A DNA stretch of 64,000 nucleotides from Serratia liquefaciens. Lineage in GTDB: Bacteria > Pseudomonadota > Gammaproteobacteria > Enterobacterales > Enterobacteriaceae. The position numbers were made by a program, and so were the translations under genes. Shown one piece after another: positions 1 through 64,000 of this stretch. The notes below the pieces were generated by a model. The model was given only the letters and a program-made list of their open reading frames with translations. It did no database searches and was not told the DNA's origin. Every line of letters starts with the position of its first letter. Position 1 is the first letter of the stretch. Where the stretch lies: positions 4,401,019 through 4,465,018 of the forward strand of contig NZ_CP088930.1 of the NCBI RefSeq assembly GCF_027594825.1, read 5' to 3'.

Positions 1-888
1 TGCCATGCCGGGGATCACGTGTGGGTTGATGCGAATGTTCATCTCCGGATCGGTGGCTGGTTCCGGCAGGTTGACGATCTGCTGCCAGAAGGTGCCACCC
101 AGCACGGCAGTCTGCCCGGCATGCACCACCCCCAGCCCCAGACTGCCCAGTTGCACATCTCCGCCGCCCATCACCACCGGTGTGCCGCGCAGCAAACCGC
201 TTTGCTGCGCCGCCAGTTCGGTGATGTGCCCCAACACACTGCCGGTCTCTTTCACCGGTGACAGCATATCGGCACGCAGTCCGGCCATATCGAGCAGCGC
301 CGGACGCCAGTCGCGGTTGACCAAATCGAGCATGCCGGTGGTACCGGCGTTGGAGGGATCCACCGCCAGTTCACCGCTGAGCATATTCGCCAGCCAGTCG
401 CTGATCATGGTCAGGGTGGCCGCCTGACGGTAGATGTCCGGTCGATGATGCGCCAGCCACAGCAGGCGCGGCATGGCGCTCAACGCCAGCGTTTGGCCTG
501 AATACTGGTAAACCTCGCGCTCGAAATTATGGTTATGCAGCTCTTTCAGTTCGCTGACTTCCTGGCTGGCACGGGCATCAACGTTGGCGCAGGCCCAGAT
601 CGGCACGCCGTCGCGATCGTAGAGTACGATGCCTTCACGCATGGAGCAGCAGGCCACGGAACGGATGGCCTGGCCAGAGAGACCGGCGTTTTGCAGCGCC
701 TGGCGGATACACTGGCAGGTCAGTTGCCAGTTGTGGCTGAGGTCAAACTCCATGGAACCGGGCACGCCCGGCACGGCCAAATGCCGCCATTCCGCCTGGC
801 CCTGAGCGATCTGGTTACCTGCCAGATCGAAGATTACTGCGCGAACGCTGCCGGTGCCTGCATCCAGCGCCATCAAATAGTTATCCAT
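1..888 (-). CDS. lsrK: Autoinducer-2 kinase LsrK, C-terminal part missing (window edge)
   Basis: FGGY-family kinase that phosphorylates the quorum signal AI-2 (DPD) in the cytoplasm after Lsr import. The visible 296 residues start [18 protein letters not shown], the ATPase phosphate-1 motif of FGGY kinases. They continue with [17 protein letters not shown] and [13 protein letters not shown], which I recognise from enterobacterial LsrK. The reading frame is open to base 1, so the C-terminal half (about 230 residues by comparison with the roughly 530-residue family) lies outside the window. The ATG at 888 is favoured because homology begins there; its ribosome site is weak. The gene is divergent from lsrG, which processes the phosphorylated signal, so the two probably share control by LsrR. 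The family call is secure. The symbol is the best match, although related FGGY kinases exist. Confidence 0.88.
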
Positions 889-1074
889 AGCTCACACTCT
901 CTGGGGAGGAACCTTAACTATAGATGCCGTACTGTTTGCCCCGGTGGGGGAAGCGACAGGCCTGGCGGTATTTGTGAGCCAGGCAGCAAAATTACCCTTG
1001 CGCAGGGGCAATCTGCGGGATTAAACCTATGGTTGGAAAGAACATTGACCTTCAAGGTTTAACAAGGAGTCGCC
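889..1074. promoter_or_regulatory. Divergent lsrK/lsrG control region with inverted repeat
   Basis: This 186-bp gap separates two divergent AI-2 genes and must hold promoters for both. An exact inverted repeat, TTAAACC at 1021-1027 and GGTTTAA at 1056-1062, lies just upstream of the lsrG ribosome site (AAGGAG, 1064-1069). It could be a regulator half-site pair or a leader hairpin. A half CRP-like TGTGA occurs near 972. Assignment to LsrR or CRP is inference; only the repeat itself is seen. Confidence 0.4.
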
Positions 1075-1368
1075 ATGCACGTCACACTGGTAGAAATTAA
1101 CGTTAAACAGGACAAAATCGACGAGTTTATTGAGGTCTTCCGCGCCAATCACCTGGGGGCGATAGAAGAGCCGGGCAACCTGCGCTTTGACGTATTGCAG
1201 GATGAATCCATCCCGACGCGGTTTTATATTTACGAAGCCTATCGGGACGAGCAGGCGGTCGCCGCTCACAAAAAAACGCCGCACTATCTGCAATGCGTGG
1301 AGAAACTGGAAGCGCTGATGACCGGCCCACGCAAGAAAACCAGCTTTATCGGCCTGATGCCGGGTTAG
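1075..1368 (+). CDS. lsrG: LsrG, phospho-AI-2 isomerase
   Basis: Small antibiotic-biosynthesis-monooxygenase-fold protein (97 residues, the usual length) that isomerises phosphorylated AI-2 (4-hydroxy-5-phosphonooxypentane-2,3-dione) in the last steps of signal breakdown. The sequence [22 protein letters not shown], the central [11 protein letters not shown] and the tail LMTGPRKK are near-identical to E. coli LsrG as I remember it. The start is fixed by AAGGAG seven bases before the ATG. In E. coli lsrG is the last gene of lsrACDBFG. Here it stands alone, divergent from lsrK and followed by an unrelated exporter, so transporter genes and lsrF must be elsewhere or beyond the left edge. Confidence 0.93.
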
Positions 1369-1453
1369 CGCCGGCGTAGGGTAATTCTGTTCAATACAGT
1401 AACAAGCCAAGCCGTCAGTCTGGCATCTGTGAACTCTTTCTCAGGTGCCTTTA

Positions 1454-2047
1454 ATGAATATCTATCTTTCCATGGCCGCATTTGCGCTGGCCTCTTCCAT
1501 CACCCCCGGTCCGGTCAATATCGTTGCCCTGAGCGCGGGGGCGCAATTCGGTTTCAACGCCACTTTGCGCCATGTTTCGGGGGCCACGCTGGGGTTTACT
1601 CTGCTGTTGATCCTGCTAGGTCTGGGGCTGAACACGCTGTTGGTGCTGTGGCCGGTGCTGACGCAGGTTATCCAGTGGGCGGGCATCGCGTTTTTGTTGT
1701 TTATGGCGTATCAGTTGGCATTTGATGACGGCCGCCTGGGGAAGGGTAGTCAACCGCAAGCCCCTTCTTTCTGGTATGGCGCGCTGTTGCAGTGGCTGAA
1801 CCCCAAGGCCTGGCTGGCGTCGGTGGCCAGTCTGGGAGCGTTTGTTGCCGATGGCGATCGCCTGCTGCTGTGGCAGTTCGCGGTAATTTACTTTGTGATC
1901 TGTTATGCCTCGGTGGCCTGCTGGGCTTACACCGGCGCGATGTTGACCGGCCTGCTGCGGCAGGCACGCAACGTACGGCGTTTTAATCGCTTGATGGCGC
2001 TGCTGTTGGCAGCCAGCGCCTGTTATCTGCTGGCCGACGGCATTTAG
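1454..2047 (+). CDS. LysE/RhtB-family amino acid exporter
   Basis: Inner-membrane exporter of 197 residues, the normal size for the LysE/RhtB family, which expel amino acids or related small molecules. The N-terminal helix carries the family motif ITPGPVNIVAL, followed by AGAQFGF. About six hydrophobic segments follow, and the central NPKAWL motif is also characteristic. I choose the ATG at 1454 over an in-frame GTG at 1445 because AGGTG at 1443-1447 gives normal spacing only to the ATG. The gene is convergent with an AraC regulator and their stop codons overlap by 4 bp, a common exporter-regulator pairing. The substrate cannot be predicted. Confidence 0.88.
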   Translation: MNIYLSMAAFALASSITPGPVNIVALSAGAQFGFNATLRHVSGATLGFTLLLILLGLGLNTLLVLWPVLTQVIQWAGIAFLLFMAYQLAFDDGRLGKGSQPQAPSFWYGALLQWLNPKAWLASVASLGAFVADGDRLLLWQFAVIYFVICYASVACWAYTGAMLTGLLRQARNVRRFNRLMALLLAASACYLLADGI

Positions 2048-2856
2048 CGTGGGTTTTGGTACTGGCCGGGAGTGGCGGCCAGCAGCAGTTTGAAGGTGCG
2101 CTGAAAGTGTGCCTGATCGGCAAAACCGCTTTCGCTGGCCGCAGCGGCGATCGGATAACCGCGTTTCAGCAACCGGTGACCGAACTGAATGCGTTGGTTG
2201 ACCAAATAAGCATGCGGCGTCATGCCGTAGCGCTGTTTAAAGGCGCGTATCAGGTAAGAGGGCGAAAGCGCTGCCGCCTGGCAGATGGCCTCCAGCGTGA
2301 GCGGCTGGGTACAATGCGCGTTGATAAAGGCTGCCGCGGCCGCCAGCCTTGGGTGCTCGTTGGGCGGAACCGGTGTGTCCCCCTGCGAGGTCTGTAAATC
2401 GCTGAAGTATTCCACCAGAGCGATCTGTTTTTCCAAATGGCAGCGCTGCGGATCGATCAGTAGCTCATACAGCCGGTTCAGACCGCCAAACAGTTCGGGA
2501 TCACGGCTGAGCACCTCAGTGAAGGGGATAAAGTGGCCGTCGCCGCCGCCGATTTCTTGCTGCAATTTACCCAGCCAGGCGGCATCGATATAAAACATGA
2601 TGTATGACCAGCGATGGTCGCCGATGGGGTTGCAGGCGTGGGCCTGCTGCGGGTTGATGATCACCACGTCGCCGGTGCTGACCTGCAATGCTTGGCTGCC
2701 GTTAATATAAATGCTGGTGCCGTCGGTGATGGCGCCGATGGAAAAGACTTCATGGCTGTGCAGCGCATAACAGACCTTGCGGCCATCTTCAATGGCGCGG
2801 GCCTCCACAAAGGGGAGCTGCGGATCACGCCAGAACTGCGGCGCATTGGCGGTCAT
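2044..2856 (-). CDS. AraC-family transcriptional regulator
   Basis: Regulator of 270 residues. The N-terminal half is a cupin-type ligand domain (ALHSHEVFSIGAITDGTS, then STGDVVIINPQQAHACNP, typical of AraC_binding). The C-terminal 100 residues form a double helix-turn-helix: EAICQAAALSPSYLIRAFKQ, then the second helix pair ending GFADQAHFQRTFK and the terminal TPGQYQ. It probably controls the convergent LysE-type exporter with which it overlaps tail to tail by 4 bp. The inducer is unknown; regulators with this cupin plus exporter neighbourhood often sense an amino acid. Confidence 0.88.
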   Translation of the reverse strand: MTANAPQFWRDPQLPFVEARAIEDGRKVCYALHSHEVFSIGAITDGTSIYINGSQALQVSTGDVVIINPQQAHACNPIGDHRWSYIMFYIDAAWLGKLQQEIGGGDGHFIPFTEVLSRDPELFGGLNRLYELLIDPQRCHLEKQIALVEYFSDLQTSQGDTPVPPNEHPRLAAAAAFINAHCTQPLTLEAICQAAALSPSYLIRAFKQRYGMTPHAYLVNQRIQFGHRLLKRGYPIAAAASESGFADQAHFQRTFKLLLAATPGQYQNPR

Positions 2857-2926
2857 TGGCTTTCCTTTTCGCTACGGCGGGACTAGCTTGTGTTATAGCC
2901 TAAAACACGCATGGGAGGGAATGCGG

Positions 2927-3145
2927 ATGATGATTTTTAATGTGTTTGGCCGCCTGTTAGGCGTCAAACGGGCAGGGGATCAGTGGCAGCTGTTTCGCGT
3001 GACTTTGCCGGAGCGCAAGTATGCGCGCAGTTATGACATCGTGTTGCCGGATGAATTGACCGAAAGCGAGATAGCCGGCTATCTGGGGGACATTTACCAC
3101 GAAGCCGCGACGGAACGCCATCCTGACGTCGTCAGGATCGAATAA
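2927..3145 (+). CDS. Small conserved protein of unknown function (DUF7661-like)
   Basis: A 72-residue soluble protein beginning MMIFNVFGRLLGVKRAGDQWQLF and ending EAATERHPDVVRIE. I recall a family of short proteins with the same FNVFGR start and RHPDV end (DUF7661), with no known function. GGGAGG at 2913-2918 sits eight bases before the ATG at 2927, better than the in-frame ATG at 2921. It has no signal peptide or membrane segment. It lies alone between the divergent AraC gene and the convergent RIO kinase gene, so context gives no clue to role. Confidence 0.7.
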   Translation: MMIFNVFGRLLGVKRAGDQWQLFRVTLPERKYARSYDIVLPDELTESEIAGYLGDIYHEAATERHPDVVRIE

Positions 3146-3174
3146 ACCCCGGCCCGATAAACAGGGCCGGAGGA

Positions 3175-4023
3175 TTAATCTTCTTCGTTGCGGGCCATCA
3201 GTTGGCGTTGGTGCTCTTCGCTGGCCGCCTGGATCTCTTCCAGGACGGAACCGACATCGGCGCGTTTGTTGCTCTCGACAAACTTACCGGTCAGCACGCT
3301 CGCCGGCGTCAGATTACCTTCCTGGTACAGCGCCCAAATCTCTTTGGCATATTTGCTGCCGAGCAGTTCCGGTGCGTACTGGCCGTAAAACTGCGACATG
3401 TTATTGATATCACGTTCGAACATGCTTTTGGCGTGGTTGTTGGCGGCGGCATCCACCACCTGCGGCAGGTCGATAATCACCGGCCCGTTTTTGTCCATCA
3501 GCACGTTGAATTCCGACAGGTCGCCATGCACCAGACCGGCGCACAGCATGCGTACCGCGTAGTTCATCATCAACGCGTGATCGGCCCGTGCCTGTTCCGG
3601 CGTCAGGGTAACATCGCTCAAGCGCGGCGCTACCAGGCCTTCTTCGTCGGTGATCAGTTCCATCAGCAGTACGCCATCCAGACAGATATCCGGCTGCGGC
3701 ACGCGAACGCCCGCTTTGGCGAGCAGGTTCAGCGCATCGACCTCGGTGTTCTGCCAGGCTTCTTCCTGCTGCTGGCGGCCGAATTTAGAGCCTTTGCTCA
3801 TGGCGCGCGCATCACGGCTGTTACGCACTTTGCGCCCTTCCTGATAGTTCACGGCCTGCTTGAAGTTACGTTTTTCTGCTTCTTTGTAGACTTTGGCGCA
3901 GCGGATCTCTTCGCCGCAGCGCACGATAAAGACGTCGGCTTCTTTGCCACTTTTCAAACGGCGGATGACGTCGTCGATTAAACCATCATCTACCAATGGC
4001 TGGAGTCGTTTTGGAATTTTCAT
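3175..4023 (-). CDS. RIO-type serine protein kinase
   Basis: Cytoplasmic 282-residue atypical protein kinase of the RIO1 group. A basic N-terminus precedes the glycine-poor ATP region LKSGKEADVFIVRCGEE (residues 24-39) and the lysine of CAKVYK. The catalytic loop HGDLSEFN is at 166-173 (catalytic Asp168) and the metal-binding IIDLPQ at 183-188 (Asp185), a RIO-specific replacement of the usual DFG. The C-terminal 60 residues are charged and helical. Bacterial substrates of this family are not established. The gene is monocistronic, starting 123 bp from the end of the alpha-amylase gene. Confidence 0.87.
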   Translation of the reverse strand: MKIPKRLQPLVDDGLIDDVIRRLKSGKEADVFIVRCGEEIRCAKVYKEAEKRNFKQAVNYQEGRKVRNSRDARAMSKGSKFGRQQQEEAWQNTEVDALNLLAKAGVRVPQPDICLDGVLLMELITDEEGLVAPRLSDVTLTPEQARADHALMMNYAVRMLCAGLVHGDLSEFNVLMDKNGPVIIDLPQVVDAAANNHAKSMFERDINNMSQFYGQYAPELLGSKYAKEIWALYQEGNLTPASVLTGKFVESNKRADVGSVLEEIQAASEEHQRQLMARNEED

Positions 4024-4097
4024 GCAGCCTTGTACCCTATTTAGGCTCCGGTGTGAATGGTTTGCTAAGGTGTTACCCTAATTTAGACCTGAAAGGC

Positions 4098-4140
4098 AAA
4101 AAATAGTTTGCCGCCGTTGCGACACATGGCCGCAACGGCG
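4098..4140 (-). terminator. Intrinsic terminator of amyA
   Basis: Inverted repeat CGCCGTTGCG (4112-4121) and CGCAACGGCG (4131-4140), ten perfect pairs and a nine-base loop. On the minus strand it is followed shortly by a run of six T (plus-strand A run near 4098-4103). It lies seven bases past the amyA stop. Confidence 0.8.
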
Positions 4141-4146
4141 CACCCG

Positions 4147-5637
4147 CTACAGGGTTTCCGCCAACACCCAAACGCTGACGCTGCCGCCGTTTACCGGGAA
4201 AGTCGCCTGTCCCTGTTCGTCGGTGGTGACCTCATCCTGACGGTTGCCGAGCAGGTCTCGCCAGCTTTTATGTGCCAGAGCATCGCCCAGCGAAACCGCT
4301 TTGCCGCTTTCAGCCCCGTTGGTGAGCACCACCACGCAGCCAGGGGCGTCGGCGGTGCCGCTGCGGGTGAAAGCCACGCAGTTTTTATCATCAAAATAAT
4401 CGGTTTGCGCGCCGTTGGCAAAGCGTTGACGCGCCTGGATCAACTTTTCCAACTCCGGGATCACCGGCATATCAATTTGGTATTCCTGGCCGTCACTGCC
4501 TTTATCCTTATAGCTGGCACCGTACAGATCGGGATAGAACACGCAGGGTACGCCTTGTTCGCGCAGCAGGATCAGGGCATAGGCCAGCGGCTTGAACCAG
4601 GGTTCGACCGGAGCTTCCAGCGATTGCAGCGGCTGAGTGTCGTGGTTGGCGACCAGCGTGACCGAATGGGCCGGATCGGCGGCGGTCAGGGTGTCGGTGA
4701 AAATCTGCGCCATATCGAACCCGTCTCCCTGCTTCGATGCCTGATGAAACTTCAGGTGCAAGGCTACGTCGAACAGCATCACTTTGCCCTCGACCAGGTC
4801 AATATACTGTTGCAACGCCGCCAAATCGTGCGACCAGTATTCGGCGACGATAAACAGGTCGCGCTGCGCGCTGTCACGCACATGATCAGCCCACTCTTTA
4901 AAGAACCAGGCCGGGATGTGTTTGGCGGCGTCCAGCCGGAAACCGTCGCAGGGCAGGGTCTCCATCAGCCAGCGTGCCCAGTATTTCAACTCCTCTGTCA
5001 CTGCGGGATTGCGAAACTCAACGTCGGCGCCCATCAGATAATCGTAGTTGCCTTTCTCGTCGCCGACCTGATCGTTCCAGCCGTCGTCGCCGTAATCATT
5101 GGCGATTTTGAATACGCCTTTCTCATCGGGCTGCTCAACGTAATCTACCCCGCCAAAGCATTTGTAATCCCAAATGAATTTGGAATAGGTACCCTGTCGG
5201 CCCGGAAAAGTGAAGCGGGTATAGGCCAGAGCGTCGAAACCCTGATCGTTGATGTCGTTGCGGTTGTTGGCATCCGCTTTGTATACGTGCACCTGCTCTT
5301 TTTCGTCGGCCCCGAGCTTATGGTTGAACACCACGTCGTAAATGACCCGGACCCCATTTTCGCGCAGCTGGGCGGCGGCGTGGGCCAACGCCTCTTTGTC
5401 GCCGTATTTGGTGGCGCGACTGCCTTTTTGATCGAACTCGCCCAAATCGAACAGATCATAGCTGTCGTAACCCACCGAATAGCCGCCGGATGCACCTTTA
5501 TAGGCAGGGGGGAGCCACAGATCGGTGATGCCGATTCCGGCAATCTGCTCGGCGCGTTCTGCGGCCTCTTGCCATAACTTACCGCCATCGGGGTAATACC
5601 AGTGGAAAAACTGCAGCAACGTGGTTTTTTTTGTCAT
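4147..5637 (-). CDS. amyA: Cytoplasmic alpha-amylase AmyA
   Basis: GH13 alpha-amylase of 496 residues (E. coli AmyA is 495) that hydrolyses alpha-1,4 linkages in maltodextrins and glycogen in the cytoplasm. There is no signal peptide. Conserved regions run in order: [25 protein letters not shown] with the nucleophile near Asp236, FIVAEYW with the acid/base near Glu266, and VANHDTQ with the third carboxylate near Asp333. The C-terminal beta domain ends [14 protein letters not shown]...VSVWVLAE. The ATG at 5637 is preferred over an in-frame TTG two codons earlier by comparison with E. coli. It is a single gene with its own terminator. Confidence 0.95.
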
Positions 5638-5740
5638 CAGCAAGCCGCCCTATTTGCCAAGAGGAGGTGCGAGATGAGCCGTCGCTCACCCCATCACCGT
5701 TACAGCATGGGCTACTTTTGGCAAAAGGGAAACCAGGTTT

Positions 5741-5761
5741 GGGCGGCAGCCTATGCCGCCC
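5741..5761. terminator. GC-rich stem-loop after the lipoprotein operon
   Basis: GGGCGGCA (5741-5748) and TGCCGCCC (5754-5761) form an eight-pair stem just past the stop of the minus-strand DUF799 gene. No clear T run follows on the minus strand, so it may be a weak terminator or an mRNA 3-prime end stabiliser. Confidence 0.45.
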
Positions 5762-5768
5762 TTGGGAG

Positions 5769-6428
5769 TTAGCGTTGGCTGGCGTAATGCGGCGAGCGCG
5801 GCCCATACAGAATGGCGCCGTTTTGACCGGTAGCCGACAACAAGCGGGTGTTGGCGATGGCGCCCACATCGAATCCCTTGTCGCTGATGGTATCGGCAAT
5901 TTGCGCGATGGCGGCGCTGATTACCATACCCAGCAGACCGCCGCTGGAGTTGTTGTTATTTTCGTTGCTGGAGGCGGTAGCGCTACCGGCCCAAAGTTGT
6001 TTGCCGTTACGCAAATCGACCAACCTGGCTTTCACGGTAACGCGCGTTTCGCTGTTAATAACGATATAGCTGGTGCCGTATTCCGTGACATCCAGATACA
6101 ACACAGCGTCGGCACCGAAGATCTTATGCAGCTTTTGGATACTGACCGCACGGATATCGTTGGCGTTGGTCAGGCCGTTTTGCTGGAAAGTCTCTTCGAC
6201 CACGGCGACCGGCAGCACATAGTAACCGGCTTCCGCCAACGGCAGCGTGGTGCTGGCAAGGACACTGTGGCTGGCTTTGACATCCGGTGACTGATTGACT
6301 GGCGGCAGTACCAGGATGGATTTCGGCTTGCTCTCGTGGAAGGCCGCGTAATCGTAAGGTGCTTGTTTGGCGCAGCCGCTCAACAGCAGGGTAACGGCGA
6401 CGCTGAAGAAAGCTAATGCACGTTTCAT
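5769..6428 (-). CDS. DUF799/GNA1162-type lipoprotein, third gene of envelope trio
   Basis: Predicted outer-membrane lipoprotein of 219 residues. Signal peptide MKRALAFFSVAVTLLLSGC has a lipobox LLSGC with the lipidated Cys at residue 19; the next residue is Ala, so sorting to the outer membrane is likely. The mature part (SILVLPPVNQSPDVKAS, then GADAVLYLDVTEYG and RLVDLRNGKQLWAGSA) is the pattern I know from the DUF799 family that includes neisserial GNA1162. A flexible NENNNNSSGG linker precedes the C-terminal segment. Its start overlaps the stop of the DUF4810 gene by 4 bp, so the two are translationally coupled. The molecular role is unknown. Confidence 0.85.
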   Translation of the reverse strand: MKRALAFFSVAVTLLLSGCAKQAPYDYAAFHESKPKSILVLPPVNQSPDVKASHSVLASTTLPLAEAGYYVLPVAVVEETFQQNGLTNANDIRAVSIQKLHKIFGADAVLYLDVTEYGTSYIVINSETRVTVKARLVDLRNGKQLWAGSATASSNENNNNSSGGLLGMVISAAIAQIADTISDKGFDVGAIANTRLLSATGQNGAILYGPRSPHYASQR

Positions 6429-6781
6429 TTAAAGCTCCCCTTGTCCTTGGCCATCAGGAAATTCATAAACGGTGCTGACTCCGGGAACAGTGTTTTTTCC
6501 GTATTGAACTCGGTCATTGCTTGCCCGATATTGCCGGTTTTGCTGTACAACAGCCCGAGTTGCGCATGCAGGCCAGGGGGAACGGCTTTATTTTTGGCGC
6601 GAGATTTTTCGACAATTTCTTTTAGCGTCAAAATCTGTTGTTCAGGGCTTTGACCATCCTGTTGGTAATATTGGTAAATCGAAGTTTGATAGCCATCCCA
6701 GTTGTAGAGCGTTTTTGGCGCGGCACAGCCGGCCAGCAGGGTCGCTGCGAACAGCGCCCCACCCATTTTTTTAGTTATCAT
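6425..6781 (-). CDS. DUF4810-type lipoprotein, second gene of envelope trio
   Basis: Small lipoprotein of 118 residues with signal peptide ending LLAGCAAPK (lipidated Cys near 19). The mature region starts YNWDGYQTSIYQYY and contains a TPR-like helical pair (LHAQLGLLYSKTGNIGQAMTEFNTEK). This matches the DUF4810 family, which regularly sits between a CsgG-like and a DUF799 gene. It overlaps the downstream gene by 4 bp and follows the CsgG-like gene by 18 bp. It probably acts as a partner or pilot of the CsgG-like protein at the outer membrane; this is inference from constant gene order. Confidence 0.83.
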   Translation of the reverse strand: MITKKMGGALFAATLLAGCAAPKTLYNWDGYQTSIYQYYQQDGQSPEQQILTLKEIVEKSRAKNKAVPPGLHAQLGLLYSKTGNIGQAMTEFNTEKTLFPESAPFMNFLMAKDKGSFK

Positions 6782-6799
6782 ATTGCTGCTTCTATTCCG

Positions 6800-7471
6800 T
6801 TAGTTAGCAGGGCGCCATGCGCCAGTTTCGATACCGGCAACCAGGTTATTGACCGCTTCGCGTACGGCCAGATCCAACACTTTGCCGTTGAGGGTGGAAT
6901 CGTAGCTGGCGGTGCCGCCGAAGCCGATGATTTCACGGTTGGATAGTTGGTACTCGCCGGCACCCTGGGTGGAGTAAACCACTTCTGAGGTCTGTACGTT
7001 GACCACATTCAAATTGACCTTGGCATAGGCCACCTGCGTTTTACCGCGTCCCAGAATGCCCCACAGTTGGTGATCGCCCACTTCTTTACGGCCAAATTCG
7101 GTCACGTCACCGGTGATCACGTAGTTGGCGCCTTTCAGCGTCTGGGTTTGGCCTTTAATGCCGGCTTCGGTTTTCAACTCATCCATATTGGCGCGATCAA
7201 GCACGTTGAAGCGGCCGGTTTGCTGCAGATGGGTGATCAGGATGGTTTTTGACTGGTTGCCCAGGCGATCGACGCCATCGGAGAAGATGCCGTTCATATA
7301 GCTGGAGCGGTTATCGAACTTGCCGACGGAGATAGGGCTGCGCTGCCCCTGGTAGCTGGTGTTGTAGGACGCCACTTTAGGCACTTCCAGAGAGCGCGAG
7401 GATTCAGTAGCACAGCCTGCCAGCAGGCTGACGGAAAGGGCAGCCGAACAGATAACGAGTGATTTTTTCAT
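6800..7471 (-). CDS. CsgG-family outer-membrane lipoprotein, first gene of envelope trio
   Basis: A 223-residue lipoprotein with lipobox LLAGCATESS (Cys20). The mature sequence SPISVGKFDNRSSY, then QSKTILITHLQQTGRFNVLDRANMDELKTE, and GANYVITGDVTEFG is the CsgG domain arrangement. In curli CsgG this domain forms the oligomeric secretion channel. No curli subunit genes are nearby, so this is a CsgG-like protein of another system. A consensus -10 TATAAT lies at 7492-7497 on the minus strand, 20 bp before the ATG. The gene heads the trio with DUF4810 and DUF799 genes. Membrane insertion as a pore is possible but unproven for this subfamily. Confidence 0.86.
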   Translation of the reverse strand: MKKSLVICSAALSVSLLAGCATESSRSLEVPKVASYNTSYQGQRSPISVGKFDNRSSYMNGIFSDGVDRLGNQSKTILITHLQQTGRFNVLDRANMDELKTEAGIKGQTQTLKGANYVITGDVTEFGRKEVGDHQLWGILGRGKTQVAYAKVNLNVVNVQTSEVVYSTQGAGEYQLSNREIIGFGGTASYDSTLNGKVLDLAVREAVNNLVAGIETGAWRPAN

Positions 7472-7936
7472 CGGAATACAATCTCTCCATGATTATAAAA
7501 GCGCGCAAGACAGACCGTTTTGCGCCAGGAATTTAAACGGCAGGGGAAATAATAGGTGCTATTTAAACGGGGCAATCCTGCCATGGATATGTAACAAAAT
7601 ACAACTGAATATCGACATAATTGGCGCTATTGGGGATTAAATAACTCATTCAAATACAATGGATTGTGTAAGGATATCATTCGTATTTTATCTGGTTTGC
7701 TGAATTGTCCGGTTTTTGATGGGTTTATTATTTGTAAAATGTATATTTTATGGCTTTTTATTTTATAAATTTAATTCATTCAAGAATGTAATTCTGCGTG
7801 AGGCGACAGATTGCTGCAGGTGTTTCGTCAGGTTGAGATTTCACGCCGTTTAAAAATCCGTTATGGTAATGAATATTAGGTAACACTATCAACTAAGTGA
7901 AGTGTTTCAGCGCTGGTACCAACGGGGACATTGATT
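7472..7936. promoter_or_regulatory. AT-rich divergent intergenic region with direct repeats
   Basis: This 465-bp gap lies between the divergent CsgG-like and MarR-GNAT genes. A -10 TATAAT for the minus-strand operon is at 7492-7497. The decamer ATTTAAACGG occurs twice in the same orientation, at 7531-7540 and 7561-7570, exactly 30 bp apart, so on one face of the helix and upstream of that promoter. Bases 7600-7790 are strikingly AT-rich and resemble H-NS-type sequence. A 44-codon open frame from about 7719 has no ribosome site and I do not call it. Confidence 0.5.
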
Positions 7937-8860
7937 GTGAACATCAGAGATTTCAGGGCATTGTCGCGCAACCTGGTCAGAGAACTGGGCATGCTGAATA
8001 AACAGAGTAACGGCAGCCGTTTTTCACCATTACAGATCCATATTCTGATTGAGATCAGCACGCTACCCCTGGGCGTGACCGAACTGGCCACCCGGTTGTG
8101 TATCGATAAGGCCAGTGCCAGCCGGGCGGTGCGTAGCCTGGTTGCCGCAGGTATGATTGAAGCGGTGGATTATCCGCACGATAAACGCCACAACCTGAAT
8201 CAACTGACCCGTTTGGGCCGTAAAACGCTGGCGGCGATAGACACCAATGCCGATGGTTTTATGCAGGATGCATTGGCGCAGTTGGACGATGATGAGTTGG
8301 CTGCCACTACCGCCGCGATGAAAAAGATGACCTCGGCATTACGTAACGCACGCAAGCAGCGTGACGCCGCTTTGCGGGTTCGTCCGATAACCCAGGATGA
8401 TGATGTCGCGATGGCGGGGATTATTTGCAACGTATTCCGCGAGTACGGCATGGATAAAATGGAAGGCGTTAGTCTGCACGATCCCGATTTGGATCGCCTG
8501 ACCGGCGTTTACCAGGATAACGGCGGAAAATATTGGGTGCTGGAACAGCAAGGCCAGGTAGTGGGGGGCGTAGGCATTGCCCCTTTGGCGGGCGGTGACG
8601 TCGGTTACTGCGAGCTGCAAAAACTGTTTTTCAAACCCAGCGTACGCGGGTTAGGCATGGCGCGTTACATGGTGGTGCAGGCGCTGAAAGCGGCGCGGGC
8701 AGCGGGGTACCGCTACTGTTATCTGGAAACCACCGAGCAGTTGAAAGAGGCGCTGGGATTGTATTATGCGCTGGGTTTTACGCTACTGACGGAAAGACGC
8801 GGCAATACCGGCCACCACGGCTGCAATATCTACCTGCTCAAGAACATGCAAAGCGACTGA
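7937..8860 (+). CDS. MarR-family regulator fused to GNAT acetyltransferase
   Basis: Two-domain protein of 307 residues. Residues 1-140 are a MarR winged helix (LQIHILIEISTLPLGVTELATRLCIDKASASRAVRSLVAAG, then the wing with DYPHDKRHNLNQLT). Residues about 145-305 are a GNAT domain (LRVRPITQDDDVAMAGII, acetyl-CoA loop LFFKPSVRGLGMARYMV, then YLETTEQLKEALGLYYALGF). I choose GTG at 7937, eight bases after GGGGA (7924-7928), over TTG at 7931. The fusion suggests that DNA binding and acetylation of a small molecule or protein are coupled. Such fusions exist in other bacteria; the substrate is unknown. A bidirectional hairpin follows. Confidence 0.88.
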   Translation: MNIRDFRALSRNLVRELGMLNKQSNGSRFSPLQIHILIEISTLPLGVTELATRLCIDKASASRAVRSLVAAGMIEAVDYPHDKRHNLNQLTRLGRKTLAAIDTNADGFMQDALAQLDDDELAATTAAMKKMTSALRNARKQRDAALRVRPITQDDDVAMAGIICNVFREYGMDKMEGVSLHDPDLDRLTGVYQDNGGKYWVLEQQGQVVGGVGIAPLAGGDVGYCELQKLFFKPSVRGLGMARYMVVQALKAARAAGYRYCYLETTEQLKEALGLYYALGFTLLTERRGNTGHHGCNIYLLKNMQSD

Positions 8861-8872
8861 GCGCCATCCATA

Positions 8873-8896
8873 AAACAAAAGGCGGCCAGGGCCGCC
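8873..8896 (-). terminator. Intrinsic terminator of DUF1471 gene A
   Basis: GGCGGCC (8881-8887) and GGCCGCC (8890-8896) form a tight GC stem. On the minus strand it runs into TTTTGTTTT (complement of 8872-8880), a good terminator for the minus-strand peptide gene. On the plus strand CTCTTT follows, so it may also serve the MarR-GNAT gene. Confidence 0.8.
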
Positions 8897-8922
8897 TCTT
8901 TGCGCAATGACTGATTCAGCCA

Positions 8923-9180
8923 TTAATTGTAGATGATCGCAGTACCGTGCAGCTTGTTGTCGCCGGTAGTTGAGATGATCTGGAATGATTTTGCGCCAGC
9001 TTCATCCGCTTTGGCCGCCAGTTTGTTTTCCAGGCTGGTCAGGTCGGATGCACCGCTGACGGTGACTACGCCGACTTTTTGCAGGTCTGCCGGTTGAGCA
9101 TTAACCAGATCGGCGGCGAAGCTGCCGAAAGAAGCGGTGGCGAGTGCGATGGCTGCGATGGTGATTTTCATGTTTTTCAT
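8923..9180 (-). CDS. DUF1471 (YdgH/BhsA/McbA-type) periplasmic peptide A
   Basis: Secreted 85-residue protein. The signal peptide MKNMKITIAAIALATASFGSFA is cleaved before ADLVN. The 63-residue mature part is the DUF1471 fold (VGVVTVSGASDLTSLENKLAAKADEAGAKSFQIISTTGDNKLHGTAIIY). Family members respond to stress and influence biofilm and envelope permeability in enterobacteria. It is a tandem paralogue of the gene at 9385-9642 (about 80 percent identical by eye) and has its own promoter/operator and terminator. This pair was probably made by local duplication including the promoter. Confidence 0.92.
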   Translation of the reverse strand: MKNMKITIAAIALATASFGSFAADLVNAQPADLQKVGVVTVSGASDLTSLENKLAAKADEAGAKSFQIISTTGDNKLHGTAIIYN

Positions 9181-9239
9181 GGTCTTATTCCTATCTTTAT
9201 AGTCTGTACAAGGTTTTGTCTGTTGGGTCGCTAAATTAA

Positions 9240-9286
9240 TTAACGATCGATAATTTAATGTTAGACGCCTGTTCGACGCTTTGCAA
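9240..9286 (-). promoter_or_regulatory. Promoter and palindromic operator of DUF1471 gene A
   Basis: On the minus strand, -35 TTGCAA (9281-9286), a 17-bp spacer and -10 TAACAT (9258-9263) are followed at once by the near-perfect palindrome TTATCGATCGTTAA (9240-9253), which would cover the transcription start. The same arrangement is repeated upstream of gene B. A position over the start site is typical of repressor operators. The nearby TetR protein is the obvious candidate, by inference. Confidence 0.65.
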
Positions 9287-9384
9287 CTATTTTTTTAGTG
9301 TTCGTTAATTAATTTCTTTCTGACGGGTTTTTGCTGGGAGGCCAAAAGCCGTAGCCGCTCCAGCATCATTTAATCAAATTATTG

Positions 9385-9642
9385 TTATTTATAAATTAAT
9401 GCGGTGCCGTGCAGTTGGTTGTTGCCGCCTGCGCCAACGATCTGGAACGATTTTGCCCCGGCTGCGTCAGCCTTGGCCGCCAAACCGGCTTCCAGAGAGG
9501 TGAGGTCTGAAGCGCCGCTGACGGTGATCACCCCGGCTTTCTGCTGATCTGCCGGTTGGCTGTTAACCAGGTCGGCGGCGAAGCTGCCGAATGAAACAGA
9601 GGCCAGCGCAAGGGCTGCGAGCGTCATTTTTAAGTTTTTCAT
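9385..9642 (-). CDS. DUF1471 (YdgH/BhsA/McbA-type) periplasmic peptide B
   Basis: 85-residue secreted protein and tandem paralogue of the neighbour at 8923-9180. The signal peptide MKNLKMTLAALALASVSFGSFA is followed by ADLVNSQPADQQKAGVITVSGASDLTSLEAGLAAKADAAGAKSFQIVG, the DUF1471 fold. Substitutions relative to copy A are spread across the mature part (for example GAGGNNQLHG against STTGDNKLHG), so the copies have begun to diverge. It has its own conserved promoter and palindrome and is divergent from the TetR gene. No strong terminator is seen after it, only an imperfect stem near 9333-9364. Confidence 0.92.
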   Translation of the reverse strand: MKNLKMTLAALALASVSFGSFAADLVNSQPADQQKAGVITVSGASDLTSLEAGLAAKADAAGAKSFQIVGAGGNNQLHGTALIYK

Positions 9643-9703
9643 GATGTTATTTCCTGTTTTATCAACGTAAATGGGTATATTTGAATAGGTTGCCGCTAAT
9701 TAC

Positions 9704-9750
9704 TTAACGATCGATAACTAAATGTTAATCTCTTCTCGACGAGAGCGCAA
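9704..9750 (-). promoter_or_regulatory. Promoter and palindromic operator of DUF1471 gene B
   Basis: On the minus strand, -35 TTGCGC (9745-9750), a 17-bp spacer and -10 TAACAT (9722-9727) precede the same 14-bp palindrome TTATCGATCGTTAA (9704-9717). The whole block, including a flanking TTAA-rich motif near 9770, is conserved with the copy at 9240-9320. The tetR gene begins about 70 bp upstream on the other strand, so the site could also affect tetR. Confidence 0.65.
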
Positions 9751-9817
9751 TATTTTTTTATAATGACCGTTAATTTAATTGGCAAGCCCTGCTGCAGAGC
9801 GGGATAAGAGAGGGGCT

Positions 9818-10462
9818 ATGAGCATCAATGAAGAAGTCTGCGCCAAAAAAACGCGTGGCAGACCGAAGCAGTTTGATCGCGACCGTGCGCTGGAAAGCGC
9901 ACTCGATCTGTTCTGGCAGCATGGTTACGAATCCACCTCGATGGCCGATCTGGTCGAGGTGACCGGTGCCAAAGCGCCTACGCTGTATGCGGAGTTCGGC
10001 AACAAAGAAGGGCTATTCCGCGCAGCAGTAGAGCGCTACCTGGTAAAATACACCACCTGCATCGATCAACTGTTGGAGCAGGATTTGCCGGTGGCGGACA
10101 TCGTCGAGGATTATGTTCGTTCTTTGGCGCAGCTGTTCACCGATCCGGAAAAACCGTCCGGCTGCCTGATGGTTTGTGCCTCCGCGGCGTTATCATCTTC
10201 TTCTAATGATGTGGGCGAGATGCTGCGCAAAAAACATCATATGCAAGAGGCCAGCCTCAAGACTTGCTTCGACCGCAAGGTAGAACAGGGCGAACTGTTG
10301 GTGAAAACCGATACTGCGCTGCTGGCCAAATTTATCATTTGCACCATTGAGGGCATGTCGACTCAGGCACGTGAAGGCGCCAGCCGTGAAGACTTGTTGC
10401 GTTTGGTTGATGCGTTGATGCTGGTCTGGCCGCGCCTGAGTCAGGTGGGCAATAAGGTCTAA
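9818..10462 (+). CDS. TetR/AcrR-family repressor
   Basis: Regulator of 214 residues. The N-terminal helix-turn-helix is clear: RGRPKQFDRDRALESALDLFWQHGYESTSMADLVEVTGAKAPTLYAEFGNKEGLF (residues about 13-66). The ligand-binding C-terminal domain includes DPEKPSGCLMVCASA, a motif common in TetR proteins of the AefR/YxaF-like branch. The ATG at 9818 follows AGAGAGGGG and is preferred over an upstream in-frame TTG. The gene is divergent from DUF1471 gene B. A shared 14-bp palindrome in both DUF1471 promoters makes control of those genes likely, but this is not shown. The ligand is unknown. Confidence 0.88.
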   Translation: MSINEEVCAKKTRGRPKQFDRDRALESALDLFWQHGYESTSMADLVEVTGAKAPTLYAEFGNKEGLFRAAVERYLVKYTTCIDQLLEQDLPVADIVEDYVRSLAQLFTDPEKPSGCLMVCASAALSSSSNDVGEMLRKKHHMQEASLKTCFDRKVEQGELLVKTDTALLAKFIICTIEGMSTQAREGASREDLLRLVDALMLVWPRLSQVGNKV

Positions 10463-10483
10463 GAAGGGCACACGACAGGGATG

Positions 10484-10505
10484 AAGGCCGCACCGCTGCG
10501 GCCTT
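10484..10505. terminator. Stem-loop between convergent tetR and metQ-like genes
   Basis: AAGGCCGC (10484-10491) and GCGGCCTT (10498-10505) form eight perfect pairs with a six-base loop. It is placed between two convergent genes. Neither strand has a strong T run, so it is a probable but not classical bidirectional terminator. Confidence 0.5.
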
Positions 10506-10514
10506 GGTCGGTAA

Positions 10515-11339
10515 TTATTGGTTAACCGGGATCACCGCGCCCTGGTATTTCTCGCGGATGAAATCCTGAATCGCCTTGGAGTGCAGCACCTTCACCAGCG
10601 CCACGATTTCCGGTTTGTTCACGTCAGCCTTGTGCACGGTGATGATGTTGGCATAAGGGTTGTTTTCGCCGCTTTCCACCGCAATCGGGTCTTTGGTCGG
10701 GTTCAGCCCGGCGTCGATGGCGTAGTTGGCGTTAATCACCACCGCATCGCCTTCGTCGTTGTTGTACATTTGCGGCAGCAGTGCACCTTCCACATTGGCC
10801 TGGAACTTCAGGTGTTTCGGGTTTTCCACCACGTCAGAAATGCGTGCATCCACCTTGCTCACGCCCGGCTTCAGTTTAATCACGCCCTCTTTTTCAAAGA
10901 TCGACAAAATGCGGCCTTCTTCCGCCACCGCGTCACGCATGATGATTTTGCCGTTGTCCGGTAAATCCTTCAGGCTTTTGTACTTCTTGGAGTAAATGCC
11001 GATAGGTTCGATATGGATGGCACCGGCGCTGACAAAGTCGTAGCTCTTGTCGTCGGCGTGATCCTTGAGCACCGAATTCAGGTAAGGCACGTGTTGGAAA
11101 TAGTTGGCGTCAATATCGTGACTGGCCAGCGCGGTGTTTGGCAGGATGTAGTCCTGGAAGGGTTTGATCACCAAATCAATACCTTCTTTAGCCAGAATCG
11201 GCTTGGCCTGCTCAAGTATCTCAGCGTGCGGCACGTTGGAAGCGCCGACCACCAGCTTGGTTTCCGCCGAGGCACCCAAAGAGGCCAACGCGGTCAGTGA
11301 GGCGAAAGCCAGCATCATAATCTGTTTTTTCATCATCAT
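10515..11339 (-). CDS. MetQ/NlpA-family ABC substrate-binding protein (no lipobox)
   Basis: Periplasmic binding protein of 274 residues, third gene of a MetNIQ-type importer. The N-terminus MMMKKQIMMLAFASLTALASLGASA is a Sec signal peptide cleaved before ETKLVVG. The usual LxxC lipobox of MetQ is absent, so the protein should be free in the periplasm rather than lipid-anchored. Family motifs include HAEILEQAKPILAKEGIDL, NTALASHDIDANYFQHVPYL and the methionine-family segment GENNPYANIITV. The ligand could be methionine, its derivatives or another amino acid. Salmonella SfbA is a related protein proposed to handle iron. It follows the permease gene by 14 bp. Confidence 0.88.
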   Translation of the reverse strand: MMMKKQIMMLAFASLTALASLGASAETKLVVGASNVPHAEILEQAKPILAKEGIDLVIKPFQDYILPNTALASHDIDANYFQHVPYLNSVLKDHADDKSYDFVSAGAIHIEPIGIYSKKYKSLKDLPDNGKIIMRDAVAEEGRILSIFEKEGVIKLKPGVSKVDARISDVVENPKHLKFQANVEGALLPQMYNNDEGDAVVINANYAIDAGLNPTKDPIAVESGENNPYANIITVHKADVNKPEIVALVKVLHSKAIQDFIREKYQGAVIPVNQ

Positions 11340-11353
11340 TATTCCCTGGTTAT

Positions 11354-12037
11354 TTATCGTTTATCGAGCGTGGTTGTAAGGGTGTCGCCAATGAACTGGA
11401 TAACGAAAACGATCAATAAAATCGTCAGCGTCGCGGCCAGCGTTACGTCACCGTGGTTGCGTTGAAAACCTTCCAGATAGGCCAGATTGCCCAGCCCGCC
11501 TGCGCCAATCACCCCGGCCATCGCGGTGTAGCTCACCAGCGCGATCAGGGTGACGGTAATGCCTGAAACCAGTGCCGGTGAAGATTCCGGCAGCAGCACG
11601 CGGAAGATAATGGTGCTGGTTTTGGCGCCCATGGAACGCGCCGCCTCAATCACTCCTTTGTCGACTTCGCGCAGGCCAATCTCGACCAGGCGGGCGTAGA
11701 ACGGTGCCGCGCCGACGATTAGCGCCGGCAATGCCGCATCGGCGCCCAGAATGGTGCCGATCAACGTCTTGGTGAACGGGATCAACAACACGATCAGAAT
11801 GATGAAAGGAATGGAGCGGAACACGTTGACCAGCACTGAAATCAGCGAATAGACGGTGCGGTTTTGCAGCAGCTGACCGCGGGAGGTCAGGAACAGCAAC
11901 ACCCCGAGGACGATACCGAGTACCAGCGTCGCCAAACCGGCGATCCCGGTCATATACAGGGTTTCCCAGGTGGCGTTCAGCAACTGCTCAATGCGCAGGT
12001 GAGGGAACAGTGACTCAAGCATGTTTAATAACCTCAA
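11354..12037 (-). CDS. MetI-family ABC permease
   Basis: Inner-membrane permease of 227 residues with about five hydrophobic segments, the usual size for MetI. The cytoplasmic coupling loop GVIEAARSMGAKTSTIIFRVLLPESSPALVSG carries the EAA-type motif that contacts the ATPase. Its 5-prime end overlaps the ATPase gene by 23 bp and it is followed after 14 bp by the binding-protein gene, so the three genes form one operon, transcribed ATPase, permease, binding protein. Confidence 0.9.
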   Translation of the reverse strand: MRLLNMLESLFPHLRIEQLLNATWETLYMTGIAGLATLVLGIVLGVLLFLTSRGQLLQNRTVYSLISVLVNVFRSIPFIILIVLLIPFTKTLIGTILGADAALPALIVGAAPFYARLVEIGLREVDKGVIEAARSMGAKTSTIIFRVLLPESSPALVSGITVTLIALVSYTAMAGVIGAGGLGNLAYLEGFQRNHGDVTLAATLTILLIVFVIQFIGDTLTTTLDKR

Positions 12038-13040
12038 CGGCGATCTGTTGCTCTTTCAGCAGCGTCAGCATGCTGTCGATTTGCAGGTCGTTGCCTTCGA
12101 CGTGGATATACAGCTCGCCAAAGGTGCCATTCAGGGTTTGGCTGATTTTGCCGTGCAGGATGTTAACGCTCACCTTGTAACGCAGGATCACCTCGGAAAT
12201 CACCGCCTGATGGGTCTGCACGCCGACAAACGTCAATTTGAATATCGCACCCGACAGATGCTGGCTCAGCAGCGGATTGAAGCTTTCCTCGGTCTCCTGA
12301 TACTGCGAAACCTGTTTGACGAACTGTTGAGTGATCGGCTGCTGCGGCCGGGTGAACACGTCGATTACCGGCCCCTCCTCGACGATGCGGCCGTTTTCCA
12401 TCACGGCCACCCGGTGGCAAATTTTGCGTACGACGTGCATTTCATGGGTGATCAGTACAATGGTCAGGTTCAGCTTGCGGTTGATGTCCAGCAGCAAATC
12501 GAGAATCGAGTCTGTGGTTTGGGGATCGAGCGCCGAAGTGGCTTCATCGCACAGCAAAACCCCCGGATTATTGGCCAGCGCGCGGGCGATGCCGACGCGC
12601 TGTTTTTGTCCGCCGCTCAACTGCGACGGATAAGCATCTTCGCGGCCCTGCAGCCCAACCAGCGCGACCAGCTCCGCCACCCGCGGTTTAATCTGCGCTT
12701 TGGGCACGCCGGCGATTTGCATGGAAAAAGCAATGTTCTGGCTGACGGTGCGTGACCACAGCAGGTTGAAGTGTTGGAACACCATGCTGATTTTCAACCG
12801 TGCCTGGCGTAAGGCGTTGCCTTCGGCTCCGGCGATATCGAAACCTTCAACCTGAATGCTGCCGCTGCTGGGCGTTTCCAGCCCGTTGAGCAAGCGGATC
12901 AGCGTGCTTTTACCTGCGCCGCTGTAGCCGATGATGCCGTAGATTTGTCCGGCTTCGACCGTCAGGTTGACGTCATCCACGGCGACAACGCGGCCCTGTG
13001 CGCTGTCAAAAGTTTTGCAAACGTTCGAAAGAACGATCAT
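12015..13040 (-). CDS. MetN-family ABC transporter ATPase
   Basis: Cytoplasmic ATPase of 341 residues. Walker A GYSGAGKST (about 38-46), signature LSGGQKQRVGIARAL, Walker B VLLCDEATSALDP and the H-loop ITHEMHVV are all intact. The C-terminal 100 residues (FKLTFVGVQTHQAVISEVILRYKVSVNILHGKI) form a NIL domain, the regulatory substrate-sensing domain of MetN, which supports trans-inhibition by the imported ligand. It heads the importer operon. The 245 bp upstream hold no obvious MetJ box or known riboswitch, unlike a canonical metN, so this is more likely a paralogue than the housekeeping methionine importer. Confidence 0.9.
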   Translation of the reverse strand: MIVLSNVCKTFDSAQGRVVAVDDVNLTVEAGQIYGIIGYSGAGKSTLIRLLNGLETPSSGSIQVEGFDIAGAEGNALRQARLKISMVFQHFNLLWSRTVSQNIAFSMQIAGVPKAQIKPRVAELVALVGLQGREDAYPSQLSGGQKQRVGIARALANNPGVLLCDEATSALDPQTTDSILDLLLDINRKLNLTIVLITHEMHVVRKICHRVAVMENGRIVEEGPVIDVFTRPQQPITQQFVKQVSQYQETEESFNPLLSQHLSGAIFKLTFVGVQTHQAVISEVILRYKVSVNILHGKISQTLNGTFGELYIHVEGNDLQIDSMLTLLKEQQIAVEVIKHA

Positions 13041-13252
13041 AGAGAAGTGAATCCTTATTAATACATCACAGCGTTCCGCCCGGAGCGCCGGATAAAGGGT
13101 CGGCTTCTTGGGATAAGGGCAGACGGAACCTCTGTTGCCGGGTGAATACGGGCCAATCCTACCGGGGGTTTATAGTGACAGGAAGAATGTAAATTCTATT
13201 AGTTATTCTGATTTGGTATATCAAATGATGAGCGGAAGTGATGGTGAAACGA

Positions 13253-13274
13253 CGGCCGGAGCCAACCCCGGCCG
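13253..13274 (-). terminator. Stem-loop past the GNAT gene
   Basis: CGGCCGG (13253-13259) and CCGGCCG (13268-13274) form a seven-pair GC stem 12 bp beyond the minus-strand GNAT stop. On the minus strand TCGTTTCACC follows, only a weak T stretch. It is a probable terminator. Confidence 0.55.
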
Positions 13275-13285
13275 ATGGGTTTGAA

Positions 13286-13729
13286 TTAACGTTTGGCGAG
13301 TTTCATGTGCAGCAGCGGGAAAGGGTTGCCCTGACCGTCGAGCGCCGAACGCCCGGTGATTTCAAACCCGTAGTGGCGGTAAAATCCGCTGGCCTGCGGG
13401 TTCTGTTCATTGACGTCCAGTTGCAGTTCATCGTGCAAGGTTTCTGCATGCTCCAGCAGTGCCTTGCCGACTCCCTTGCCGCGCTGATCCTGGTCGATAA
13501 ACAGCATTTCCACTTTGTTGCCGCTCAGTCCGATAAAGCCGCAGGGGCGGTCGGTATTGTCCACGGCAACCCATACGTTGACCGCGGGCAGGTAATCGTT
13601 CAGCACCAGCGGATACAGCTTGGCGATGTCTTCTTCGGTAAGAAAATGGTGGGTGGCGCGTACCGAACGCTGCCAAATTTCCACCAGTTGCGCATTGTCT
13701 TCTGCCGCGCGAGCTCGGATTGTGAACAT
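13286..13729 (-). CDS. GNAT-family N-acetyltransferase (YjaB-like)
   Basis: Single-domain GNAT of 147 residues, the size of E. coli YjaB. It begins MFTIRARAAEDNAQLVEIWQRSVRATHHFL. The acetyl-CoA pyrophosphate loop is DQDQRGKGVGKALLEHA and the C-terminal motif is NPQASGFYRHYGFEITGRS. The ATG at 13729 is chosen because GGGAG lies five bases upstream and homology starts there; an in-frame start eight codons earlier has no support. The acceptor substrate is unknown. It follows the LysR gene by 29 bp on the same strand. Confidence 0.87.
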   Translation of the reverse strand: MFTIRARAAEDNAQLVEIWQRSVRATHHFLTEEDIAKLYPLVLNDYLPAVNVWVAVDNTDRPCGFIGLSGNKVEMLFIDQDQRGKGVGKALLEHAETLHDELQLDVNEQNPQASGFYRHYGFEITGRSALDGQGNPFPLLHMKLAKR

Positions 13730-13758
13730 GGTAACTCCCGTATTTGGACTCACTTATT

Positions 13759-14649
13759 TTAAACCCGGCCCCACAGCCTGGCTACGGTCAGGGCGATAAA
13801 GGCTTCCAGCTTGGCGGATTGCCGTCGTTCGGGCAGATAGACCAGGTGCATCGGTCGCGGCAGGGGGGAATACTCCGGCAGTACCCGAACCAATCGGCCT
13901 GTGGCGATGTCTTCGTCCAGTAGCATACCGGCATGCAGCGCGATGCCAAAACCCGCCAGCGCCGCCCGGCGTACCCCTTCGCCGGAGTCCATTTTCAACC
14001 GCGGCCTGACCGGTACGCTGATTTCCCCTAGCGGCCCCAACAGCCGCCAGAAGTGGTTGCCCTCCCACTGGCTGAAACCAAAGCAGCTGTGTGCGCTGAG
14101 CTGCTCCGGCCGTGCCGGTTCACCGTGCTGTGCCAGATAATCCGGCGAGGCAGCCAGCGTCATGCGGTAATCGGGCAGGGCGCGCGCCACCAGGCCGTCG
14201 TCCGCCACCGGCCCGATGCGAAACGCGGCTTCGTAGCCTTCTTCAATCAAATCCACCTTGCGATCCGACAGCACCACTTCCGCTTCCACCTCCGGGTGCC
14301 GTTGCAGGAACTCGGTGAGGATCGGCGTCAAAACGCGGTTGCCGAAGGTGACCGGCGCACTGATACGCAACAATCCGCTGGGCGAACTTAGCAACGCTCT
14401 CGCGCTGGCTTCGGCCGCATCGGCATCGGCCAACAGCCGGCGGCAGCGTTCGTAAAACACCCGGCCCGCCTCCGTCAGCCCCTGGCGGCGAGTGGTGCGA
14501 TTAAGCAGTGGCGCATTGAGCCGTTGTTCCAGATAGCGGATGTGCTTACCCACCATGGTCGGCGAGATCGCCATCTCTTCGGCGGCGGCGACGAAGCTGC
14601 CTTTTTCCACCACCCGCACAAATACCGCCATGCTGGTTAATCGATCCAT
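13759..14649 (-). CDS. LysR-family regulator
   Basis: LysR-type regulator of 296 residues. The N-terminal winged helix MDRLTSMAVFVRVVEKGSFVAAAEEMAISPTMVGKHIRYLEQRLNAPLLNRTTRR is of the group that usually regulates a divergent oxidoreductase gene. The ligand domain begins near residue 90 (GLLRISAPVTFGNRVLTPIL). The ATG at 14649 has AGAGG upstream; the in-frame ATG 13 codons earlier is unlikely. The divergent quinone-oxidoreductase gene starts 120 bp away and is the probable target. Confidence 0.9.
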   Translation of the reverse strand: MDRLTSMAVFVRVVEKGSFVAAAEEMAISPTMVGKHIRYLEQRLNAPLLNRTTRRQGLTEAGRVFYERCRRLLADADAAEASARALLSSPSGLLRISAPVTFGNRVLTPILTEFLQRHPEVEAEVVLSDRKVDLIEEGYEAAFRIGPVADDGLVARALPDYRMTLAASPDYLAQHGEPARPEQLSAHSCFGFSQWEGNHFWRLLGPLGEISVPVRPRLKMDSGEGVRRAALAGFGIALHAGMLLDEDIATGRLVRVLPEYSPLPRPMHLVYLPERRQSAKLEAFIALTVARLWGRV

Positions 14650-14769
14650 TATAAACCTCTGGTGTTTTCTGAATGCTTTTTTGGCCACTGTTGCCGAGTA
14701 TAACGCTTTGCGATAATGATTCTATCGACCGTCAGTGTGTTATTGGCGGAAATTTTCCGGAGTGGCGAC

Positions 14770-15750
14770 ATGCAGGCATTAGCGTTTGAACAATTTGGCG
14801 GGCCGGACGTGCTCGAATACCTGGAGCTGCCGACGCCGGCGCTGCCTGCGGGGGCGGTACAGGTGCGGATGGGGGCCGTCGGGCTGAATTTTGCCGATAT
14901 CTATCGCCGCAAAGGCAATTACGTACTGCACGGCAATCCCCCGCATATTGGCGGTTACGAAGGGGTCGGGACCATCATCGCCTTGGGTGAGGGCGTTCAG
15001 GGCTGGCAGCTCGGAGAGCGGATTGGCTTCGCCGACGTGCCTTTCTGTCATGCTACCCGCATCAATGTGCCGGTGGAGCACGCGCTGCGTCTGCCGCAGG
15101 CATTGAGCGACGTTGAAGCCGCCTCCATTTTGCTGCAGGGGCTGACGGCGCAGTACCTGATCAATGACAGCGTTCAGGTCAAGGCGGGCGATCGCGCCCT
15201 GGTACATGCCGCCGCCGGCGGTGTCGGACAGATCCTTACCCGGATGCTGGTGGCGCGTGGCGCGCAGGTTTACGCCGTTGTCTCTTCGGCGCATAAACAG
15301 CAGATTGCGTTAAACAACGGCGCGACGGCGGCCTTCACTTATCAGCAGGATTGGGTCACGCAAATTGCCGCCCTGACCGACGGCGGCGTTGAGTACGGCT
15401 TTGACTCCGTGGGCATCACCCTACAGCAAAGCATCGACGCGCTGCGCCCCGGCGGTCGGGTGGTCACCTTCGGCATGGCCGGGGGCGAGGCACCGGCGAT
15501 CTCTGCTTATCAGCTGATGATGGATTCCAAAGGCGTAGTGGGGGGCGATCTCTGGACTTACCTCAATAGCGCAGAGGCACGAAGTACACGGGCCGAGCGT
15601 TTGTTCCGCAGTTGGCAGAATGGGGAGTTTGCTATCCCGCACATCGAAACCTTCCCGCTCAGAGAGGGGGCGGCGGCGCACCGTCGCCTGGAAGATCGCA
15701 GCTTTGCCGGCAAAATTGTGCTGCTCAACGACAGCGACCCGCGGAGTTAA
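14770..15750 (+). CDS. NADPH:quinone oxidoreductase, zinc-independent MDR family
   Basis: Soluble 326-residue medium-chain reductase. The GroES-like part (MQALAFEQFGGPDVLEYLELP, LNFADIYRRKGNY) is followed by a Rossmann domain with nucleotide motif HAAAGGVGQ. Zinc ligands of alcohol dehydrogenases are missing, as in quinone oxidoreductases (QorA), which reduce quinones or enones with NADPH. GGAG eight bases before the ATG at 14770 fixes the start. It is divergent from a LysR gene and followed after 58 bp by the DUF2236 gene. Confidence 0.9.
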   Translation: MQALAFEQFGGPDVLEYLELPTPALPAGAVQVRMGAVGLNFADIYRRKGNYVLHGNPPHIGGYEGVGTIIALGEGVQGWQLGERIGFADVPFCHATRINVPVEHALRLPQALSDVEAASILLQGLTAQYLINDSVQVKAGDRALVHAAAGGVGQILTRMLVARGAQVYAVVSSAHKQQIALNNGATAAFTYQQDWVTQIAALTDGGVEYGFDSVGITLQQSIDALRPGGRVVTFGMAGGEAPAISAYQLMMDSKGVVGGDLWTYLNSAEARSTRAERLFRSWQNGEFAIPHIETFPLREGAAAHRRLEDRSFAGKIVLLNDSDPRS

Positions 15751-15808
15751 AAGCGGTATTTCGCTTCATGTTACACTGGCCGCCAGAAGCTAAACGGGGC
15801 CAGTCAGG

Positions 15809-16681
15809 ATGGAAGTGTTACGCGCAGCGATAGAAAAACAGGTCATCAGCCTGACCGGGCTGGCGCTCGGCGGCATTGATTTTGAAAATCCGCCGGGGGA
15901 TCCGGGCCTGTTCGGCCCGCAGTCGGTTATCTGGCAGGTGCACAACGATTTTACCTCGATGCTGTGTGGGGGCGTCAGCGCCTTGCTGATGCAGATGCTG
16001 CACCCGCTGGCGTTGGCGGGAGTGTGGGATCATTCCAACTTTCGCGAAGATATGATCGGTCGCCTGCGCCGTACCAGCCAGTTTGTTTCCGTCACCACCT
16101 TTGGCCCCACCGCCGAAGCCGAACGCCTGATTGCCAAAGTCAAAGCTATTCACTTACGGGTCAACGGCGTCAGCAGCGATGGTAGGCCTTACGCCGCCAG
16201 CGATCCTGAGTTGCTTACCTGGGTGCACGTGGTGGAAAGCAGCCGCTTTTTGGCCAGCCATATACGCTACCGCAACCCGTCTCTTCCCCGCGAAAAGCAG
16301 GACGAATATTACCGTGAGGCCGCACGCGTAGCCGCAGCCCTGGGGGCGCAAGAAATCCCGACCTCCTGCACGGCGGTGGAGGATTATCTGCAACGGATGC
16401 GCCCGCAATTGGTGTGCGATGAGCGCACGCGGGAAGTCGCGCGTATTCTGCTGGCCGCGCCGGCCCCCAGCGCATTGGCCCGGCCTTTTGGCGCTTTGGT
16501 GATGCAGGCGGGCATCGACCTGTTGCCTGACTGGGCGCAACAGCAGTTTGATTTTCATCCCGGAACCTTGCGCCGTCGTCTGGTACGCACCGGTGCAGGG
16601 GGCGTCGGTAAAGTGCTGCGCGCCTCAATGCGTAATGGTTCATACCAGCGCGCGCTGCGCCGAATTAACCGACAGGCCTGA
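15809..16681 (+). CDS. DUF2236/MpaB-type oxygenase-like protein
   Basis: Protein of 290 residues with the hallmarks of the DUF2236 (oxygenase MpaB / latex-clearing protein-like) family: SVIWQVHNDFTSMLCGGVSALLMQMLHPLALAGVWDHSNF near the N-terminus, then RLRRTSQFVSVTTFG and WVHVVESSRFLASHIRY. The conserved His residues in HPLALAGVWDHS and WVHV are the likely heme or metal ligands in relatives. Enzymatic function here is unknown. It is probably transcribed with the upstream reductase (58-bp gap), so a redox partnership is possible but unproven. Confidence 0.82.
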   Translation: MEVLRAAIEKQVISLTGLALGGIDFENPPGDPGLFGPQSVIWQVHNDFTSMLCGGVSALLMQMLHPLALAGVWDHSNFREDMIGRLRRTSQFVSVTTFGPTAEAERLIAKVKAIHLRVNGVSSDGRPYAASDPELLTWVHVVESSRFLASHIRYRNPSLPREKQDEYYREAARVAAALGAQEIPTSCTAVEDYLQRMRPQLVCDERTREVARILLAAPAPSALARPFGALVMQAGIDLLPDWAQQQFDFHPGTLRRRLVRTGAGGVGKVLRASMRNGSYQRALRRINRQA

Positions 16682-16847
16682 ATCGGCGCAGACTATAATT
16701 CTTACCAATAACCCGATGTTTCGGGGCACTTTTGAGACTTTTACGGGTGATCCGAGCGGTAATGCGCTTTACACTGGATAAAAGCCAATTTCCATTTTAG
16801 CGTGCAGCATGGTTCATTCTGTCGCGCTTTGACCTTATTGAGGTGAT

Positions 16848-17951
16848 ATGAACGAGTCATACGTACTTGCTGAAGTCAGTAATGAGAACCAGACGCTGGT
16901 CGCAGTGGTTCAGCAAGATCACCGAGCTGCTTATTTTTATATTTACCCTTCAGAAGAAAATAGCGAACGTTTTCAGGTGCGCGCTTGCTGGCTGCGTAAC
17001 CTGGCCGCTGCGCCGCAGCAGGAAGACAGTGCCGCACTGGCGCTGGGGCAGCCACCGATGCTGGCGGCCGAGTTTTGCCGCAATCTGGAAGGGGAAGCGC
17101 CGCTGAACCCGGAAGGGCTGACGGTGGTTTGGACCGAGAGCGACGACGGCGCGGCACTGTGGTATTACGGCCAATTGCTGGCGGTGATCCCCGGCTGGAG
17201 TTTGTACATCGACCATTCGGTATGTTATTCCGCCAGCTGCATCAAAGAGAGCCCGTTGGCTTATCCGCTCGGCTCCGCCTCTACCAATACCCAGTACGCG
17301 CTGGCGGAAAGTACCCGTCAGTTCTGGCGCCGCTGGCAGCGGGAGGAGGGCAATCCCTGGCCCAAGATGCAGAGCGATTATCAGGCGCATTACGAGCAGC
17401 ATTTTGGCCCCTCAGTGAAATACTACGCCATCGATCAGGGCAAGTGGCCGCCGATGGCGATCACTCAGCATGAACGCGACGGCATCTACTATTTTCTTAC
17501 CCTGGGCGTCAGCATCCGGCCGATGCCGTGGGTAGAGATCCTGTTTAACGATGACGCCTCCCGCTATCGCCGCATGGAAATGGGCATCGCCATCGACGGT
17601 CAATACATGACCGAGGAAAATGCGATACAGATGGCCAGCGCGTTGGCCGGTTTCGCCCACGTGCCTTGGTCAAAAATCACCTGGTTTGGCGAAGGGCATA
17701 CCCTGGAGTCCGAAGTGGCACCTCAGGGCTATGAGGGCTACGTGCTGTCTTCATCCTTTTATCCGTATCACGAGCATCTGAGCCTGCCGAAACAGTATGG
17801 CGATCCGGTCAATATCTTTTGGGCCAGCCCGGTATTTGAAGCCGAGCGCCTGCTGGCGCATGCGACGCCGAATGGGGGGCATGAGTTGGTTAACAAACTG
17901 CGTGAGCAGGGCGTTGACCATATCTTCCGCCCGCGTCAGCCGGTATGCTGA
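16848..17951 (+). CDS. Suppressor-of-fused-like domain protein, function unknown
   Basis: A 367-residue soluble protein without signal peptide or membrane segment. The central region (GVSIRPMPWVEILFNDDASRYRRMEMGIAIDG, then ALAGFAHVPWSKITWFGEGHTLES) has the layout I associate with the bacterial suppressor-of-fused (SUFU) fold, and YVLSSSFYPYHEHLSLP with later VNIFWASPVFEAE fits its second half. Bacterial SUFU proteins are often immunity proteins against toxins, but no toxin gene is adjacent here. GAGGTG precedes the ATG. It is followed after 27 bp by an isochorismatase-family gene. The assignment is moderate; if wrong, it is an unknown conserved protein. Confidence 0.6.
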   Translation: MNESYVLAEVSNENQTLVAVVQQDHRAAYFYIYPSEENSERFQVRACWLRNLAAAPQQEDSAALALGQPPMLAAEFCRNLEGEAPLNPEGLTVVWTESDDGAALWYYGQLLAVIPGWSLYIDHSVCYSASCIKESPLAYPLGSASTNTQYALAESTRQFWRRWQREEGNPWPKMQSDYQAHYEQHFGPSVKYYAIDQGKWPPMAITQHERDGIYYFLTLGVSIRPMPWVEILFNDDASRYRRMEMGIAIDGQYMTEENAIQMASALAGFAHVPWSKITWFGEGHTLESEVAPQGYEGYVLSSSFYPYHEHLSLPKQYGDPVNIFWASPVFEAERLLAHATPNGGHELVNKLREQGVDHIFRPRQPVC

Positions 17952-17978
17952 GACGGAATTTCTTCTCTGGAGCCAATC

Positions 17979-18506
17979 ATGAAGTCAGCGCTGTTGGTTA
18001 TTGATGTGCAGAAAGGGTTGTTTACACCACCGCCGGCGGATGCCGAAGCGACGATTGCTCGTATTAACACCCTGAGCGCCGCTGCCCGTCAGGCCGGCGT
18101 GCCGGTGATTTTCATTCAGCATCAAACGCCGGATGATGAGTTGGCGCACGGGAGCGACGCCTGGCAAATTGATCCTGGTTTGCAGGTAAAGGCCGGCGAT
18201 CATCGGGTAGAGAAAACCACGCCGGACTCATTCCTGCGTACCGGATTAGGGCCGTTGTTGATTGCGAATGGTATCTCGCATCTGGTGGTCTGCGGCTATT
18301 CTACCGAGTTTTGCGTGGACACCACCACTCGCCGCGCCGCCGCGCTGGGTTACCCGGTGACGCTGGCGGCCGATGCGCATACCAGCCACGACAAGGCGCA
18401 CGCCTCCGGCTTGCAGATCCGCGCTCATCACAACGCCACACTGTCGAATATCGAAAGCTTTGGTGTTCTGATCGACGCACTGCCAACGGCAGAAATTCGT
18501 TTCTGA
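17979..18506 (+). CDS. Isochorismatase-family cysteine hydrolase
   Basis: Cytoplasmic hydrolase of 175 residues. The triad is visible: Asp9 in LLVIDVQKGLF, the Lys in the VEKTTPDSFLRT segment, and the nucleophile Cys in GYSTEFCVDTTTRRA, preceded by the usual cis-peptide glycine region. Family members cleave isochorismate, nicotinamide or carbamoyl substrates; the motif pattern does not decide which. The terminator at 18514-18540 lies between this gene and the convergent dehydrogenase gene. Confidence 0.88.
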   Translation: MKSALLVIDVQKGLFTPPPADAEATIARINTLSAAARQAGVPVIFIQHQTPDDELAHGSDAWQIDPGLQVKAGDHRVEKTTPDSFLRTGLGPLLIANGISHLVVCGYSTEFCVDTTTRRAAALGYPVTLAADAHTSHDKAHASGLQIRAHHNATLSNIESFGVLIDALPTAEIRF

Positions 18507-18513
18507 CGGCCAG

Positions 18514-18540
18514 GTAAAAAAAGCCCGGAGCGATCCGGGC
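18514..18540 (-). terminator. Intrinsic terminator between convergent genes
   Basis: GCCCGGA (18523-18529) and TCCGGGC (18534-18540) with a four-base loop. The plus-strand A run at 18516-18522 makes a strong T tail for the minus-strand dehydrogenase gene. Confidence 0.85.
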
Positions 18541-18549
18541 CCATCAGGA

Positions 18550-19425
18550 TTACTTCAATCCGGCTCTGCGTGCCGCCACTTTGGCTAACGCCGACCAATC
18601 CAAATCTGCGTCGCCTTGCGCTACCGCGTCGAGGAAGTTGTCCTTCAGCACGCTGGCGAACGGCATTGGCGTGTGGCTGTTGGCGCCGGCCTCCAGCGCC
18701 AGGCCGACGTCTTTCATTCCCAGGCTTAATTTAAAACCCGCCGGTTCAAACTTTTCTTCGGCGATCAAGCCTCCATAACCCTTGTAAGCCGGGGAGGCAA
18801 ACAGGGTACTGCTGAGCATGTGCAGATAATCCGCGCCGGAAACGCCGTAGTTGCGCACCAGAGCACTGCCTTCCGCCATCGCCTCAATGGCGCTGGCCAG
18901 CGTGAAGTTGGCGGCGATTTTAACGATGTTGGCCTGTTCGGGCTGGTCGCCAAAATGCCAGGTCTGCTGGCCGAGCACCTCAAACAGCGGCTGCACTTTG
19001 GCGAGCAACAGCGGATCGCCCGCCGCCAGAATATTCAGCTTGCCGGCAGCGGCTACGTCCACCCGCCCCAACACCGGTGCGGCGATATAACCGACGTTGC
19101 GCTCCGCGTGCAGCAACGCCAGCCGTTTGGCCAACGCCACCGAGACCGTCGCCATATTGACGTGAATGGCTCCCGCCCGCAGCTGTTGCAGCAGCCCGCT
19201 TTCCACCACTACCTGCTCGGTGGCGGCATCGTTGGCCAGCATGGTGATCAGCACGTCCACCTCTGCCAGTTCTTCCGGCTGCCGTGCCTGCAAGGCCCCG
19301 GCGCTCACCAAAGGCTGCGCTGCCTGGGGCGAACGGTTCCATACCTTTAGCTCATAGCCAGCCTGCAACAGGTTGGCGGCCATCGCGCTGCCCATACCGC
19401 CCAGGCCGGCAAATCCGATTTTCAT
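18550..19425 (-). CDS. NAD(P)-dependent beta-hydroxyacid dehydrogenase
   Basis: Soluble 291-residue dehydrogenase of the 3-hydroxyisobutyrate family. The Rossmann motif GFAGLGGMGSAMAANL opens the protein. The substrate segment APVLGRVDVAAAGKLNILAAGD and the catalytic lysine helix (ANIVKIAANFTLASAIEAMAEG) follow. Such enzymes oxidise beta-hydroxyacids or reduce semialdehydes (glyoxylate/succinic semialdehyde) with NAD(P)H. The substitution of Val-Leu-Gly for the usual VSGG suggests a less typical substrate. It is monocistronic with its own terminator. Confidence 0.87.
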   Translation of the reverse strand: MKIGFAGLGGMGSAMAANLLQAGYELKVWNRSPQAAQPLVSAGALQARQPEELAEVDVLITMLANDAATEQVVVESGLLQQLRAGAIHVNMATVSVALAKRLALLHAERNVGYIAAPVLGRVDVAAAGKLNILAAGDPLLLAKVQPLFEVLGQQTWHFGDQPEQANIVKIAANFTLASAIEAMAEGSALVRNYGVSGADYLHMLSSTLFASPAYKGYGGLIAEEKFEPAGFKLSLGMKDVGLALEAGANSHTPMPFASVLKDNFLDAVAQGDADLDWSALAKVAARRAGLK

Positions 19426-19506
19426 ATCGCGTTCCTTTTTTCAGGTTATCTCCCTTCACCCTAACGCGACGCCCGGAGAACGCAAATAGCGGAATGTAAC
19501 GCTTTC

Positions 19507-20253
19507 TTAACCGACCCGCGCACCTCCGTTAATCGAGGTAACAGTTCCGGTGATGAAGGATGCCTCTTTCGAAGCCAGCCAAAGCGCGGCGCTGGCGATA
19601 TCCTCTACCCGGCCGGTGCGCCCCATCGGCGTTTCGGCCGCGATAGCGTCAATGCGATCCTGCGGCAAACCGGCACCGAAAAAGCGTGTATCGGCGATAA
19701 AACCCGGCGCAATGGCGTTAACTGTGATGCCTGCTTCGCCCAGTTCGCGCGCCAGGCTGAGGGTAAAACCTTGCACGCCGGCCTTGGCGGCAGAGTAGCC
19801 CAGAGCACCGGCGCTGCCGCTGCCGCATTGGGCGGCAATCGAACTCAGGTTGATGATCCGGCCGCCCGGTTTACGCAGGTGAGGCAACATCGCCAACGTA
19901 AACAGAAAGGTACTTTTCAGGTTGCCGTCGATCACCGCGTCCCATTCCTGCTCTGCCTGCGCCAGGGGCGTATCGGCGGCAATCACCCGGGTAAAACCGG
20001 CGTTGTTGATCAGCACATCCAAAGTGCCCAGATCGGCGGCCAACTGAGCGGCCACTTCTTCCACCGCCCCACGTTGGCTCAGGTCCGCCGCATAATAGCA
20101 GGTGCCGTGGCCAATTTGCTGTGCCGCCTGTTGCAGGCGTTGGGGGTTACGCGCCACGATGGCGATACGGTAATCCTGTTGTACCAGTTGCTGGGCGATG
20201 GCCAGCCCAATACCGCTGGAGCCGCCGGTAATCACCGCTGTACGTTGCGTCAT
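19507..20253 (-). CDS. Short-chain dehydrogenase/reductase (FabG-like)
   Basis: Classical SDR of 248 residues. The cofactor motif TGGSSGIGLAIAQQL, NNAG, the catalytic Ser in NLSSIAAQ and the YSAAKAG active site (Tyr about 150, Lys about 154) are intact. The end FITGTVTSINGGARVG is FabG-like. The true start is the ATG at 20253 with AGGAGA seven bases upstream; an in-frame start 43 codons earlier would run through the operator region. It is divergent from a LysR gene whose product probably regulates it. The substrate is unknown. Confidence 0.9.
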   Translation of the reverse strand: MTQRTAVITGGSSGIGLAIAQQLVQQDYRIAIVARNPQRLQQAAQQIGHGTCYYAADLSQRGAVEEVAAQLAADLGTLDVLINNAGFTRVIAADTPLAQAEQEWDAVIDGNLKSTFLFTLAMLPHLRKPGGRIINLSSIAAQCGSGSAGALGYSAAKAGVQGFTLSLARELGEAGITVNAIAPGFIADTRFFGAGLPQDRIDAIAAETPMGRTGRVEDIASAALWLASKEASFITGTVTSINGGARVG

Positions 20254-20313
20254 AGCTGATTCTCCTGTGCCCGTGGTCCACGCCGGAATGGCGCAGCACT
20301 TGAGGGTTCGGAA

Positions 20314-20347
20314 AGTATTGGCTTTCGCTAGCGATACATCCAATACT
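20314..20347. promoter_or_regulatory. Inverted repeat in the SDR/LysR divergent promoter
   Basis: AGTATTGG (20314-20321) and CCAATACT (20340-20347) are perfect eight-base arms with an 18-bp spacer, midway between divergent SDR and LysR genes. A related GTATCCAAAATAC follows at about 20356-20368. The placement fits a LysR-type operator regulating both genes. Confidence 0.55.
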
Positions 20348-20382
20348 CTATTTATGTATCCAAAATACGAAAAAGGTATCAC

Positions 20383-21318
20383 GTGATTGAGCTACGCCAG
20401 CTGCGGCAATTTGTCGCCGTCGCCGAAGAGATGAGCTTTCACCGCGCCGCCGAGCGTTTGCACATGGCGCAGCCGCCGTTGACGGCCGCCATCAGAAAGA
20501 TTGAGCAGGAGCTGGGTGTCCCCTTGCTGGAACGCGGCAACCGGATCACGCGCATCACCGAGGCAGGACAGGTGTTTCTGATCGAGGCGCGGCGGACCTT
20601 GGCGCAGTTTGAGCGTACCCTTGGCAATACCCGACGTGCGGCGCGTGGCCTGACGGAATCGCTGCGGCTGACCTTTGTCGATAGCACTGTGAATGCCCTG
20701 CTGCCGGGGATACTGCGTCGGTTTCGTCAGGCGCATCCCCTGGCGGAGTTCCATTTGCAGGAGGCCACCACCGCCGAACAGCTGATCGCGCTGCGCGACG
20801 ATCGTGCCGATATCGGCATGGTGGTGCTGCCGGTGGCACCGCAGGATGACCTGCAGATTCTGCCTTTTTTATACGACCGCATGGTACTGGCGCTACCGGA
20901 TCACCACCCTTTGGCGACGCAACAGCAGGTGACGTTGAGCGATTTGGCCGATCAACCCTGGATACTGTTTCCGGCGCATTATGGGCCGGGGATGCACGCG
21001 GCGATTTTGCAGGCCTGTGCGGTGGCGGGGTTCAGCCCGCTTATCGTCCAGGAGGCGCGGCAGATGCAAACCATCGGTGGGCTGGTGGCCGGTGGCGTGG
21101 GGATTGCGCTGATGCCAGCCCTGTTTGCGGTCCTGAAATCACCCGGCGTGGTGTTTCGTGAACTGAGTGGCGCAGGTAGCCCGGTGCCTTATACCTTGGC
21201 GCTGGCCTTACGCACCCCCTCAGCGCTGACCGAGGCATTTTGCCGTATCGCTGGCGAACAGGCTGCGGCCTGGCAACGCGCGGTGATTGACAACCGGCGC
21301 GTTGGGGGGATACCTTAA
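20383..21318 (+). CDS. LysR-family regulator
   Basis: Regulator of 311 residues starting with GTG (AAGG seven bases upstream). The N-terminal winged helix is MIELRQLRQFVAVAEEMSFHRAAERLHMAQPPLTAAIRKIEQELGVPLLER. The co-inducer domain begins near residue 92 (LRLTFVDSTVNALLPGILRRF). It resembles BenM/CatM-like proteins in the AERLHMAQPPLTAAI helix. It is divergent from the SDR gene, its probable target. Its stop codon lies only 4 bp before the leader peptide of trpS, so trpS leader transcription may start inside this gene. Confidence 0.9.
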   Translation: MIELRQLRQFVAVAEEMSFHRAAERLHMAQPPLTAAIRKIEQELGVPLLERGNRITRITEAGQVFLIEARRTLAQFERTLGNTRRAARGLTESLRLTFVDSTVNALLPGILRRFRQAHPLAEFHLQEATTAEQLIALRDDRADIGMVVLPVAPQDDLQILPFLYDRMVLALPDHHPLATQQQVTLSDLADQPWILFPAHYGPGMHAAILQACAVAGFSPLIVQEARQMQTIGGLVAGGVGIALMPALFAVLKSPGVVFRELSGAGSPVPYTLALALRTPSALTEAFCRIAGEQAAAWQRAVIDNRRVGGIP

Positions 21319-21322
21319 AAGC

Positions 21323-21376
21323 ATGAATATGCCGATGCACTCCACTCACAGCCAGTCTTGGTGGCGCCTCCTCTGA
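21323..21376 (+). CDS. Regulatory leader peptide with tandem Trp codons
   Basis: A 17-residue open frame MNMPMHSTHSQSWWRLL ending in TGA. Two adjacent TGG codons lie at 21359-21364 directly before a set of competing stem-loops and a terminator, upstream of a tryptophanyl-tRNA synthetase gene. This is the arrangement of a ribosome-mediated attenuator that senses charged tRNA-Trp. The ATG at 21323 has a distant G-rich ribosome site (21304-21310); ATGs at 21329 and 21335 are alternatives. Its purpose is regulatory and the peptide itself probably has no function. Confidence 0.82.
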   Translation: MNMPMHSTHSQSWWRLL

Positions 21377-21433
21377 AGGCGGCACGGGTATTCACACCTC
21401 TTTTCAATGCCGCCGGTTCTGGCGGCATTTTTA
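21365..21433 (+). terminator. Transcription attenuator of the trpS paralogue
   Basis: Terminator: AATGCCGCC (21406-21414), loop GGTTCT, GGCGGCATT (21421-21429), then a T run. Segment GGCGGCA at 21378-21384 can instead pair with TGCCGCC at 21408-21414, forming an antiterminator. It can also pair with CGCC at 21365-21368, inside the leader coding region just after the Trp codons, as a pause or protector hairpin. A ribosome stalled on the two TGG codons would mask the 21365 segment and favour the antiterminator. Confidence 0.82.
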
Positions 21434-21442
21434 TTGCGTTGA

Positions 21443-22483
<1,041 letters not shown>

Positions 22484-22487
22484 AAGT

Positions 22488-22513
22488 CCGCCCCCTCCAG
22501 AGGGAGAGGGCGG
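22488..22513. terminator. Stem-loop between convergent trpS and lgoT
   Basis: CCGCCC (22488-22493) and GGGCGG (22508-22513) with an internal CT/AG-rich stem, lying between the convergent trpS and lgoT stops. No T run follows, so terminator function is only suggested by position. Confidence 0.4.
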
Positions 22514-22526
22514 CGGGGTGAAATCC

Positions 22527-23885
22527 TCAGGCGGCGCTGTCAACGATCGGGTGTTTAACCACGAAGATATACGACAGCGCACCTATCAGGGTGAAGCAGG
22601 AACAGAGGATGAGCGCCAGGTTGAAAGAGTGGGTGGTATCGAGGATCCAGCCGGTGACTACCGGCGCGAACGAGGCGAAGATAAAGCTGGCGAAGTTTTG
22701 AATGCTGCCGACGGAGGCCGTCATGCGCGAGGTTACCGCCACGTGGATCAGGCCCCAGCAGGAGGTGCCGGCAAAGTGGATACAAAACAGCGCCATGCCG
22801 ATCAACAACACCGCGCTGTAGGTAGTGGTAGCCTGGGCAACCACCGCGGTAAAGGAAGCCGACAGCAGCATGCCGGCCACAATGCAAATTTTGCGGCTTT
22901 TCAGCGGTGCCATGCCGCGCCGAACCAAAAAGTCGGTGACGAAACCGTTCGACAACATCCCGGCGGCGCCAAACAGGAAGGGGATGGCACTCATTAGCCC
23001 GGTGCTTTTCAGGCCCAGATGGTAAGTGGTTTGCAGGTAACCCGGCAGCCAGGCCAGATACAGCCAGGCGGTGTAGTTGATGCCGCTAAAGCCGATCATC
23101 ATGCCCCACATGGTACGGTTCCTGAATAGCCCACGCCACTCGCGAAAGTTCATCGGTTCAGGCCGCGCGCTGACGCTGCCGGCGTTCAGATAGGCCTGTT
23201 CCTGAGCACTCAGGCTGACGTCCTGCCGGTTGCGGTACAGCATGTACCAGCCGATCGACAAGGCAATCCCCAATACACCGATGGTGATGAACATACCGCG
23301 CCAGCCGAAGGCCAACATCATGGCCGTGAGGATCGGCGGGCTGATCGCCAGCCCGATGGTCGAAGCGGCATTGAAAATGCCCATGGGCATGCCGCGATCC
23401 TTGATGTTGAACCAGTCATTGATCACCTTGACGCCGCACGGATTCATTGGCGCTTCGCCGATCCCCAGCCCGATACGTACCCAGATAAACTGGGTGAAGT
23501 TATGGATCATGCCGGACAGCGTCTGAAACACCGACCAGACAAACATCCCAATCCCCAGCATCAGACGCGGGCCCTTTCGATCCAATAGCGGCCCGCAGGG
23601 GAGCTGAGCGATACCGTAGGCCAAGGAGAAAGCCGACAGCAGCAAGCCGATTTCGGTGCCGCTCAGGCCCATTTCTTCCCGAATGGTGGAGTTCGCCACT
23701 GAGAGCGAGCTGCGATCGAGAAAATTGATTATTGCCGCCATAAATAGCAAGAACATGGCCGTAGTTTGGATTTTTTTAATTTTTGCCGAGCGGACTAACA
23801 TGCCCTCCGGCGGCATAGGAATTATGTGATCGGAATAGGGATCCGTTTGTGGTTTACCGCTATCGACGGTTTGGGTTCTTTCCAT
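22527..23885 (-). CDS. lgoT: L-galactonate transporter LgoT (MFS)
   Basis: Major facilitator of 452 residues (E. coli LgoT is 453), anion:cation symporter family, twelve predicted membrane helices. The first helix begins AMFLLFMAAIINFLDRSSLSVAN. The family loop ends RKGPRLMLGIGM, and LGIGEAPMNPCGVKVINDWF is typical of hexonate transporters. It should import L-galactonate with protons. GGAGG nine bases before the ATG fixes the start. The assignment rests partly on lgoR and lgoD next door. Upstream, AATAATA (23913-23919) and TATTATT (23922-23928) form a small palindrome in the leader. Confidence 0.86.
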   Translation of the reverse strand: MERTQTVDSGKPQTDPYSDHIIPMPPEGMLVRSAKIKKIQTTAMFLLFMAAIINFLDRSSLSVANSTIREEMGLSGTEIGLLLSAFSLAYGIAQLPCGPLLDRKGPRLMLGIGMFVWSVFQTLSGMIHNFTQFIWVRIGLGIGEAPMNPCGVKVINDWFNIKDRGMPMGIFNAASTIGLAISPPILTAMMLAFGWRGMFITIGVLGIALSIGWYMLYRNRQDVSLSAQEQAYLNAGSVSARPEPMNFREWRGLFRNRTMWGMMIGFSGINYTAWLYLAWLPGYLQTTYHLGLKSTGLMSAIPFLFGAAGMLSNGFVTDFLVRRGMAPLKSRKICIVAGMLLSASFTAVVAQATTTYSAVLLIGMALFCIHFAGTSCWGLIHVAVTSRMTASVGSIQNFASFIFASFAPVVTGWILDTTHSFNLALILCSCFTLIGALSYIFVVKHPIVDSAA

Positions 23886-24021
23886 CTTTATTTGCCTCCA
23901 GAATTTCGCATTAATAATATTTATTATTCCGGGTATTCCCCTGGGAAGTGCATTAGCAGGTGGTCGGCAGTAAGCCTAGTGGGCGAAATGGGGTTGGCGG
24001 TGTGTTTTGTCGCGGTTCCGT

Positions 24022-24048
24022 GCAGCAGCCAATATTTTGCTGCTTTTT
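24022..24048 (+). terminator. Orphan intrinsic terminator, plus strand
   Basis: GCAGCA (24022-24027) and TGCTGC (24038-24043) followed by five T, oriented on the plus strand between two minus-strand genes (lgoT, lgoR). No plus-strand gene ends here. It may end a small RNA antisense to the lgoT leader, or be chance. Confidence 0.4.
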
Positions 24049-24103
24049 ATCGGTTTTAAATGCTGTAGGGGTGTTTTTTATCAATAAAGAACACCACCCC
24101 CGG

Positions 24104-25009
24104 TCAGGCGATGCTCTGATTGAGAGAGCGGATCATGGACTGCTTGGCGGTGTCCAGATGGCGGTGCAGGCCGTTGATGGCCTCCTGATCGTTACGGCAG
24201 ATCAACGCGCTGAGAATAGTCATGTGTTCTTCAATGGCGACGATATTGCGTTGTTTAAGGTCGGTTTCATCCCACTGGTAGTGGAAATGGAAAATCACGG
24301 AAATGATCTCCAGCGACTGGTTGAAGAACGGGTTGTTGGCGGCGGAGAGGATCAGCCCGTGGAAATCGCGATCCAACTGGGAAAACAGGCGATAGTTGTC
24401 GCTGATGTTTTCCCGCAGTTGGCGGTGACGGCTCAGCAGCTCTTTGGCCTGCAGCCAGCGCTCGTCGTGCATCGGCAGATTGATAAAGTGGGAAAGGGCG
24501 TGCGTTTCCAGCATCTGGCGCAACTCAAACAGCTGTTCGGCGTAGCGTTGATCAAATTTCTTCATGCTCCACTGACCGCGCCGGACGCTGTCGATCAGGT
24601 TGTAACGGCTGAAGTGCAGCAGAAACTCCCGCACCACCACCGGGCTCACGTTGACCGCACGCGATAGCTGCAGTTCGCTGAAGGTATCGCCGGCGCGCAG
24701 CTGCTTTTGGTTGATCATTTGGTAGAACGCCTTTTCAAACTTTTTCCCCTGTTCATCAAGAGAAAGGCTCTGGCAATCGAAGCCATCTGTCGGCTGCGCC
24801 TGGCGTAAAATAACGTAGTCATCGCCGACTTTTTCCAGCACGCCACATTGGGATAAGTGCATCAGCGTATGGCGCACGGTGGTGCGGCTGATGTTGTACA
24901 TTTCAGCCAGGGCGGCCTGAGACGGCAGCGGCGAGCGCAGGTGACCGTTATTGATGCTGTCGATCATCTGGTTTACCACGTTTTGCCGCAGGTTTTGGGT
25001 TCTGCTCAT
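24104..25009 (-). CDS. lgoR: GntR-family regulator LgoR
   Basis: Regulator of 301 residues, of the FadR subgroup with FCD ligand domain. The N-terminus SRTQNLRQNVVNQMIDSINNGHLRSPLPSQAALAEMYNISRTTVRHTL is the winged helix. FDQRYAEQLFELRQMLETHALSHFINLP and QSLEIISVIFHFHYQWDETDLKQRNIVAIEEHMTIL match E. coli LgoR (YjjM) closely from memory. It probably activates or represses lgoD and lgoT in response to L-galactonate. It is divergent from lgoD, with a palindrome at 25041-25060 between them. Confidence 0.92.
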   Translation of the reverse strand: MSRTQNLRQNVVNQMIDSINNGHLRSPLPSQAALAEMYNISRTTVRHTLMHLSQCGVLEKVGDDYVILRQAQPTDGFDCQSLSLDEQGKKFEKAFYQMINQKQLRAGDTFSELQLSRAVNVSPVVVREFLLHFSRYNLIDSVRRGQWSMKKFDQRYAEQLFELRQMLETHALSHFINLPMHDERWLQAKELLSRHRQLRENISDNYRLFSQLDRDFHGLILSAANNPFFNQSLEIISVIFHFHYQWDETDLKQRNIVAIEEHMTILSALICRNDQEAINGLHRHLDTAKQSMIRSLNQSIA

Positions 25010-25040
25010 GCTGTGCCTCAGGTGTTTTTTAATGCATTTA

Positions 25041-25060
25041 AAACCAATTTAAATCGGTTT
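25041..25060. promoter_or_regulatory. Palindromic operator between lgoR and lgoD
   Basis: AAACCAATTTAAATCGGTTT is a 20-bp palindrome with nine of ten pairs matching. It lies 31 bp from the lgoR start and 91 bp before lgoD. The dyad size and position suit a GntR/FadR-type dimer, hence probably LgoR. Confidence 0.6.
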
Positions 25061-25151
25061 ATTTAGCGATATCTCACAGATTTGTCTGAACATATCGGCA
25101 GAGCTCCGGTTTTTATTTAATAACGTCCTCATCATGAGTGGAGGAAAAACG

Positions 25152-26177
25152 ATGACAACAATGAAAACCTTAGTGTGTGAGCAGCCGACAAAATTAGTTT
25201 ATCAACGACGCCCGGTGCCTTTCCCTGCAGCGCAGGAAGTGGTGATCAAAATAATTACCGTCGGCATTTGCGGCACGGATATTCATGCCTGGTCCGGTCA
25301 TCAGCCTTTCTTCAGTTATCCACGCGTATTGGGCCATGAAATATGCGGTGAAATTGTCAGCGTCGGCAATAACACCACCGGCTGGCAGGTGGGGCAGCGG
25401 GTGGCGGTCATGCCGTATATTTCTTGCCACCGCTGTGGCGCCTGCCAAAGCGGCAAAACCAATTGCTGCGAGAATATTTCGGTGATTGGCGTTCATCAGG
25501 ATGGCGGTTTTTGCGAATACCTCAGCGTGCCGATCGGCAACCTGCTGGCGGTGGACGATTTGGCCCCTGAAGCGGCGGCGCTGATTGAGCCCTTTGCCAT
25601 CAGCGCTCATGCGGTGCGTCGTGCCGGGATTGCGGCGGACGATCAACTGCTGGTGGTCGGTGCCGGGCCTATCGGGCTGGGCGTGGCGGCGATTGCCAAA
25701 GCCGATGGCGCACAGGTGGTGGTGGCGGATACCAGCGCCGAGCGTCGGCGACACGTCGAGCAGGTGTTGCAGCTACCGACGCTTGATCCGCGGGATGAAC
25801 GCTTTGATGCAGCGCTGCGCGGCCAGTTCAACGGCAAATTGGCCGCCAAGGTGATTGATGCCACCGGCAACCCGCAGGCGATGAACCACGCCGTCGATCT
25901 GATTCGTCACGGCGGCAGCATCGTGTTTGTCGGCTTGTTTAAGGGCGACCTGCAGTTCTCCGATCCGGAGTTCCATAAAAAGGAAACCACCCTGATGGGC
26001 AGCCGCAACGCGACCGGCGAAGACTTTGCCAAGGTGGGACGGCTGATGGCAGCAGGGAAAATCACCGCACAGATGATGCTTTCGCACCATTTTGATTTCG
26101 ATACCCTGGCGGAGCATTACGAAGCACAGGTGATCAACAACAGGCAGTTAATTAAGGGTGTCATTCACTTTCAATAA
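25152..26177 (+). CDS. lgoD: L-galactonate 5-dehydrogenase LgoD
   Basis: Zinc-dependent medium-chain dehydrogenase of 341 residues that oxidises L-galactonate to tagaturonate with NAD. The catalytic zinc site VGICGTDIHAWSGHQPFFSYPRVLGHEICGE and the structural zinc cysteines (SCHRCGACQSGKTNCCENI) are intact. The Rossmann motif is VVGAGPIGLGVAAIAKADGAQVVVADTS. It is near-identical over long stretches to E. coli YjjN. GGAGG before the ATG at 25152 rules out the upstream ATG. It is divergent from lgoR. Confidence 0.94.
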   Translation: MTTMKTLVCEQPTKLVYQRRPVPFPAAQEVVIKIITVGICGTDIHAWSGHQPFFSYPRVLGHEICGEIVSVGNNTTGWQVGQRVAVMPYISCHRCGACQSGKTNCCENISVIGVHQDGGFCEYLSVPIGNLLAVDDLAPEAAALIEPFAISAHAVRRAGIAADDQLLVVGAGPIGLGVAAIAKADGAQVVVADTSAERRRHVEQVLQLPTLDPRDERFDAALRGQFNGKLAAKVIDATGNPQAMNHAVDLIRHGGSIVFVGLFKGDLQFSDPEFHKKETTLMGSRNATGEDFAKVGRLMAAGKITAQMMLSHHFDFDTLAEHYEAQVINNRQLIKGVIHFQ

Positions 26178-26185
26178 GCCCCCAG

Positions 26186-26214
26186 CGGGAAATGATGGCA
26201 CGCGTCATTTCCCG
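26186..26214. terminator. Stem-loop after lgoD
   Basis: CGGGAAATGA (26186-26195) and TCATTTCCCG (26205-26214) are perfect ten-base arms with a nine-base loop, nine bases past the lgoD stop. There is no T run, so termination may need a factor or it may stabilise the 3-prime end. Confidence 0.5.
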
Positions 26215-26234
26215 GCCATAAAAGCATCATCCCG

Positions 26235-26270
26235 TTGTCATAAACTTATCCGTTAATAGGTGCCCATAAT
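26235..26270 (+). promoter_or_regulatory. phnC: Possible Pho box and -10 of phnCDEE
   Basis: TTGTCAT (26235-26241) matches the Pho half-site CTGTCAT in six of seven positions. The second half four bases later is poor. A -10-like CATAAT lies at 26265-26270, twelve bases downstream, close to the spacing seen at PhoB-dependent promoters. Phosphate control is expected for phosphonate importers, but the site alone is weak. Confidence 0.35.
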
Positions 26271-26298
26271 GATTAGTCACTGAAACCAGAGAAATCAT

Positions 26299-27132
26299 AT
26301 GGCTCAGGCACTGTTAAAACTGGCACCAACCGATTTTCCAGGGCAGCAACCGGTTCAACTACGAAAAGTGTTATCGGTTAAAGGTTTGGGAAAAGCGTAT
26401 AAATCTCAGCATCGCGTGCTGGATGACATCAACTTCGACCTGCACGTCGGTGAATTCGTGGCGGTGATCGGGCGTTCCGGCGCCGGCAAATCCACCTTGC
26501 TGCATACCCTGAACGGCACCATTCCTTCGAGCTGTGGCGAGATGCTGCACTTTGAGGATGACGGCGTAGCTCAGGATATCGCGCAGCTTTCCCCTCGTCA
26601 GATGCGGCAATGGCGTGCCCGCTGCGGCATGATCTTCCAGGACTTCTGCCTGGTGCCACGGCTGGACGTGATGACCAACGTGCTGTTGGGGCGACTGAGC
26701 CACACCTCGACCCTGAAATCCTTCTTCAAACTGTTTGACGATACCGACCGCGCCCGTGCTATCGAGCTGTTGCAATGGCTCAATATGCTGCCGCATGCCC
26801 TGCAGCGCGCCGAAAACCTGTCGGGCGGTCAGATGCAGCGAGTGGCGATCTGCCGCGCGCTGATGCAAAACCCCAAAATCCTGCTGGCCGATGAGCCGGT
26901 GGCGTCGCTCGATCCGAAAAATACCCGTCGCATTATGGATGCGCTGCAAAAAGTCAGCGAAAACGACATCGCAGTGATGGTGAACCTGCACTCGGTCGAG
27001 TTGGTAAAAGAGTATTGCACCCGGGTGATCGGCATTGCACAGGGCAAGATCGTGTTTGACGGACACCCTTCGCAATTGAACGAACGGATACTGCACCAGC
27101 TGTACGGCGAGGAAGCCAATCAGATCCATTAA
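26299..27132 (+). CDS. phnC: Phosphonate-type ABC transporter ATPase PhnC
   Basis: Cytoplasmic ATPase of 277 residues. Walker [10 protein letters not shown] (about 54-62), signature [17 protein letters not shown], Walker [14 protein letters not shown] and the H-loop NLHSVELV are intact; the SVEL variant after NLH is typical of PhnC. A 25-residue N-terminal tail precedes the fold. It powers uptake of phosphonates or related organophosphorus compounds with PhnD and two PhnE proteins encoded immediately downstream. No C-P lyase genes are in the window. Confidence 0.92.
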
Positions 27133-27183
27133 CCACCAGAACCTTTATCTTCACTTTTACCTTTACACACACAAGGCATTGTA

Positions 27184-28116
27184 ATGAAAAAAGTATTGAG
27201 TCTGACCACAGTGATGGCCGGCGCGATGATGGTATTTAATGCTGCCGCAGCGGATGCACCTAAAGAACTGAACCTGGGCATTCTCGGCGGACAGAACGCC
27301 ACCCAGCAAATCGGCGACAACCAGTGCGTGAAGCAGTTCCTGGACAAGGAACTGAACGTGGACACCAAGCTGCGCAACTCGTCTGACTATTCTGGCGTGA
27401 TCCAGGGCCTGCTGGGCGGCAAAATCGATCTGGTGTTGAGCATGTCGCCATCGTCGTTTGCCTCGGTCTATATCAAGGATCCGAAAGCGGTAGATATCGT
27501 TGGCATCGCGATTGACGACGTTGACCAATCTCGCGGTTATCACTCCGTGGTGGTGGTCAAAGCCGGCAGCCCGTATAAAAAGCTGGAAGATCTGAAGGGC
27601 AAGGCCATCGGCTTCGCCGATCCGGATTCTACTTCCGGCTTCCTGATCCCGAACCAGGAATTCAAGAAACTGTTCGGCGGCACGGTAGACAACAAATACA
27701 ACAACGCCTTTTCCAGCGTGACCTTCTCCGGTGGCCATGAGCAGGACATCCTTGGTGTGCTGAACGGTCAGTTCGAAGGCGCGGTGACCTGGGCGTCGAT
27801 GATCGGCGACTACAACACCGGCTATACCAGCGGCGCGTTCAACCGCATGATCCGCATGGACCATCCTGATCTGATGAAACAGCTGCGCATTATCTGGCAG
27901 TCGCCGCTGATCCCGAATGGCCCAATCCTGGTGAGCAACTCGCTGCCGGCTGATTTCAAAGCCAAGGTCGTGACGGCCATCAAGAAGCTGGATAAGGACG
28001 ATCACCAGTGCTTCATCAAGGCCATGGGCGGTAAACAGCACATCGGTGACACCACTCTGGCGGAATACCAGAACATCATCGATATGAAACGTGAGCTGAC
28101 CAAAGGCGACCGTTAA
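27184..28116 (+). CDS. phnD: Phosphonate-binding periplasmic protein PhnD
   Basis: Binding protein of 310 residues. The signal peptide MKKVLSLTTVMAGAMMVFNAAAA is cleaved before ADAPKELNLGILGGQN. Family features are DYSGVIQGLLGGKIDLVLSMSPSSF, YHSVVVVKAGSPYKKLEDLKGKAIGFADPDSTSGFLIP and FSGGHEQDILGVLNGQFEGAVTW, which line the phosphonate pocket in PhnD. It lies 51 bp after phnC and is followed by a strong GC stem-loop, which may allow higher expression than the permease genes. Confidence 0.93.
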   Translation: MKKVLSLTTVMAGAMMVFNAAAADAPKELNLGILGGQNATQQIGDNQCVKQFLDKELNVDTKLRNSSDYSGVIQGLLGGKIDLVLSMSPSSFASVYIKDPKAVDIVGIAIDDVDQSRGYHSVVVVKAGSPYKKLEDLKGKAIGFADPDSTSGFLIPNQEFKKLFGGTVDNKYNNAFSSVTFSGGHEQDILGVLNGQFEGAVTWASMIGDYNTGYTSGAFNRMIRMDHPDLMKQLRIIWQSPLIPNGPILVSNSLPADFKAKVVTAIKKLDKDDHQCFIKAMGGKQHIGDTTLAEYQNIIDMKRELTKGDR

Positions 28117-28122
28117 TGCTGA

Positions 28123-28147
28123 CGGGGCTCGGCCTGGCCGAGCCCCG
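28123..28147 (+). repeat. Intercistronic GC stem-loop between phnD and phnE
   Basis: A 25-base perfect odd palindrome, arms CGGGGCTCGGC (28123-28133) and GCCGAGCCCCG (28137-28147), seven bases after the phnD stop. There is no T run. This type of hairpin after a binding-protein gene usually protects upstream mRNA and lowers permease expression. Confidence 0.65.
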
Positions 28148-28174
28148 CTGAATTCCTCTCGTCGGAAACCTATT

Positions 28175-29038
28175 TTGAATACAGATTTTGCGCACTACTA
28201 CCAACAGATCCGCAGCAAGCAAAAGCGCGAGACGCTGTTTTGGTCGCTCGGTCTGGTGGCGCTCTACCTGGGCGCCGGCAACATCGCCGAGTTTAACCTG
28301 CACACCGTGTGGGTCTCCATTCCTCACTTCTTTGATTATCTGGCGGAAACCATCCCCACCCTGCATTGGAATCTGCTGTTCGCCGATGGCCGAACCGAAG
28401 GCTCTTTGGCCTACTGGGGTTATCGGTTGAATATCCAACTGCCGTTGATTTGGGAAACGCTGCAGCTGGCGCTGGCGGCGACCATTCTTTCGGTGCTGGT
28501 GGCGGGGGCGCTGGCATTCCTGGCGGCCAACAATACCCACAGCCCGGCGTCGTTGCGGTTGGCAATCCGGACGCTGGTGGCGTTTTTGCGCACCATGCCG
28601 GAGCTGGCTTGGGCGGTCATGTTCGTGATGGCGTTTGGCATCGGTGCCATTCCGGGCTTTTTAGCCCTGGCGCTGCACACCATCGGCAGCCTGACCAAGC
28701 TGTTCTATGAATCGATCGAAACCTCGTCCAACAAGCCGGTACGTGGGTTGGCGGCCTGTGGCGCAACGCCGCTGCAGCGCATGCGGTTTGGCCTGTGGCC
28801 TCAGGTAAAACCGGTCTTCTTGTCGTACAGCTTTATGCGCCTGGAAATCAACTTCCGTCAGTCGACCATTTTGGGGCTGGTGGGGGCGGGCGGTATCGGC
28901 CAGGAGCTGATGACCAATATCAAACTCGATCGCTATGACCAGGTCAGCATGACGCTGCTGCTGATTATTCTGGTGGTTTCGCTGCTGGATTATGCCTCAG
29001 GCGAACTGCGTAAACGGGTCGTGGAGGGGAAAAAATGA
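28175..29038 (+). CDS. phnE: Phosphonate ABC permease PhnE, first copy
   Basis: Inner-membrane permease of 287 residues with about six helices. The coupling motif is LAACGATPLQRMRFGLWPQVKPVFLSYSFMRLEINFRQSTILGLVGAGGIGQEL, the classic PhnE C-terminal region. It starts with TTG at 28175 (weak site GGAAA upstream), and the stem-loop before it plus the poor start suggest low translation. Its stop overlaps the second permease start by 4 bp. The two probably form a heterodimer. Confidence 0.9.
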   Translation: MNTDFAHYYQQIRSKQKRETLFWSLGLVALYLGAGNIAEFNLHTVWVSIPHFFDYLAETIPTLHWNLLFADGRTEGSLAYWGYRLNIQLPLIWETLQLALAATILSVLVAGALAFLAANNTHSPASLRLAIRTLVAFLRTMPELAWAVMFVMAFGIGAIPGFLALALHTIGSLTKLFYESIETSSNKPVRGLAACGATPLQRMRFGLWPQVKPVFLSYSFMRLEINFRQSTILGLVGAGGIGQELMTNIKLDRYDQVSMTLLLIILVVSLLDYASGELRKRVVEGKK

Positions 29039-29934
29039 TCACGGGACCAACGCTCACGGCGGAAGGGATGCAGGCGCTCAAGCAGCAGCATCCGGAGATA
29101 TTCTCGCAGCAGCGCCGCTACCTGCGCACCGTCGGCATTATCGCGGTAGCGATCGCGCTGTATTACCTGTTCTTCTTCCAGTTTTTCGGCATCTCCTGGC
29201 CGCAGTTCGTTAACGGGTGCCATCAGCTTGGCCGCTATTTTATGCGCATGTTCGTCTGGCATGATTTCGTCAACTGGCCGTTCATGTACTATTTCCAGCA
29301 GATTTTCATCACCATCGGCATCGTGTTTGCCGGAACCATTACCGCTTCGTTGATCGCCTTGCCGCTGTCGTTTTTCGCTGCGCGCAACGTGATGTCAACG
29401 CCGCTGTTGCGGCCCATATCGGTGGTGGTACGGCGGTTTTTAGATATTTTTCGCGGCATCGATATGGCGATCTGGGGGCTTATTTTTGTCCGCGCGGTTG
29501 GCATGGGGCCGCTGGCCGGGGTGCTGGCGATCGTGATGCAGGACGTTGGGCTGCTGGGCAAACTGTATGCGGAAGGGCACGAGGCGGTCGATAAATCCCC
29601 GAGCCGTGGCCTGACGGCCGTGGGGGCCAACGGTCTGCAAAAGCACCGCTACGGCATCTTCACCCAGTCCTTCCCGACCTTTCTGGCGTTAAGCCTCTAC
29701 CAGATTGAATCCAACACCCGCTCGGCGGCGGTGCTGGGCTTTGTGGGGGCCGGCGGCATAGGGTTGGTGTATGCGGAAAACATGCGGCTGTGGAATTGGG
29801 ACGTCGTGATGTTTATCACGCTGATTCTGGTGGTCGTGGTGATGATCATGGATAAGGTGTCGTCGATTCTGCGCAATAAATACATTATCGGCGAAGACAT
29901 TCCGTTGTATCAGCAGAAAAGCCAAATCGATTAA
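29035..29934 (+). CDS. phnE: Phosphonate ABC permease PhnE, second copy
   Basis: Inner-membrane permease of 299 residues, homologous to the preceding gene. The N-terminal segment MQALKQQHPEIFSQQRRYLRT is cytoplasmic. The coupling region GLTAVGANGLQKHRYGIFTQSFPTFLALSLYQIESNTRSAAVLGFVGAGGIGL is conserved. The ATGA overlap with the first permease indicates translational coupling. It is the last gene of the operon, which ends at the terminator at 30039-30072. Confidence 0.92.
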   Translation: MITGPTLTAEGMQALKQQHPEIFSQQRRYLRTVGIIAVAIALYYLFFFQFFGISWPQFVNGCHQLGRYFMRMFVWHDFVNWPFMYYFQQIFITIGIVFAGTITASLIALPLSFFAARNVMSTPLLRPISVVVRRFLDIFRGIDMAIWGLIFVRAVGMGPLAGVLAIVMQDVGLLGKLYAEGHEAVDKSPSRGLTAVGANGLQKHRYGIFTQSFPTFLALSLYQIESNTRSAAVLGFVGAGGIGLVYAENMRLWNWDVVMFITLILVVVVMIMDKVSSILRNKYIIGEDIPLYQQKSQID

Positions 29935-29978
29935 TAACCGACGCTGTTCCACAGGCGGTTGGGCATATTCGGCTTCTG

Positions 29979-30014
29979 ATGCTGCGTTATCCCCTGACAG
30001 GATTAACGCAGCAT
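29979..30014. repeat. Long inverted repeat after phnE
   Basis: ATGCTGCGTTA (29979-29989) and TAACGCAGCAT (30004-30014) are perfect eleven-base arms around a fourteen-base loop, 45 bp past the operon. There is no T run. It probably adds 3-prime end stability ahead of the true terminator. Confidence 0.55.
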
Positions 30015-30038
30015 ATAAATAGCCAGGTAATTATGATT

Positions 30039-30072
30039 AAGGCGCAATATCACCGTTGCGCCTTGTTATTTT
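30039..30072 (+). terminator. Intrinsic terminator of phnCDEE
   Basis: AAGGCGCAA (30039-30047) and TTGCGCCTT (30056-30064), loop of eight, followed by GTTATTTTTA. It is a strong plus-strand terminator. Confidence 0.88.
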
Positions 30073-30210
30073 TATGGGATTTATCCCCCCCCCTCGATGT
30101 TTGATGTGTTGTGTGGTACTTCAGTAATCGCTATCAGTTAGTGCATAAGCGCATTCTTAATTATTTTATCCAGGTCTGTTAGAGGACAAAATAACCTTGA
30201 GGAATGCAGG

Positions 30211-32778
30211 ATGCCAACTATCACTAAATCAAAATCACTTTATACTTTGACGCGACCCGTTTGGTTAGATGCGGCGGGCATGAGCAAAGGGATCGACCAC
30301 GATCGTCAACATCTGGGGATTATTCTCGCCGCCGGTCAAGTGGTGCGAGTTCGCCAGACCAATGCGGCCTTTAGCGGCAAGCTGAAGCTGCGCTTGCTGA
30401 ATGACGACAGCAAAACCGAGGCCGAATTCACCATCGGCAGCAGTTGGGTTGAGGCCAGCGTGAAGGCCGTATCCGTGCCGTTTATCGACACGCCTTATGT
30501 GGCTGGGGCGCCCGTCGTGGAGGTTGAGTACCCGGACACGTCGAAAATTTTGCCGGTCTACCGTAAAGGCGAAAACGAAACGGCGTTCTTCGCCCGCTGG
30601 GATAATCAGGATGCTGAATTTGCGTTTGTCGAGTCCAACTACGCAGCGCTGCTGGTGCCAAAAATCAGCAAAAAAGAGCTGAAGGCGCTGGGCGAAGCTA
30701 AAAATATCGACGGTCTGATCGCCTATTACGATCGCATTTTCACTTTCTATAATGCGCTGGCGGGGGTGTCATTCGAGGCCGAGCATGATTCTGATCTCAA
30801 TATAAAAAACCGCTATTTTATTAAAGCCGACAAAAATGGCGCCGGAGCGGCTTATTACGGTGGCCGTTGGACAGCGGAAAGCAGTAATTCTGTCAGCAGT
30901 TTCTGGCTGACCCCGAAAGACAATAACTGGGGAAGCCTGCATGAAATTGCCCATGGGTATCAGGGTCATTTTATGGGCGATAAAAACTTCGCTACCGGTG
31001 AGATGTGGAACAATATCTATGCTGCCTGTTATCAGGATGTGATGCTGGGGGCGCGCAAATATCAGGAAGGCTGGTTGTATGCGCATGGCGATATGGCCGG
31101 CGTGGAGAAGGTCATTGTCGATTTTATCGCCAAAGCTACTCCGCTTAACCAATGGGACCTGCGTTCCAAACTCTATTTTGCCGTTCTGATGGTGGATAAG
31201 GCGGGCAAAAATGCCTTCACCCACTTCAACCAGCAATACCGTAAAAGTTGCAATACCCCGGGCTTTGTTCCTTCCGAACATGCGCTGCTGGATATGCTGA
31301 GCGAAAGCTTTGCGGTCTCCGGCGGGCAAGTTGACGTTACGCCATTTATCCAACTGGTTGGCGGCTACGTCACGCCAGACCAGCAGAAGCGTAATGCCTT
31401 TAGCCATGCGAAAGCGGTTTATCCTCTCTATCAATTGGTTGCGGCGCAGGATCTTGAAACGGTGAAAACACAGTTGAAGCTGGACTCTACCCTGCGTCTG
31501 GTGGATTCAGCCCAGTTGAAGGCCACCGGCCTGAAAGGCAACGTTGCCCTGAGCTTTGACATTGACGATTTCGCCCAAATTTACGGCGAAGACCTGATCC
31601 TGCTGGAAGGGGCCCGTTACGTTCGCACAGTGCGGATTAGCAGCCCAACAATGGTGTTGAAAGATCTGCCGATTGGCGTTTATACCCTGCGGCTGCCTAC
31701 CGGTAAAGACCGCAAGTATCAGTTGGCCCAGGGGTACCTGGTGCTGAAACAGGGTGATAACGCGCTGAAGCTCGGCTTCGTTAAAAAAGCCGCGTCGCCG
31801 ATCGTCTCGCAGGAAATTAACCTGTTGGGGCTGAGCGATGCCGTTTTCGCCACGGTTGTGGCCGATCATGGCAGGGGCAAAGTGGTGATTGACGTTACCA
31901 GCAAGGAGCCGCACTCTTATTTCCCCGGTGAGACCTATGCCAAAATCACCCTGCGCAATGCACAAAATGCGGTGCTCTTCAGCAAGGATATCCAGGGTAC
32001 CGCCGCAAGCCTGAGCCATGACGAGTTGCCTCTTGCCGTTGGCGACAAAATTGAAATTTATCATGTGGAACCGGGACGCGTACGGGTGACCCCGGCCTCT
32101 CCAGATATCATTGATGTAAAGAATAAAACCAATCTGTTGTCGATCACCCGGGCCGGGTTGAAAAACGAAGCGCTGTCAGGCAGTCCTGAGGCGGCTCTGT
32201 TGGTGCGGCTTGAGGAAGCCGTTCAGCGTTTGCGCGGCTACCGTCAGGCGTATTTAGCGCCGTTCAGTGAGTTTAAAGACGATATCTATCTGGCGATCAA
32301 TACCTTCGACAGTCCGCAGCGCGAGCAGTTATGGGCAAGCTATCAGGACTGTATTCCGGCTCACAATAGCCGGCCGGGAGACCACCTGGGCAATGCCTTT
32401 ACCCTTGCCGGCAAAGGCATTGGCGATCGTCAGTTCCTGACCGGTACGGTCGATTTGGTGAAGAAAACTTGCACCCTGTCGATTGAGGCGGGGATTGCAC
32501 ATCATTACTTCACGGATGTTTACGCGGCCGTTAGCTACACGGATGCGGAAGGAAACGTACTGTATAGCGATGAGGTAGTGGGTAACCAGGAGCAACGGGC
32601 TCGTTCGGTGGTGTTGCCCATTTCAGGCTACGGCGGCGAGGTGATTCAACTGCGGCATGAGGAACCGGATAACCGTCTGATTATCACCAACGAGATGCAG
32701 CATGTCCGTCTGGCTGAAAAGGGCAAGCAGCAGAGCTATTGCCTCACGTCGGTGGGGTTGGAGCGGATGACTGAATAA
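30211..32778 (+). CDS. Enhancin-like M60 family metallopeptidase
   Basis: Large 855-residue zinc metalloprotease related to baculovirus enhancins, which degrade insect intestinal mucin. The catalytic site is HEIAHGYQGHF at residues 244-254 (zinc ligands His244 and His248, catalytic Glu245), with Glu264 in GEMWNNIYA as the probable third ligand; this is the HExxHGxxxxF signature of the M60/enhancin group. The N-terminal 110 residues form a beta-rich accessory region. The C-terminal half (about 440-850) contains repeated beta-sandwich-like segments such as DKIEIYHVEPGRV and QLRHEEPDNRLI, like the enhancin mucin-binding domain. No signal peptide is visible, so export, if any, is not by Sec. It is monocistronic with its own terminator. 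Confidence 0.87.
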   Translation: MPTITKSKSLYTLTRPVWLDAAGMSKGIDHDRQHLGIILAAGQVVRVRQTNAAFSGKLKLRLLNDDSKTEAEFTIGSSWVEASVKAVSVPFIDTPYVAGAPVVEVEYPDTSKILPVYRKGENETAFFARWDNQDAEFAFVESNYAALLVPKISKKELKALGEAKNIDGLIAYYDRIFTFYNALAGVSFEAEHDSDLNIKNRYFIKADKNGAGAAYYGGRWTAESSNSVSSFWLTPKDNNWGSLHEIAHGYQGHFMGDKNFATGEMWNNIYAACYQDVMLGARKYQEGWLYAHGDMAGVEKVIVDFIAKATPLNQWDLRSKLYFAVLMVDKAGKNAFTHFNQQYRKSCNTPGFVPSEHALLDMLSESFAVSGGQVDVTPFIQLVGGYVTPDQQKRNAFSHAKAVYPLYQLVAAQDLETVKTQLKLDSTLRLVDSAQLKATGLKGNVALSFDIDDFAQIYGEDLILLEGARYVRTVRISSPTMVLKDLPIGVYTLRLPTGKDRKYQLAQGYLVLKQGDNALKLGFVKKAASPIVSQEINLLGLSDAVFATVVADHGRGKVVIDVTSKEPHSYFPGETYAKITLRNAQNAVLFSKDIQGTAASLSHDELPLAVGDKIEIYHVEPGRVRVTPASPDIIDVKNKTNLLSITRAGLKNEALSGSPEAALLVRLEEAVQRLRGYRQAYLAPFSEFKDDIYLAINTFDSPQREQLWASYQDCIPAHNSRPGDHLGNAFTLAGKGIGDRQFLTGTVDLVKKTCTLSIEAGIAHHYFTDVYAAVSYTDAEGNVLYSDEVVGNQEQRARSVVLPISGYGGEVIQLRHEEPDNRLIITNEMQHVRLAEKGKQQSYCLTSVGLERMTE

Positions 32779-32798
32779 CCTGTAGCAAGCTGGTTAAT

Positions 32799-32829
32799 GG
32801 CGCCGGGTTGATTGCCCGGCGCCATTTTA
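32799..32829 (+). terminator. Intrinsic terminator of the enhancin-like gene
   Basis: GGCGCCGGG (32799-32807) and CCCGGCGCC (32815-32823), seven-base loop, followed by ATTTTAG. It lies 20 bp after the stop codon. Confidence 0.85.
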
Positions 32830-32967
32830 GTTTAAGAGCCCAAAGGCCAAATCGATTGAGAAACCCCGCACTGATCCTTATACTGCCGCACATATTCAAG
32901 GCGTGCGGCACTCATTTCATTTAACAACGCGAGCACGCCTTCCGGTTTACAAGCTAAAGGCAATTCT

Positions 32968-33432
32968 ATGATCAACAATGACGTGCTGCGCAGCGTGCGC
33001 TACATGCTGGGTATTAACGACGCGAAAATGGTCGAGATTATCAAACTGGATAATTTTGACGTTGCGGTCTCGGCGATGGGCACTTACGTCATCAAAGAAG
33101 GTGAGCCAGGTTTCGAGAAGTGCCCGGACGAAGTGATGGCTCACTTCCTGAACGGTCTGGTGTTTTTCAAGCGCGGCAAGGACGACAAGTTCCCGGCGCC
33201 GGAAGTGGAACTGCCGATCACTAACAACCTGGTGTTGAAAAAGCTGCGCGTAGCGTTCGAGTTGAAAGATACCGACATGCATCAGATTTTCACCGCTGTT
33301 GATTTCCGCATTTCCAAGCCGGAGCTGAGTGCGCTGTTCCGCAAAGAAGGCACCAAAAACTTCCGTCCGTGCGGCGATCAGATGCTGCGTTATTTCCTCA
33401 AAGGGTTGGCGCAACGCCTGCGTGGCGCATAA
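32968..33432 (+). CDS. yehS: DUF1456 protein YehS
   Basis: Protein of 154 residues with two tandem DUF1456 repeats. Repeat one starts NDVLRSVRYMLGINDAKMVEIIKL and ends CPDEVMAHFLNGLVFFKRGKDD. Repeat two starts NNLVLKKLRVAFELKDTDMHQIF and ends FRPCGDQMLRYFLKGLAQRLRG. This is the architecture of E. coli YehS (156 residues), whose function is unknown. AAAGG seven bases before the ATG fixes the start. It is monocistronic, convergent with the chemoreceptor gene. Confidence 0.92.
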   Translation: MINNDVLRSVRYMLGINDAKMVEIIKLDNFDVAVSAMGTYVIKEGEPGFEKCPDEVMAHFLNGLVFFKRGKDDKFPAPEVELPITNNLVLKKLRVAFELKDTDMHQIFTAVDFRISKPELSALFRKEGTKNFRPCGDQMLRYFLKGLAQRLRGA

Positions 33433-33462
33433 ATTACGCCACCATTGATGAAACCCGCTTCT

Positions 33463-33493
33463 CAACGCCAACATCTTGTTGGCGTTGTTATTT
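33463..33493. terminator. Terminator between yehS and the chemoreceptor gene
   Basis: CAACGCCAAC (33463-33472) and GTTGGCGTTG (33478-33487), five-base loop, ten perfect pairs, then TTATTTCTG on the plus strand. It serves yehS and may also act on the convergent gene. Confidence 0.8.
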
Positions 33494-33535
33494 CTGCGAT
33501 CTAAACCAATATCAAGCCTGGCTTTTATTCAGCCC

Positions 33536-35182
33536 TTAAAAACGACTCCAATTCTCAGCGTCATCATCGGCAACCGCTGGTCCTTTCGGTGCGGTAATCA
33601 CCTGCGGCCGGACATTAATCGCGGCGGGCGCGGACGTGGAGAGTTTGAAAACGGCGACGGTTTGGTTCAGGTGATTGGCCTGATCTTCCAGCGCACTGGC
33701 GGCAGAGGCCGATTGTTCAACCAGCGCGGCGTTCTGCTGAGTCACCTTATCCATTTCGTTAACCGCTTGCGCAATCTGAGCGATGCCACGGCTTTGCTCT
33801 TCTGAAGCGCTTGAGATCTCCTGCATGGTTTCCGTCACCTGACCGATGGCGGTAACAATCTCCGTCATGGCGCCGTTAACGTTCTCCACCAGATCGTTGC
33901 CCTGACTGACGCGCAGCACCGACGTATCAATCAGCGTTTTAATCTCTTTGGCAGCCTGAGCGCTGCGCTGTGCAAGGTTGCGAACCTCACCGGCGACCAC
34001 GGCAAAGCCACGGCCTTGTTCACCCGCACGCGCGGCTTCCACCGCCGCATTCAAGGCCAAAATATTGGTCTGGAAGGCGATGCCGTCGATGACGCTGGTG
34101 ATATCACCAATTTTACGTGAGCTGTCGGCGATATCGCTCATGGTGACGACCATTTTACGCGTAATCTCACCGCCGTTGATGGCACTTTGCGAAGCGCTTT
34201 TCACTAACGAGGTAGCTGCACCGGCGCTCTCTGCGTTGTTTTTCACCGTAGCCGACAGTTGCTCCATGCTGGCCGCCGTTTCTTCCAGTGAGCTTGCCTG
34301 TTCTTCCGTGCGGCTTGAAAGGTCGTTGTTGCCCGCGGCAATTTCCTGCACGCCGGTATAAATATTTTGCGTGCCTGCACGGACGGCGCTGACGGTATTA
34401 GCCAGCTCATCGCGCATATTGCAAAGACCTTGCATCAGCTTGCCAATTTCATTATTCCCATTGGCATTAATTTCAATCGATAAATTTCCGTGTGCTATTT
34501 CTGCTTGATGGTCGATAATCTGATTTATTTTGTTTATCACATGTTTTCTGATCCAGACCAATACCGCGCCAGTCAGCAAGATAAAGATAAAAATAAACGT
34601 CAGCGATAAAGGCACCATTTGGCGATAGCTGGCCTGGGCCGCAGCGGCCGCAGGCGTAATAATATCGTTGGCAACGTAGGCAGACGTATCGTCGAGCGCA
34701 GACATGAAATGCGTTGCTGAGCTATTGTGCATAATTGACTGGAAACGGGGGATATCGCCATCTTCCAGGCTGACAATCAATTTAAGCAGATCGCCACGCG
34801 CTTTTTCATACAGAGTTTTGACGTTGTTGGTACGCGCTTGCTCATCCTGGTCAGCAAGCGACAGTTGATAAAATTTCTCCATCAGCTTATCAACGTCCAC
34901 CAGGCGTTGGCGAAGTTCGCCAAGGGATTTTTTCGCCTCGTTGCTTTGTGGCTGCGTGCTGAGCATCAGAGCATCTTTAAGCACTTCTTCACGGATCTCG
35001 GTAACGGAAGCGTAGGCATTATCCATTGCCATGATTTGATTAAAGCCGGAGGAGATTTGTGTAAGGCGGGTATTGGTACCTGAAGCGTCCAGAATGCTCC
35101 ACGCGCCGGAGAATATCTGAATAATACAGAATAGGGTTAAAATCCCCATTAGCCCGTGGGAGATTTTTAATCGTTCAAACAT
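33536..35182 (-). CDS. Methyl-accepting chemotaxis protein (Tsr/Tar type)
   Basis: Inner-membrane chemoreceptor of 548 residues. Helix one is about 9-29, the periplasmic four-helix ligand domain about 30-188, helix two about 190-212 ([19 protein letters not shown]). HAMP follows, and the signalling tip [51 protein letters not shown] is canonical. The C-terminus ends NWSRF, a variant of the NWETF tether that docks CheR and CheB in major receptors. The ATG at 35182 is chosen over an in-frame start 13 codons upstream, which lacks homology. A sigma-28 promoter lies at 35255-35281. The ligand is unknown. Confidence 0.94.
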
Positions 35183-35254
35183 AGTACAACCTGAGATTTC
35201 AGTGAGGTGCCAGTGCGGCAAATAACACGCTTTTGCCGCGAGAAGTGCTGTTTG

Positions 35255-35281
35255 TTTTCGGCAGATTACGGTAAAACTTTA
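35255..35281 (-). promoter_or_regulatory. Sigma-28 (FliA) promoter of the chemoreceptor gene
   Basis: On the minus strand TAAAGTTT (35281-35274), an 11-bp spacer and GCCGAAAA (35262-35255) match the flagellar consensus TAAAGTTT-N11-GCCGATAA with one mismatch. It is 73 bp before the ATG. Confidence 0.88.
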
Positions 35282-35560
35282 GTGATTAATTGGGTGCGGT
35301 TTCTAAGGGATATATTATCTTTGTTTTTAACTTTTCGTTTTTAGTTGAAACATACAGATAACATGATCTGGCCTGAGACCTATTATCCAAAGCCCTGCTG
35401 TAAAGTAATAGTGATACCTCGATGGAAAATAGCTTAAGATTTTGTAACGGAGAGTATTTATTTTTCCTGGTAATTATTAATCATGTTTCTATTTTAATGG
35501 CGGTGCAGCCAAACCCAAACAGGGCTCAGACTGTTGAAAAGCGCCCGAAAAGGCTAAACC

Positions 35561-35635
35561 GGTAGGGGTCGAACATGTTCGACCCGATCTAATTCATTGA
35601 TTATGCTATTGGGCGCAGCATGCAGCGCCCCTACC
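35561..35635. repeat. 75-bp palindromic, MITE-like intergenic element
   Basis: Ends are inverted: GGTAGGGG at 35561-35568 and CCCCTACC at 35628-35635. Inside are two further dyads: a perfect 20-bp palindrome GGGTCGAACATGTTCGACCC (35566-35585), and GGGCGC (35611-35616) with GCGCCC (35625-35630) around a GCATGC-centred core. It sits 30 bp past the stop of the organosulfur operon. It resembles short dispersed repeats of enterobacterial genomes; no second copy is seen in this window. The rest of the 35183-35665 gap shows only the sigma-28 promoter. Confidence 0.65.
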
Positions 35636-35665
35636 ATTAAACAACAGAGCACTTTGTCAACGGCC

Positions 35666-37060
35666 TCAGCCCGTAGGGCGGATTGGCGAATCGCCGAGCA
35701 ATTGCTGCGCCAGCGATTCTGCGTGTTGCGCCACCTGCGGCAATCCCATCAGTTCACCGAAGCGTCCGCGGGCGGCGGGGCCTGCCACGTAGAGACCATC
35801 GTTACTTTTCCCCTGGCGATTAATCGTTCGCGAGTGAGCATCAACCCAAATTCCCAGCGCCAGCGGATCGGGCTGGATAGCACCTTCCGCTGCGAGCTGC
35901 TTCAACAGCGCATCACTCTTGAGCAACGCACCGTGCGCTGGGCCGGTAGTGACGATCAGTTTATCCACCCGCAGGGTTTCCGTGGCGGCTTGACCACGGG
36001 CCTTCAGCGTCAGAATGATCGTTTCTTTGTCTGTCGCAACCTGCTTAAGGCTTGCGGCCAGGACCTTAAGACGCCCCTTCTGCTGTAATAGGGACAACAC
36101 CTCGCTGACCTGCGGTGCGATGCGGTAACGGTGCACGTCCCACCATGGGCGCAGATGGCGGAGAAAGCGTTGCTGTTCTTTCAGCGAAAGCCGTTGCCAA
36201 ATCTGCTGTCCGTTCAGCCGGATGTCATCCAGCACCCCTTGCCAGGGCAGGCCTTCCAGGGCAGCCTGCGCCACCTCCTGTCGAACCCGCCGCAGCCAGG
36301 CACGGGCGCTGTCCGCCTGTGGACGCAGATAGTCAAGCGGGCGGGGCGGAGACTCACCGGTCAGATTTTGCCGGGGAAGCTGACCGCGGCGCGAGAATGC
36401 CAGGATCGGCCCACGATGCCCCTGACGGTAAAGCGAGGCCACCACGTCGGACATGGTTAACCCGGAACCGATGATAGCCACCCGCGCACTCTTCTCCACC
36501 CCGATCAAGGCATCTGTCCGCCATGGGTTGGCGATCAGGCCAGGATGGTCTTGCAGCACCTGCTGTAGTTGTCTTGGTACGCCAGGGGGAGGGTGGCTGA
36601 TGGCCAGCACCACCTGATCCGCGTGATATTTATCCCCGGAGGCCGTCAGCACCTCTGCATTTTTCAGCGCCACGGCATAATCCTGAACATGAATGACCTG
36701 TACCGGCGATGTTTCCAGCGCGGCGGTCAGCTTATCGAGGATATAGGCGGCGAACCGTCCCCGTTGCGGATAAAGGCTGCCATCCGTCCAGAGCGCTTTG
36801 TCATCCTGTTTGAGGCCTCCCTTCGCCCTCAGCCAGCGGTCGAAATCGCCTTCTTCTGCGGCGGAAAGCTGCATACGGGCGGCAGGGACGTTAATGCGAT
36901 GCGCCGGGTCGACCGTGCTATAAGCCACGCCCTGAGCCAACTGGGCACGAGGCTCGATAACGATCACCTTCAGGCCGGCGCTGCCCAACCGCACCAGATG
37001 AATAGCCAGCGCGGTACCGCTAAAGCCACCGCCAATGATGACAATCTGCCGATCAGCCAT
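35666..37060 (-). CDS. FAD/NAD(P)-binding oxidoreductase, third gene of organosulfur operon
   Basis: Flavoprotein of 464 residues. The N-terminal dinucleotide motif IVIIGGGFSGTALAIHLVRL, followed by GVAYSTVDPAHRINVPAARMQL, matches the FAD-NAD(P)-binding family (PF13454-like). A second nucleotide motif VAIIGSGLTMSDVVASLYRQGHRGPILAFSRRG lies near residue 195. A related group includes hydroxyacylglutathione/lysine monooxygenase-like proteins. It overlaps sfnG by 8 bp, so it is translationally coupled to two FMNH2-dependent monooxygenases. It may supply reduced flavin or oxidise another organosulfur intermediate; neither is shown. A classical small NADH:FMN reductase gene is absent from the operon. 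Confidence 0.82.
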   Translation of the reverse strand: MADRQIVIIGGGFSGTALAIHLVRLGSAGLKVIVIEPRAQLAQGVAYSTVDPAHRINVPAARMQLSAAEEGDFDRWLRAKGGLKQDDKALWTDGSLYPQRGRFAAYILDKLTAALETSPVQVIHVQDYAVALKNAEVLTASGDKYHADQVVLAISHPPPGVPRQLQQVLQDHPGLIANPWRTDALIGVEKSARVAIIGSGLTMSDVVASLYRQGHRGPILAFSRRGQLPRQNLTGESPPRPLDYLRPQADSARAWLRRVRQEVAQAALEGLPWQGVLDDIRLNGQQIWQRLSLKEQQRFLRHLRPWWDVHRYRIAPQVSEVLSLLQQKGRLKVLAASLKQVATDKETIILTLKARGQAATETLRVDKLIVTTGPAHGALLKSDALLKQLAAEGAIQPDPLALGIWVDAHSRTINRQGKSNDGLYVAGPAARGRFGELMGLPQVAQHAESLAQQLLGDSPIRPTG

Positions 37061-38144
37061 GACTTAACACCGGTTGCTGCTGGCGTTCCAGCTCGCGAAC
37101 CCGCGGGATCACTTCGCGACCAAAGAACTCCACCTCTTCCTGAAAATGCAGGAAGCCCAGCAGCATCAGGTCCACGCCGGCTTGCTTGAGTTCGATGATC
37201 CGCTCCGCTATCTGCTGCGGGGTGCCAATCAGGTTTGTTTTGAAGCCATCGTTATATTGCACCAAATCCTCCAGCGTCGATTTCGCCCAGTTACCTTCCC
37301 CTTCAGGGGAGGCGCTACCGGCATTTTTCACCTCAGACTGGAACCCTTTCACCGCATCCGGATTCGCATGATCCAGAATATCACGCAGTACGCTTTGCGC
37401 TTCCTGCTCCGTTTGGCGGGCAATGACGAAGCCATTGACGCCGATCCTGACCCTGTGTTGGTTTTCGGCGGCTTTTAGCTGGATATCTTCAACCTGCTGA
37501 CGGATACCTTCCGGGGTGTTGCCGTTGGTGAAATACCAATCGGACACGCGCGCGGCCATATCCCGCGCGGCTCTTGAACTGCCGCCCTGGAAAATCTCCG
37601 GTTGCGGATCCAGCGGTTTCGGTTTCAGCGAATAGTCGCGGAAGCGATAAAAATCACCGGCAAAAGTGAAACTGTCCTGCTGCCAGATGCCCTGCAGGCA
37701 GCGAATAAACTCTTCCGAACGCAGGTAGCGCTCCTCGTGATCGAGCCAGGGTTCGCCGATGGCCTTGAATTCGCCCCGGAACCAGCCGCTGACGATATTG
37801 ACCGCAATACGCGCGTTGGACAGATGGCTGATGGTGGCAATCTGTTTGGCGGCGAGCGTTGGGTTCCATGGGCCCGGTAACAGGGCGGCGATGACCTTGA
37901 GCTTCTCCGTCGCTCCCAGCAGGTCCTGTGAAAATGTCACCGACTCATGTTGATTATCCGCGCCATAGCCGGCGGTAAAGCGGATCTGCGTCAGGGCGTA
38001 GTCAAACCCGGCGCGCTCGGCAATTTGCGCCAGCTTGCGGTTATAGTTTGCATCCCAGCTGGTACGCTGAGGGATTTGGCTGATCACCAGACCACCCGAC
38101 ACGTTAGGGACCCAGTAGGCGAACTTGATCGGTTCATTGCTCAT
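37053..38144 (-). CDS. sfnG: FMNH2-dependent dimethylsulfone monooxygenase SfnG
   Basis: Luciferase-like TIM-barrel monooxygenase of 363 residues, the length of Pseudomonas SfnG, which converts dimethylsulfone to methanesulfinate with reduced FMN and oxygen. Motifs: KFAYWVPNVSGGLVISQIPQRTSWD at the N-terminus, RIAVNIVSGWFRGEFKAIGEPWLDHEERY, and IFQGGSSRAARDMAARVSDWYFTNG. It follows ssuD by 16 bp and overlaps the FAD oxidoreductase by 8 bp. Together with SsuD/MsuD it would carry dimethylsulfone sulfur through methanesulfonate to sulfite. Confidence 0.92.
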   Translation of the reverse strand: MSNEPIKFAYWVPNVSGGLVISQIPQRTSWDANYNRKLAQIAERAGFDYALTQIRFTAGYGADNQHESVTFSQDLLGATEKLKVIAALLPGPWNPTLAAKQIATISHLSNARIAVNIVSGWFRGEFKAIGEPWLDHEERYLRSEEFIRCLQGIWQQDSFTFAGDFYRFRDYSLKPKPLDPQPEIFQGGSSRAARDMAARVSDWYFTNGNTPEGIRQQVEDIQLKAAENQHRVRIGVNGFVIARQTEQEAQSVLRDILDHANPDAVKGFQSEVKNAGSASPEGEGNWAKSTLEDLVQYNDGFKTNLIGTPQQIAERIIELKQAGVDLMLLGFLHFQEEVEFFGREVIPRVRELERQQQPVLSHG

Positions 38145-38160
38145 GGTTTTCTCCTCAGTT

Positions 38161-39321
38161 TCACTTTTTCACCGGACGACGATCGCCACCGATGGTTTCT
38201 CCAAATGGCCCGGTGTTCACCGTGCGCTGACGTTTTTCGACGTTGCCCGCCAGCGGCAACAGCGGCATCACCAGTTCGGCAAACCGGTGAGCCTCTTCCA
38301 GATGCGGATAACCCGAGAAAATAAAATTAGTGATCCCCAATGCCTGATATTCACGGATGCGGTCGGCAACCTGTTGTGGATTGCCGACCAGCGCGGTACC
38401 TGCGCCGCCGCGCACCAGTCCCACGCCTGCCCATAAGTTGGGGGCGATGCGCAAGCTGTCCTTCGAGCCGCCGTGCAGTGCGCTCATGCGGGCCTGCCCG
38501 GTCGAGTCCATACGCGAGAAAATTTTCTGTGCGGCGGCGATGGTGTCATCATCCAAATGGGCAATCAGTTTGTCGGCGGCAGCCCAGGCTTCCTCTTCCG
38601 TTTCCCGAACAATGACGTGCAGGCGAATGCCGTAGTCCAGCGTGCGTCCTCGCTCCTGTGCGCGCTGACGCACCACGGCAATTTTCTCCGCCACCTGCTC
38701 AACCGGTTCGCCCCAGGTGAGATAGGTGTCGATCTGGCTCGCCGCCACCTCCAGCGCTTCCTCTGACGAGCCGCCAAAAAATAGCGGCGGCCCGTTTTCC
38801 TGCACCGGCGGAAACAGCACTTCAGCGCCTTCCACCCGCAAGTATTCGCCCTGAAAATCGACCTTTTCGCCTTTCAGCAGGCGGGAATAGACCTCCAGAA
38901 ATTCGCGCGTGACCCGATAGCGCTCGGCGTGACTGAGGAAGATCCCATCGCCTTTGTTCTCGACGGGATCGCCACCGGTAACCACGTTGATTAACAGGCG
39001 GCCCTCCGAAAGGCGATCCAGCGTGGCGGCCATCCGCGCGGCAAGGCTCGGGGGCTGCAATCCAGGGCGCACGGCGACCAGATAGCGAAGACGCTTGGTG
39101 AGAGGGGCGAGTGCGGCAGCAACCAGCCAGGAGTCCTCGCAGCTTTTGCCGGTTGGGATCAGCACGCCGTAATAGCCAAGGTTGTCCGCCGCCAGCGCAA
39201 CCTGTTGCAAATAAGGCAGATCTACCGCTCTTCCGCCCTCGGTCGTGCCCAGATAACGGCCGTCGCCGTGGGTCGGTAAGAACCAGAATACGTTGATGTT
39301 GTGCGCCTGCTGTTCGCTCAT
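38161..39321 (-). CDS. ssuD: FMNH2-dependent alkanesulfonate monooxygenase SsuD/MsuD
   Basis: Luciferase-like monooxygenase of 386 residues that releases sulfite from alkane- or methanesulfonate using reduced flavin. Family motifs: [81 protein letters not shown] and [17 protein letters not shown]. Catalytic Cys (in GKSCEDSW) and His ([11 protein letters not shown]) positions are conserved. It is the first gene of the operon behind a sigma-54 promoter at 39391-39406. The pairing with sfnG favours a methanesulfonate (MsuD) preference, which the sequence alone cannot prove. Confidence 0.93.
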
Positions 39322-39390
39322 TATCCATTTCCTATATAACGATATCTTAATTTATTTAATGGAATTTCCACGCTTGGTTATAAACAACCA

Positions 39391-39406
39391 AGCAGAAAGC
39401 ATGCCA
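39391..39406 (-). promoter_or_regulatory. Sigma-54 promoter of the ssuD-sfnG operon
   Basis: On the minus strand TGGCATGCTTTCTGCT has GG at -24 and GC at -12 with the exact spacing of the consensus TGGCACG-N4-TTGCW. The predicted start is near 39379, giving a leader of about 58 bases before ssuD. The enhancer sites at 39471-39516 lie 65-110 bp upstream. Confidence 0.78.
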
Positions 39407-39470
39407 AAATGATGAGGTTTTTTTATTTTTATTTATTAATGAGTTAGCGATTTTTGCCGTGGGCGGTTTT

Positions 39471-39516
39471 GCTGCAAATGCAGCAGTGACTGATGGCAGG
39501 CTGTTGCATTTGCAGC
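39471..39516. promoter_or_regulatory. Paired 14-bp palindromes, probable enhancer (UAS)
   Basis: GCTGCAAATGCAGC (39471-39484) and GTTGCATTTGCAGC (39503-39516) are near-perfect dyads of the same sequence. Their centres are 32 bp apart, close to three helical turns. They lie between the divergent sigma-54-dependent operon and the activator gene, the expected site for a bacterial enhancer-binding protein. Confidence 0.72.
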
Positions 39517-39594
39517 AAGGCGGTGGTTGAGCCTCTCGTCTTGTCCGCCCCCTGTCGGTATTGTTTCTGTACTGCTCCCTTAAAGGTATCGACG

Positions 39595-41481
39595 ATGCAA
39601 AGCTCCGGCCCCCGGTTAATTGATCCCGCTTCTCTTGCCTTCCAGAACGTTCTGGATCGGCTGGCCCCGACGGACGCCACCGTGCTTATCGTGGGCGAAA
39701 CCGGCACGGGTAAGGAGGTGGTGGCTCGTTATCTGCACCATCACAGCCTAAGGCGCGATCGTCCCTTTCTGGCGGTGAACTGTGGGGCGCTGACGGAGAG
39801 CCTTGCCGAATCGGAACTGTTTGGACATGAGAAAGGTGCCTTCACCGGGGCGGTGGATCGCCACCAGGGGTGGTTCGAGGCGGCAGAAGGGGGCACCTTG
39901 CTGCTGGATGAAATCGGTGAGTTAAGCCTGCCGCTACAGGTAAAGCTGCTGCGCGTATTGCAAGAACGGGAAGTGACCCGGGTGGGTTCCCACCGGCCGG
40001 TAAAAGTGAACGTCCGCGTCGTGGCCGCCACCCATGTTGACCTGGCTAATGCCATCCACGAACGTCGCTTTCGTGAAGATCTTTACTACCGGCTTAACGT
40101 GGCCGCCGTGACTCTGCCTCCTTTGCGCCAGCGGCGGCAGGATATTCCACTGTTGGCTGAGCATTTCCTGACGCTGTACGCGCGGCGGTTGGGGCGCCCT
40201 CAGCTGCGTCTCAGCGCAGAGGCGCTGGCCACGCTGATGGATTACCCGTGGCCGGGCAATATCCGCGAGCTGGAAAACACCCTGCATAATGCGGTGCTGC
40301 TCAGCAAAGCGCCGCTGATTACGCCGCAGCAGTTGAGGCTAAGCGCTGGAATGGCCGGCTTGCCGCCTGCGGGGGATGATTCGCTGGACAGTTTCCTGCG
40401 CCAGCAGTTGGCGGGTAACGATGGCCCGCTCTACCAGCGGGTGATCGACTCGCTGGTGCGCAATGCTTTTGAACTGAGCCAGGGTAATCAGTTGCAGGCC
40501 GCGGCGCTGTTGGGGATCAGCCGCAATACGCTGCGTACCCATCTGGGGCATCTTGGCTTAATCAAAGCCAGGAGAAGTGCCGGCGGCACGGCGTTAAAAT
40601 CTGAGCGGGAGACCGGCGGTCGCGAACGCGAACTGCGTATTGGTTACCAGAAGTTTGGCAACCTGGGAATACTCAAGGCCCGTCAGTCGCTGGAGGCGCG
40701 CCTGGCCGACGGTGGGGTGAGCGTGTTGTGGAGCGAGTTTCCTGCCGGTCCTCAGTTGCTGCATGCCCTGACTAACCGAGAGATCGATTTTGGCACCACC
40801 GGCGAGGTGCCTCCTTTATTTGCTCAGGCCGGCAACAGTCCATTGCTGTACGTTGCCTGGGAACCGGCCGCACCGCAAAGCGTGGCATTGCTGGTCACCG
40901 ACGACAGCCCGATCCGCACGCTTGGCGACCTGCGCGGAAAGCGGATTGCGGTCAATAAAGGATCCAATGTGCATTATCTGCTGTTGCAGATCCTTGATGA
41001 AGCCGGATTGACGCTGGAAGACGTACGGGTGGTGTATGCGCCGCCCAAATATCCGCTTACCCCCAGCGATCATCATGCGGTGGATGCCTGGATGATGTGG
41101 GATCCCTTGCTGAGCGATGCCGAACAAAGCGGGCAGTTCAGGGTCATCGCCAACGGCGTAGGGCGGGTCAGCAACCATCAGTTCTATCTTGCTCATCGCG
41201 ATTTCGCCGGCCACTCTGCCGATTTACTGCACGGACTGATGGCGGCGTTGGAACAAACCGGGCGCTATATTGACGCCCATCGCGACGAAGCGGCAACGCT
41301 ATTGTCGGCAGAACTGGGGCAAGGTATCCCCTCGCTCACCCACGCTCTGGCTCGTCGCAGCCATCAGACACGCCGCATGGATTTAAACATCATTCGACAG
41401 CAGCAGGCGATAGCCGATCGCTTTTACGCTTTGGGGCTGTTACCCCGAGCGATTAAAGTTCGCGAGGCGATATGGCAGTGA
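39595..41481 (+). CDS. Sigma-54 activator fused to an SsuA-like ligand-binding domain
   Basis: A 628-residue fusion. Residues 1-250 are a sigma-54 AAA+ domain: Walker A GETGTGKE (about 34-41), the sigma-54 contact loop GAFTGA (81-86), Walker B TLLLDEIG (101-108) and the arginine-finger region [13 protein letters not shown]. Residues about 296-322 are a Fis-type HTH ([22 protein letters not shown]). After a 20-residue linker, residues about 345-628 closely resemble the sulfonate-binding protein SsuA ([50 protein letters not shown], then DAWMMWDPL). There is no signal peptide and no N-terminal receiver or GAF domain, so the SsuA part must act as a cytoplasmic sensor. AAAGG precedes the ATG at 39595. 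It is divergent from its likely target, the ssuD-sfnG operon. Confidence 0.92.
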
Positions 41482-41539
41482 CGGGTTAACCCCCGTCATC
41501 AAGCCTGTTCTCGACGCTAATTCATTCATCAAAGTGGGC

Positions 41540-41578
41540 TGCACCTTTTTTGCTCGCCGATTGTGCCGCGCTGGTGCA
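41540..41578. promoter_or_regulatory. Probable NtrC enhancer sites of the urea operon
   Basis: Compared with the NtrC consensus TGCACC-N4-TGGTGCA, TGTGCCGCGCTGGTGCA (41562-41578) has a perfect right half and a good left half. TGCACC at 41540-41545 begins a second, half-matching site (to 41556). Centres are 22 bp apart, about two turns, and lie 60-100 bp upstream of the -24 element. Confidence 0.65.
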
Positions 41579-41640
41579 GGATGATGATTTTATTGCCATA
41601 AGTTTTAATTATAATTTATTGAAATCAGACGATTAAAAAT

Positions 41641-41656
41641 TGGCACGTCGGTTGCT
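41641..41656 (+). promoter_or_regulatory. Sigma-54 promoter of the urea operon
   Basis: TGGCACGTCGGTTGCT fits the -24/-12 consensus TGGCACG-N4-TTGCW at every defined position. The predicted start is near 41667, 30 bp before the first gene. Confidence 0.9.
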
Positions 41657-41696
41657 CTATTGAATCCCATCTTGTGTACTAGATGGAATTCAGCCG

Positions 41697-43529
41697 ATGA
41701 CCCAGCCTGATAATAAGCTACGCGGTTTCACCCTCAGCGAATGGCAACACCACTATCACACCCGCCCGGCCGACGAGCGCATTGCCTGCGTGCGCGCTAC
41801 CCTGACCGCATTGACCGCCGACCTGCCGGCGGATGACAACGCCTGGCTGTATCTTGCCAGCGCCACACAGCGTGAAGTGCAGTACCAGAGATTGGCGCAG
41901 CGGCTTGAAGCGGTCGCCGGGGATATCAGCCAGCTCCCGCTGTTTGGCGTACCCTTTGCGGTAAAAGACAACATCGACGTCGGCGGCTGGCCGACCAGCG
42001 CGGCCTGCCCGGAGTTCGCTTATCTGGCGGCGTCTGACGCCACCGTGGTCGCCAATTTGTGCGCTGCCGGTGCCATCGTGATCGGTAAAACCAATCTCGA
42101 TCAGTTCGCGACCGGGCTGGTGGGCACCCGTTCGCCACACGGCGCGGTGGTCAACAGTTTCGATAGCCGCTACGTCAGCGGCGGTTCCAGCTCCGGGTCG
42201 GCGTCGGTAGTGGCGCGCGGCCTGACGCCGTTTTCTCTGGGCACCGACACCGCAGGGTCGGGCCGCGTGCCGGCCGGATTCAACAATATTGTCGGCCTGA
42301 AACCGACCAAAGGCGGGCTGTCGAACCGTGGCGTGGTGCCCGCTTGCCGATTGAATGACACCGTATCGGTGTTTGCCCTCACGGTGGCGGACGCGGCGCT
42401 GGTGGCCGAATTGGCCGGCGGCTATGACCCAGCCGATGCCTATTCCCGCATTAACCCCCGCACCGCCCCGGCGGATTTACCTGCGTCACCGCGTTTCGCG
42501 GTGCCTGCGCAACTCGAATTTTTCGGCGATGTGCAGGCCGAGCGGGCATTTCAGCGGGCGCTGGCGCAGTTGAAAAGCGGCGGCGTGACGCTGGAAACCC
42601 TCGATTTTACGCCGTTTCGCGTGCTGGCGGAGCAGCTCTACTACGGCCCCTGGGTGGCGGAGCGCACCGTGGCGGTCGAAGCGATGCTGAGCGCCAACCC
42701 GCAGGCCATCAACCCGGTGGTGCGAGGCATCGTCAATAACGGCCTGAAGTACAGCGCCTGCGATGCTTACAAGGCGGAATATCTGCGTGCAGAACTGACG
42801 CGGCAGATTGAGCAGCGACTGGCTCCCTTTGATGCGCTGGTGGTGCCGACCTCGCCGACGATCCGCACCCTGGCGGAAATGGAGCAAGAGCCGGTGTTGT
42901 TTAACTCGCAGTTCGGCACCTACACCAATTTCACCAACCTGGCCGATCTGAGCGCACTGGCGCTGCCCGCGCCGATGCGTGAAGACGGATTGCCTGCCGG
43001 TATCACCCTGATTGCCCCCGCCTGGCACGATCGTGCGTTGGCGGCGTTCGGCCTGCGCTGGCAGCAGGCTCAGGATCTGCCGCTTGGCGCAACGGGTCGC
43101 CGGTTGCCTGCTTCTCAATGCTTGACGCCATCCAGCCAGCACGTACGGGTAGCCGTGGTCGGTGCGCACCTCAGCGATATGCCGCTGAATTTCCAGCTCG
43201 TGCAACGCGGGGCAACCCGCGTAGAGCAAACCACCACCGCGCCGTGCTATCGCCTGTACGCCCTCGCCAATAGCCAACCGCCAAAGCCGGGTTTGGTCAA
43301 AGCCGCTCAGGGGGCCGCCATCAACGTCGAGCTATGGGATATCCCGTTGGCGCATTTTGGCGAGTTCGTGGCCGAGATCCCGGCGCCGCTGGGCATGGGC
43401 ACCTTGCTGCTGGCAGACGGGCGGCGGGTGAAAGGTTTTATCTGCGAACCCTGGGCGCTAGAGGGCGCGACGGACATCACTGAATTTGGCGGATGGCGCC
43501 ACTATATCGCCAGCCAGAAGGGGGCCTGA
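41697..43529 (+). CDS. atzF: Allophanate hydrolase
   Basis: Amidase-signature enzyme of 610 residues that hydrolyses allophanate to ammonia and CO2, second step of ATP-dependent urea breakdown. The catalytic triad is visible: Lys90 in PFAVKDNID, the cis-Ser in VSGGSSSGSAS (about 164-166), and nucleophile Ser188 in GTDTAGSGRVP. The C-terminal domain after about residue 470 (HVRVAVVGAHLSDMPLNFQLVQRGA, then FICEPWALEGATDITEFGGW) is the allophanate-hydrolase C domain that decarboxylates the intermediate. Only 2 bp separate it from urea carboxylase. The bacterial arrangement as two polypeptides contrasts with the yeast fusion. Confidence 0.95.
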   Translation: MTQPDNKLRGFTLSEWQHHYHTRPADERIACVRATLTALTADLPADDNAWLYLASATQREVQYQRLAQRLEAVAGDISQLPLFGVPFAVKDNIDVGGWPTSAACPEFAYLAASDATVVANLCAAGAIVIGKTNLDQFATGLVGTRSPHGAVVNSFDSRYVSGGSSSGSASVVARGLTPFSLGTDTAGSGRVPAGFNNIVGLKPTKGGLSNRGVVPACRLNDTVSVFALTVADAALVAELAGGYDPADAYSRINPRTAPADLPASPRFAVPAQLEFFGDVQAERAFQRALAQLKSGGVTLETLDFTPFRVLAEQLYYGPWVAERTVAVEAMLSANPQAINPVVRGIVNNGLKYSACDAYKAEYLRAELTRQIEQRLAPFDALVVPTSPTIRTLAEMEQEPVLFNSQFGTYTNFTNLADLSALALPAPMREDGLPAGITLIAPAWHDRALAAFGLRWQQAQDLPLGATGRRLPASQCLTPSSQHVRVAVVGAHLSDMPLNFQLVQRGATRVEQTTTAPCYRLYALANSQPPKPGLVKAAQGAAINVELWDIPLAHFGEFVAEIPAPLGMGTLLLADGRRVKGFICEPWALEGATDITEFGGWRHYIASQKGA

Positions 43530-43531
43530 TC

Positions 43532-46500
43532 ATGTTTACTACCGTATTAATTGCCAACCGCGGCGAAATTGCCTGCCGGGCGATCCGCACCCTGAAACGT
43601 CTGGGCATCACCAGCGTAGCGGTCTATTCCGACGCCGATCGCAATGCGCCGCACGTGACCGAGGCTAATCTGGCGATACCGCTCGGCGGCGACAAGGCCG
43701 CTGACAGCTATCTGTGCATCGACAAGATCCTGGCAGCCGCGGCGCAAACCGGCGCGCAGGCGATTTATCCGGGCTATGGCTTCCTTTCCGAGAGCGCGGA
43801 GTTTGCCGACGCCTGTGAAGCGGCGGGCATCGCTTTTATCGGTCCGACGGCGGCGCAAATCCGCGAGTTTGGCCTGAAACACCGCGCTCGCGAGCTGGCA
43901 GCGGTGGCGCAGGTGCCGATGACACCGGGTACGGGCCTGCTGAACAGCGTCGAGGAGGCGGTCAGCGCCGCTGGCCGGATTGGCTATCCGGTGATGTTGA
44001 AAAGCACCGCCGGTGGCGGCGGCATTGGCCTGACGCGCTGCGACGATGAAGCCGCACTGCGTGAGGCTTATGACAGCGTAAAACGCCTGGGCGAGCAGTT
44101 CTTCCGCGACTCTGGGGCCTTTATCGAGCGCTTTGTCGATCAGGCCCGGCACGTGGAAGTGCAAATATTTGGCGACGGTCAGGGCTGGGTGGTGGCGCTT
44201 GGCGAGCGCGACTGTTCATTACAGCGCCGCAACCAGAAAGTGGTGGAGGAAACCCCGGCACCGAACCTGCCGGCCGCTACCCGTCAGGCGCTGCATCAGG
44301 CGGCGGTGGCGCTGGGGGCCTCGGTCAACTACCGCAGCGCCGGCACCGTGGAATTTATCTATGACGCTGCACGTGACGAGTTTTATTTTCTGGAGGTGAA
44401 TACTCGCCTGCAAGTGGAGCATCCGGTGACCGAATGTGTCACCGGGCTGGATCTGATCGAATGCATGTTACAGGTGGCGGCGGGCGATGCGCTGGACTGG
44501 GCGGCGTTGCAACGAGCGCCGCAGGGGGCGTCGATTGAAGTCCGTATTTATGCCGAAGATCCGCTGAAGCATTTCCAACCCAGCCCCGGTGTGCTGACTG
44601 AAGTGCACTTTCCGGATGACGTGCGCGTCGACGGTTGGGTAGCCACCGGCAGCGAAGTTTCGGCATTTTATGACCCGATGATCGCCAAGCTGATCGTTCA
44701 TGGCGAAGACCGTCGCCAGGCGCTGGAGAAAATGCGTGTCGCGCTGGATGCAACCCGGCTGCACGGGATTGCCACTAACCTGGACTACCTGCGACAGGTG
44801 ATTGCGACGGAGGCATTTCAGAGCGGCAGCGTCTGGACCCGCATGCTGGACAGCTTCCGGTTCCAACCCCACAGCATTGAAGTGCTGCAGCCGGGGACTT
44901 ACAGCAGCGTGCAGGATTACCCCGGCCGCCTCGGCTATTGGGATATCGGCGTACCGCCGTCCGGGCCGATGGACGACTTCGCTTTCCGGCTGGCCAACCG
45001 CATTGTCGGCAACCACCCCAGCGCCGCCGGGCTGGAGTTTACCCTGCAGGGGCCGACCCTGCGCTTTCATTGCGACGCCATTATTGCCCTGACCGGTGCC
45101 GACTGCCCGGCCGATCTGGACGGCGAACTCCTGGCCTACTGGCAGCCGATAGCGGTTAGCGCCGGCCAGGTATTGCGATTAGGGCGGGCGCAGCGGGGTT
45201 GCCGCACCTATCTGGCGGTGCGCAATGGCTTCGACGTGCCGGTGTATCTGGGCAGCCGTTCGACCTTTGCGCTGGGGCAGTTTGGCGGCCACGCCGGCCG
45301 TACCCTGCGCGTGGCGGACATGCTGGCGGTATCGCAACCGGGTTTGGCAGCCACCACTACTCCGGCGCCGATTGCGGCCCCGCAGGCAATGGACGAAAGC
45401 CTGATCCCGCAGTACGGCAATCTGTGGAATATCGGCGTGCTGTATGGTCCGCACGGCGCACCCGACTTCTTTACCCCGGCATCCATCGAACGTTTCTTTG
45501 CCGCCGAATGGCAGGTGCATTACAACTCCAACCGGTTGGGCGTGCGCCTGTCCGGGCCTAAACCGGAGTGGGCGCGGCAGGACGGCGGCGAGGCGGGGCT
45601 GCACCCGTCCAACGTGCACGACTGCGAGTACGCCATCGGTGCGATTAACTTCACCGGCGATTTCCCGGTGATCCTTACCCGCGACGGACCGAGCCTGGGC
45701 GGCTTTGTTTGCCCGGTGACCATCGCCAGGGCGGAGCTGTGGAAGGTCGGTCAGGTAAAACCGGGCGATCGCATCCGTTTTCATCCTATCGGTTTCAAGC
45801 AGGCGCAGTCGCTGGAGCAGGCGCAGCTCGGCAGTATCGAAGCCCTGGCAGCGGTGAAGGCCATCACCCTGGCACCCCCGGATCTGATGCCGGGCACCAC
45901 CGCCTCCGCCACCATAGTGGCGGCGTTACCTGCCACCGACAGTCGGCCAGCGGTGGTCTATCGCCAGGCCGGGGATGGTTACATTTTGCTGGAGTACGGC
46001 GACAACGTGCTCGATCTGGCGCTGCGGCTGCGTATTCATTTGCTGATGCAGTCGCTCAAGCAGGATGCGATCCCGGGCGTGGAGGAGTTGGCACCCGGAG
46101 TGCGATCGCTGCAGATCCGTTATGACAGCCGCATTCTCGGTCAGGCTGATTTACTCCAGCGCTTGTTGGCGCGCGAACAGGCGCTGGGTGATGTCAGCCA
46201 ACTGAAAGTGCCGACGCGAACGGTTTATCTGCCGATGGCGTTTGAAGATTCCGCCACGCTGGGCGCGGTGGAACGTTACCAGCAGACGGTGCGTCCGTCG
46301 GCCCCCTGGTTGCCGAACAACGTCGATTTTATCCAGCGCATCAACGGGCTCGGCAGCCGCGAGCAGGTGCGCGACATCATCTTCGACGCCAGCTACCTGA
46401 TCCTCGGGCTAGGCGACGTCTACCTGGGCGCGCCCTGTGCGGTGCCGATCGACCCGCGGCACCGTTTGCTCAGCTCCAAATACAATCCGGCGCGCACCCA

Positions 46501-47155
46501 TACCGCCGAAGGCACGGTCGGCATCGGCGGCATGTACATGTGCATCTATGGCATGGATTCGCCGGGCGGCTATCAGTTGGTCGGACGCACGTTACCGATT
46601 TGGAACAAATTTCTCAAAAACCCGCAGTTCAACCCCGGTGAGCCCTGGCTGCTGCACTTCTTCGATCAGGTGCGTTTCTACCCGGTCAGCGAGCAGGAGC
46701 TGGATGAGCAGCGAGAGGCGTTCCGCGAAGGGCGCGCGCAGATCCGCATTGAGGACAGCGAATTCGATTTTGCCGATTACCGCCGTTTTCTGGCGGACAA
46801 CGCGGAAGACATCAGCGCCTTCCAGCAGCGCCAGCAACAAGCATTCAGCCACGAAGTGACGCGCTGGCAGGCGGAAGAGGAGGAGGCCGAGGCCCAATTG
46901 TTGCCACCGCCGACGGATGAGGAAGAGGTGGATGGCGACCTGGTCAGCGCCGACCTGAACGGCAGCGTGTGGAAGATCCTGGTCGAGCCGGGGCAAAGGG
47001 TGGAAGCCGGTCAGCCGTTGATCGTGGTCGAGGCAATGAAAATGGAACTGGCGGTCACCGCGCCGCGTGCCGGGATCGTCAAGCGCATCAGTTGCCAGCA
47101 GGGGCGGCCGGTGGGGCCGGGCGATGCGCTGCTGTGGCTGGAAAACGCCAGCTGA
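43532..47155 (+). CDS. uca: Urea carboxylase, biotin-dependent
   Basis: Large 1207-residue enzyme that carboxylates urea to allophanate with ATP and bicarbonate. The order is biotin carboxylase (1-450: TVLIANRGEIACRAIRTLK, ATP-grasp KSTAGGGGIGL), then the KipA/AHS2-like domain (SSVQDYPGRLGYWDIGVPPSGPMDDFAFRLANRIVGN, about 455-770), the KipI/AHS1-like domain (about 800-1020), and a C-terminal biotin carrier with VVEAMKMELAV, biotinylated at Lys1170. The ATG at 43532 is used; an upstream in-frame start overlaps the hydrolase gene. An acidic linker EEEEAEAQLLPPPTDEEEVDGD precedes the biotin domain. Confidence 0.95.
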   Translation: MFTTVLIANRGEIACRAIRTLKRLGITSVAVYSDADRNAPHVTEANLAIPLGGDKAADSYLCIDKILAAAAQTGAQAIYPGYGFLSESAEFADACEAAGIAFIGPTAAQIREFGLKHRARELAAVAQVPMTPGTGLLNSVEEAVSAAGRIGYPVMLKSTAGGGGIGLTRCDDEAALREAYDSVKRLGEQFFRDSGAFIERFVDQARHVEVQIFGDGQGWVVALGERDCSLQRRNQKVVEETPAPNLPAATRQALHQAAVALGASVNYRSAGTVEFIYDAARDEFYFLEVNTRLQVEHPVTECVTGLDLIECMLQVAAGDALDWAALQRAPQGASIEVRIYAEDPLKHFQPSPGVLTEVHFPDDVRVDGWVATGSEVSAFYDPMIAKLIVHGEDRRQALEKMRVALDATRLHGIATNLDYLRQVIATEAFQSGSVWTRMLDSFRFQPHSIEVLQPGTYSSVQDYPGRLGYWDIGVPPSGPMDDFAFRLANRIVGNHPSAAGLEFTLQGPTLRFHCDAIIALTGADCPADLDGELLAYWQPIAVSAGQVLRLGRAQRGCRTYLAVRNGFDVPVYLGSRSTFALGQFGGHAGRTLRVADMLAVSQPGLAATTTPAPIAAPQAMDESLIPQYGNLWNIGVLYGPHGAPDFFTPASIERFFAAEWQVHYNSNRLGVRLSGPKPEWARQDGGEAGLHPSNVHDCEYAIGAINFTGDFPVILTRDGPSLGGFVCPVTIARAELWKVGQVKPGDRIRFHPIGFKQAQSLEQAQLGSIEALAAVKAITLAPPDLMPGTTASATIVAALPATDSRPAVVYRQAGDGYILLEYGDNVLDLALRLRIHLLMQSLKQDAIPGVEELAPGVRSLQIRYDSRILGQADLLQRLLAREQALGDVSQLKVPTRTVYLPMAFEDSATLGAVERYQQTVRPSAPWLPNNVDFIQRINGLGSREQVRDIIFDASYLILGLGDVYLGAPCAVPIDPRHRLLSSKYNPARTHTAEGTVGIGGMYMCIYGMDSPGGYQLVGRTLPIWNKFLKNPQFNPGEPWLLHFFDQVRFYPVSEQELDEQREAFREGRAQIRIEDSEFDFADYRRFLADNAEDISAFQQRQQQAFSHEVTRWQAEEEEAEAQLLPPPTDEEEVDGDLVSADLNGSVWKILVEPGQRVEAGQPLIVVEAMKMELAVTAPRAGIVKRISCQQGRPVGPGDALLWLENAS

Positions 47156-47209
47156 CGCTCAATCATTCACGTCGGGGCGTGGTATGTGGCCCCCACAGAG
47201 AGGCATGCG

Positions 47210-47908
47210 ATGCAAATCACCAATAACCGCAGCAAGACACGGCCGGAGGGGCTGGCGGAACGTATCTATCTGCAGCTCAAGGACGACATTTTTGATTTTC
47301 ACCTGCTGCCGGGCGATCGCTTCAGCGAAAACGAAATTGCCGTGCGTATGGACGTCAGCCGTACGCCAGTGCGTCAGGCGTTGTTCTGGCTGGAGCGCGA
47401 GGGCTACGTAGAGGTGCATTTTCGCAGCGGCTGGCAGGTGCGCCCGTTCGATTTTGCCTACTTCGAGGAGCTGTATGACCTGCGCATCGTGTTGGAGTGC
47501 GAAGCGGTAAAACGGCTGTGCGCCCGGTCAATGGGCGAGGTGCCTGAGCAGTTGGCGGCGCTCACCCGTTTTTGGATCGACGAACCGCGGCTGGAGGAGG
47601 GGAAAACCGTCTCCGTGCACGACGAGCAGTTTCATATGGCGCTGGTCGAGGCAGCGGGGAATGGAGAAATGGCGCGTATTCATCGCGATCTGACCGAGAA
47701 AATTCGCATCATCCGTCGGCTCGATTTCACCCAGGAAAGCCGGGTTGAGGCGACCTACAACGAGCACGCCGCCATTTTGCGGGCGATCTTGCAACACCGA
47801 ACCGAGGAGGCGCAAACGCAGCTCAGTCACCATATTGCCGTCAGCAAGGCTGAAGTAAGAAAAATAACTCTGCATATGCTGCATCAGGCCCGGCTTCGTC
47901 AGCCATAA
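47210..47908 (+). CDS. GntR-family (FCD) regulator of the urea operon
   Basis: Regulator of 232 residues. The N-terminal GntR winged helix is LAERIYLQLKDDIFDFHLLPGDRFSENEIAVRMDVSRTPVRQALFWLEREGYVEV. The FCD effector domain (ELYDLRIVLECEAVKRLCARS, then VSVHDEQFHMALVEAAGNGEMARIH with metal-type His) follows. AGAGAGG seven bases before the ATG at 47210 sets the start. It lies between the urea amidolyase genes and the urt transporter genes, so it most likely adjusts the operon to a pathway metabolite, on top of nitrogen control from the sigma-54 promoter. Confidence 0.88.
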   Translation: MQITNNRSKTRPEGLAERIYLQLKDDIFDFHLLPGDRFSENEIAVRMDVSRTPVRQALFWLEREGYVEVHFRSGWQVRPFDFAYFEELYDLRIVLECEAVKRLCARSMGEVPEQLAALTRFWIDEPRLEEGKTVSVHDEQFHMALVEAAGNGEMARIHRDLTEKIRIIRRLDFTQESRVEATYNEHAAILRAILQHRTEEAQTQLSHHIAVSKAEVRKITLHMLHQARLRQP

Positions 47909-48015
47909 CCCGGCGTCTTTCGAGCGGTGGCGCGGTTAGCGGCAACTCGAAATTCATAGGGGTAATTCTGCTTAACAAGGTGGGTTTTCTAACATCAACA
48001 TCAGGAGTTTGAATT

Positions 48016-49284
48016 ATGCAACGTCGTCACTTTATAAAAGCTTTTGCGTTGTCCGCCACCGTGGTCGGCATGGGTATGGCCTGGGGCGTACAGGCCGCCG
48101 ACACCATCAAGGTCGGCATCCTGAGTTCGCTGTCCGGCACCATGGCGATTTCTGAAACGCCGCTGAAAGACGTGGCGCTGATGACCATCGACGATATCAA
48201 CGCCAAAGGTGGCGTATTGGGTAAAAAGCTCGAACCGGTGGTGGTGGATCCGGCCTCCAACTGGCCGCTGTTCGCCGAGAAGGCGCGCCAGCTGCTGAGT
48301 CAGGACAAGGTGGCGGCGGTATTTGGCTGCTGGACTTCGGTGTCGCGCAAGTCAGTGCTGCCGGTGTTTGAAGAGCTGAACGGCCTGCTGTTTTACCCGG
48401 TGCAGTACGAAGGGGAAGAGATGTCGCCGAACGTGTTCTACACCGGTGCCGCGCCTAACCAGCAGGCAATCCCGGCGGTGGAGTATCTGCTGAGCGAAGA
48501 CGGCGGAGCGGCCAAACGCTTCTTCCTGTTGGGGACCGACTACGTGTATCCGCGCACCACCAACAAGATCCTGCGCGCCTTCCTGCATTCGAAAGGGATC
48601 CAGGATAAAGACATTGAAGAAGTCTATACGCCGTTCGGTTACAGCGACTACCAAACCATTGTCGCCAACATCAAGAAATTCTCCGCCGGTGGCAAAACGG
48701 CGGTGATTTCCACCATCAACGGTGACTCCAACGTTCCCTTCTACAAAGAGCTGGCCAACCAGGGGATCAAGGCTACCGATGTGCCGGTGATTGCCTTCTC
48801 GGTCGGTGAGGAAGAGCTGCGTGGTATCGACACCAAACCGCTGGTGGGCAACCTGGCTGCCTGGAACTACTTCGAGTCGGTGGATAACCCGACCAACAAG
48901 CAGTTTGTCAGCGAATGGCGAGCCTACGCCAAGGCCCATAACTTGCCGAACTATGCCACCGCCGTGACCAACGACCCGATGGAAGCGACCTATGTCGGCA
49001 TCCACATGTGGGCGCAGGCAGTTGAGAAGGCCGGAACTACCGACGTTGATAAGGTGCGCGCCGCCATGGCCGGGCAGACTTTCGCTGCGCCATCGGGCTT
49101 TACCCTGACCATGGACGCCACCAACCACCACCTGCATAAGCCGGTGATGATCGGTGAGATTGAAGGCAACGGTCAGTTCAACGTGGTGTGGCAGACCGAT
49201 GCGCCGGTCCGCGCTCAGCCGTGGAGTCCGTACATTGCCGGCAACGACAAAAAGCCGGACCACCCGGTAAAAGGCGGTCGGTAA
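48016..49284 (+). CDS. urtA: Urea ABC transporter binding protein UrtA
   Basis: Periplasmic binding protein of 422 residues. The N-terminus MQRRHFIKAFALSATVVGMGMAWGVQA is a signal peptide with twin arginines (RRHFIKA), so Tat export is possible. The mature part begins ADTIKVGILSSLSGTMAISETPLKDVALM. SNWPLFAEKARQLLSQDKVAAVFGCWTSVSRKSVLPVFEELNGLLFYPVQYEGEE is the UrtA-specific pocket region. It binds urea at low concentration for the UrtBCDE permease encoded downstream. It lies 107 bp after the GntR gene. Confidence 0.95.
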   Translation: MQRRHFIKAFALSATVVGMGMAWGVQAADTIKVGILSSLSGTMAISETPLKDVALMTIDDINAKGGVLGKKLEPVVVDPASNWPLFAEKARQLLSQDKVAAVFGCWTSVSRKSVLPVFEELNGLLFYPVQYEGEEMSPNVFYTGAAPNQQAIPAVEYLLSEDGGAAKRFFLLGTDYVYPRTTNKILRAFLHSKGIQDKDIEEVYTPFGYSDYQTIVANIKKFSAGGKTAVISTINGDSNVPFYKELANQGIKATDVPVIAFSVGEEELRGIDTKPLVGNLAAWNYFESVDNPTNKQFVSEWRAYAKAHNLPNYATAVTNDPMEATYVGIHMWAQAVEKAGTTDVDKVRAAMAGQTFAAPSGFTLTMDATNHHLHKPVMIGEIEGNGQFNVVWQTDAPVRAQPWSPYIAGNDKKPDHPVKGGR

Positions 49285-49292
49285 AACCCGGT

Positions 49293-49312
49293 TCCCCCGC
49301 TGCGGCGGGGGA
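49293..49312 (+). repeat. Intercistronic GC stem-loop between urtA and urtB
   Basis: TCCCCCGC (49293-49300) and GCGGGGGA (49305-49312) with a four-base loop, eight bases after the urtA stop and without a T run. It is placed exactly as the hairpin behind phnD, again after a binding-protein gene. Confidence 0.65.
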
Positions 49313-49348
49313 CTGGCTGCGTAACGCCCCATTGCGACGAGACATCCG

Positions 49349-50929
49349 ATGAAACTTTTCTCTTTAAGCCGACTCAGGCCTCTGTGTTTTCTGCTGTGCT
49401 GCCTGCCCATGTTTGCGCAGGCGGGGCCGGCCGATGATTTTGCTGCGGCCAGCCGCACGCAGCAAGCCGCATTATTGCAAGCGTGGGCCACCGCGCCTGA
49501 GGCTTCGCGCCTGCCGCTGCTGCAAGCGTTGAAGCAGGAAAACCTGGTGATCGACCAGGCCAAACATGCCTTTGTCCAGCAGGGCGAAAACTACCAGCCC
49601 TTGTCTGGCAGCGCGGCCCCGGTCGGCACGCCGAAGAAGCTGTGGTTGAACAACCGGTTGCGCATCCTGATTGCCAACGCGCTGTCGGCGCATCGGCTGG
49701 TCAGCGAGGACCCGGCAGCGCGTTTACAGGCGGCGCAGGCCCTGCAGCGCGAGGCGCAAAGCGATCAGTTGCCGCTGCTGACCCAGCGTTTGGCGCTGGA
49801 ACAAGACAGCCGGGTGCATGAGGCATTGAGCATCGCGCTGGCGAATCTGCAACTGAACGATGCCGATGCCGGGGTGCGACTCAACGCGGTGCGCTTGCTT
49901 GGCAGTTCGGGCGATCCTGAAACGCAAACGCGTCTGCAGGCGTTGACGGAGACAGACCATGAGCCAGACGCCGCGGTACGTGCCGAAGCGATGAAAAGCC
50001 TGAGCAGCGTGAAACATCGGCTGATGATCGGTGACCTGATCGGCCAGGCCTTTACCGGCCTGTCACTGGGGTCGATCCTGCTGTTGGCGGCGCTCGGTTT
50101 GGCAATCACCTATGGCCTGCTGGGGGTGATCAACATGGCGCACGGCGAAATGCTGATGCTCGGCGCCTACTCGGCTTATCTGGTTCAGGGGTTGTTTCAG
50201 CAATTTGCGCCGCAGTGGCTGGCGCTGTATCCGCTGGTGGCACTGCCGGTGGCGTTCGCCATCACGGCCTGCATCGGCATGGCGCTGGAGCGCACGGTGA
50301 TCCGCCACCTTTATGGCCGACCGTTGGAAACGCTGCTGGCCACCTGGGGCATTAGCCTGGTGCTGATCCAAGGGGTACGGGTGCTGTTTGGTGCGCAAAA
50401 CGTGGAGGTCGCGAACCCGGCCTGGCTGTCGGGCGGCATTCAACTACTGCCGAATCTGGTGCTGCCATGGAACCGCATTGCCGTCATCGTGTTTGTGGTA
50501 CTGGTGCTGACTCTCACCTGGCTGTTGCTGAATAAAACCCGACTGGGCATGAACGTGCGGGCCGTGACGCAAAACCGTGCCATGGCCGCGTGTTGCGGTG
50601 TACCCACCGGTCGTGTCGATATGCTGGCGTTCGGGTTGGGGTCCGGCATTGCCGGGTTGGGCGGCGTGGCCTTGTCGCAGCTGGGCAACGTCGGGCCCGA
50701 GCTGGGGCAGGGTTATATCATCGACTCCTTCCTGGTGGTGGTGCTTGGCGGCGTGGGCCAGTTGGCCGGTACGGTGGTGGCGGCTTTTGGCCTCGGTATC
50801 CTCAACAAAATTCTTGAACCACAGATTGGCGCCGTGCTGGGTAAAATCCTGATCCTGGCGCTGATTGTCCTGTTTATTCAAAAGCGTCCTCAGGGGCTAT
50901 TTGCCCTCAAGGGCAGGGTGAACGACTGA
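49349..50929 (+). CDS. urtB: Urea ABC permease UrtB
   Basis: Inner-membrane permease of 526 residues. A signal-like N-terminus (LRPLCFLLCCLPMFAQAG) precedes a 200-residue extracytoplasmic region with HEAT-like repeats (QDSRVHEALSIALANLQLNDADAGVRLNAVRLLGSSGDPETQTRL), a normal extra of UrtB. The LivH-like permease core starts about residue 230 (LIGQAFTGLSLGSILLLAALGLAITYGLLGVINMAHGEMLMLGAY). It ends LFALKGRVND. The stop overlaps the urtC start (TGATG). Confidence 0.95.
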   Translation: MKLFSLSRLRPLCFLLCCLPMFAQAGPADDFAAASRTQQAALLQAWATAPEASRLPLLQALKQENLVIDQAKHAFVQQGENYQPLSGSAAPVGTPKKLWLNNRLRILIANALSAHRLVSEDPAARLQAAQALQREAQSDQLPLLTQRLALEQDSRVHEALSIALANLQLNDADAGVRLNAVRLLGSSGDPETQTRLQALTETDHEPDAAVRAEAMKSLSSVKHRLMIGDLIGQAFTGLSLGSILLLAALGLAITYGLLGVINMAHGEMLMLGAYSAYLVQGLFQQFAPQWLALYPLVALPVAFAITACIGMALERTVIRHLYGRPLETLLATWGISLVLIQGVRVLFGAQNVEVANPAWLSGGIQLLPNLVLPWNRIAVIVFVVLVLTLTWLLLNKTRLGMNVRAVTQNRAMAACCGVPTGRVDMLAFGLGSGIAGLGGVALSQLGNVGPELGQGYIIDSFLVVVLGGVGQLAGTVVAAFGLGILNKILEPQIGAVLGKILILALIVLFIQKRPQGLFALKGRVND

Positions 50930-52005
50930 TGAGCCAACCTTTGACTGTAACCGGGGTGCAAAAGGCCCCCCGACTGGCGCTGGGCATCGGCGGGCTGGCG
51001 TTGCTGACGCTGTTAATCATGCCTTTTCTCGCGCTGTTACCGGCGGGTCACCCGCTGGCGATCTCCACCTATACCCTGACGCTGGTAGGCAAAATTTTGT
51101 GCTATGCCGTGGTGGCGGTAGCGCTTGATCTGGTGTGGGGGTATGCCGGGTTGTTGTCTCTGGGACATGGGTTATTTTTCGCCCTGGGCGGCTATGCCAT
51201 GGGCATGTACCTGATGCGCCAGGCGGCGGGAGAGGGCTTGCCGAGCTTTATGGTATTCCTGTCCTGGAGCGAACTGCCCTGGTTTTGGAGCGGCACCCAG
51301 TATTTCGCCTGGGCATTGTGCCTGATCGTGCTGGTGCCGGGCGTGCTGGCCTTCGTCTTCGGCTACTTCGCCTTCCGTTCAAAAATCAAAGGCGTCTATT
51401 TTTCCATCATGACGCAGGCATTGACCTATGCCGGCATGCTGCTGTTCTTCCGCAACGAAACCGGCTTTGGCGGTAACAACGGCTTTACCGGTTTCACCAC
51501 GCTGCTGGGTTTTTCGATCACCGCGACCGGCACGCGGGTGGCATTGTTTCTGGCAACGGTGTTGTTGCTGGCGGCCAGTTTGGCGAGCGGTTTTACTCTG
51601 GCACGCAGCAAGTTTGGCCGGGTGTTAACCGCGGTGCGCGATGCGGAAAATCGCCTGACGTTTTGCGGCTACGATCCCAAAGGTTTCAAGCTGTTCGTCT
51701 GGACGCTGTCGGCGGTGCTGTGCGGCCTGGCCGGGGCGTTATATGTGCCGCAGGTGGGCATCATCAACCCCGGTGAAATGTCGCCGACCAACTCGATTGA
51801 GGCCGCTATCTGGGTGGCACTCGGCGGGCGCGGCACCTTGGTGGGGCCACTGCTCGGCGCCGGTATCGTCAACGGCGCCAAAAGTTGGTTCACCATGGCA
51901 ATCCCGGAATACTGGCAGTTCTTCCTTGGCCTGATGTTTATCATCGTCACGCTGTTCTTGCCGAAGGGGGTTATCGGCCTGCTACGCAGAAGGAAATCAC
52001 AATGA
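50929..52005 (+). CDS. urtC: Urea ABC permease UrtC
   Basis: LivM-type permease of 358 residues with about nine helices. Conserved segments: VVAVALDLVWGYAGLLSLGHGLFFALGGYAMGMYLM, FFRNETGFGGNNGFTGF and the coupling region ALGGRGTLVGPLLGAGIVNGAKSWFT. It overlaps urtB by 1 bp and urtD by 4 bp, so the operon is tightly coupled. It pairs with UrtB to form the channel for urea. Confidence 0.95.
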   Translation: MSQPLTVTGVQKAPRLALGIGGLALLTLLIMPFLALLPAGHPLAISTYTLTLVGKILCYAVVAVALDLVWGYAGLLSLGHGLFFALGGYAMGMYLMRQAAGEGLPSFMVFLSWSELPWFWSGTQYFAWALCLIVLVPGVLAFVFGYFAFRSKIKGVYFSIMTQALTYAGMLLFFRNETGFGGNNGFTGFTTLLGFSITATGTRVALFLATVLLLAASLASGFTLARSKFGRVLTAVRDAENRLTFCGYDPKGFKLFVWTLSAVLCGLAGALYVPQVGIINPGEMSPTNSIEAAIWVALGGRGTLVGPLLGAGIVNGAKSWFTMAIPEYWQFFLGLMFIIVTLFLPKGVIGLLRRRKSQ

Positions 52006-52808
52006 ATTCGCTGCAAATGACCGACGAGTTGTTCACCCAGCCGTTGCCGGCGGATAAACATCGCCAGCAAACCGATCCGGTGCTGTTGCTCGACAACATC
52101 AACGTCAGCTTCGACGGTTTTCGCGCACTGAGCGATTTGTCGCTGCAGATTGGCGTAGGGGAATTGCGCTGTGTGATCGGGCCAAACGGGGCAGGGAAAA
52201 CCACCTTGATGGATGTGATCACCGGTAAAACCCGACCGGACAGCGGCAGAGTGTTTTACGATCAAACGGTCGATCTGACCGCGTTGGATCCGATGCAGAT
52301 AGCCCAGGCCGGCATTGGCCGCAAGTTTCAAAAGCCTACGGTGTTTGAGGCGCTGACGGTGTTCGAAAATCTTGAGATTGCCCAGAAGGCACAGAAATCG
52401 GTGTGGGCCTGCCTGCGTGCCAAGCTCAGCGGCGAGCAGCGCGACCGTATCGATGAGATGCTGAAAACCTTGCGGCTGGGCCATGAGCGACATCGGCCCG
52501 CCGGGCTGCTGTCCCACGGGCAGAAGCAATTTCTGGAGATTGGCATGTTGTTGGTGCAGGAGCCGCACCTGTTGCTGCTCGACGAACCGGCAGCCGGAAT
52601 GACGGATGCGGAAACCGAGTACACCGCCGAGCTGTTCCGCGCGTTGGCGGGCAAGCATTCGCTGATGGTGGTAGAGCACGACATGGGGTTTGTCGAAACC
52701 ATCGCCGATCATGTCACCGTGCTGCATCAGGGCCAGGTGCTGGCGGAGGGCTCTTTGGCGCAGGTGCAGGCCAACGAGCAGGTGATTGAAGTCTATTTGG
52801 GGCGCTGA
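52002..52808 (+). CDS. urtD: Urea ABC transporter ATPase UrtD
   Basis: LivG-type ATPase of 268 residues. Walker A is GPNGAGKTT, the Q-loop region GRKFQKPTVFEALTVFENLEIA is typical of UrtD, the signature is LSHGQKQFLEIGM (a common LivG variant of LSGGQ), and Walker B is LLLLDEPAAGMTDAE. The ATG at 52002 overlaps the urtC stop; longer in-frame starts lie within urtC and are rejected. It follows the branched-chain amino acid/urea importer pattern with two distinct ATPases. Confidence 0.95.
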   Translation: MNSLQMTDELFTQPLPADKHRQQTDPVLLLDNINVSFDGFRALSDLSLQIGVGELRCVIGPNGAGKTTLMDVITGKTRPDSGRVFYDQTVDLTALDPMQIAQAGIGRKFQKPTVFEALTVFENLEIAQKAQKSVWACLRAKLSGEQRDRIDEMLKTLRLGHERHRPAGLLSHGQKQFLEIGMLLVQEPHLLLLDEPAAGMTDAETEYTAELFRALAGKHSLMVVEHDMGFVETIADHVTVLHQGQVLAEGSLAQVQANEQVIEVYLGR

Positions 52809-52817
52809 GGAACCACT

Positions 52818-53516
52818 ATGTTGCAAGTTAACGAGCTGAATCAATACTACGGCGGCAGCCATATATTACGCGGCCTGTCGTTTGAGGCCCGCATCGGCGA
52901 GGTGACTTGCCTGCTGGGGCGCAACGGCGTGGGGAAAACCACGCTGCTGAAATGCCTGATGGGGCTGATCCCGGCTAAAAGCGGCACCCTCAACTGGCAG
53001 GGGGTGGCCCTTAACGGCAAAAAACCGCATCAAAGGGTGCAGGCGGGCATCGCCTATGTGCCGCAGGGGCGGGAGATTTTTCCGCGCCTGACGGTAGAGG
53101 AAAACTTGCTGATGGGGCTGGCGCGTTTTTCCGGCACGGAGGCACGTAAGGTGCCGGCACATATTTATGAGTTATTCCCCGTCTTGCTGCAGATGAAAGA
53201 TCGGCGCGGTGGCGATCTCTCTGGCGGGCAGCAACAGCAGTTAGCGATTGGGCGTGCGCTGGCCTGTCGGCCGCAGTTGTTGATCCTCGACGAGCCGACC
53301 GAAGGGATCCAACCTTCGGTGATCAAAGAGATCGGCGCAGTGATCAAGCAGTTGGCGGCAGGTGGCGATATGGCTATCTTGCTGGTGGAGCAGTTCTATG
53401 ATTTTGCTGCCGAACTGGCAGACAGCTATCTGGTGATGTCGCGTGGCAGCATAATTCAGCGCGGGGCAGGCAGCACGATGGAGCAGGACGGCGTACGCGG
53501 GCTGGTGGCGATATAA
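52818..53516 (+). CDS. urtE: Urea ABC transporter ATPase UrtE
   Basis: LivF-type ATPase of 232 residues: Walker A GRNGVGKTT, IAYVPQGREIFPRLTVEENLLMG, signature LSGGQQQQLAIGRALACRPQ, Walker B LLILDEPTEGIQPS and LLVEQFYDFAAELAD. It lies 9 bp after urtD and is the last gene of the operon. The end is only 9 bp from the convergent toxin gene and no terminator hairpin is visible between them, so read-through into antisense of the toxin gene is possible. Confidence 0.95.
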   Translation: MLQVNELNQYYGGSHILRGLSFEARIGEVTCLLGRNGVGKTTLLKCLMGLIPAKSGTLNWQGVALNGKKPHQRVQAGIAYVPQGREIFPRLTVEENLLMGLARFSGTEARKVPAHIYELFPVLLQMKDRRGGDLSGGQQQQLAIGRALACRPQLLILDEPTEGIQPSVIKEIGAVIKQLAAGGDMAILLVEQFYDFAAELADSYLVMSRGSIIQRGAGSTMEQDGVRGLVAI

Positions 53517-53525
53517 ACGTGAGGA

Positions 53526-53825
53526 TTACCCAATAAATTGCGTACGGGTGGGATCCCGGGAGTGATGCAAAACCCTGATGATTCTTACCCAATGGATATC
53601 TTCACGAAAATAAATGAGATGCCCAGCGGCTGGCAGAACGCAGAGATCTTGCGCAATCAAGGCTAGGTTTCTGCCAAGCTGAAAATGGCTAAGATTATCA
53701 AATGCTTTATGAATATGGCTAAGGTAGTCTTCGGCGGCTTGTAATCCATACCGCTCCAGGCCATAGAAATAAATATCTTCCATGTCATCCAGCGCTTTTG
53801 GGCGGACGACTATTTTTCTTCGCAT
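53526..53825 (-). CDS. parE: ParE/RelE-family toxin
   Basis: Small basic protein of 99 residues. The sequence RKIVVRPKALDDMEDIYFYGLERYGLQAAEDYLSHIHKAFDNLSHFQLGRN is typical of the ParE branch of the RelE/ParE fold. The C-terminal part (HLIYFREDIHWVRIIRVLHHSRDP) has the usual HxxRD ending. ParE toxins poison DNA gyrase; RelE toxins cleave mRNA. The gene overlaps its antitoxin by 16 bp. Nothing shows truncation. Confidence 0.88.
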   Translation of the reverse strand: MRRKIVVRPKALDDMEDIYFYGLERYGLQAAEDYLSHIHKAFDNLSHFQLGRNLALIAQDLCVLPAAGHLIYFREDIHWVRIIRVLHHSRDPTRTQFIG

Positions 53826-54073
53826 CCTTTTGTTTTACTCCGTATTCTTTCCATGAACACATCGCGATCCCACTCTAGGGCTTCGCCACTATTTTCACCT
53901 TCGGCGATCAAGCGGCGCAGTTCTTCCAGTTTTGATGCAGCGGTACGTTCGCGCAGGGTACGTACCGATTCGCGGATGACCTCGCTTGGGGTTCGGTAGT
54001 CGCCGCTGGCTACCAGGCCTTCGACAAAACCACGCAGCTCTTCACCCAGGTCTACCGTTAATGTTCTGCCCAT
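53810..54073 (-). CDS. parD: ParD-family antitoxin (ribbon-helix-helix)
   Basis: Antitoxin of 87 residues. The N-terminal MGRTLTVDLGEELRGFVEGLVASGDYRTPSEVIRESVRTLRER is a ribbon-helix-helix DNA-binding unit of the ParD/CC2985 type. The acidic C-terminal tail (GENSGEALEWDRDVFMERIRSKTKG) would bind and neutralise the toxin. CGGAGG six bases before the ATG gives strong translation. It is the first gene of the pair and probably represses it at the dyad at 54101-54121. Confidence 0.9.
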   Translation of the reverse strand: MGRTLTVDLGEELRGFVEGLVASGDYRTPSEVIRESVRTLRERTAASKLEELRRLIAEGENSGEALEWDRDVFMERIRSKTKGCEEK

Positions 54074-54100
54074 TGTGCGCCTCCGTCCGTCATGTCTCTT

Positions 54101-54121
54101 TTGTAAGACTAGTTCTTACAA
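54101..54121 (-). promoter_or_regulatory. Dyad operator upstream of parDE
   Basis: TTGTAAGA (54101-54108) and TCTTACAA (54114-54121) are perfect eight-base arms around CTAGT, 28 bp before the antitoxin ATG. Position and size suit autoregulation by the ParD antitoxin. Confidence 0.62.
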
Positions 54122-54213
54122 TATAGTCACTAAGATACTCCAGGAACCGATCGACTGCAAACCTCGGTCCGTTTGGATAATCGGGGGCACACCTAAAATA
54201 ATTAAGGATAATT

Positions 54214-54726
54214 ATGAACGAAATCAATATTTCACGCCTGTCTTGTATCGTCCTGTCACTGTTTCCTGCCCTGTGGGGGATTTTCAGCCTGCTGAACAAT
54301 ACTGCGGATTTTGCCAATACCGCCCGGCATGCCGTGGGGCCCCTGTTGACGATGCAAAATACCTATCAGGTGCCCGGTCTGATGTGGCGTGCCATCACCG
54401 CGCCCTGGGCCGGAATGATCGGGTTGGCGTTGATTACCCTGCTGGAGTCTCTGGCCGGGATCGCGGCAACCTTGGGCATAGTGTTGATGGTGAAGCATAT
54501 GGGTCACCCTTATGCGACGTTCGCCAGAGGCAAAGCCTGGGCCATGCTGGGTGCGCTATGTGCGATTGCAGTATGGGGCATCGGTTTTATGGTGGTCGCC
54601 GGCGACTGGTTTATGGCCTGGCAGGCCAAAGAGGATCCGCTGGCGGTGCAGCTGGGTGCCTTATTGTATATGGTGCCCAATACGCTGGCGCTGATGTTGT
54701 TGATGCTGCAACGGGACTCGCGATAG
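54214..54726 (+). CDS. DUF2165-family small integral membrane protein
   Basis: Protein of 170 residues with four predicted membrane helices (about 8-26, 70-92, 106-128, 142-164). The pattern LFPALWGIFSLLNNTADF, MQNTYQVPGLMWRAITAPW, and WAMLGALCAIAVWGIGFMVVAGDWFMAWQA is that of predicted membrane proteins of DUF2165. The function is unknown. AAGGATAATT precedes the ATG. It is divergent from parDE, with 140 bp between, and ends 170 bp before the phosphatase pseudogene. Confidence 0.85.
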   Translation: MNEINISRLSCIVLSLFPALWGIFSLLNNTADFANTARHAVGPLLTMQNTYQVPGLMWRAITAPWAGMIGLALITLLESLAGIAATLGIVLMVKHMGHPYATFARGKAWAMLGALCAIAVWGIGFMVVAGDWFMAWQAKEDPLAVQLGALLYMVPNTLALMLLMLQRDSR

Positions 54727-54802
54727 GCGCTGAGGGGGCGACATTTTAATAAAACTGCGGCGAAGTTCGCGAAAGTGTTGCCAAATGCTAACCTGCCGCA
54801 GT

Positions 54803-54839
54803 CTGTCACATTTCGTTCATAATTGTGCCATAGCATAAT
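54803..54839 (+). promoter_or_regulatory. Candidate Pho box and -10 of the acid phosphatase gene
   Basis: CTGTCAC (54803-54809), four bases, then CGTTCAT (54814-54820) resemble the direct repeat CTGTCAT-N4-CTGTCAT bound by PhoB, with six of seven and five of seven matches. A -10 CATAAT follows at 54834-54839. This would make the phosphatase phosphate-starvation-induced. Confidence 0.55.
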
Positions 54840-54895
54840 GACTCTTAAATAAATTGATAATAAATCAACATGTTAGATTTTTTGAGGGAACGGGC

Positions 54896-56608
54896 ATGAG
54901 CGATAAACCACAGAATGATTTGCCGCCGTCGGCGCAGGATCAACAGCAGCAACCGAGCAACCCGGCGCGTCGCCGCTTTTTGGCGGGGGCGACGGCATTG
55001 GGCGTTGGCGCCTCCATTGCCCCCTTGGCCGGAGCCGCGGCGGAGGGAAACAAAAAAGTGCTGCTAAACGCTTTGCCGCAAAGTGCGCAAAACTCATTGC
55101 TGCGGCGCTATGTGAAGAATGTGGTGGTGATTTACGCCGAAAACCGCAGCTTCAACAACCTGTTCGCCAATTTCCCCGGGGTAGAAAAACCGCTGTCGGC
55201 GCTCAAGCCGGAGTAGTACCAGCAGCGCGATCGCGATGGTCAACTGCTGGATACGCTGCCGCCGATCTGGAAAGGCCTGGTGCCGAAGGCTCAGGAAGTC
55301 GGGCATGTTAACTACAAAATCGACGAAGATGCGGTTTTTACCACTCAACTGCCGAATCAGCCGTTTGTGCTGACCGGGCCGCAGGGCGAAAACCTGCCGC
55401 ATGGCGTGGTAACCCGCGATCTGTGGCACGTGTTTTATCAGAACCAGATGCAGATCAACGGCGGCAAAAATGACAAATTCGTCGCCTGGGCCGATTCCGG
55501 TGCTCTGACCATGGGCTATTACGGCGACGGTGCATACAACCTGCGGCTGTGGACGTTGGCGCAGGAGTTTACCCTGTGCGATAACTTCTTCCAGGGGGCG
55601 TTTGGCGGCTCCTTCCTCAACCACCAGTATCTGATTTGCGCCCGCCCACCGTTTTATCCCGACGTGCAAAATTCTGTCGCCAAAGACGGCATTGCTCAGC
55701 TTGAAAGCGACGACGTGACGGACTGGCGTTTGAAGCCGCTGAGCGATTCGCCGGTCAGCGCTTCATTCGGCATTCCGCTGTTCGGCAAAAGCCTGCTGAC
55801 GCCGGACGGTTACGCGGTCAATACCATGGCGCCGCCGTACTGGCCGTCATGGACGCAGGATGAGAAAGATCCGACGCTGGCGGATGCCACCATGCCCAAC
55901 GTTATGCCGCCACAGCAACACCCGCACATTGGCGATTTGCTCAGCCAGAAAGGGATCGATTGGGCCTGGTACGCCGGTGGCTGGCAGTACGCGCTGGACA
56001 ACCGCAAAGATCAGGGCGATTTTCCCGGCGCACCGGATTTTCAGTATCATCATCAGCCGTTCAATTACTTCGAAAATCTGGGGCCGGCCAACCCGCAGGC
56101 GCGCGAAGCCCATTTGCGTGATGGCGGTATTGGCGATTCAACCAGCGGCAATAAATTCCTGGCAGCGGTGGAAGCGGGCACCTTGCCGCCGGTCGCTTTC
56201 TACAAGCCACAGGGCAACCTCAATATGCACGCCGGCTATTCGGATGTCGAAGCCGGTGACCGCCATATTGCCCATATCATCAACAGCCTGCGTAACGGCC
56301 CGCAGTGGGACAACAGCGTGGTGGTGATTACCTTCGATGAAAACGGTGGCTGGTGGGATCACGTTGCACCGCCGCAGGGGGATCGTTGGGGACCTGGCTC
56401 GCGCATCCCGGCGTTGGTGATCTCACCGTTCGCCCGCAAGGGATATGTCGATCACCAAGTGTACGATACCGGATCCATCTTGCGATTCATCAGTCGGGTG
56501 TTTGATTTGCCAACGCTGGAAGGGCTGACCGAGCGCGATAAGGCAATGGCGACGCGTGGCCAGAAACCCTTGGGGGATCTGACCGGCACGCTGGAGTTTC
56601 CGGGTTAA
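54896..56608 (+). pseudogene. Tat-exported acid phosphatase/phosphoesterase, in-frame amber codon 107
   Basis: A phosphoesterase-family (acid phosphatase AcpA / phospholipase C-like) gene of 570 codons. The N-terminus has a Tat signal: PARRRFLAGATALGVGASIAPLAGAAA. The catalytic start is VVVIYAENRSFNNLF. A TAG at 55214-55216 (codon 107) interrupts the reading frame, and the same frame stays open to 56608 with conserved family sequence before and after (DNFFQGAFGGSFLNHQYLICARPPF, VVVITFDENGGWWDHVAPPQGDRWGPGSRIPALVISPF). A CAG-to-TAG change is the simplest cause. There is no frameshift. It could be a recent null mutation, a sequencing error, or a strain with an amber suppressor. Restart downstream would lose the signal and the active-site Asn. 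Confidence 0.85.
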
Positions 56609-56629
56609 CTGAACGCATCAAGGCTGGCG

Positions 56630-57142
56630 TTACAGCGCTTTCGACATATACCAGATGCCGATGGAACCTTGGGCGCTGGTGTAGCAGGTCTCGCCGCAAA
56701 TGCTCAGCCCCTGACGTTGGTAAAAAAGTTGGGCGCTGGTGTTGCGCTTTAGCACCTCCAGCCACAGCGTTGTCTGTTGGCGTTCGAGCGCCCGCTGCTG
56801 TACCTGTTCAAAAAAACGTTGGCCGTAACCCCGGCCGGCATATTCCGGCAGGAAATAGATTTTCTGCAGCTCTGCGCCCGTCTGTTGAGTGGGCGCCAGC
56901 AGGCTGTTGAAGTTCAGCCGTGCATAGCCCGCCAGACGCTCGTCTTCATAGCCCAACAGCCAGCACACGTCCGGATCCTGCAGGGTCTGCTCCAGAGCTT
57001 CGACCGCAAAGTCCTGAGCCAAAAAAGCATCCAATTCCGCTTGATGGTGCCAAAGTTCGCCAAAATGGGCCTGATAAGTACGAATACCGACGTCACGAAC
57101 TAGCGCTAAATCATGGCGTAAAGCCTGGCGAATACTGAACAT
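56630..57142 (-). CDS. GNAT-family N-acetyltransferase
   Basis: Acetyltransferase of 170 residues. It opens MFSIRQALRHDLALVRDVGIRTYQAHFGELW. The acetyl-CoA loop is KIYFLPEYAGRGYGQRFFEQVQQRA, followed by LWLEVLKRNTSAQLFYQRQGLSICG. The family resembles spermine/spermidine or diamine-type acetyltransferases (PaiA-like) in the TYQAHFGE start. The substrate is unknown. It is convergent with the phosphatase pseudogene and divergent from the RES toxin-antitoxin pair. Confidence 0.88.
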   Translation of the reverse strand: MFSIRQALRHDLALVRDVGIRTYQAHFGELWHHQAELDAFLAQDFAVEALEQTLQDPDVCWLLGYEDERLAGYARLNFNSLLAPTQQTGAELQKIYFLPEYAGRGYGQRFFEQVQQRALERQQTTLWLEVLKRNTSAQLFYQRQGLSICGETCYTSAQGSIGIWYMSKAL

Positions 57143-57208
57143 GTAGACCTCTTGGTGGATAGGAACAGGGCCGTTGGCGAGGATTTAGACAATCTGTCGC
57201 ATACGATA

Positions 57209-57229
57209 TATACTCAATATACTCAATAT
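57209..57229. repeat. Tandem 9-bp repeats before the RES operon
   Basis: TATACTCAA occurs twice head to tail (57209-57217 and 57218-57226), with a third partial TAT, just 20 bp before the ATG of the antitoxin candidate. The site overlaps the likely promoter (ATATAT/GATATA near 57205). Such repeats are common autoregulatory sites of toxin-antitoxin operons. Confidence 0.5.
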
Positions 57230-57247
57230 CCGCATACCGGAGGGAGT

Positions 57248-58024
57248 ATGACCGAGAAACAACACACCCACCGTCGACAGGGGCATCGCGTGGCCATGCA
57301 GATGCTCACTGCCGATCAGCTACAGCATCTTAAGCCAAGTAACGGTTCGACGCGATTCCTGGTAGTTGAAATTGATCCCGATGCCCATCAACCGAAAGCG
57401 AGAGGCCGGGGTAACGTCGGTAATAGCGCTTTGCGTAAAAAATTGACGGACATGGTCAATGACCCCGCGGTGGATCCGAATACGGCGATGCAAATGCTGG
57501 AGATTGCGTGGGATATGGTGACAAAGTCTGCTGGAGTGAAGGTTCCGGTAACTGCAGTCGACATTGAAAGCGAAGGCAGTAAACCTGACGCCGATATTTT
57601 TGCCGGTTTTGACGAATTCAGAGCCCGAAATGAAGAGCGGAAACAGGATCTTCGCCATTATATTTTGGCAGATGCCACCTGGCTGACGTCATCCGATCTT
57701 TCCGACAAGGCGGGTTTCAAAAATCGTAACCGCAGCGCCGGGCCAAATGGGTGGAAGCAACGCGGAAAAATTTTTGCGATTAACGTTGAGGGCCACGACC
57801 GTTATCCGGCTTACGCGCTGGATGAGGCTTACCAGCCGCTAAAAATCCTTAAAGAGATATTGCCCCTGTTCGGCGAAACTGCCAGTCCATGGTCGATTGC
57901 GAGTTGGATGGGGACGACGAATAGCTGGCTGGGAGGCAAAAAACCCAAAGACGTACTGAAGCAACAGCCTGCCGCGGTTTTGCATGCCGCCCTTAAAGAA
58001 AAGGCGGGGGCGCAGCATGGCTGA
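57248..58024 (+). CDS. Probable antitoxin partner of the RES toxin
   Basis: Soluble protein of 258 residues directly upstream of a RES-domain toxin gene and overlapping it by 8 bp. The C-terminal 90 residues (YPAYALDEAYQPLKILKEILPLFGETASPWSIASWMGTTNSWLGGKKPKDVL) resemble the MbcA/ParS/Xre-type antitoxin end that binds RES toxins. The N-terminal 150 residues are unusual: basic (THRRQGHRVAMQM), with a central PDADIFAGFDEFRARNEERK segment and ILADATWLTSSDLSDKAGFKNRNRSAG, a possible DNA-binding helix pair. It is longer than the usual Xre antitoxins (about 150 residues). GGAGGGA precedes the ATG. The antitoxin role is inferred from context. Confidence 0.7.
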   Translation: MTEKQHTHRRQGHRVAMQMLTADQLQHLKPSNGSTRFLVVEIDPDAHQPKARGRGNVGNSALRKKLTDMVNDPAVDPNTAMQMLEIAWDMVTKSAGVKVPVTAVDIESEGSKPDADIFAGFDEFRARNEERKQDLRHYILADATWLTSSDLSDKAGFKNRNRSAGPNGWKQRGKIFAINVEGHDRYPAYALDEAYQPLKILKEILPLFGETASPWSIASWMGTTNSWLGGKKPKDVLKQQPAAVLHAALKEKAGAQHG

Positions 58025-58655
58025 TGAGTTAATGCCGCCGGCCGGAAAGATCAATATCAACAAGAGAACCCTTAAGGCAGGGACCCCGCTATATCGTATC
58101 CACAGAGAAAAATACGCCGGCGACGCTTTTAATGGCAGCACGGAGGGAGATGCGCGGTTCAGCCCGATTCGCGATCAAAGTAATAAAGTTATCGCAACCG
58201 TTTATGCTGGTGACAATACCAAAGTAGCCCTGTGCGAAGTGCCTTTGCACGATCTCGATTTCTCGCTGCGACATGTCGGGTTTAATGTTGGACGGCTGGC
58301 GGGGTTGGTCCACACTGAACTGATAGTGAAGGCCGAGTTGCAACTTGCCGTCCTGGATCAACCTGGTTTGGCCAAGATGAGGGCGTCTAAAAAAGTTGCG
58401 CATTGTGACGCCGTACACTATCCGGTGACGCGTAAGTGGGCTGAGGCTATTCATGCGCAACACAAGGAAATTCAGGGATTAGTTTGGCCGTCAAAACAGC
58501 ATCCGGGCAATGCCTATGTTCTGTTTGGCGACCGCTTTAATGGAAACGAGTTATCTATTGCTGTTAACACGGTATCAGTAACAGATAAAAGCGTTTTAAT
58601 ACATCTATTCGAACTGGCCGATAGCATGGGGATTACGCTTCTGGAGGGGGATTGA
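58017..58655 (+). CDS. RES-domain toxin (NAD+-consuming)
   Basis: RES-family protein of 212 residues, predicted NAD+ phosphorylase or glycohydrolase that depletes NAD+ and stops growth. The motif order fits: YRIHREKYAGDAFNGSTEGDARFSPI with the RES Arg, then VALCEVPLHDL with the Glu, and a C-terminal part with VLFGDRFNGNELSI. The ATG at 58017 overlaps the upstream gene by 8 bp, so the two are coupled. It is longer than compact RES toxins (about 150-170 residues). Activity is not shown; active-site residues appear intact. Confidence 0.86.
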   Translation: MADELMPPAGKININKRTLKAGTPLYRIHREKYAGDAFNGSTEGDARFSPIRDQSNKVIATVYAGDNTKVALCEVPLHDLDFSLRHVGFNVGRLAGLVHTELIVKAELQLAVLDQPGLAKMRASKKVAHCDAVHYPVTRKWAEAIHAQHKEIQGLVWPSKQHPGNAYVLFGDRFNGNELSIAVNTVSVTDKSVLIHLFELADSMGITLLEGD

Positions 58656-58717
58656 GCACGCCAATATTATCGGTTTAGCATTTTTCCTCTCTTCTTCCTG
58701 ATTCTGGCAGAGCACGA

Positions 58718-59932
58718 TCAGTCCAAATGCTTCGGCGTTTCGCGCCTGAACCCCAGACCGATGATCCGGCCAAATAAATGTGGCAACCAACGGCTGTTGC
58801 CTACCCGGGCCATCAGTTTGGAGCCCTCACTTGCGCGGCGTTTTTTCGGCCGGCGCTGGCTCATTTTGATTTGCAGAAACTGGGTGGCTTTGGTGGGGAA
58901 ATTGCGGCGGCGCTGTACCTGCAGCAGGTGTTTTAGCTGCAAGCGCTGGCTGCGCAGCGGGGCAATGATTGCGTTGGCGGTTGCGACCGCATCCTGAATT
59001 GCCAAATTCACCCCAACGCCGCCGATGGGTGACATGGCGTGCGCGGCATCGCCTATGCACAGCACGCCCGGCTTGGCCCACTGATCCAGACGATCGATGC
59101 GGATGCTGAGCAGCTTCACCTGTTCCCAACTGACGATCGTCTGCAGGCGATGATCCTGGAACGGCGCCACCTCGGCAATCTGCAGCAAAAAATTCTCCAG
59201 CCCATCTTGTTGGATCGCCTCGAAACTGCCTTTGTCGATCGAATAGCCGCACTGCCAGTATTCACCCCGGTCGATCATGATGAAGTTTTGCTTCGGCCCG
59301 GTGTGGCCCATCGACCAGGCCGGGTCGCCGACCTTTTTATCGATCTTCATCCATAACACGTCGCGCGGTGAGCCAAAGCTGTGGCTGCTGAGAGAAGCCT
59401 GTTCGCGCACCACCGAGTTGCGTCCGTCGGTACCTATCACCAACTGGCAGCGAACGCGGATCGGCCCTTCGGGCGTGTCCGCCAGCACGCCGCAGACCTG
59501 GCCGCGATCGTACAACAGCTGGTGTACCTGCGCGGACTTGATCAGTGTGAATTCGGGAAAGGCGGCGGCCTTTTCTGCCAGAAAGTTGAGAAACTCCCAT
59601 TGCGGCATAAAGGCGATAAATTTGCAGCGGGTAGGCAGATGTGTGAAGTCGGCCAGCCGAATGTCACGTCCGGCGATCTCGGCATGCAGCGTTTCTGCAC
59701 GCTGGTGTGGCAGAGCCAGTAATTCTTCCAGCAGGCCAAGCTGATACATGATTTCCAGCGTTGAGGGGTGAATGGTATCGCCGCGAAAATCACGCAAAAA
59801 ATCGGCGTGTTTTTCCAGCACCATCACGTTAATGCCGGCCCGTGCCAACAGATAGCCGAGCATCAGCCCGGCGGGGCCGCCGCCAACGATACAACAACGG
59901 GTGACATAAGGCGTGATCAGGGACTGTGGCAT
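58718..59932 (-). CDS. FAD-dependent monooxygenase behind a Fur box
   Basis: Flavoprotein hydroxylase of 404 residues in the PHBH/UbiH group. The ADP-binding motif is CCIVGGGPAGLMLGYLLARAGINVMVLEKH (about 12-41), the DG motif is LVIGTDGRNSVVREQ, and GD motif VLCIGDAAHAMSPIGGVGVNLAIQDAV is near 275. It hydroxylates an aromatic or similar substrate with NAD(P)H and O2. The C-terminus is basic (PKKRRASEGSK). GAGGT lies six bases before the ATG at 59932; an in-frame upstream start falls in the Fur box. Iron-regulated expression suggests a role in siderophore, heme or catechol metabolism, which the sequence cannot resolve. Confidence 0.88.
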   Translation of the reverse strand: MPQSLITPYVTRCCIVGGGPAGLMLGYLLARAGINVMVLEKHADFLRDFRGDTIHPSTLEIMYQLGLLEELLALPHQRAETLHAEIAGRDIRLADFTHLPTRCKFIAFMPQWEFLNFLAEKAAAFPEFTLIKSAQVHQLLYDRGQVCGVLADTPEGPIRVRCQLVIGTDGRNSVVREQASLSSHSFGSPRDVLWMKIDKKVGDPAWSMGHTGPKQNFIMIDRGEYWQCGYSIDKGSFEAIQQDGLENFLLQIAEVAPFQDHRLQTIVSWEQVKLLSIRIDRLDQWAKPGVLCIGDAAHAMSPIGGVGVNLAIQDAVATANAIIAPLRSQRLQLKHLLQVQRRRNFPTKATQFLQIKMSQRRPKKRRASEGSKLMARVGNSRWLPHLFGRIIGLGFRRETPKHLD

Positions 59933-59986
59933 AGCGGTGACCTCAACGAGTCGCATCCTGCAAATCGTTATTGAAAACTTTATTTT

Positions 59987-60020
59987 GATAATGATTATCA
60001 ATATCAAATATGACTGTCAA
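59987..60020 (-). promoter_or_regulatory. Fur box and -35 of the FAD monooxygenase gene
   Basis: GATAATGATTATCAATATC (59987-60005) matches the 19-bp Fur consensus GATAATGATAATCATTATC at 17 positions. On the minus strand a perfect -35 TTGACA lies at 60020-60015, so Fur would cover the region from the -35 to the -10. The gene should be repressed by iron. Confidence 0.85.
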
Positions 60021-60250
60021 CCCGTGGCACTGTGTGGTCAAAGAGGGAAAACCGATTTTTTTGGCCCGTGCTCGCCTGGCTTCAGGCTTTACCTCATCCT
60101 GAATGGCTGCCCGTCGTCACCGGTGGGCAGCGAGAAGAGTATTCCCGAACGCCTTGCTGAAAGCGGTTGACCCGCGATGCCTGACGCGCCATCTTTATCC
60201 ATAAATCGGTATTATTTTGCTTAATGGTTCTTAAAAACGGGACGGTCAGC

Positions 60251-61120
60251 ATGGGGCGTGTCACCTTTGATCTGGAAGATCTGCGCAGTTACGTTACCGG
60301 TATTGAGTTGGGCAGTTTCGCTAAAGCGGCGGAGCGGCTGGGGCGTTCAACCTCGGCGGTCAGCGCACACCTGAAAAAGCTGGAGCAACAGGTTGGCACC
60401 CCCATTTTGCGCAAGGTCGGGCGCAACATGGTGATGACCGAAGCCGGCGAGACATTGCTGGGCTATGCCCGCCGGCTGCTGGAGCTGAACGAGGAGGCTG
60501 CCGCGGCGGTGCGCGGGCTGGATTTGCATGGCAGAGTGCGATTGGGGTTACAGGAAGACTTCGGGGAAACCTTTTTGCCGCAGGTGTTGGGCAGTTTCAC
60601 TCGCGCGCATCCGCGTGTGCGCATCGAAGCGCGGATCGCCCGCAATGCCGAGCTGATCGACTGGGTATTGAAAGGGGAGCTGGATTTGTCACTGGCGTGG
60701 GACGGGGGCATCAGCACGCCATTTCACCAGGCGCTGGGGCAAAGGCAAATGCACTGGATCGCCTCGCCTGATTTTGATCTGTCGCTCTGGCGCAGTGGGC
60801 ATGAACCGCTGCCGCTGGTGATGTTCGACGCCCCTTGCCTGATGCGCAGCGCGGCGACGCAGGCATTGGATCGTGCCGGGATTGCGTGGCGTGTCGCCTT
60901 TACCAGCCGTAGCCTGAATGGCGTATGGGCTGCCGTCAGCGCCGGGCTGGGAGTGACGGTACGCACCGATGCCGGGCTGCCGTCGGGATTATCCCTTTTG
61001 CCGCCCGGCATGTTACCGGCGTTAAGCCCGCTTGGCGTGGTGTTGCATCGCGCACAAGAAACCCCGGCGGCGGCCATTCAGCGGTTGGCGCAAATCGTGG
61101 CCGACAGAATCAAAGACTAG
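60251..61120 (+). CDS. LysR-family regulator
   Basis: LysR-type regulator of 289 residues. The winged helix is DLRSYVTGIELGSFAKAAERLGRSTSAVSAHLKKLEQQVGTPILRKVGRN. The ligand domain starts near residue 84 (GRVRLGLQEDFGETFLPQVL). I prefer the ATG at 60251, with GGGACGG upstream, to the in-frame ATG at 60224. It is divergent from the FAD monooxygenase gene (318 bp between starts) and overlaps sseA by 4 bp tail to tail. Its target is unknown; the monooxygenase is one candidate. Confidence 0.89.
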   Translation: MGRVTFDLEDLRSYVTGIELGSFAKAAERLGRSTSAVSAHLKKLEQQVGTPILRKVGRNMVMTEAGETLLGYARRLLELNEEAAAAVRGLDLHGRVRLGLQEDFGETFLPQVLGSFTRAHPRVRIEARIARNAELIDWVLKGELDLSLAWDGGISTPFHQALGQRQMHWIASPDFDLSLWRSGHEPLPLVMFDAPCLMRSAATQALDRAGIAWRVAFTSRSLNGVWAAVSAGLGVTVRTDAGLPSGLSLLPPGMLPALSPLGVVLHRAQETPAAAIQRLAQIVADRIKD

Positions 61121-61968
61121 TCCTGCTCGATCGGCTGATTGCCGCTCAGTGCGCCCCATTCGGTCCAGGCGCCGTCGTACAGTTTCACCTGGTCTGCACC
61201 AAGTGACAGCAGGCCAAACGCCAGAACGGCTGCGGTTACCCCGGAGCCACAGCTGGTGATGATGTGCCCGTTGAGATCGACGCCCTTGTCGCTGAACGTT
61301 TTCTTGAGGGCTTCCAGCGATTTGAAACGGCCGTTTTCCAGCAGTTCGCCGTAAGGAATATTGATGCTGCCGGGAATATGGCCACGGTGCAGGCCGGGGC
61401 GCGGCTCTGGGGCTTCAGCGTAAAAACGCGGCGCGGCGCGTGCGTCGAGGATCTGCACCTGCGTGTTCAGCGCCTGTTCCACCTGCTGCATAGTGACCAC
61501 CGCGTCTGCATTGAAGCGGGCGTTGAAGGTTTGCGGTGGGCGTTGCGTCGCGCCGGTTTCCAGCGGTTGTCCCAAGGCAGTCCAGCCGTTGAGGCCTTCG
61601 TCCAGCACATAAACCTGCTGTGCGCCAAAGTTACGGAAAGTCCACCAGCCGCGCGGGGCGGAGAACTGATTGCCCTCGTCATAGAACACAATGGTCTGCC
61701 GGTCGCTGATACCTAACTTGCCCGCCGCCGTGCTGAAGGCTTCCGCCGTGGGTAGCATATGCGGCAGATCGGTGTTTTTATCCGCGACGTCATCGATATC
61801 GAAGTACACCGCGCCCGGGATATGACCGCGTTCAAATTCGGCAAGCATATCTTTTTTCGGAACCAGGCCGACCGGAGACATTCTGACATCGACCACAACC
61901 AGATTTTCATCGTTGATATGTTGTGCAAGCCATTGGGGTGTAACCAGAAACGGAGAGTTCATCGTCAT
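61117..61968 (-). CDS. sseA: 3-mercaptopyruvate sulfurtransferase SseA
   Basis: Cytoplasmic enzyme of 283 residues with two rhodanese domains. The first is inactive (FDIDDVADKNTDLPHML... YDEGNQFSAPRGWW). The second carries the catalytic Cys240 in SCGSGVTAA, the CG-SGV-T loop specific for mercaptopyruvate sulfurtransferases, which transfer sulfur from 3-mercaptopyruvate to cyanide or thiols. GHIPGSINIPYGELL and KLYDGAWTEWGALSGN are family hallmarks. An ATG at 61968 with AGGCG upstream is used; an ATG two codons later is possible. Confidence 0.92.
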   Translation of the reverse strand: MTMNSPFLVTPQWLAQHINDENLVVVDVRMSPVGLVPKKDMLAEFERGHIPGAVYFDIDDVADKNTDLPHMLPTAEAFSTAAGKLGISDRQTIVFYDEGNQFSAPRGWWTFRNFGAQQVYVLDEGLNGWTALGQPLETGATQRPPQTFNARFNADAVVTMQQVEQALNTQVQILDARAAPRFYAEAPEPRPGLHRGHIPGSINIPYGELLENGRFKSLEALKKTFSDKGVDLNGHIITSCGSGVTAAVLAFGLLSLGADQVKLYDGAWTEWGALSGNQPIEQD

Positions 61969-62065
61969 TGTTCGCCTGTGGTGAAAACGGGTTTTCACTA
62001 TACACCAGTGCGCACTTCGATGAGGTAAGATGTTAGCTCAATGGCGAAAACGGGAGCCTGACGCG

Positions 62066-62482
62066 ATGACGGATAAGCATTTTGGCGGTGCGAAAATTGC
62101 GTTGTTGTACGGCGACAGCGTGCTGACCTATCAGCGAGACGACAAGCCCGACATTCCCTGGCCTGGCTGTTGGGATCTGCCCGGTGGTGGGCGCGAAAAC
62201 GGCGAAACTCCACTGCAATGTGTGCAGCGGGAAACCCTGGAAGAGTTCGGCCTGCGGATTGCTGCGGGGCAGGTTCGTCACCAGCAGCGCTACGAGGGGA
62301 TTTTCGCCGGCTATCCACCGACCTGGTTTATGCTGGGCGAAATCACCACACGACAGATTGCCGCCATCCGCTTTGGCGATGAAGGGCAGCGCTGGCAGAT
62401 TATGGCTCTCGACCGCTTTATCCACCACCCGCAGGGGATCTCGCATCTTCAACGGCGGCTGGCGGAGCACCTGCAGCGTTAG
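62066..62482 (+). CDS. Nudix hydrolase
   Basis: Small hydrolase of 138 residues that cleaves nucleoside diphosphates linked to another group. The Nudix box GGGRENGETPLQCVQRETLEEFGL (about residues 41-64) is complete, with REXXEE catalytic glutamates. GGGAG nine bases before the ATG at 62066 sets the start. The gene is convergent with the TudS-like gene (4-bp overlap of stop codons). The substrate is unknown; absence of an N-terminal extension argues against the specialised DNA-repair MutT type. Confidence 0.9.
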   Translation: MTDKHFGGAKIALLYGDSVLTYQRDDKPDIPWPGCWDLPGGGRENGETPLQCVQRETLEEFGLRIAAGQVRHQQRYEGIFAGYPPTWFMLGEITTRQIAAIRFGDEGQRWQIMALDRFIHHPQGISHLQRRLAEHLQR

Positions 62483-62979
62483 GGGCGTTCCTCGGCCTCC
62501 ACCCGGGCGATCAGCGCCTCCAACTGACGGTCGGAATAGACCTCAATGCCATTCTGACGCAGCAGCTCGGCGGTGACGCCGCTGCCGGGTTTGGTCTGGC
62601 CGCTGAAAGAACCGTCGTAGATAAATTGGCTACCGCAGGACGGGCTGCCGTCGGTGAGCAGGGCAAAGCGGCAGCCGTGGCGCCGTGCGGTTTCCAGGGC
62701 CAGATGGGCGCCAAGCAGGTAATTGTCGGTGACGTCACCGCCGCTGATCTCCATAACCCGAGCCCGTTGCGCGAGCACCGTGGCCCCTTCGGCGGCCGGC
62801 GTGATTTCTGCTGAGGGACGTGGCGTGGAGAAACCGGCGGCCAGTTCCGGGCAGCAAACCACCAAACGGCCTTCGCGCTGCCAGCGCAGAAGGGTGGGAT
62901 GGGGCAACGGTTTATCGGAACCGTTATAGCGAACTTTAAAACCGGCCAGGCAGGCGCTGAATAAAATTTTTGACGGCAT
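62479..62979 (-). CDS. DUF523 / TudS-type thiouracil desulfidase-like protein
   Basis: Protein of 166 residues of the DUF523 family. Conserved cysteines lie in KILFSACLAGFKVRYNG (Cys near 9), VVCCPELAAGFSTPRPSAEI (CPE motif) and DGSPSCGSQFIYDGSFSG, positions that ligate an [4Fe-4S] cluster in the TudS desulfidase, which removes sulfur from 2-thiouracil. Whether this protein has the same activity is unproven. It is convergent with the Nudix gene. The ribosome site is weak. Confidence 0.83.
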   Translation of the reverse strand: MPSKILFSACLAGFKVRYNGSDKPLPHPTLLRWQREGRLVVCCPELAAGFSTPRPSAEITPAAEGATVLAQRARVMEISGGDVTDNYLLGAHLALETARRHGCRFALLTDGSPSCGSQFIYDGSFSGQTKPGSGVTAELLRQNGIEVYSDRQLEALIARVEAEERP

Positions 62980-63050
62980 GGGTCTGTCTCTGTCGCAGTA
63001 GCGAAAGCGTGGCACAGGCGGCCCACGCGCGCGGCTTTAACATAGCAGAA

Positions 63051-63725
63051 TCAGCCCGCCGAGGGCAGGGCCAAACGGTTAATCTCCACCGGTTCAAGAA
63101 TGCGCAAGTCTGTCTCACGCCGTGCCACGGCCAACATTGCCAGTCCGATACGTTCGGTGGTGGTGACCTGATTGGGGAACAGCCGTTGGGCACCAAACCA
63201 CAGCGGTTTAAAAAGCCGGTACAGCAGGTCATAAAGCCGGGTTCGGGAGCGGATGCCGTGCAGTGGCACGATAACGCCGGGGCGGAACATCACCGCATGG
63301 AACGGCAGCGCCAACAAGGCATTTTCGGTAGCGCCCTTGACCCGCGCCCACATGCTGCGGCCTTGCTCGCTGCTGTCGGTGCCGACGCCGGAGACGTAAA
63401 TAAAGACCATGTTCGGGTTTAACCGAGCCAGGGGGCGGCCTGCGGCCAGCGTCAGATCGTAAGTCAGGGCACGGTAGCGTGCTTCGCTCATGCCGGCGGA
63501 AGATACGCCAAGGCAGAAGAAGCAGGCGTCGTAACCGCTGAGCTGAGTCTCCACGGCGGACAAATCACTCAGATCGGACAACGTCAGTTGGCGGAGCCTG
63601 GCATCGCTTTGCGTCAGTTCACTGCGGCCGATGCTCAGCACTTCCGTCACCTGCGGATCGAGCAGACATTCGCGCAGTGCGCCTTGCCCCACCATGCCGC
63701 TGGCGCCGAATATTATCACTTTCAT
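63051..63725 (-). CDS. NAD(P)-binding Rossmann oxidoreductase
   Basis: Extended-SDR-like protein of 224 residues that begins MKVIIFGASGMVGQGALRECL, a GxxGxxG cofactor site, and continues DACFFCLGVSSAGMSEARYRALTYDLT and MVFIYVSGVGTDSSEQGRSMWARVKGATENALLALPF, with the YVSG and WARVKGATE motifs found in NAD(P)H-binding epimerase-like proteins. AGGAGA eight bases before the ATG at 63725 sets the start. It overlaps the upstream AraC gene by 4 bp (ATGA) and is probably coupled with it. The substrate is unknown. Confidence 0.85.
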   Translation of the reverse strand: MKVIIFGASGMVGQGALRECLLDPQVTEVLSIGRSELTQSDARLRQLTLSDLSDLSAVETQLSGYDACFFCLGVSSAGMSEARYRALTYDLTLAAGRPLARLNPNMVFIYVSGVGTDSSEQGRSMWARVKGATENALLALPFHAVMFRPGVIVPLHGIRSRTRLYDLLYRLFKPLWFGAQRLFPNQVTTTERIGLAMLAVARRETDLRILEPVEINRLALPSAG

Positions 63726-64000
63726 AACCTGTTCTCCTGACGCCCGGCCATGCGTTGATGACGCCAGCGGTTCGGCGTTTGGGATTCCCATTGCATAAAG
63801 GCACGGCTAAACGAATTCAGTTCTTCGAACCCCAGCACGAAGGCAATTTCACCGGGTTCCAGATCGGTGTCCGACAGCAGATGGCAGGCCGTACGGTGGC
63901 GGGTTTTATCTAACAGTTGCTGATAGCTATAGCCGTGCTGTTGCAGACGACGCTGCAGGGTGCGTGGGCTGAGGTACAGCTCGGCAGCCACGCTGTTCAC
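63722..64000 (-). CDS. AraC-family regulator, C-terminal part only (window edge)
   Basis: Only the last 92 residues are in the window. They are a double helix-turn-helix of AraC type: VAAELYLSPRTLQRRLQQHGYSYQQLLDKTRHRTACHLLSDTDLEPGEIAFVLGFEELNSFSRAFMQWESQTPNRWR. The frame continues past base 64000, so the visible start codon is not the true start. It is followed by an overlapping oxidoreductase gene, a frequent AraC-plus-NAD-dependent-enzyme pair, so it probably regulates that enzyme. Confidence 0.88.
   Translation of the reverse strand: MNSVAAELYLSPRTLQRRLQQHGYSYQQLLDKTRHRTACHLLSDTDLEPGEIAFVLGFEELNSFSRAFMQWESQTPNRWRHQRMAGRQENRL

Follow-up and report, generated by a model that had tools for sequence, protein, structure and literature searches.

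How may a second tryptophanyl-tRNA synthetase (TrpRS) gene be controlled in a genome that already carries a canonical one? This question is raised by trpS2, which lies within a 64-kb stretch of DNA (G000:C1:4401019-4465018), analysed as a whole and referred to in the following as the window, that belongs to a single-contig genome of 5.35 Mb. A sequence-only reading of this stretch has proposed a ribosome-mediated attenuator with tandem Trp codons in front of the gene. Our sequence comparisons and folding models make it very probable that such an attenuator controls this auxiliary TrpRS, in which stalling of the ribosome on UGG codons would turn trpS2 on. The proposal has therefore been supported by sequence and modelling; it has overlooked the placement of the promoter together with a probably leaderless transcript, a hairpin over the Shine-Dalgarno (SD) sequence of trpS2, and a possible translational layer of control. 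The arrangement suggests that in many gamma-proteobacteria a second TrpRS is kept silent until the first one fails, with the ribosome directly reading the result of aminoacylation.

The second tryptophanyl-tRNA synthetase

TrpS2 (21476..22483, + strand, as for all features below) is a class I synthetase of 335 amino acids with a PF00579 domain, which scores above the cut-off of TIGR00233. With proteins named Serratia liquefaciens and S. quinivorans it shares 97% identity, and the organism is therefore regarded as a Serratia. Among solved structures, the nearest relatives of TrpS2 are annotated as tryptophanyl-tRNA synthetase (II) (PDB 2a4m and 1yi8, 412 bits), which we take to be the TrpRS II of Deinococcus radiodurans, while the other TrpRS listed reach at most 217 bits. 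The canonical trpS is located elsewhere in the genome, and its product (TrpS1) shares 31% identity with TrpS2. Kinship to a solved TrpRS II and the presence of another TrpRS in the same genome assign TrpS2 to the auxiliary TrpRS II type. In the alignment of both proteins TrpS2 reads TGDRATG against SGAQPSG in TrpS1, and a residue within this stretch presumably matters for indolmycin sensitivity. We infer a use of TrpS2 as backup enzyme, which could plausibly be called upon when natural inhibitors of TrpRS, such as indolmycin, are encountered, and for which the attenuator gives a testable trigger. An indolmycin-resistant second TrpRS has been reported in Streptomyces (PMC9437257, PMC6804068), and a TrpRS II has been described as induced on radiation damage (PMC9437257). 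At E ≤ 1e-60, TrpS2 has been detected in 22 of 30 genomes of the genus and in 67 of the 394 genomes of an order-wide sample; no relatives have been found in the viral contigs searched.

Architecture of the trpS2 leader

Between the end of the upstream lysR (21318) and trpS2, a leader ORF of 17 codons encodes MNMPMHSTHSQSWWRLL (21323..21376; ATG at 21323, stop TGA at 21374-21376), in which the two Trp codons stand side by side (21359-21361 and 21362-21364). Overlapping with its 3' half and extending beyond its stop codon, a series of competing pairings has been found. The 1:2 hairpin, or anti-antiterminator (21361..21385), joins segment 1 (21361-21369) to segment 2 (21377-21385) with one G-G mismatch; the 2:3 antiterminator (21378..21414) pairs GGCGGCA at 21378-21384 with TGCCGCC at 21408-21414; and the intrinsic terminator (21406..21435) is composed of a hairpin at 21406-21429 and a T-tail at 21428-21435. 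Further downstream, a hairpin of -20.0 kcal/mol (21430..21480) holds both the trpS2 SD sequence AGGAG (21464-21468) and the start codon (21476-21478), and a 3:4 pairing (21407..21453; 21407-21416 with 21444-21453) has been seen for the stalled state of the kinetic model, in which segment 4 would be taken from the SD hairpin. The counterparts of the 1:2 and 3:4 helices in relatives covary, as described below. The 17-codon leader with two adjacent TGG codons, the overlapping segments with a T-tailed terminator, and a second trpS just downstream had all been read from the letters beforehand, and each of them has been recovered; the trpS2 start lies 42 bases past position 21433.

Taken by itself, a short ORF with WW is no more frequent in the window than expected by chance: among short WW ORFs (10-25 codons) on both strands of the 64 kb we have counted 4 ATG starts, compared with 0-6 in ten mononucleotide shuffles, and 3 of the 4 can be in-frame ATGs of the trpS2 leader itself. 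The fold energy of the leader up to 21500 has a z-score of -2.67, with 1 of 200 shuffles being equally stable. The trpS2 leader stands above chance because WW leaders are conserved, the stems covary, the fold is of unusual stability, and the leader is the sole covariance-model match at E ≤ 0.01 among the few candidates scored in its own genome.

Conservation of the leader and covariation of its helices

Regarding conservation, 102 TrpS2 loci have been compared (80 named ones, the window and 21 from the genus, partly from the same genomes), which contain 84 distinct leader sequences. In 101 of the 102 loci the gene is preceded by an in-frame leader with adjacent Trp codons; the sole exception, L076, offers only 231 bases 5' of the match. 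The record titles of these loci name Serratia, Hafnia, Edwardsiella, Aeromonas, Vibrio, Photobacterium, Moritella, Shewanella, Alteromonas, Paraglaciecola and Pseudoalteromonas, as well as MAGs named Desulfobacterium and Betaproteobacteria. The leader peptides vary from group to group except for the WW motif. In the order-wide sample, 59 of the 67 TrpS2-bearing genomes show a WW leader before TrpS2 (58 by pattern search and one, with WWY, by eye). Conservation of the WW codons in related genomes, one of the two signatures by which the attenuator was proposed to be recognised, thus holds across families.

The other signature, covarying stems, has been found as well. The alignment A1 comprises 26 non-redundant leaders out of 32, with the six Serratia, L012 and Aeromonas rows left out; L041, a WW leader of divergent structure, was dropped before clustering to the 32 sequences. 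For helices 1:2 and 3:4 together, 93.8% of the pairs in A1 are standard and 9 of 15 have changed on both sides, and the covariation score has been reached by none of 500 shuffles; the column pair 94:162, for instance, is C-G in 13 sequences and U-A in the other 13. The consensus returned by RNAalifold, unprompted, is the same 1:2 plus 3:4 structure. The alternative helices 2:3 and 4:SD, with 90.5% of the cells paired, show little covariation: 190 of 500 shuffles have as many doubly changed pairs, and 11 of 500 attain the covariation score. For the core of the segment-3 hairpin, 82.7% of the cells are paired (score attained by 9 of 500 shuffles); its wider region folds better than the shuffle mean in 26 of 26 relatives, and the region of the SD hairpin is likewise more stable than the shuffle mean in 26 of 26. 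Kinship among the sequences makes the p-values given throughout overstate.

A covariance model built from A1, i.e., without any Serratia or Aeromonas sequence, matches the window at 21350-21484 with 41.8 bits (E 9.3e-10); in the Serratia loci L010, L005 and L103, the 3:4 pairing is part of the model match. Within its own genome the window element is the only match at E ≤ 0.01 (scoring there covered no more than 8 of the 1562 candidates from the first look), and in the order sample matches at E < 1e-6 occur in 35 of 394 genomes, all 35 directly upstream of TrpS2 as judged by coordinate comparison. The Aeromonas loci are scored weakly (E 2.7e-5 to 0.17), and L041 is not found by the model. A class-wide search under stricter filters, with few candidates scored, has returned the own genome only (1 of 369 at E ≤ 0.001). 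At the gathering score no Rfam family, including T-box and Trp_leader (RF00513), matches in the window, and none does in 20 related loci.

Promoter position and start of leader translation

The best sigma70-type promoter of the trpS2 leader lies within the 3' end of lysR (21287..21316) and combines TTGACA (21287-21292) with TACCTT (21311-21316) across an 18-nt spacer; it is a weak site, and the predicted +1 is the A of the leader ATG. This placement is widespread. In 35 leaders (the 32 non-redundant ones with L134, L135 and L152; L153 is not included), the gap between the end of the -10 box of the best promoter and the leader ATG is 6-8 nt in 28 and exactly 6 nt in 22; over 40 mononucleotide shuffles, a gap of 5-9 nt occurs in 11% (standard deviation 4%). 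In most of the other seven leaders, either a TAnnnT at a distance of 6 nt or an upstream ATG in frame can be seen by eye. Because a gap of 6 nt puts the +1 on the A of the leader AUG, and since the -10 box ends 6-8 nt before the ATG in 28 of 35 cases, the trpS2 leader mRNA is probably leaderless. Pairing to the anti-SD at -5 kcal/mol or below has been found for 10 of 35 leader starts vs 33 of 35 trpS2 starts, against a background of 17%. The leader of the window is one of these 10; a G-rich upstream stretch (-9.3 kcal/mol) could act as an SD sequence. As the lysR stop lies 4 nt 5' of the leader, read-through from lysR is also possible.

Switching in folding models

At equilibrium, folding does not yield a general switch. 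When the ribosome is masked, the SD accessibility with the ribosome at the second Trp codon (W2) exceeds that at the stop codon in only 15 of 84 sequences, and when helices are locked, the 2:3-locked state exceeds the hairpin-locked state in only 4 of 26, with none reversed. Most sequences remain in the OFF state whatever the ribosome position, and the switch therefore needs kinetic trapping. Accordingly, a kinetic model has been used in which the RNA grows co-transcriptionally, moves are allowed only over barriers below a threshold, and no pairing is permitted under the ribosome; it has been scanned in 3-nt steps for a limited set of ribosome positions.

For termination, 24 leaders of the Serratia, Aeromonas and Hafnia type have been modelled. 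For a ribosome whose A site is on the second Trp codon, at a barrier of 7 kcal/mol, 19 of 24, including the leader of the window, form the antiterminator and lose the hairpin, 5 of 24 show no switch, and in 4 of the 19 switchers the hairpin is incomplete at the stop codon; at barrier 5 the hairpin is lost in 19 of 24 as well. The leader of the window switches only if the A site holds the second Trp codon. If the first one is in the A site, the terminator forms at barriers 5 and 7 alike; if the codon following WW is, the terminator forms at barrier 5; and for a ribosome at the stop codon the hairpin is only partial at barrier 5.

For translation, the SD sequence of trpS2 has been followed in 32 leaders. 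At barrier 7, mean accessibility amounts to 0.50 with the ribosome at W2 vs 0.14 at the stop codon (20 higher, 1 lower, 11 ties), and barrier 9 gives 21 higher, 2 lower and 9 ties; the result is barrier-dependent, with 13 higher, 7 lower and 12 ties at barrier 5 (p 0.06). Along the leader, accessibility is 0.20 six codons upstream, 0.46 at the first Trp codon, 0.50 at the second, 0.50 at the next codon and 0.14 at the stop. Three dinucleotide-shuffled sets of 32 sequences each show no effect (higher/lower 9/6, 6/9 and 6/11). Such a predicted opening, which would correspond to translational attenuation of the erm/cat type, is concentrated in the Vibrio-type leaders, which by eye lack a U tract directly after the hairpin: of these 26, accessibility is higher in 19, lower in 1 and tied in 6, vs 1 higher and 5 ties in the six other leaders, the ties including all three Serratia representatives. 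For the leader of the window (L001) the values are 0.6 vs 0.6, and a regulated opening of its SD hairpin is not robustly predicted by the model. In a finer-step run of eight leaders, the stalled-state 3:4 pairing forms in the window, and it does not form in the Serratia leader L005.

Proposed mechanism and alternative explanations

From these features we propose that transcription begins directly at the leader AUG or beside it, and that the mRNA from which the leader peptide is translated is probably leaderless. If charged tRNA-Trp becomes scarce, e.g., by Trp starvation or by inhibition of the canonical TrpRS, the ribosome would stall on the tandem UGG codons and cover segment 1, so that segment 2 could capture segment 3 ahead of the terminator hairpin and RNA polymerase would read into trpS2. 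In Vibrio-type leaders, segment 3 would then be passed on to segment 4, which is otherwise paired with the SD sequence, and translation of trpS2 would be opened too. If charged tRNA-Trp is plentiful, the ribosome would reach the stop codon and cover segment 2, segment 3 would fold locally, and trpS2 would be off; this local fold corresponds to the terminator in Serratia and Aeromonas and to a long hairpin in Vibrio-type leaders. More tentatively, and with a confidence that falls just short of even, a conserved gamma-proteobacterial family of leaderless relay-type attenuators may be postulated, in which one stall both blocks termination and unmasks the ribosome binding site by handing segment 3 from 2 to 4. 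Such attenuators would control a backup TrpRS II, and the Trp-codon leader would persist only as long as the enzyme serves as backup, having been lost in lineages that lost the canonical TrpRS.

The direction of this regulation might be questioned for the Vibrio-type leaders. There, the default 1:2 plus 3:4 structure would leave the SD sequence open, whereas stalling would favour 2:3 and allow segment 4 to bury it, so that trpS2 would be off in starvation; the unprompted RNAalifold consensus, when read statically, indeed gives this sign. Such a reading ignores the local segment-3 hairpin, better than the shuffle mean in all 26 relatives, which beats 3:4 unless segment 2 protects segment 3. As the kinetic model moreover yields the canonical sign at barriers 7 and 9, and the local hairpin in Serratia and Aeromonas is a terminator, compatible with the canonical sign only, we consider the opposite sign unlikely. 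Slightly less likely still is autogenous translational control, in which the synthetase itself would act on the hairpins and the leader ORF would be secondary. Autogenous control of synthetases exists, e.g., for thrS of E. coli, and a conserved SD-sequestering hairpin beside the start codon would suit it; it leaves unexplained, however, both the tandem Trp codons of 101 in 102 loci and the predicted peak of SD opening at these codons. Quite improbable is a role in trans of the peptide or of the terminated leader RNA, as reported for peTrpL/rnTrpL of Sinorhizobium meliloti, whose trpL sRNA likewise starts with its ATG (PMC7298713); variation of the peptide between groups outside WW argues against a peptide function. 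An ordinary lysR terminator beside a chance ORF, for which the end of lysR at 21318 and the chance-level frequency of short WW ORFs in the window might speak, has a negligible probability, as it is contradicted by leader conservation, promoter spacing and covarying stems across many genera.

The leader and the presence of a canonical TrpRS

The occurrence of the leader can be compared with that of the canonical enzyme, and this presence/absence pattern represents a natural experiment on synthetase control vs gene redundancy. All 59 genomes of the order sample with a WW leader also carry a canonical TrpS. Of the 60 readable genomes that have both enzymes, 59 carry the leader, vs none of the 6 with TrpS2 alone (Fisher p = 8e-8, uncorrected for kinship). 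In these six (G580, G679, G423, G444, G694 and G757) no match to a canonical TrpS has been obtained, so that TrpS2 is the only TrpRS detected, and no WW leader has been found within 340-400 nt upstream of the aligned start; the completeness of G679 is only 79%, and for the more distant of these genomes the actual start of TrpS2 is uncertain. Since G423, G444, G694 and G757 belong to one family, the six amount to about three independent cases. The one readable genome with both enzymes and without a leader (G557) has a TrpS2 of 43% identity, and another one with both enzymes (G701) is not counted among the readable genomes as its contig is cut near trpS2. Before TrpS2 of G580 (L136) and G679 (L143), apparent remnants of the leader structure without tandem Trp codons can be seen by eye, and those in G580 suggest a decay of the leader after loss of the canonical gene.

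Relation to known attenuators

As classic enterobacterial case of such control the sequence-only reading has named the trp biosynthesis operon, and rightly so: the own genome has a trpL separately, at its single match to Trp_leader (RF00513; G000:C1:553828), with the peptide MNKQTSLLRWWRTSLSRAV and an SD-like stretch before the trpL ATG, both assigned by eye. The trpS2 leader resembles this system in its tandem Trp codons followed by Arg, in the 1:2/2:3/3:4 logic and in a U-tailed terminator. It differs in having a synthetase gene as target, a probable start at the AUG, an extra hairpin over the SD sequence of the target, and no match to Rfam; a likely leaderless start and a coupling of termination to SD release are absent from the textbook trp attenuator. 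An attenuator that senses the charged tRNA made by the very synthetase it controls is known from the pheM leader of E. coli pheST, where pheST encodes the primary synthetase. In PMC1262725, pheST is named as gamma-proteobacterial synthetase attenuator. In contrast to pheM/pheST, the target of the trpS2 leader is an auxiliary paralogue, and the leader has not been found where TrpS2 is the only TrpRS detected.

No described equivalent for trpS in this group was known to the sequence-only reading. This has held insofar as no report of a proteobacterial trpS attenuator has been found in the literature as far as its text was accessible; an article by Lopatovskaya et al. from 2010, which reportedly deals with the attenuation of aminoacyl-tRNA operons, may contain such a prediction, and we claim no priority. 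Beyond the group, Vecchione and Sello are said to have described a trpS attenuator of Streptomyces in 2010. Further papers report a candidate attenuator before trpS2 of S. avermitilis (PMC1262725), and, for S. lividans, a TrpL2 leader with one Trp codon before trpS and a trpL leader that starts at its ATG (PMC8079986). Because Streptomyces trpS attenuators have been reported, attenuation of trpS as such is not unprecedented. Both systems share a Trp-codon leader before trpS, a leaderless leader (S. lividans) and downstream hairpins. The leaders described here differ by their occurrence in Proteobacteria, by two adjacent Trp codons instead of one in TrpL2 of S. lividans, by the SD-sequestering hairpin, the proposed hand-off to 3:4, and the evidence from covariation and distribution; the likeness refers to leader features. 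A paper on Shewanella regulons (PMC3223726) names biosynthetic attenuators, and the word trpS is absent from its accessible text. Within the accessible literature, we have not found a description of the proteobacterial family, of its combination with SD sequestration, of the probable leaderless start in this group, or of the link to redundancy.

Further loci

A few loci deserve mention on their own. L041, from a betaproteobacterial MAG by its title and thus outside the gamma-proteobacteria as labelled, carries a WW leader and a T-tailed hairpin before TrpS2. At L179 (G584:C69) an intact-looking WW leader is followed by a TrpS2 that matches only query residues 4-136. At L178 (G701:C7:1-300) and L076, the contig starts near TrpS2 and unrelated sequence is located where the leader would be expected, possibly a mobile-element junction. 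In the order sample, six genomes have weaker covariance-model matches (E 3.4e-5 to 0.0084) and two a second match, none of them upstream of TrpS2; seven of the eight places have been inspected (G610 excepted), and we treat these matches as chance or unexplained. The second weak matches, L144 (G398:C1:831630-831752, E 1.5e-4) and L145 (G422:C8:37607-37729, E 1.9e-3), are from one genus and both contain TGGTGG and a GGAGAT site, and that of L144 lies directly upstream of an ORF of 382 amino acids which by eye resembles an iron-type alcohol dehydrogenase.
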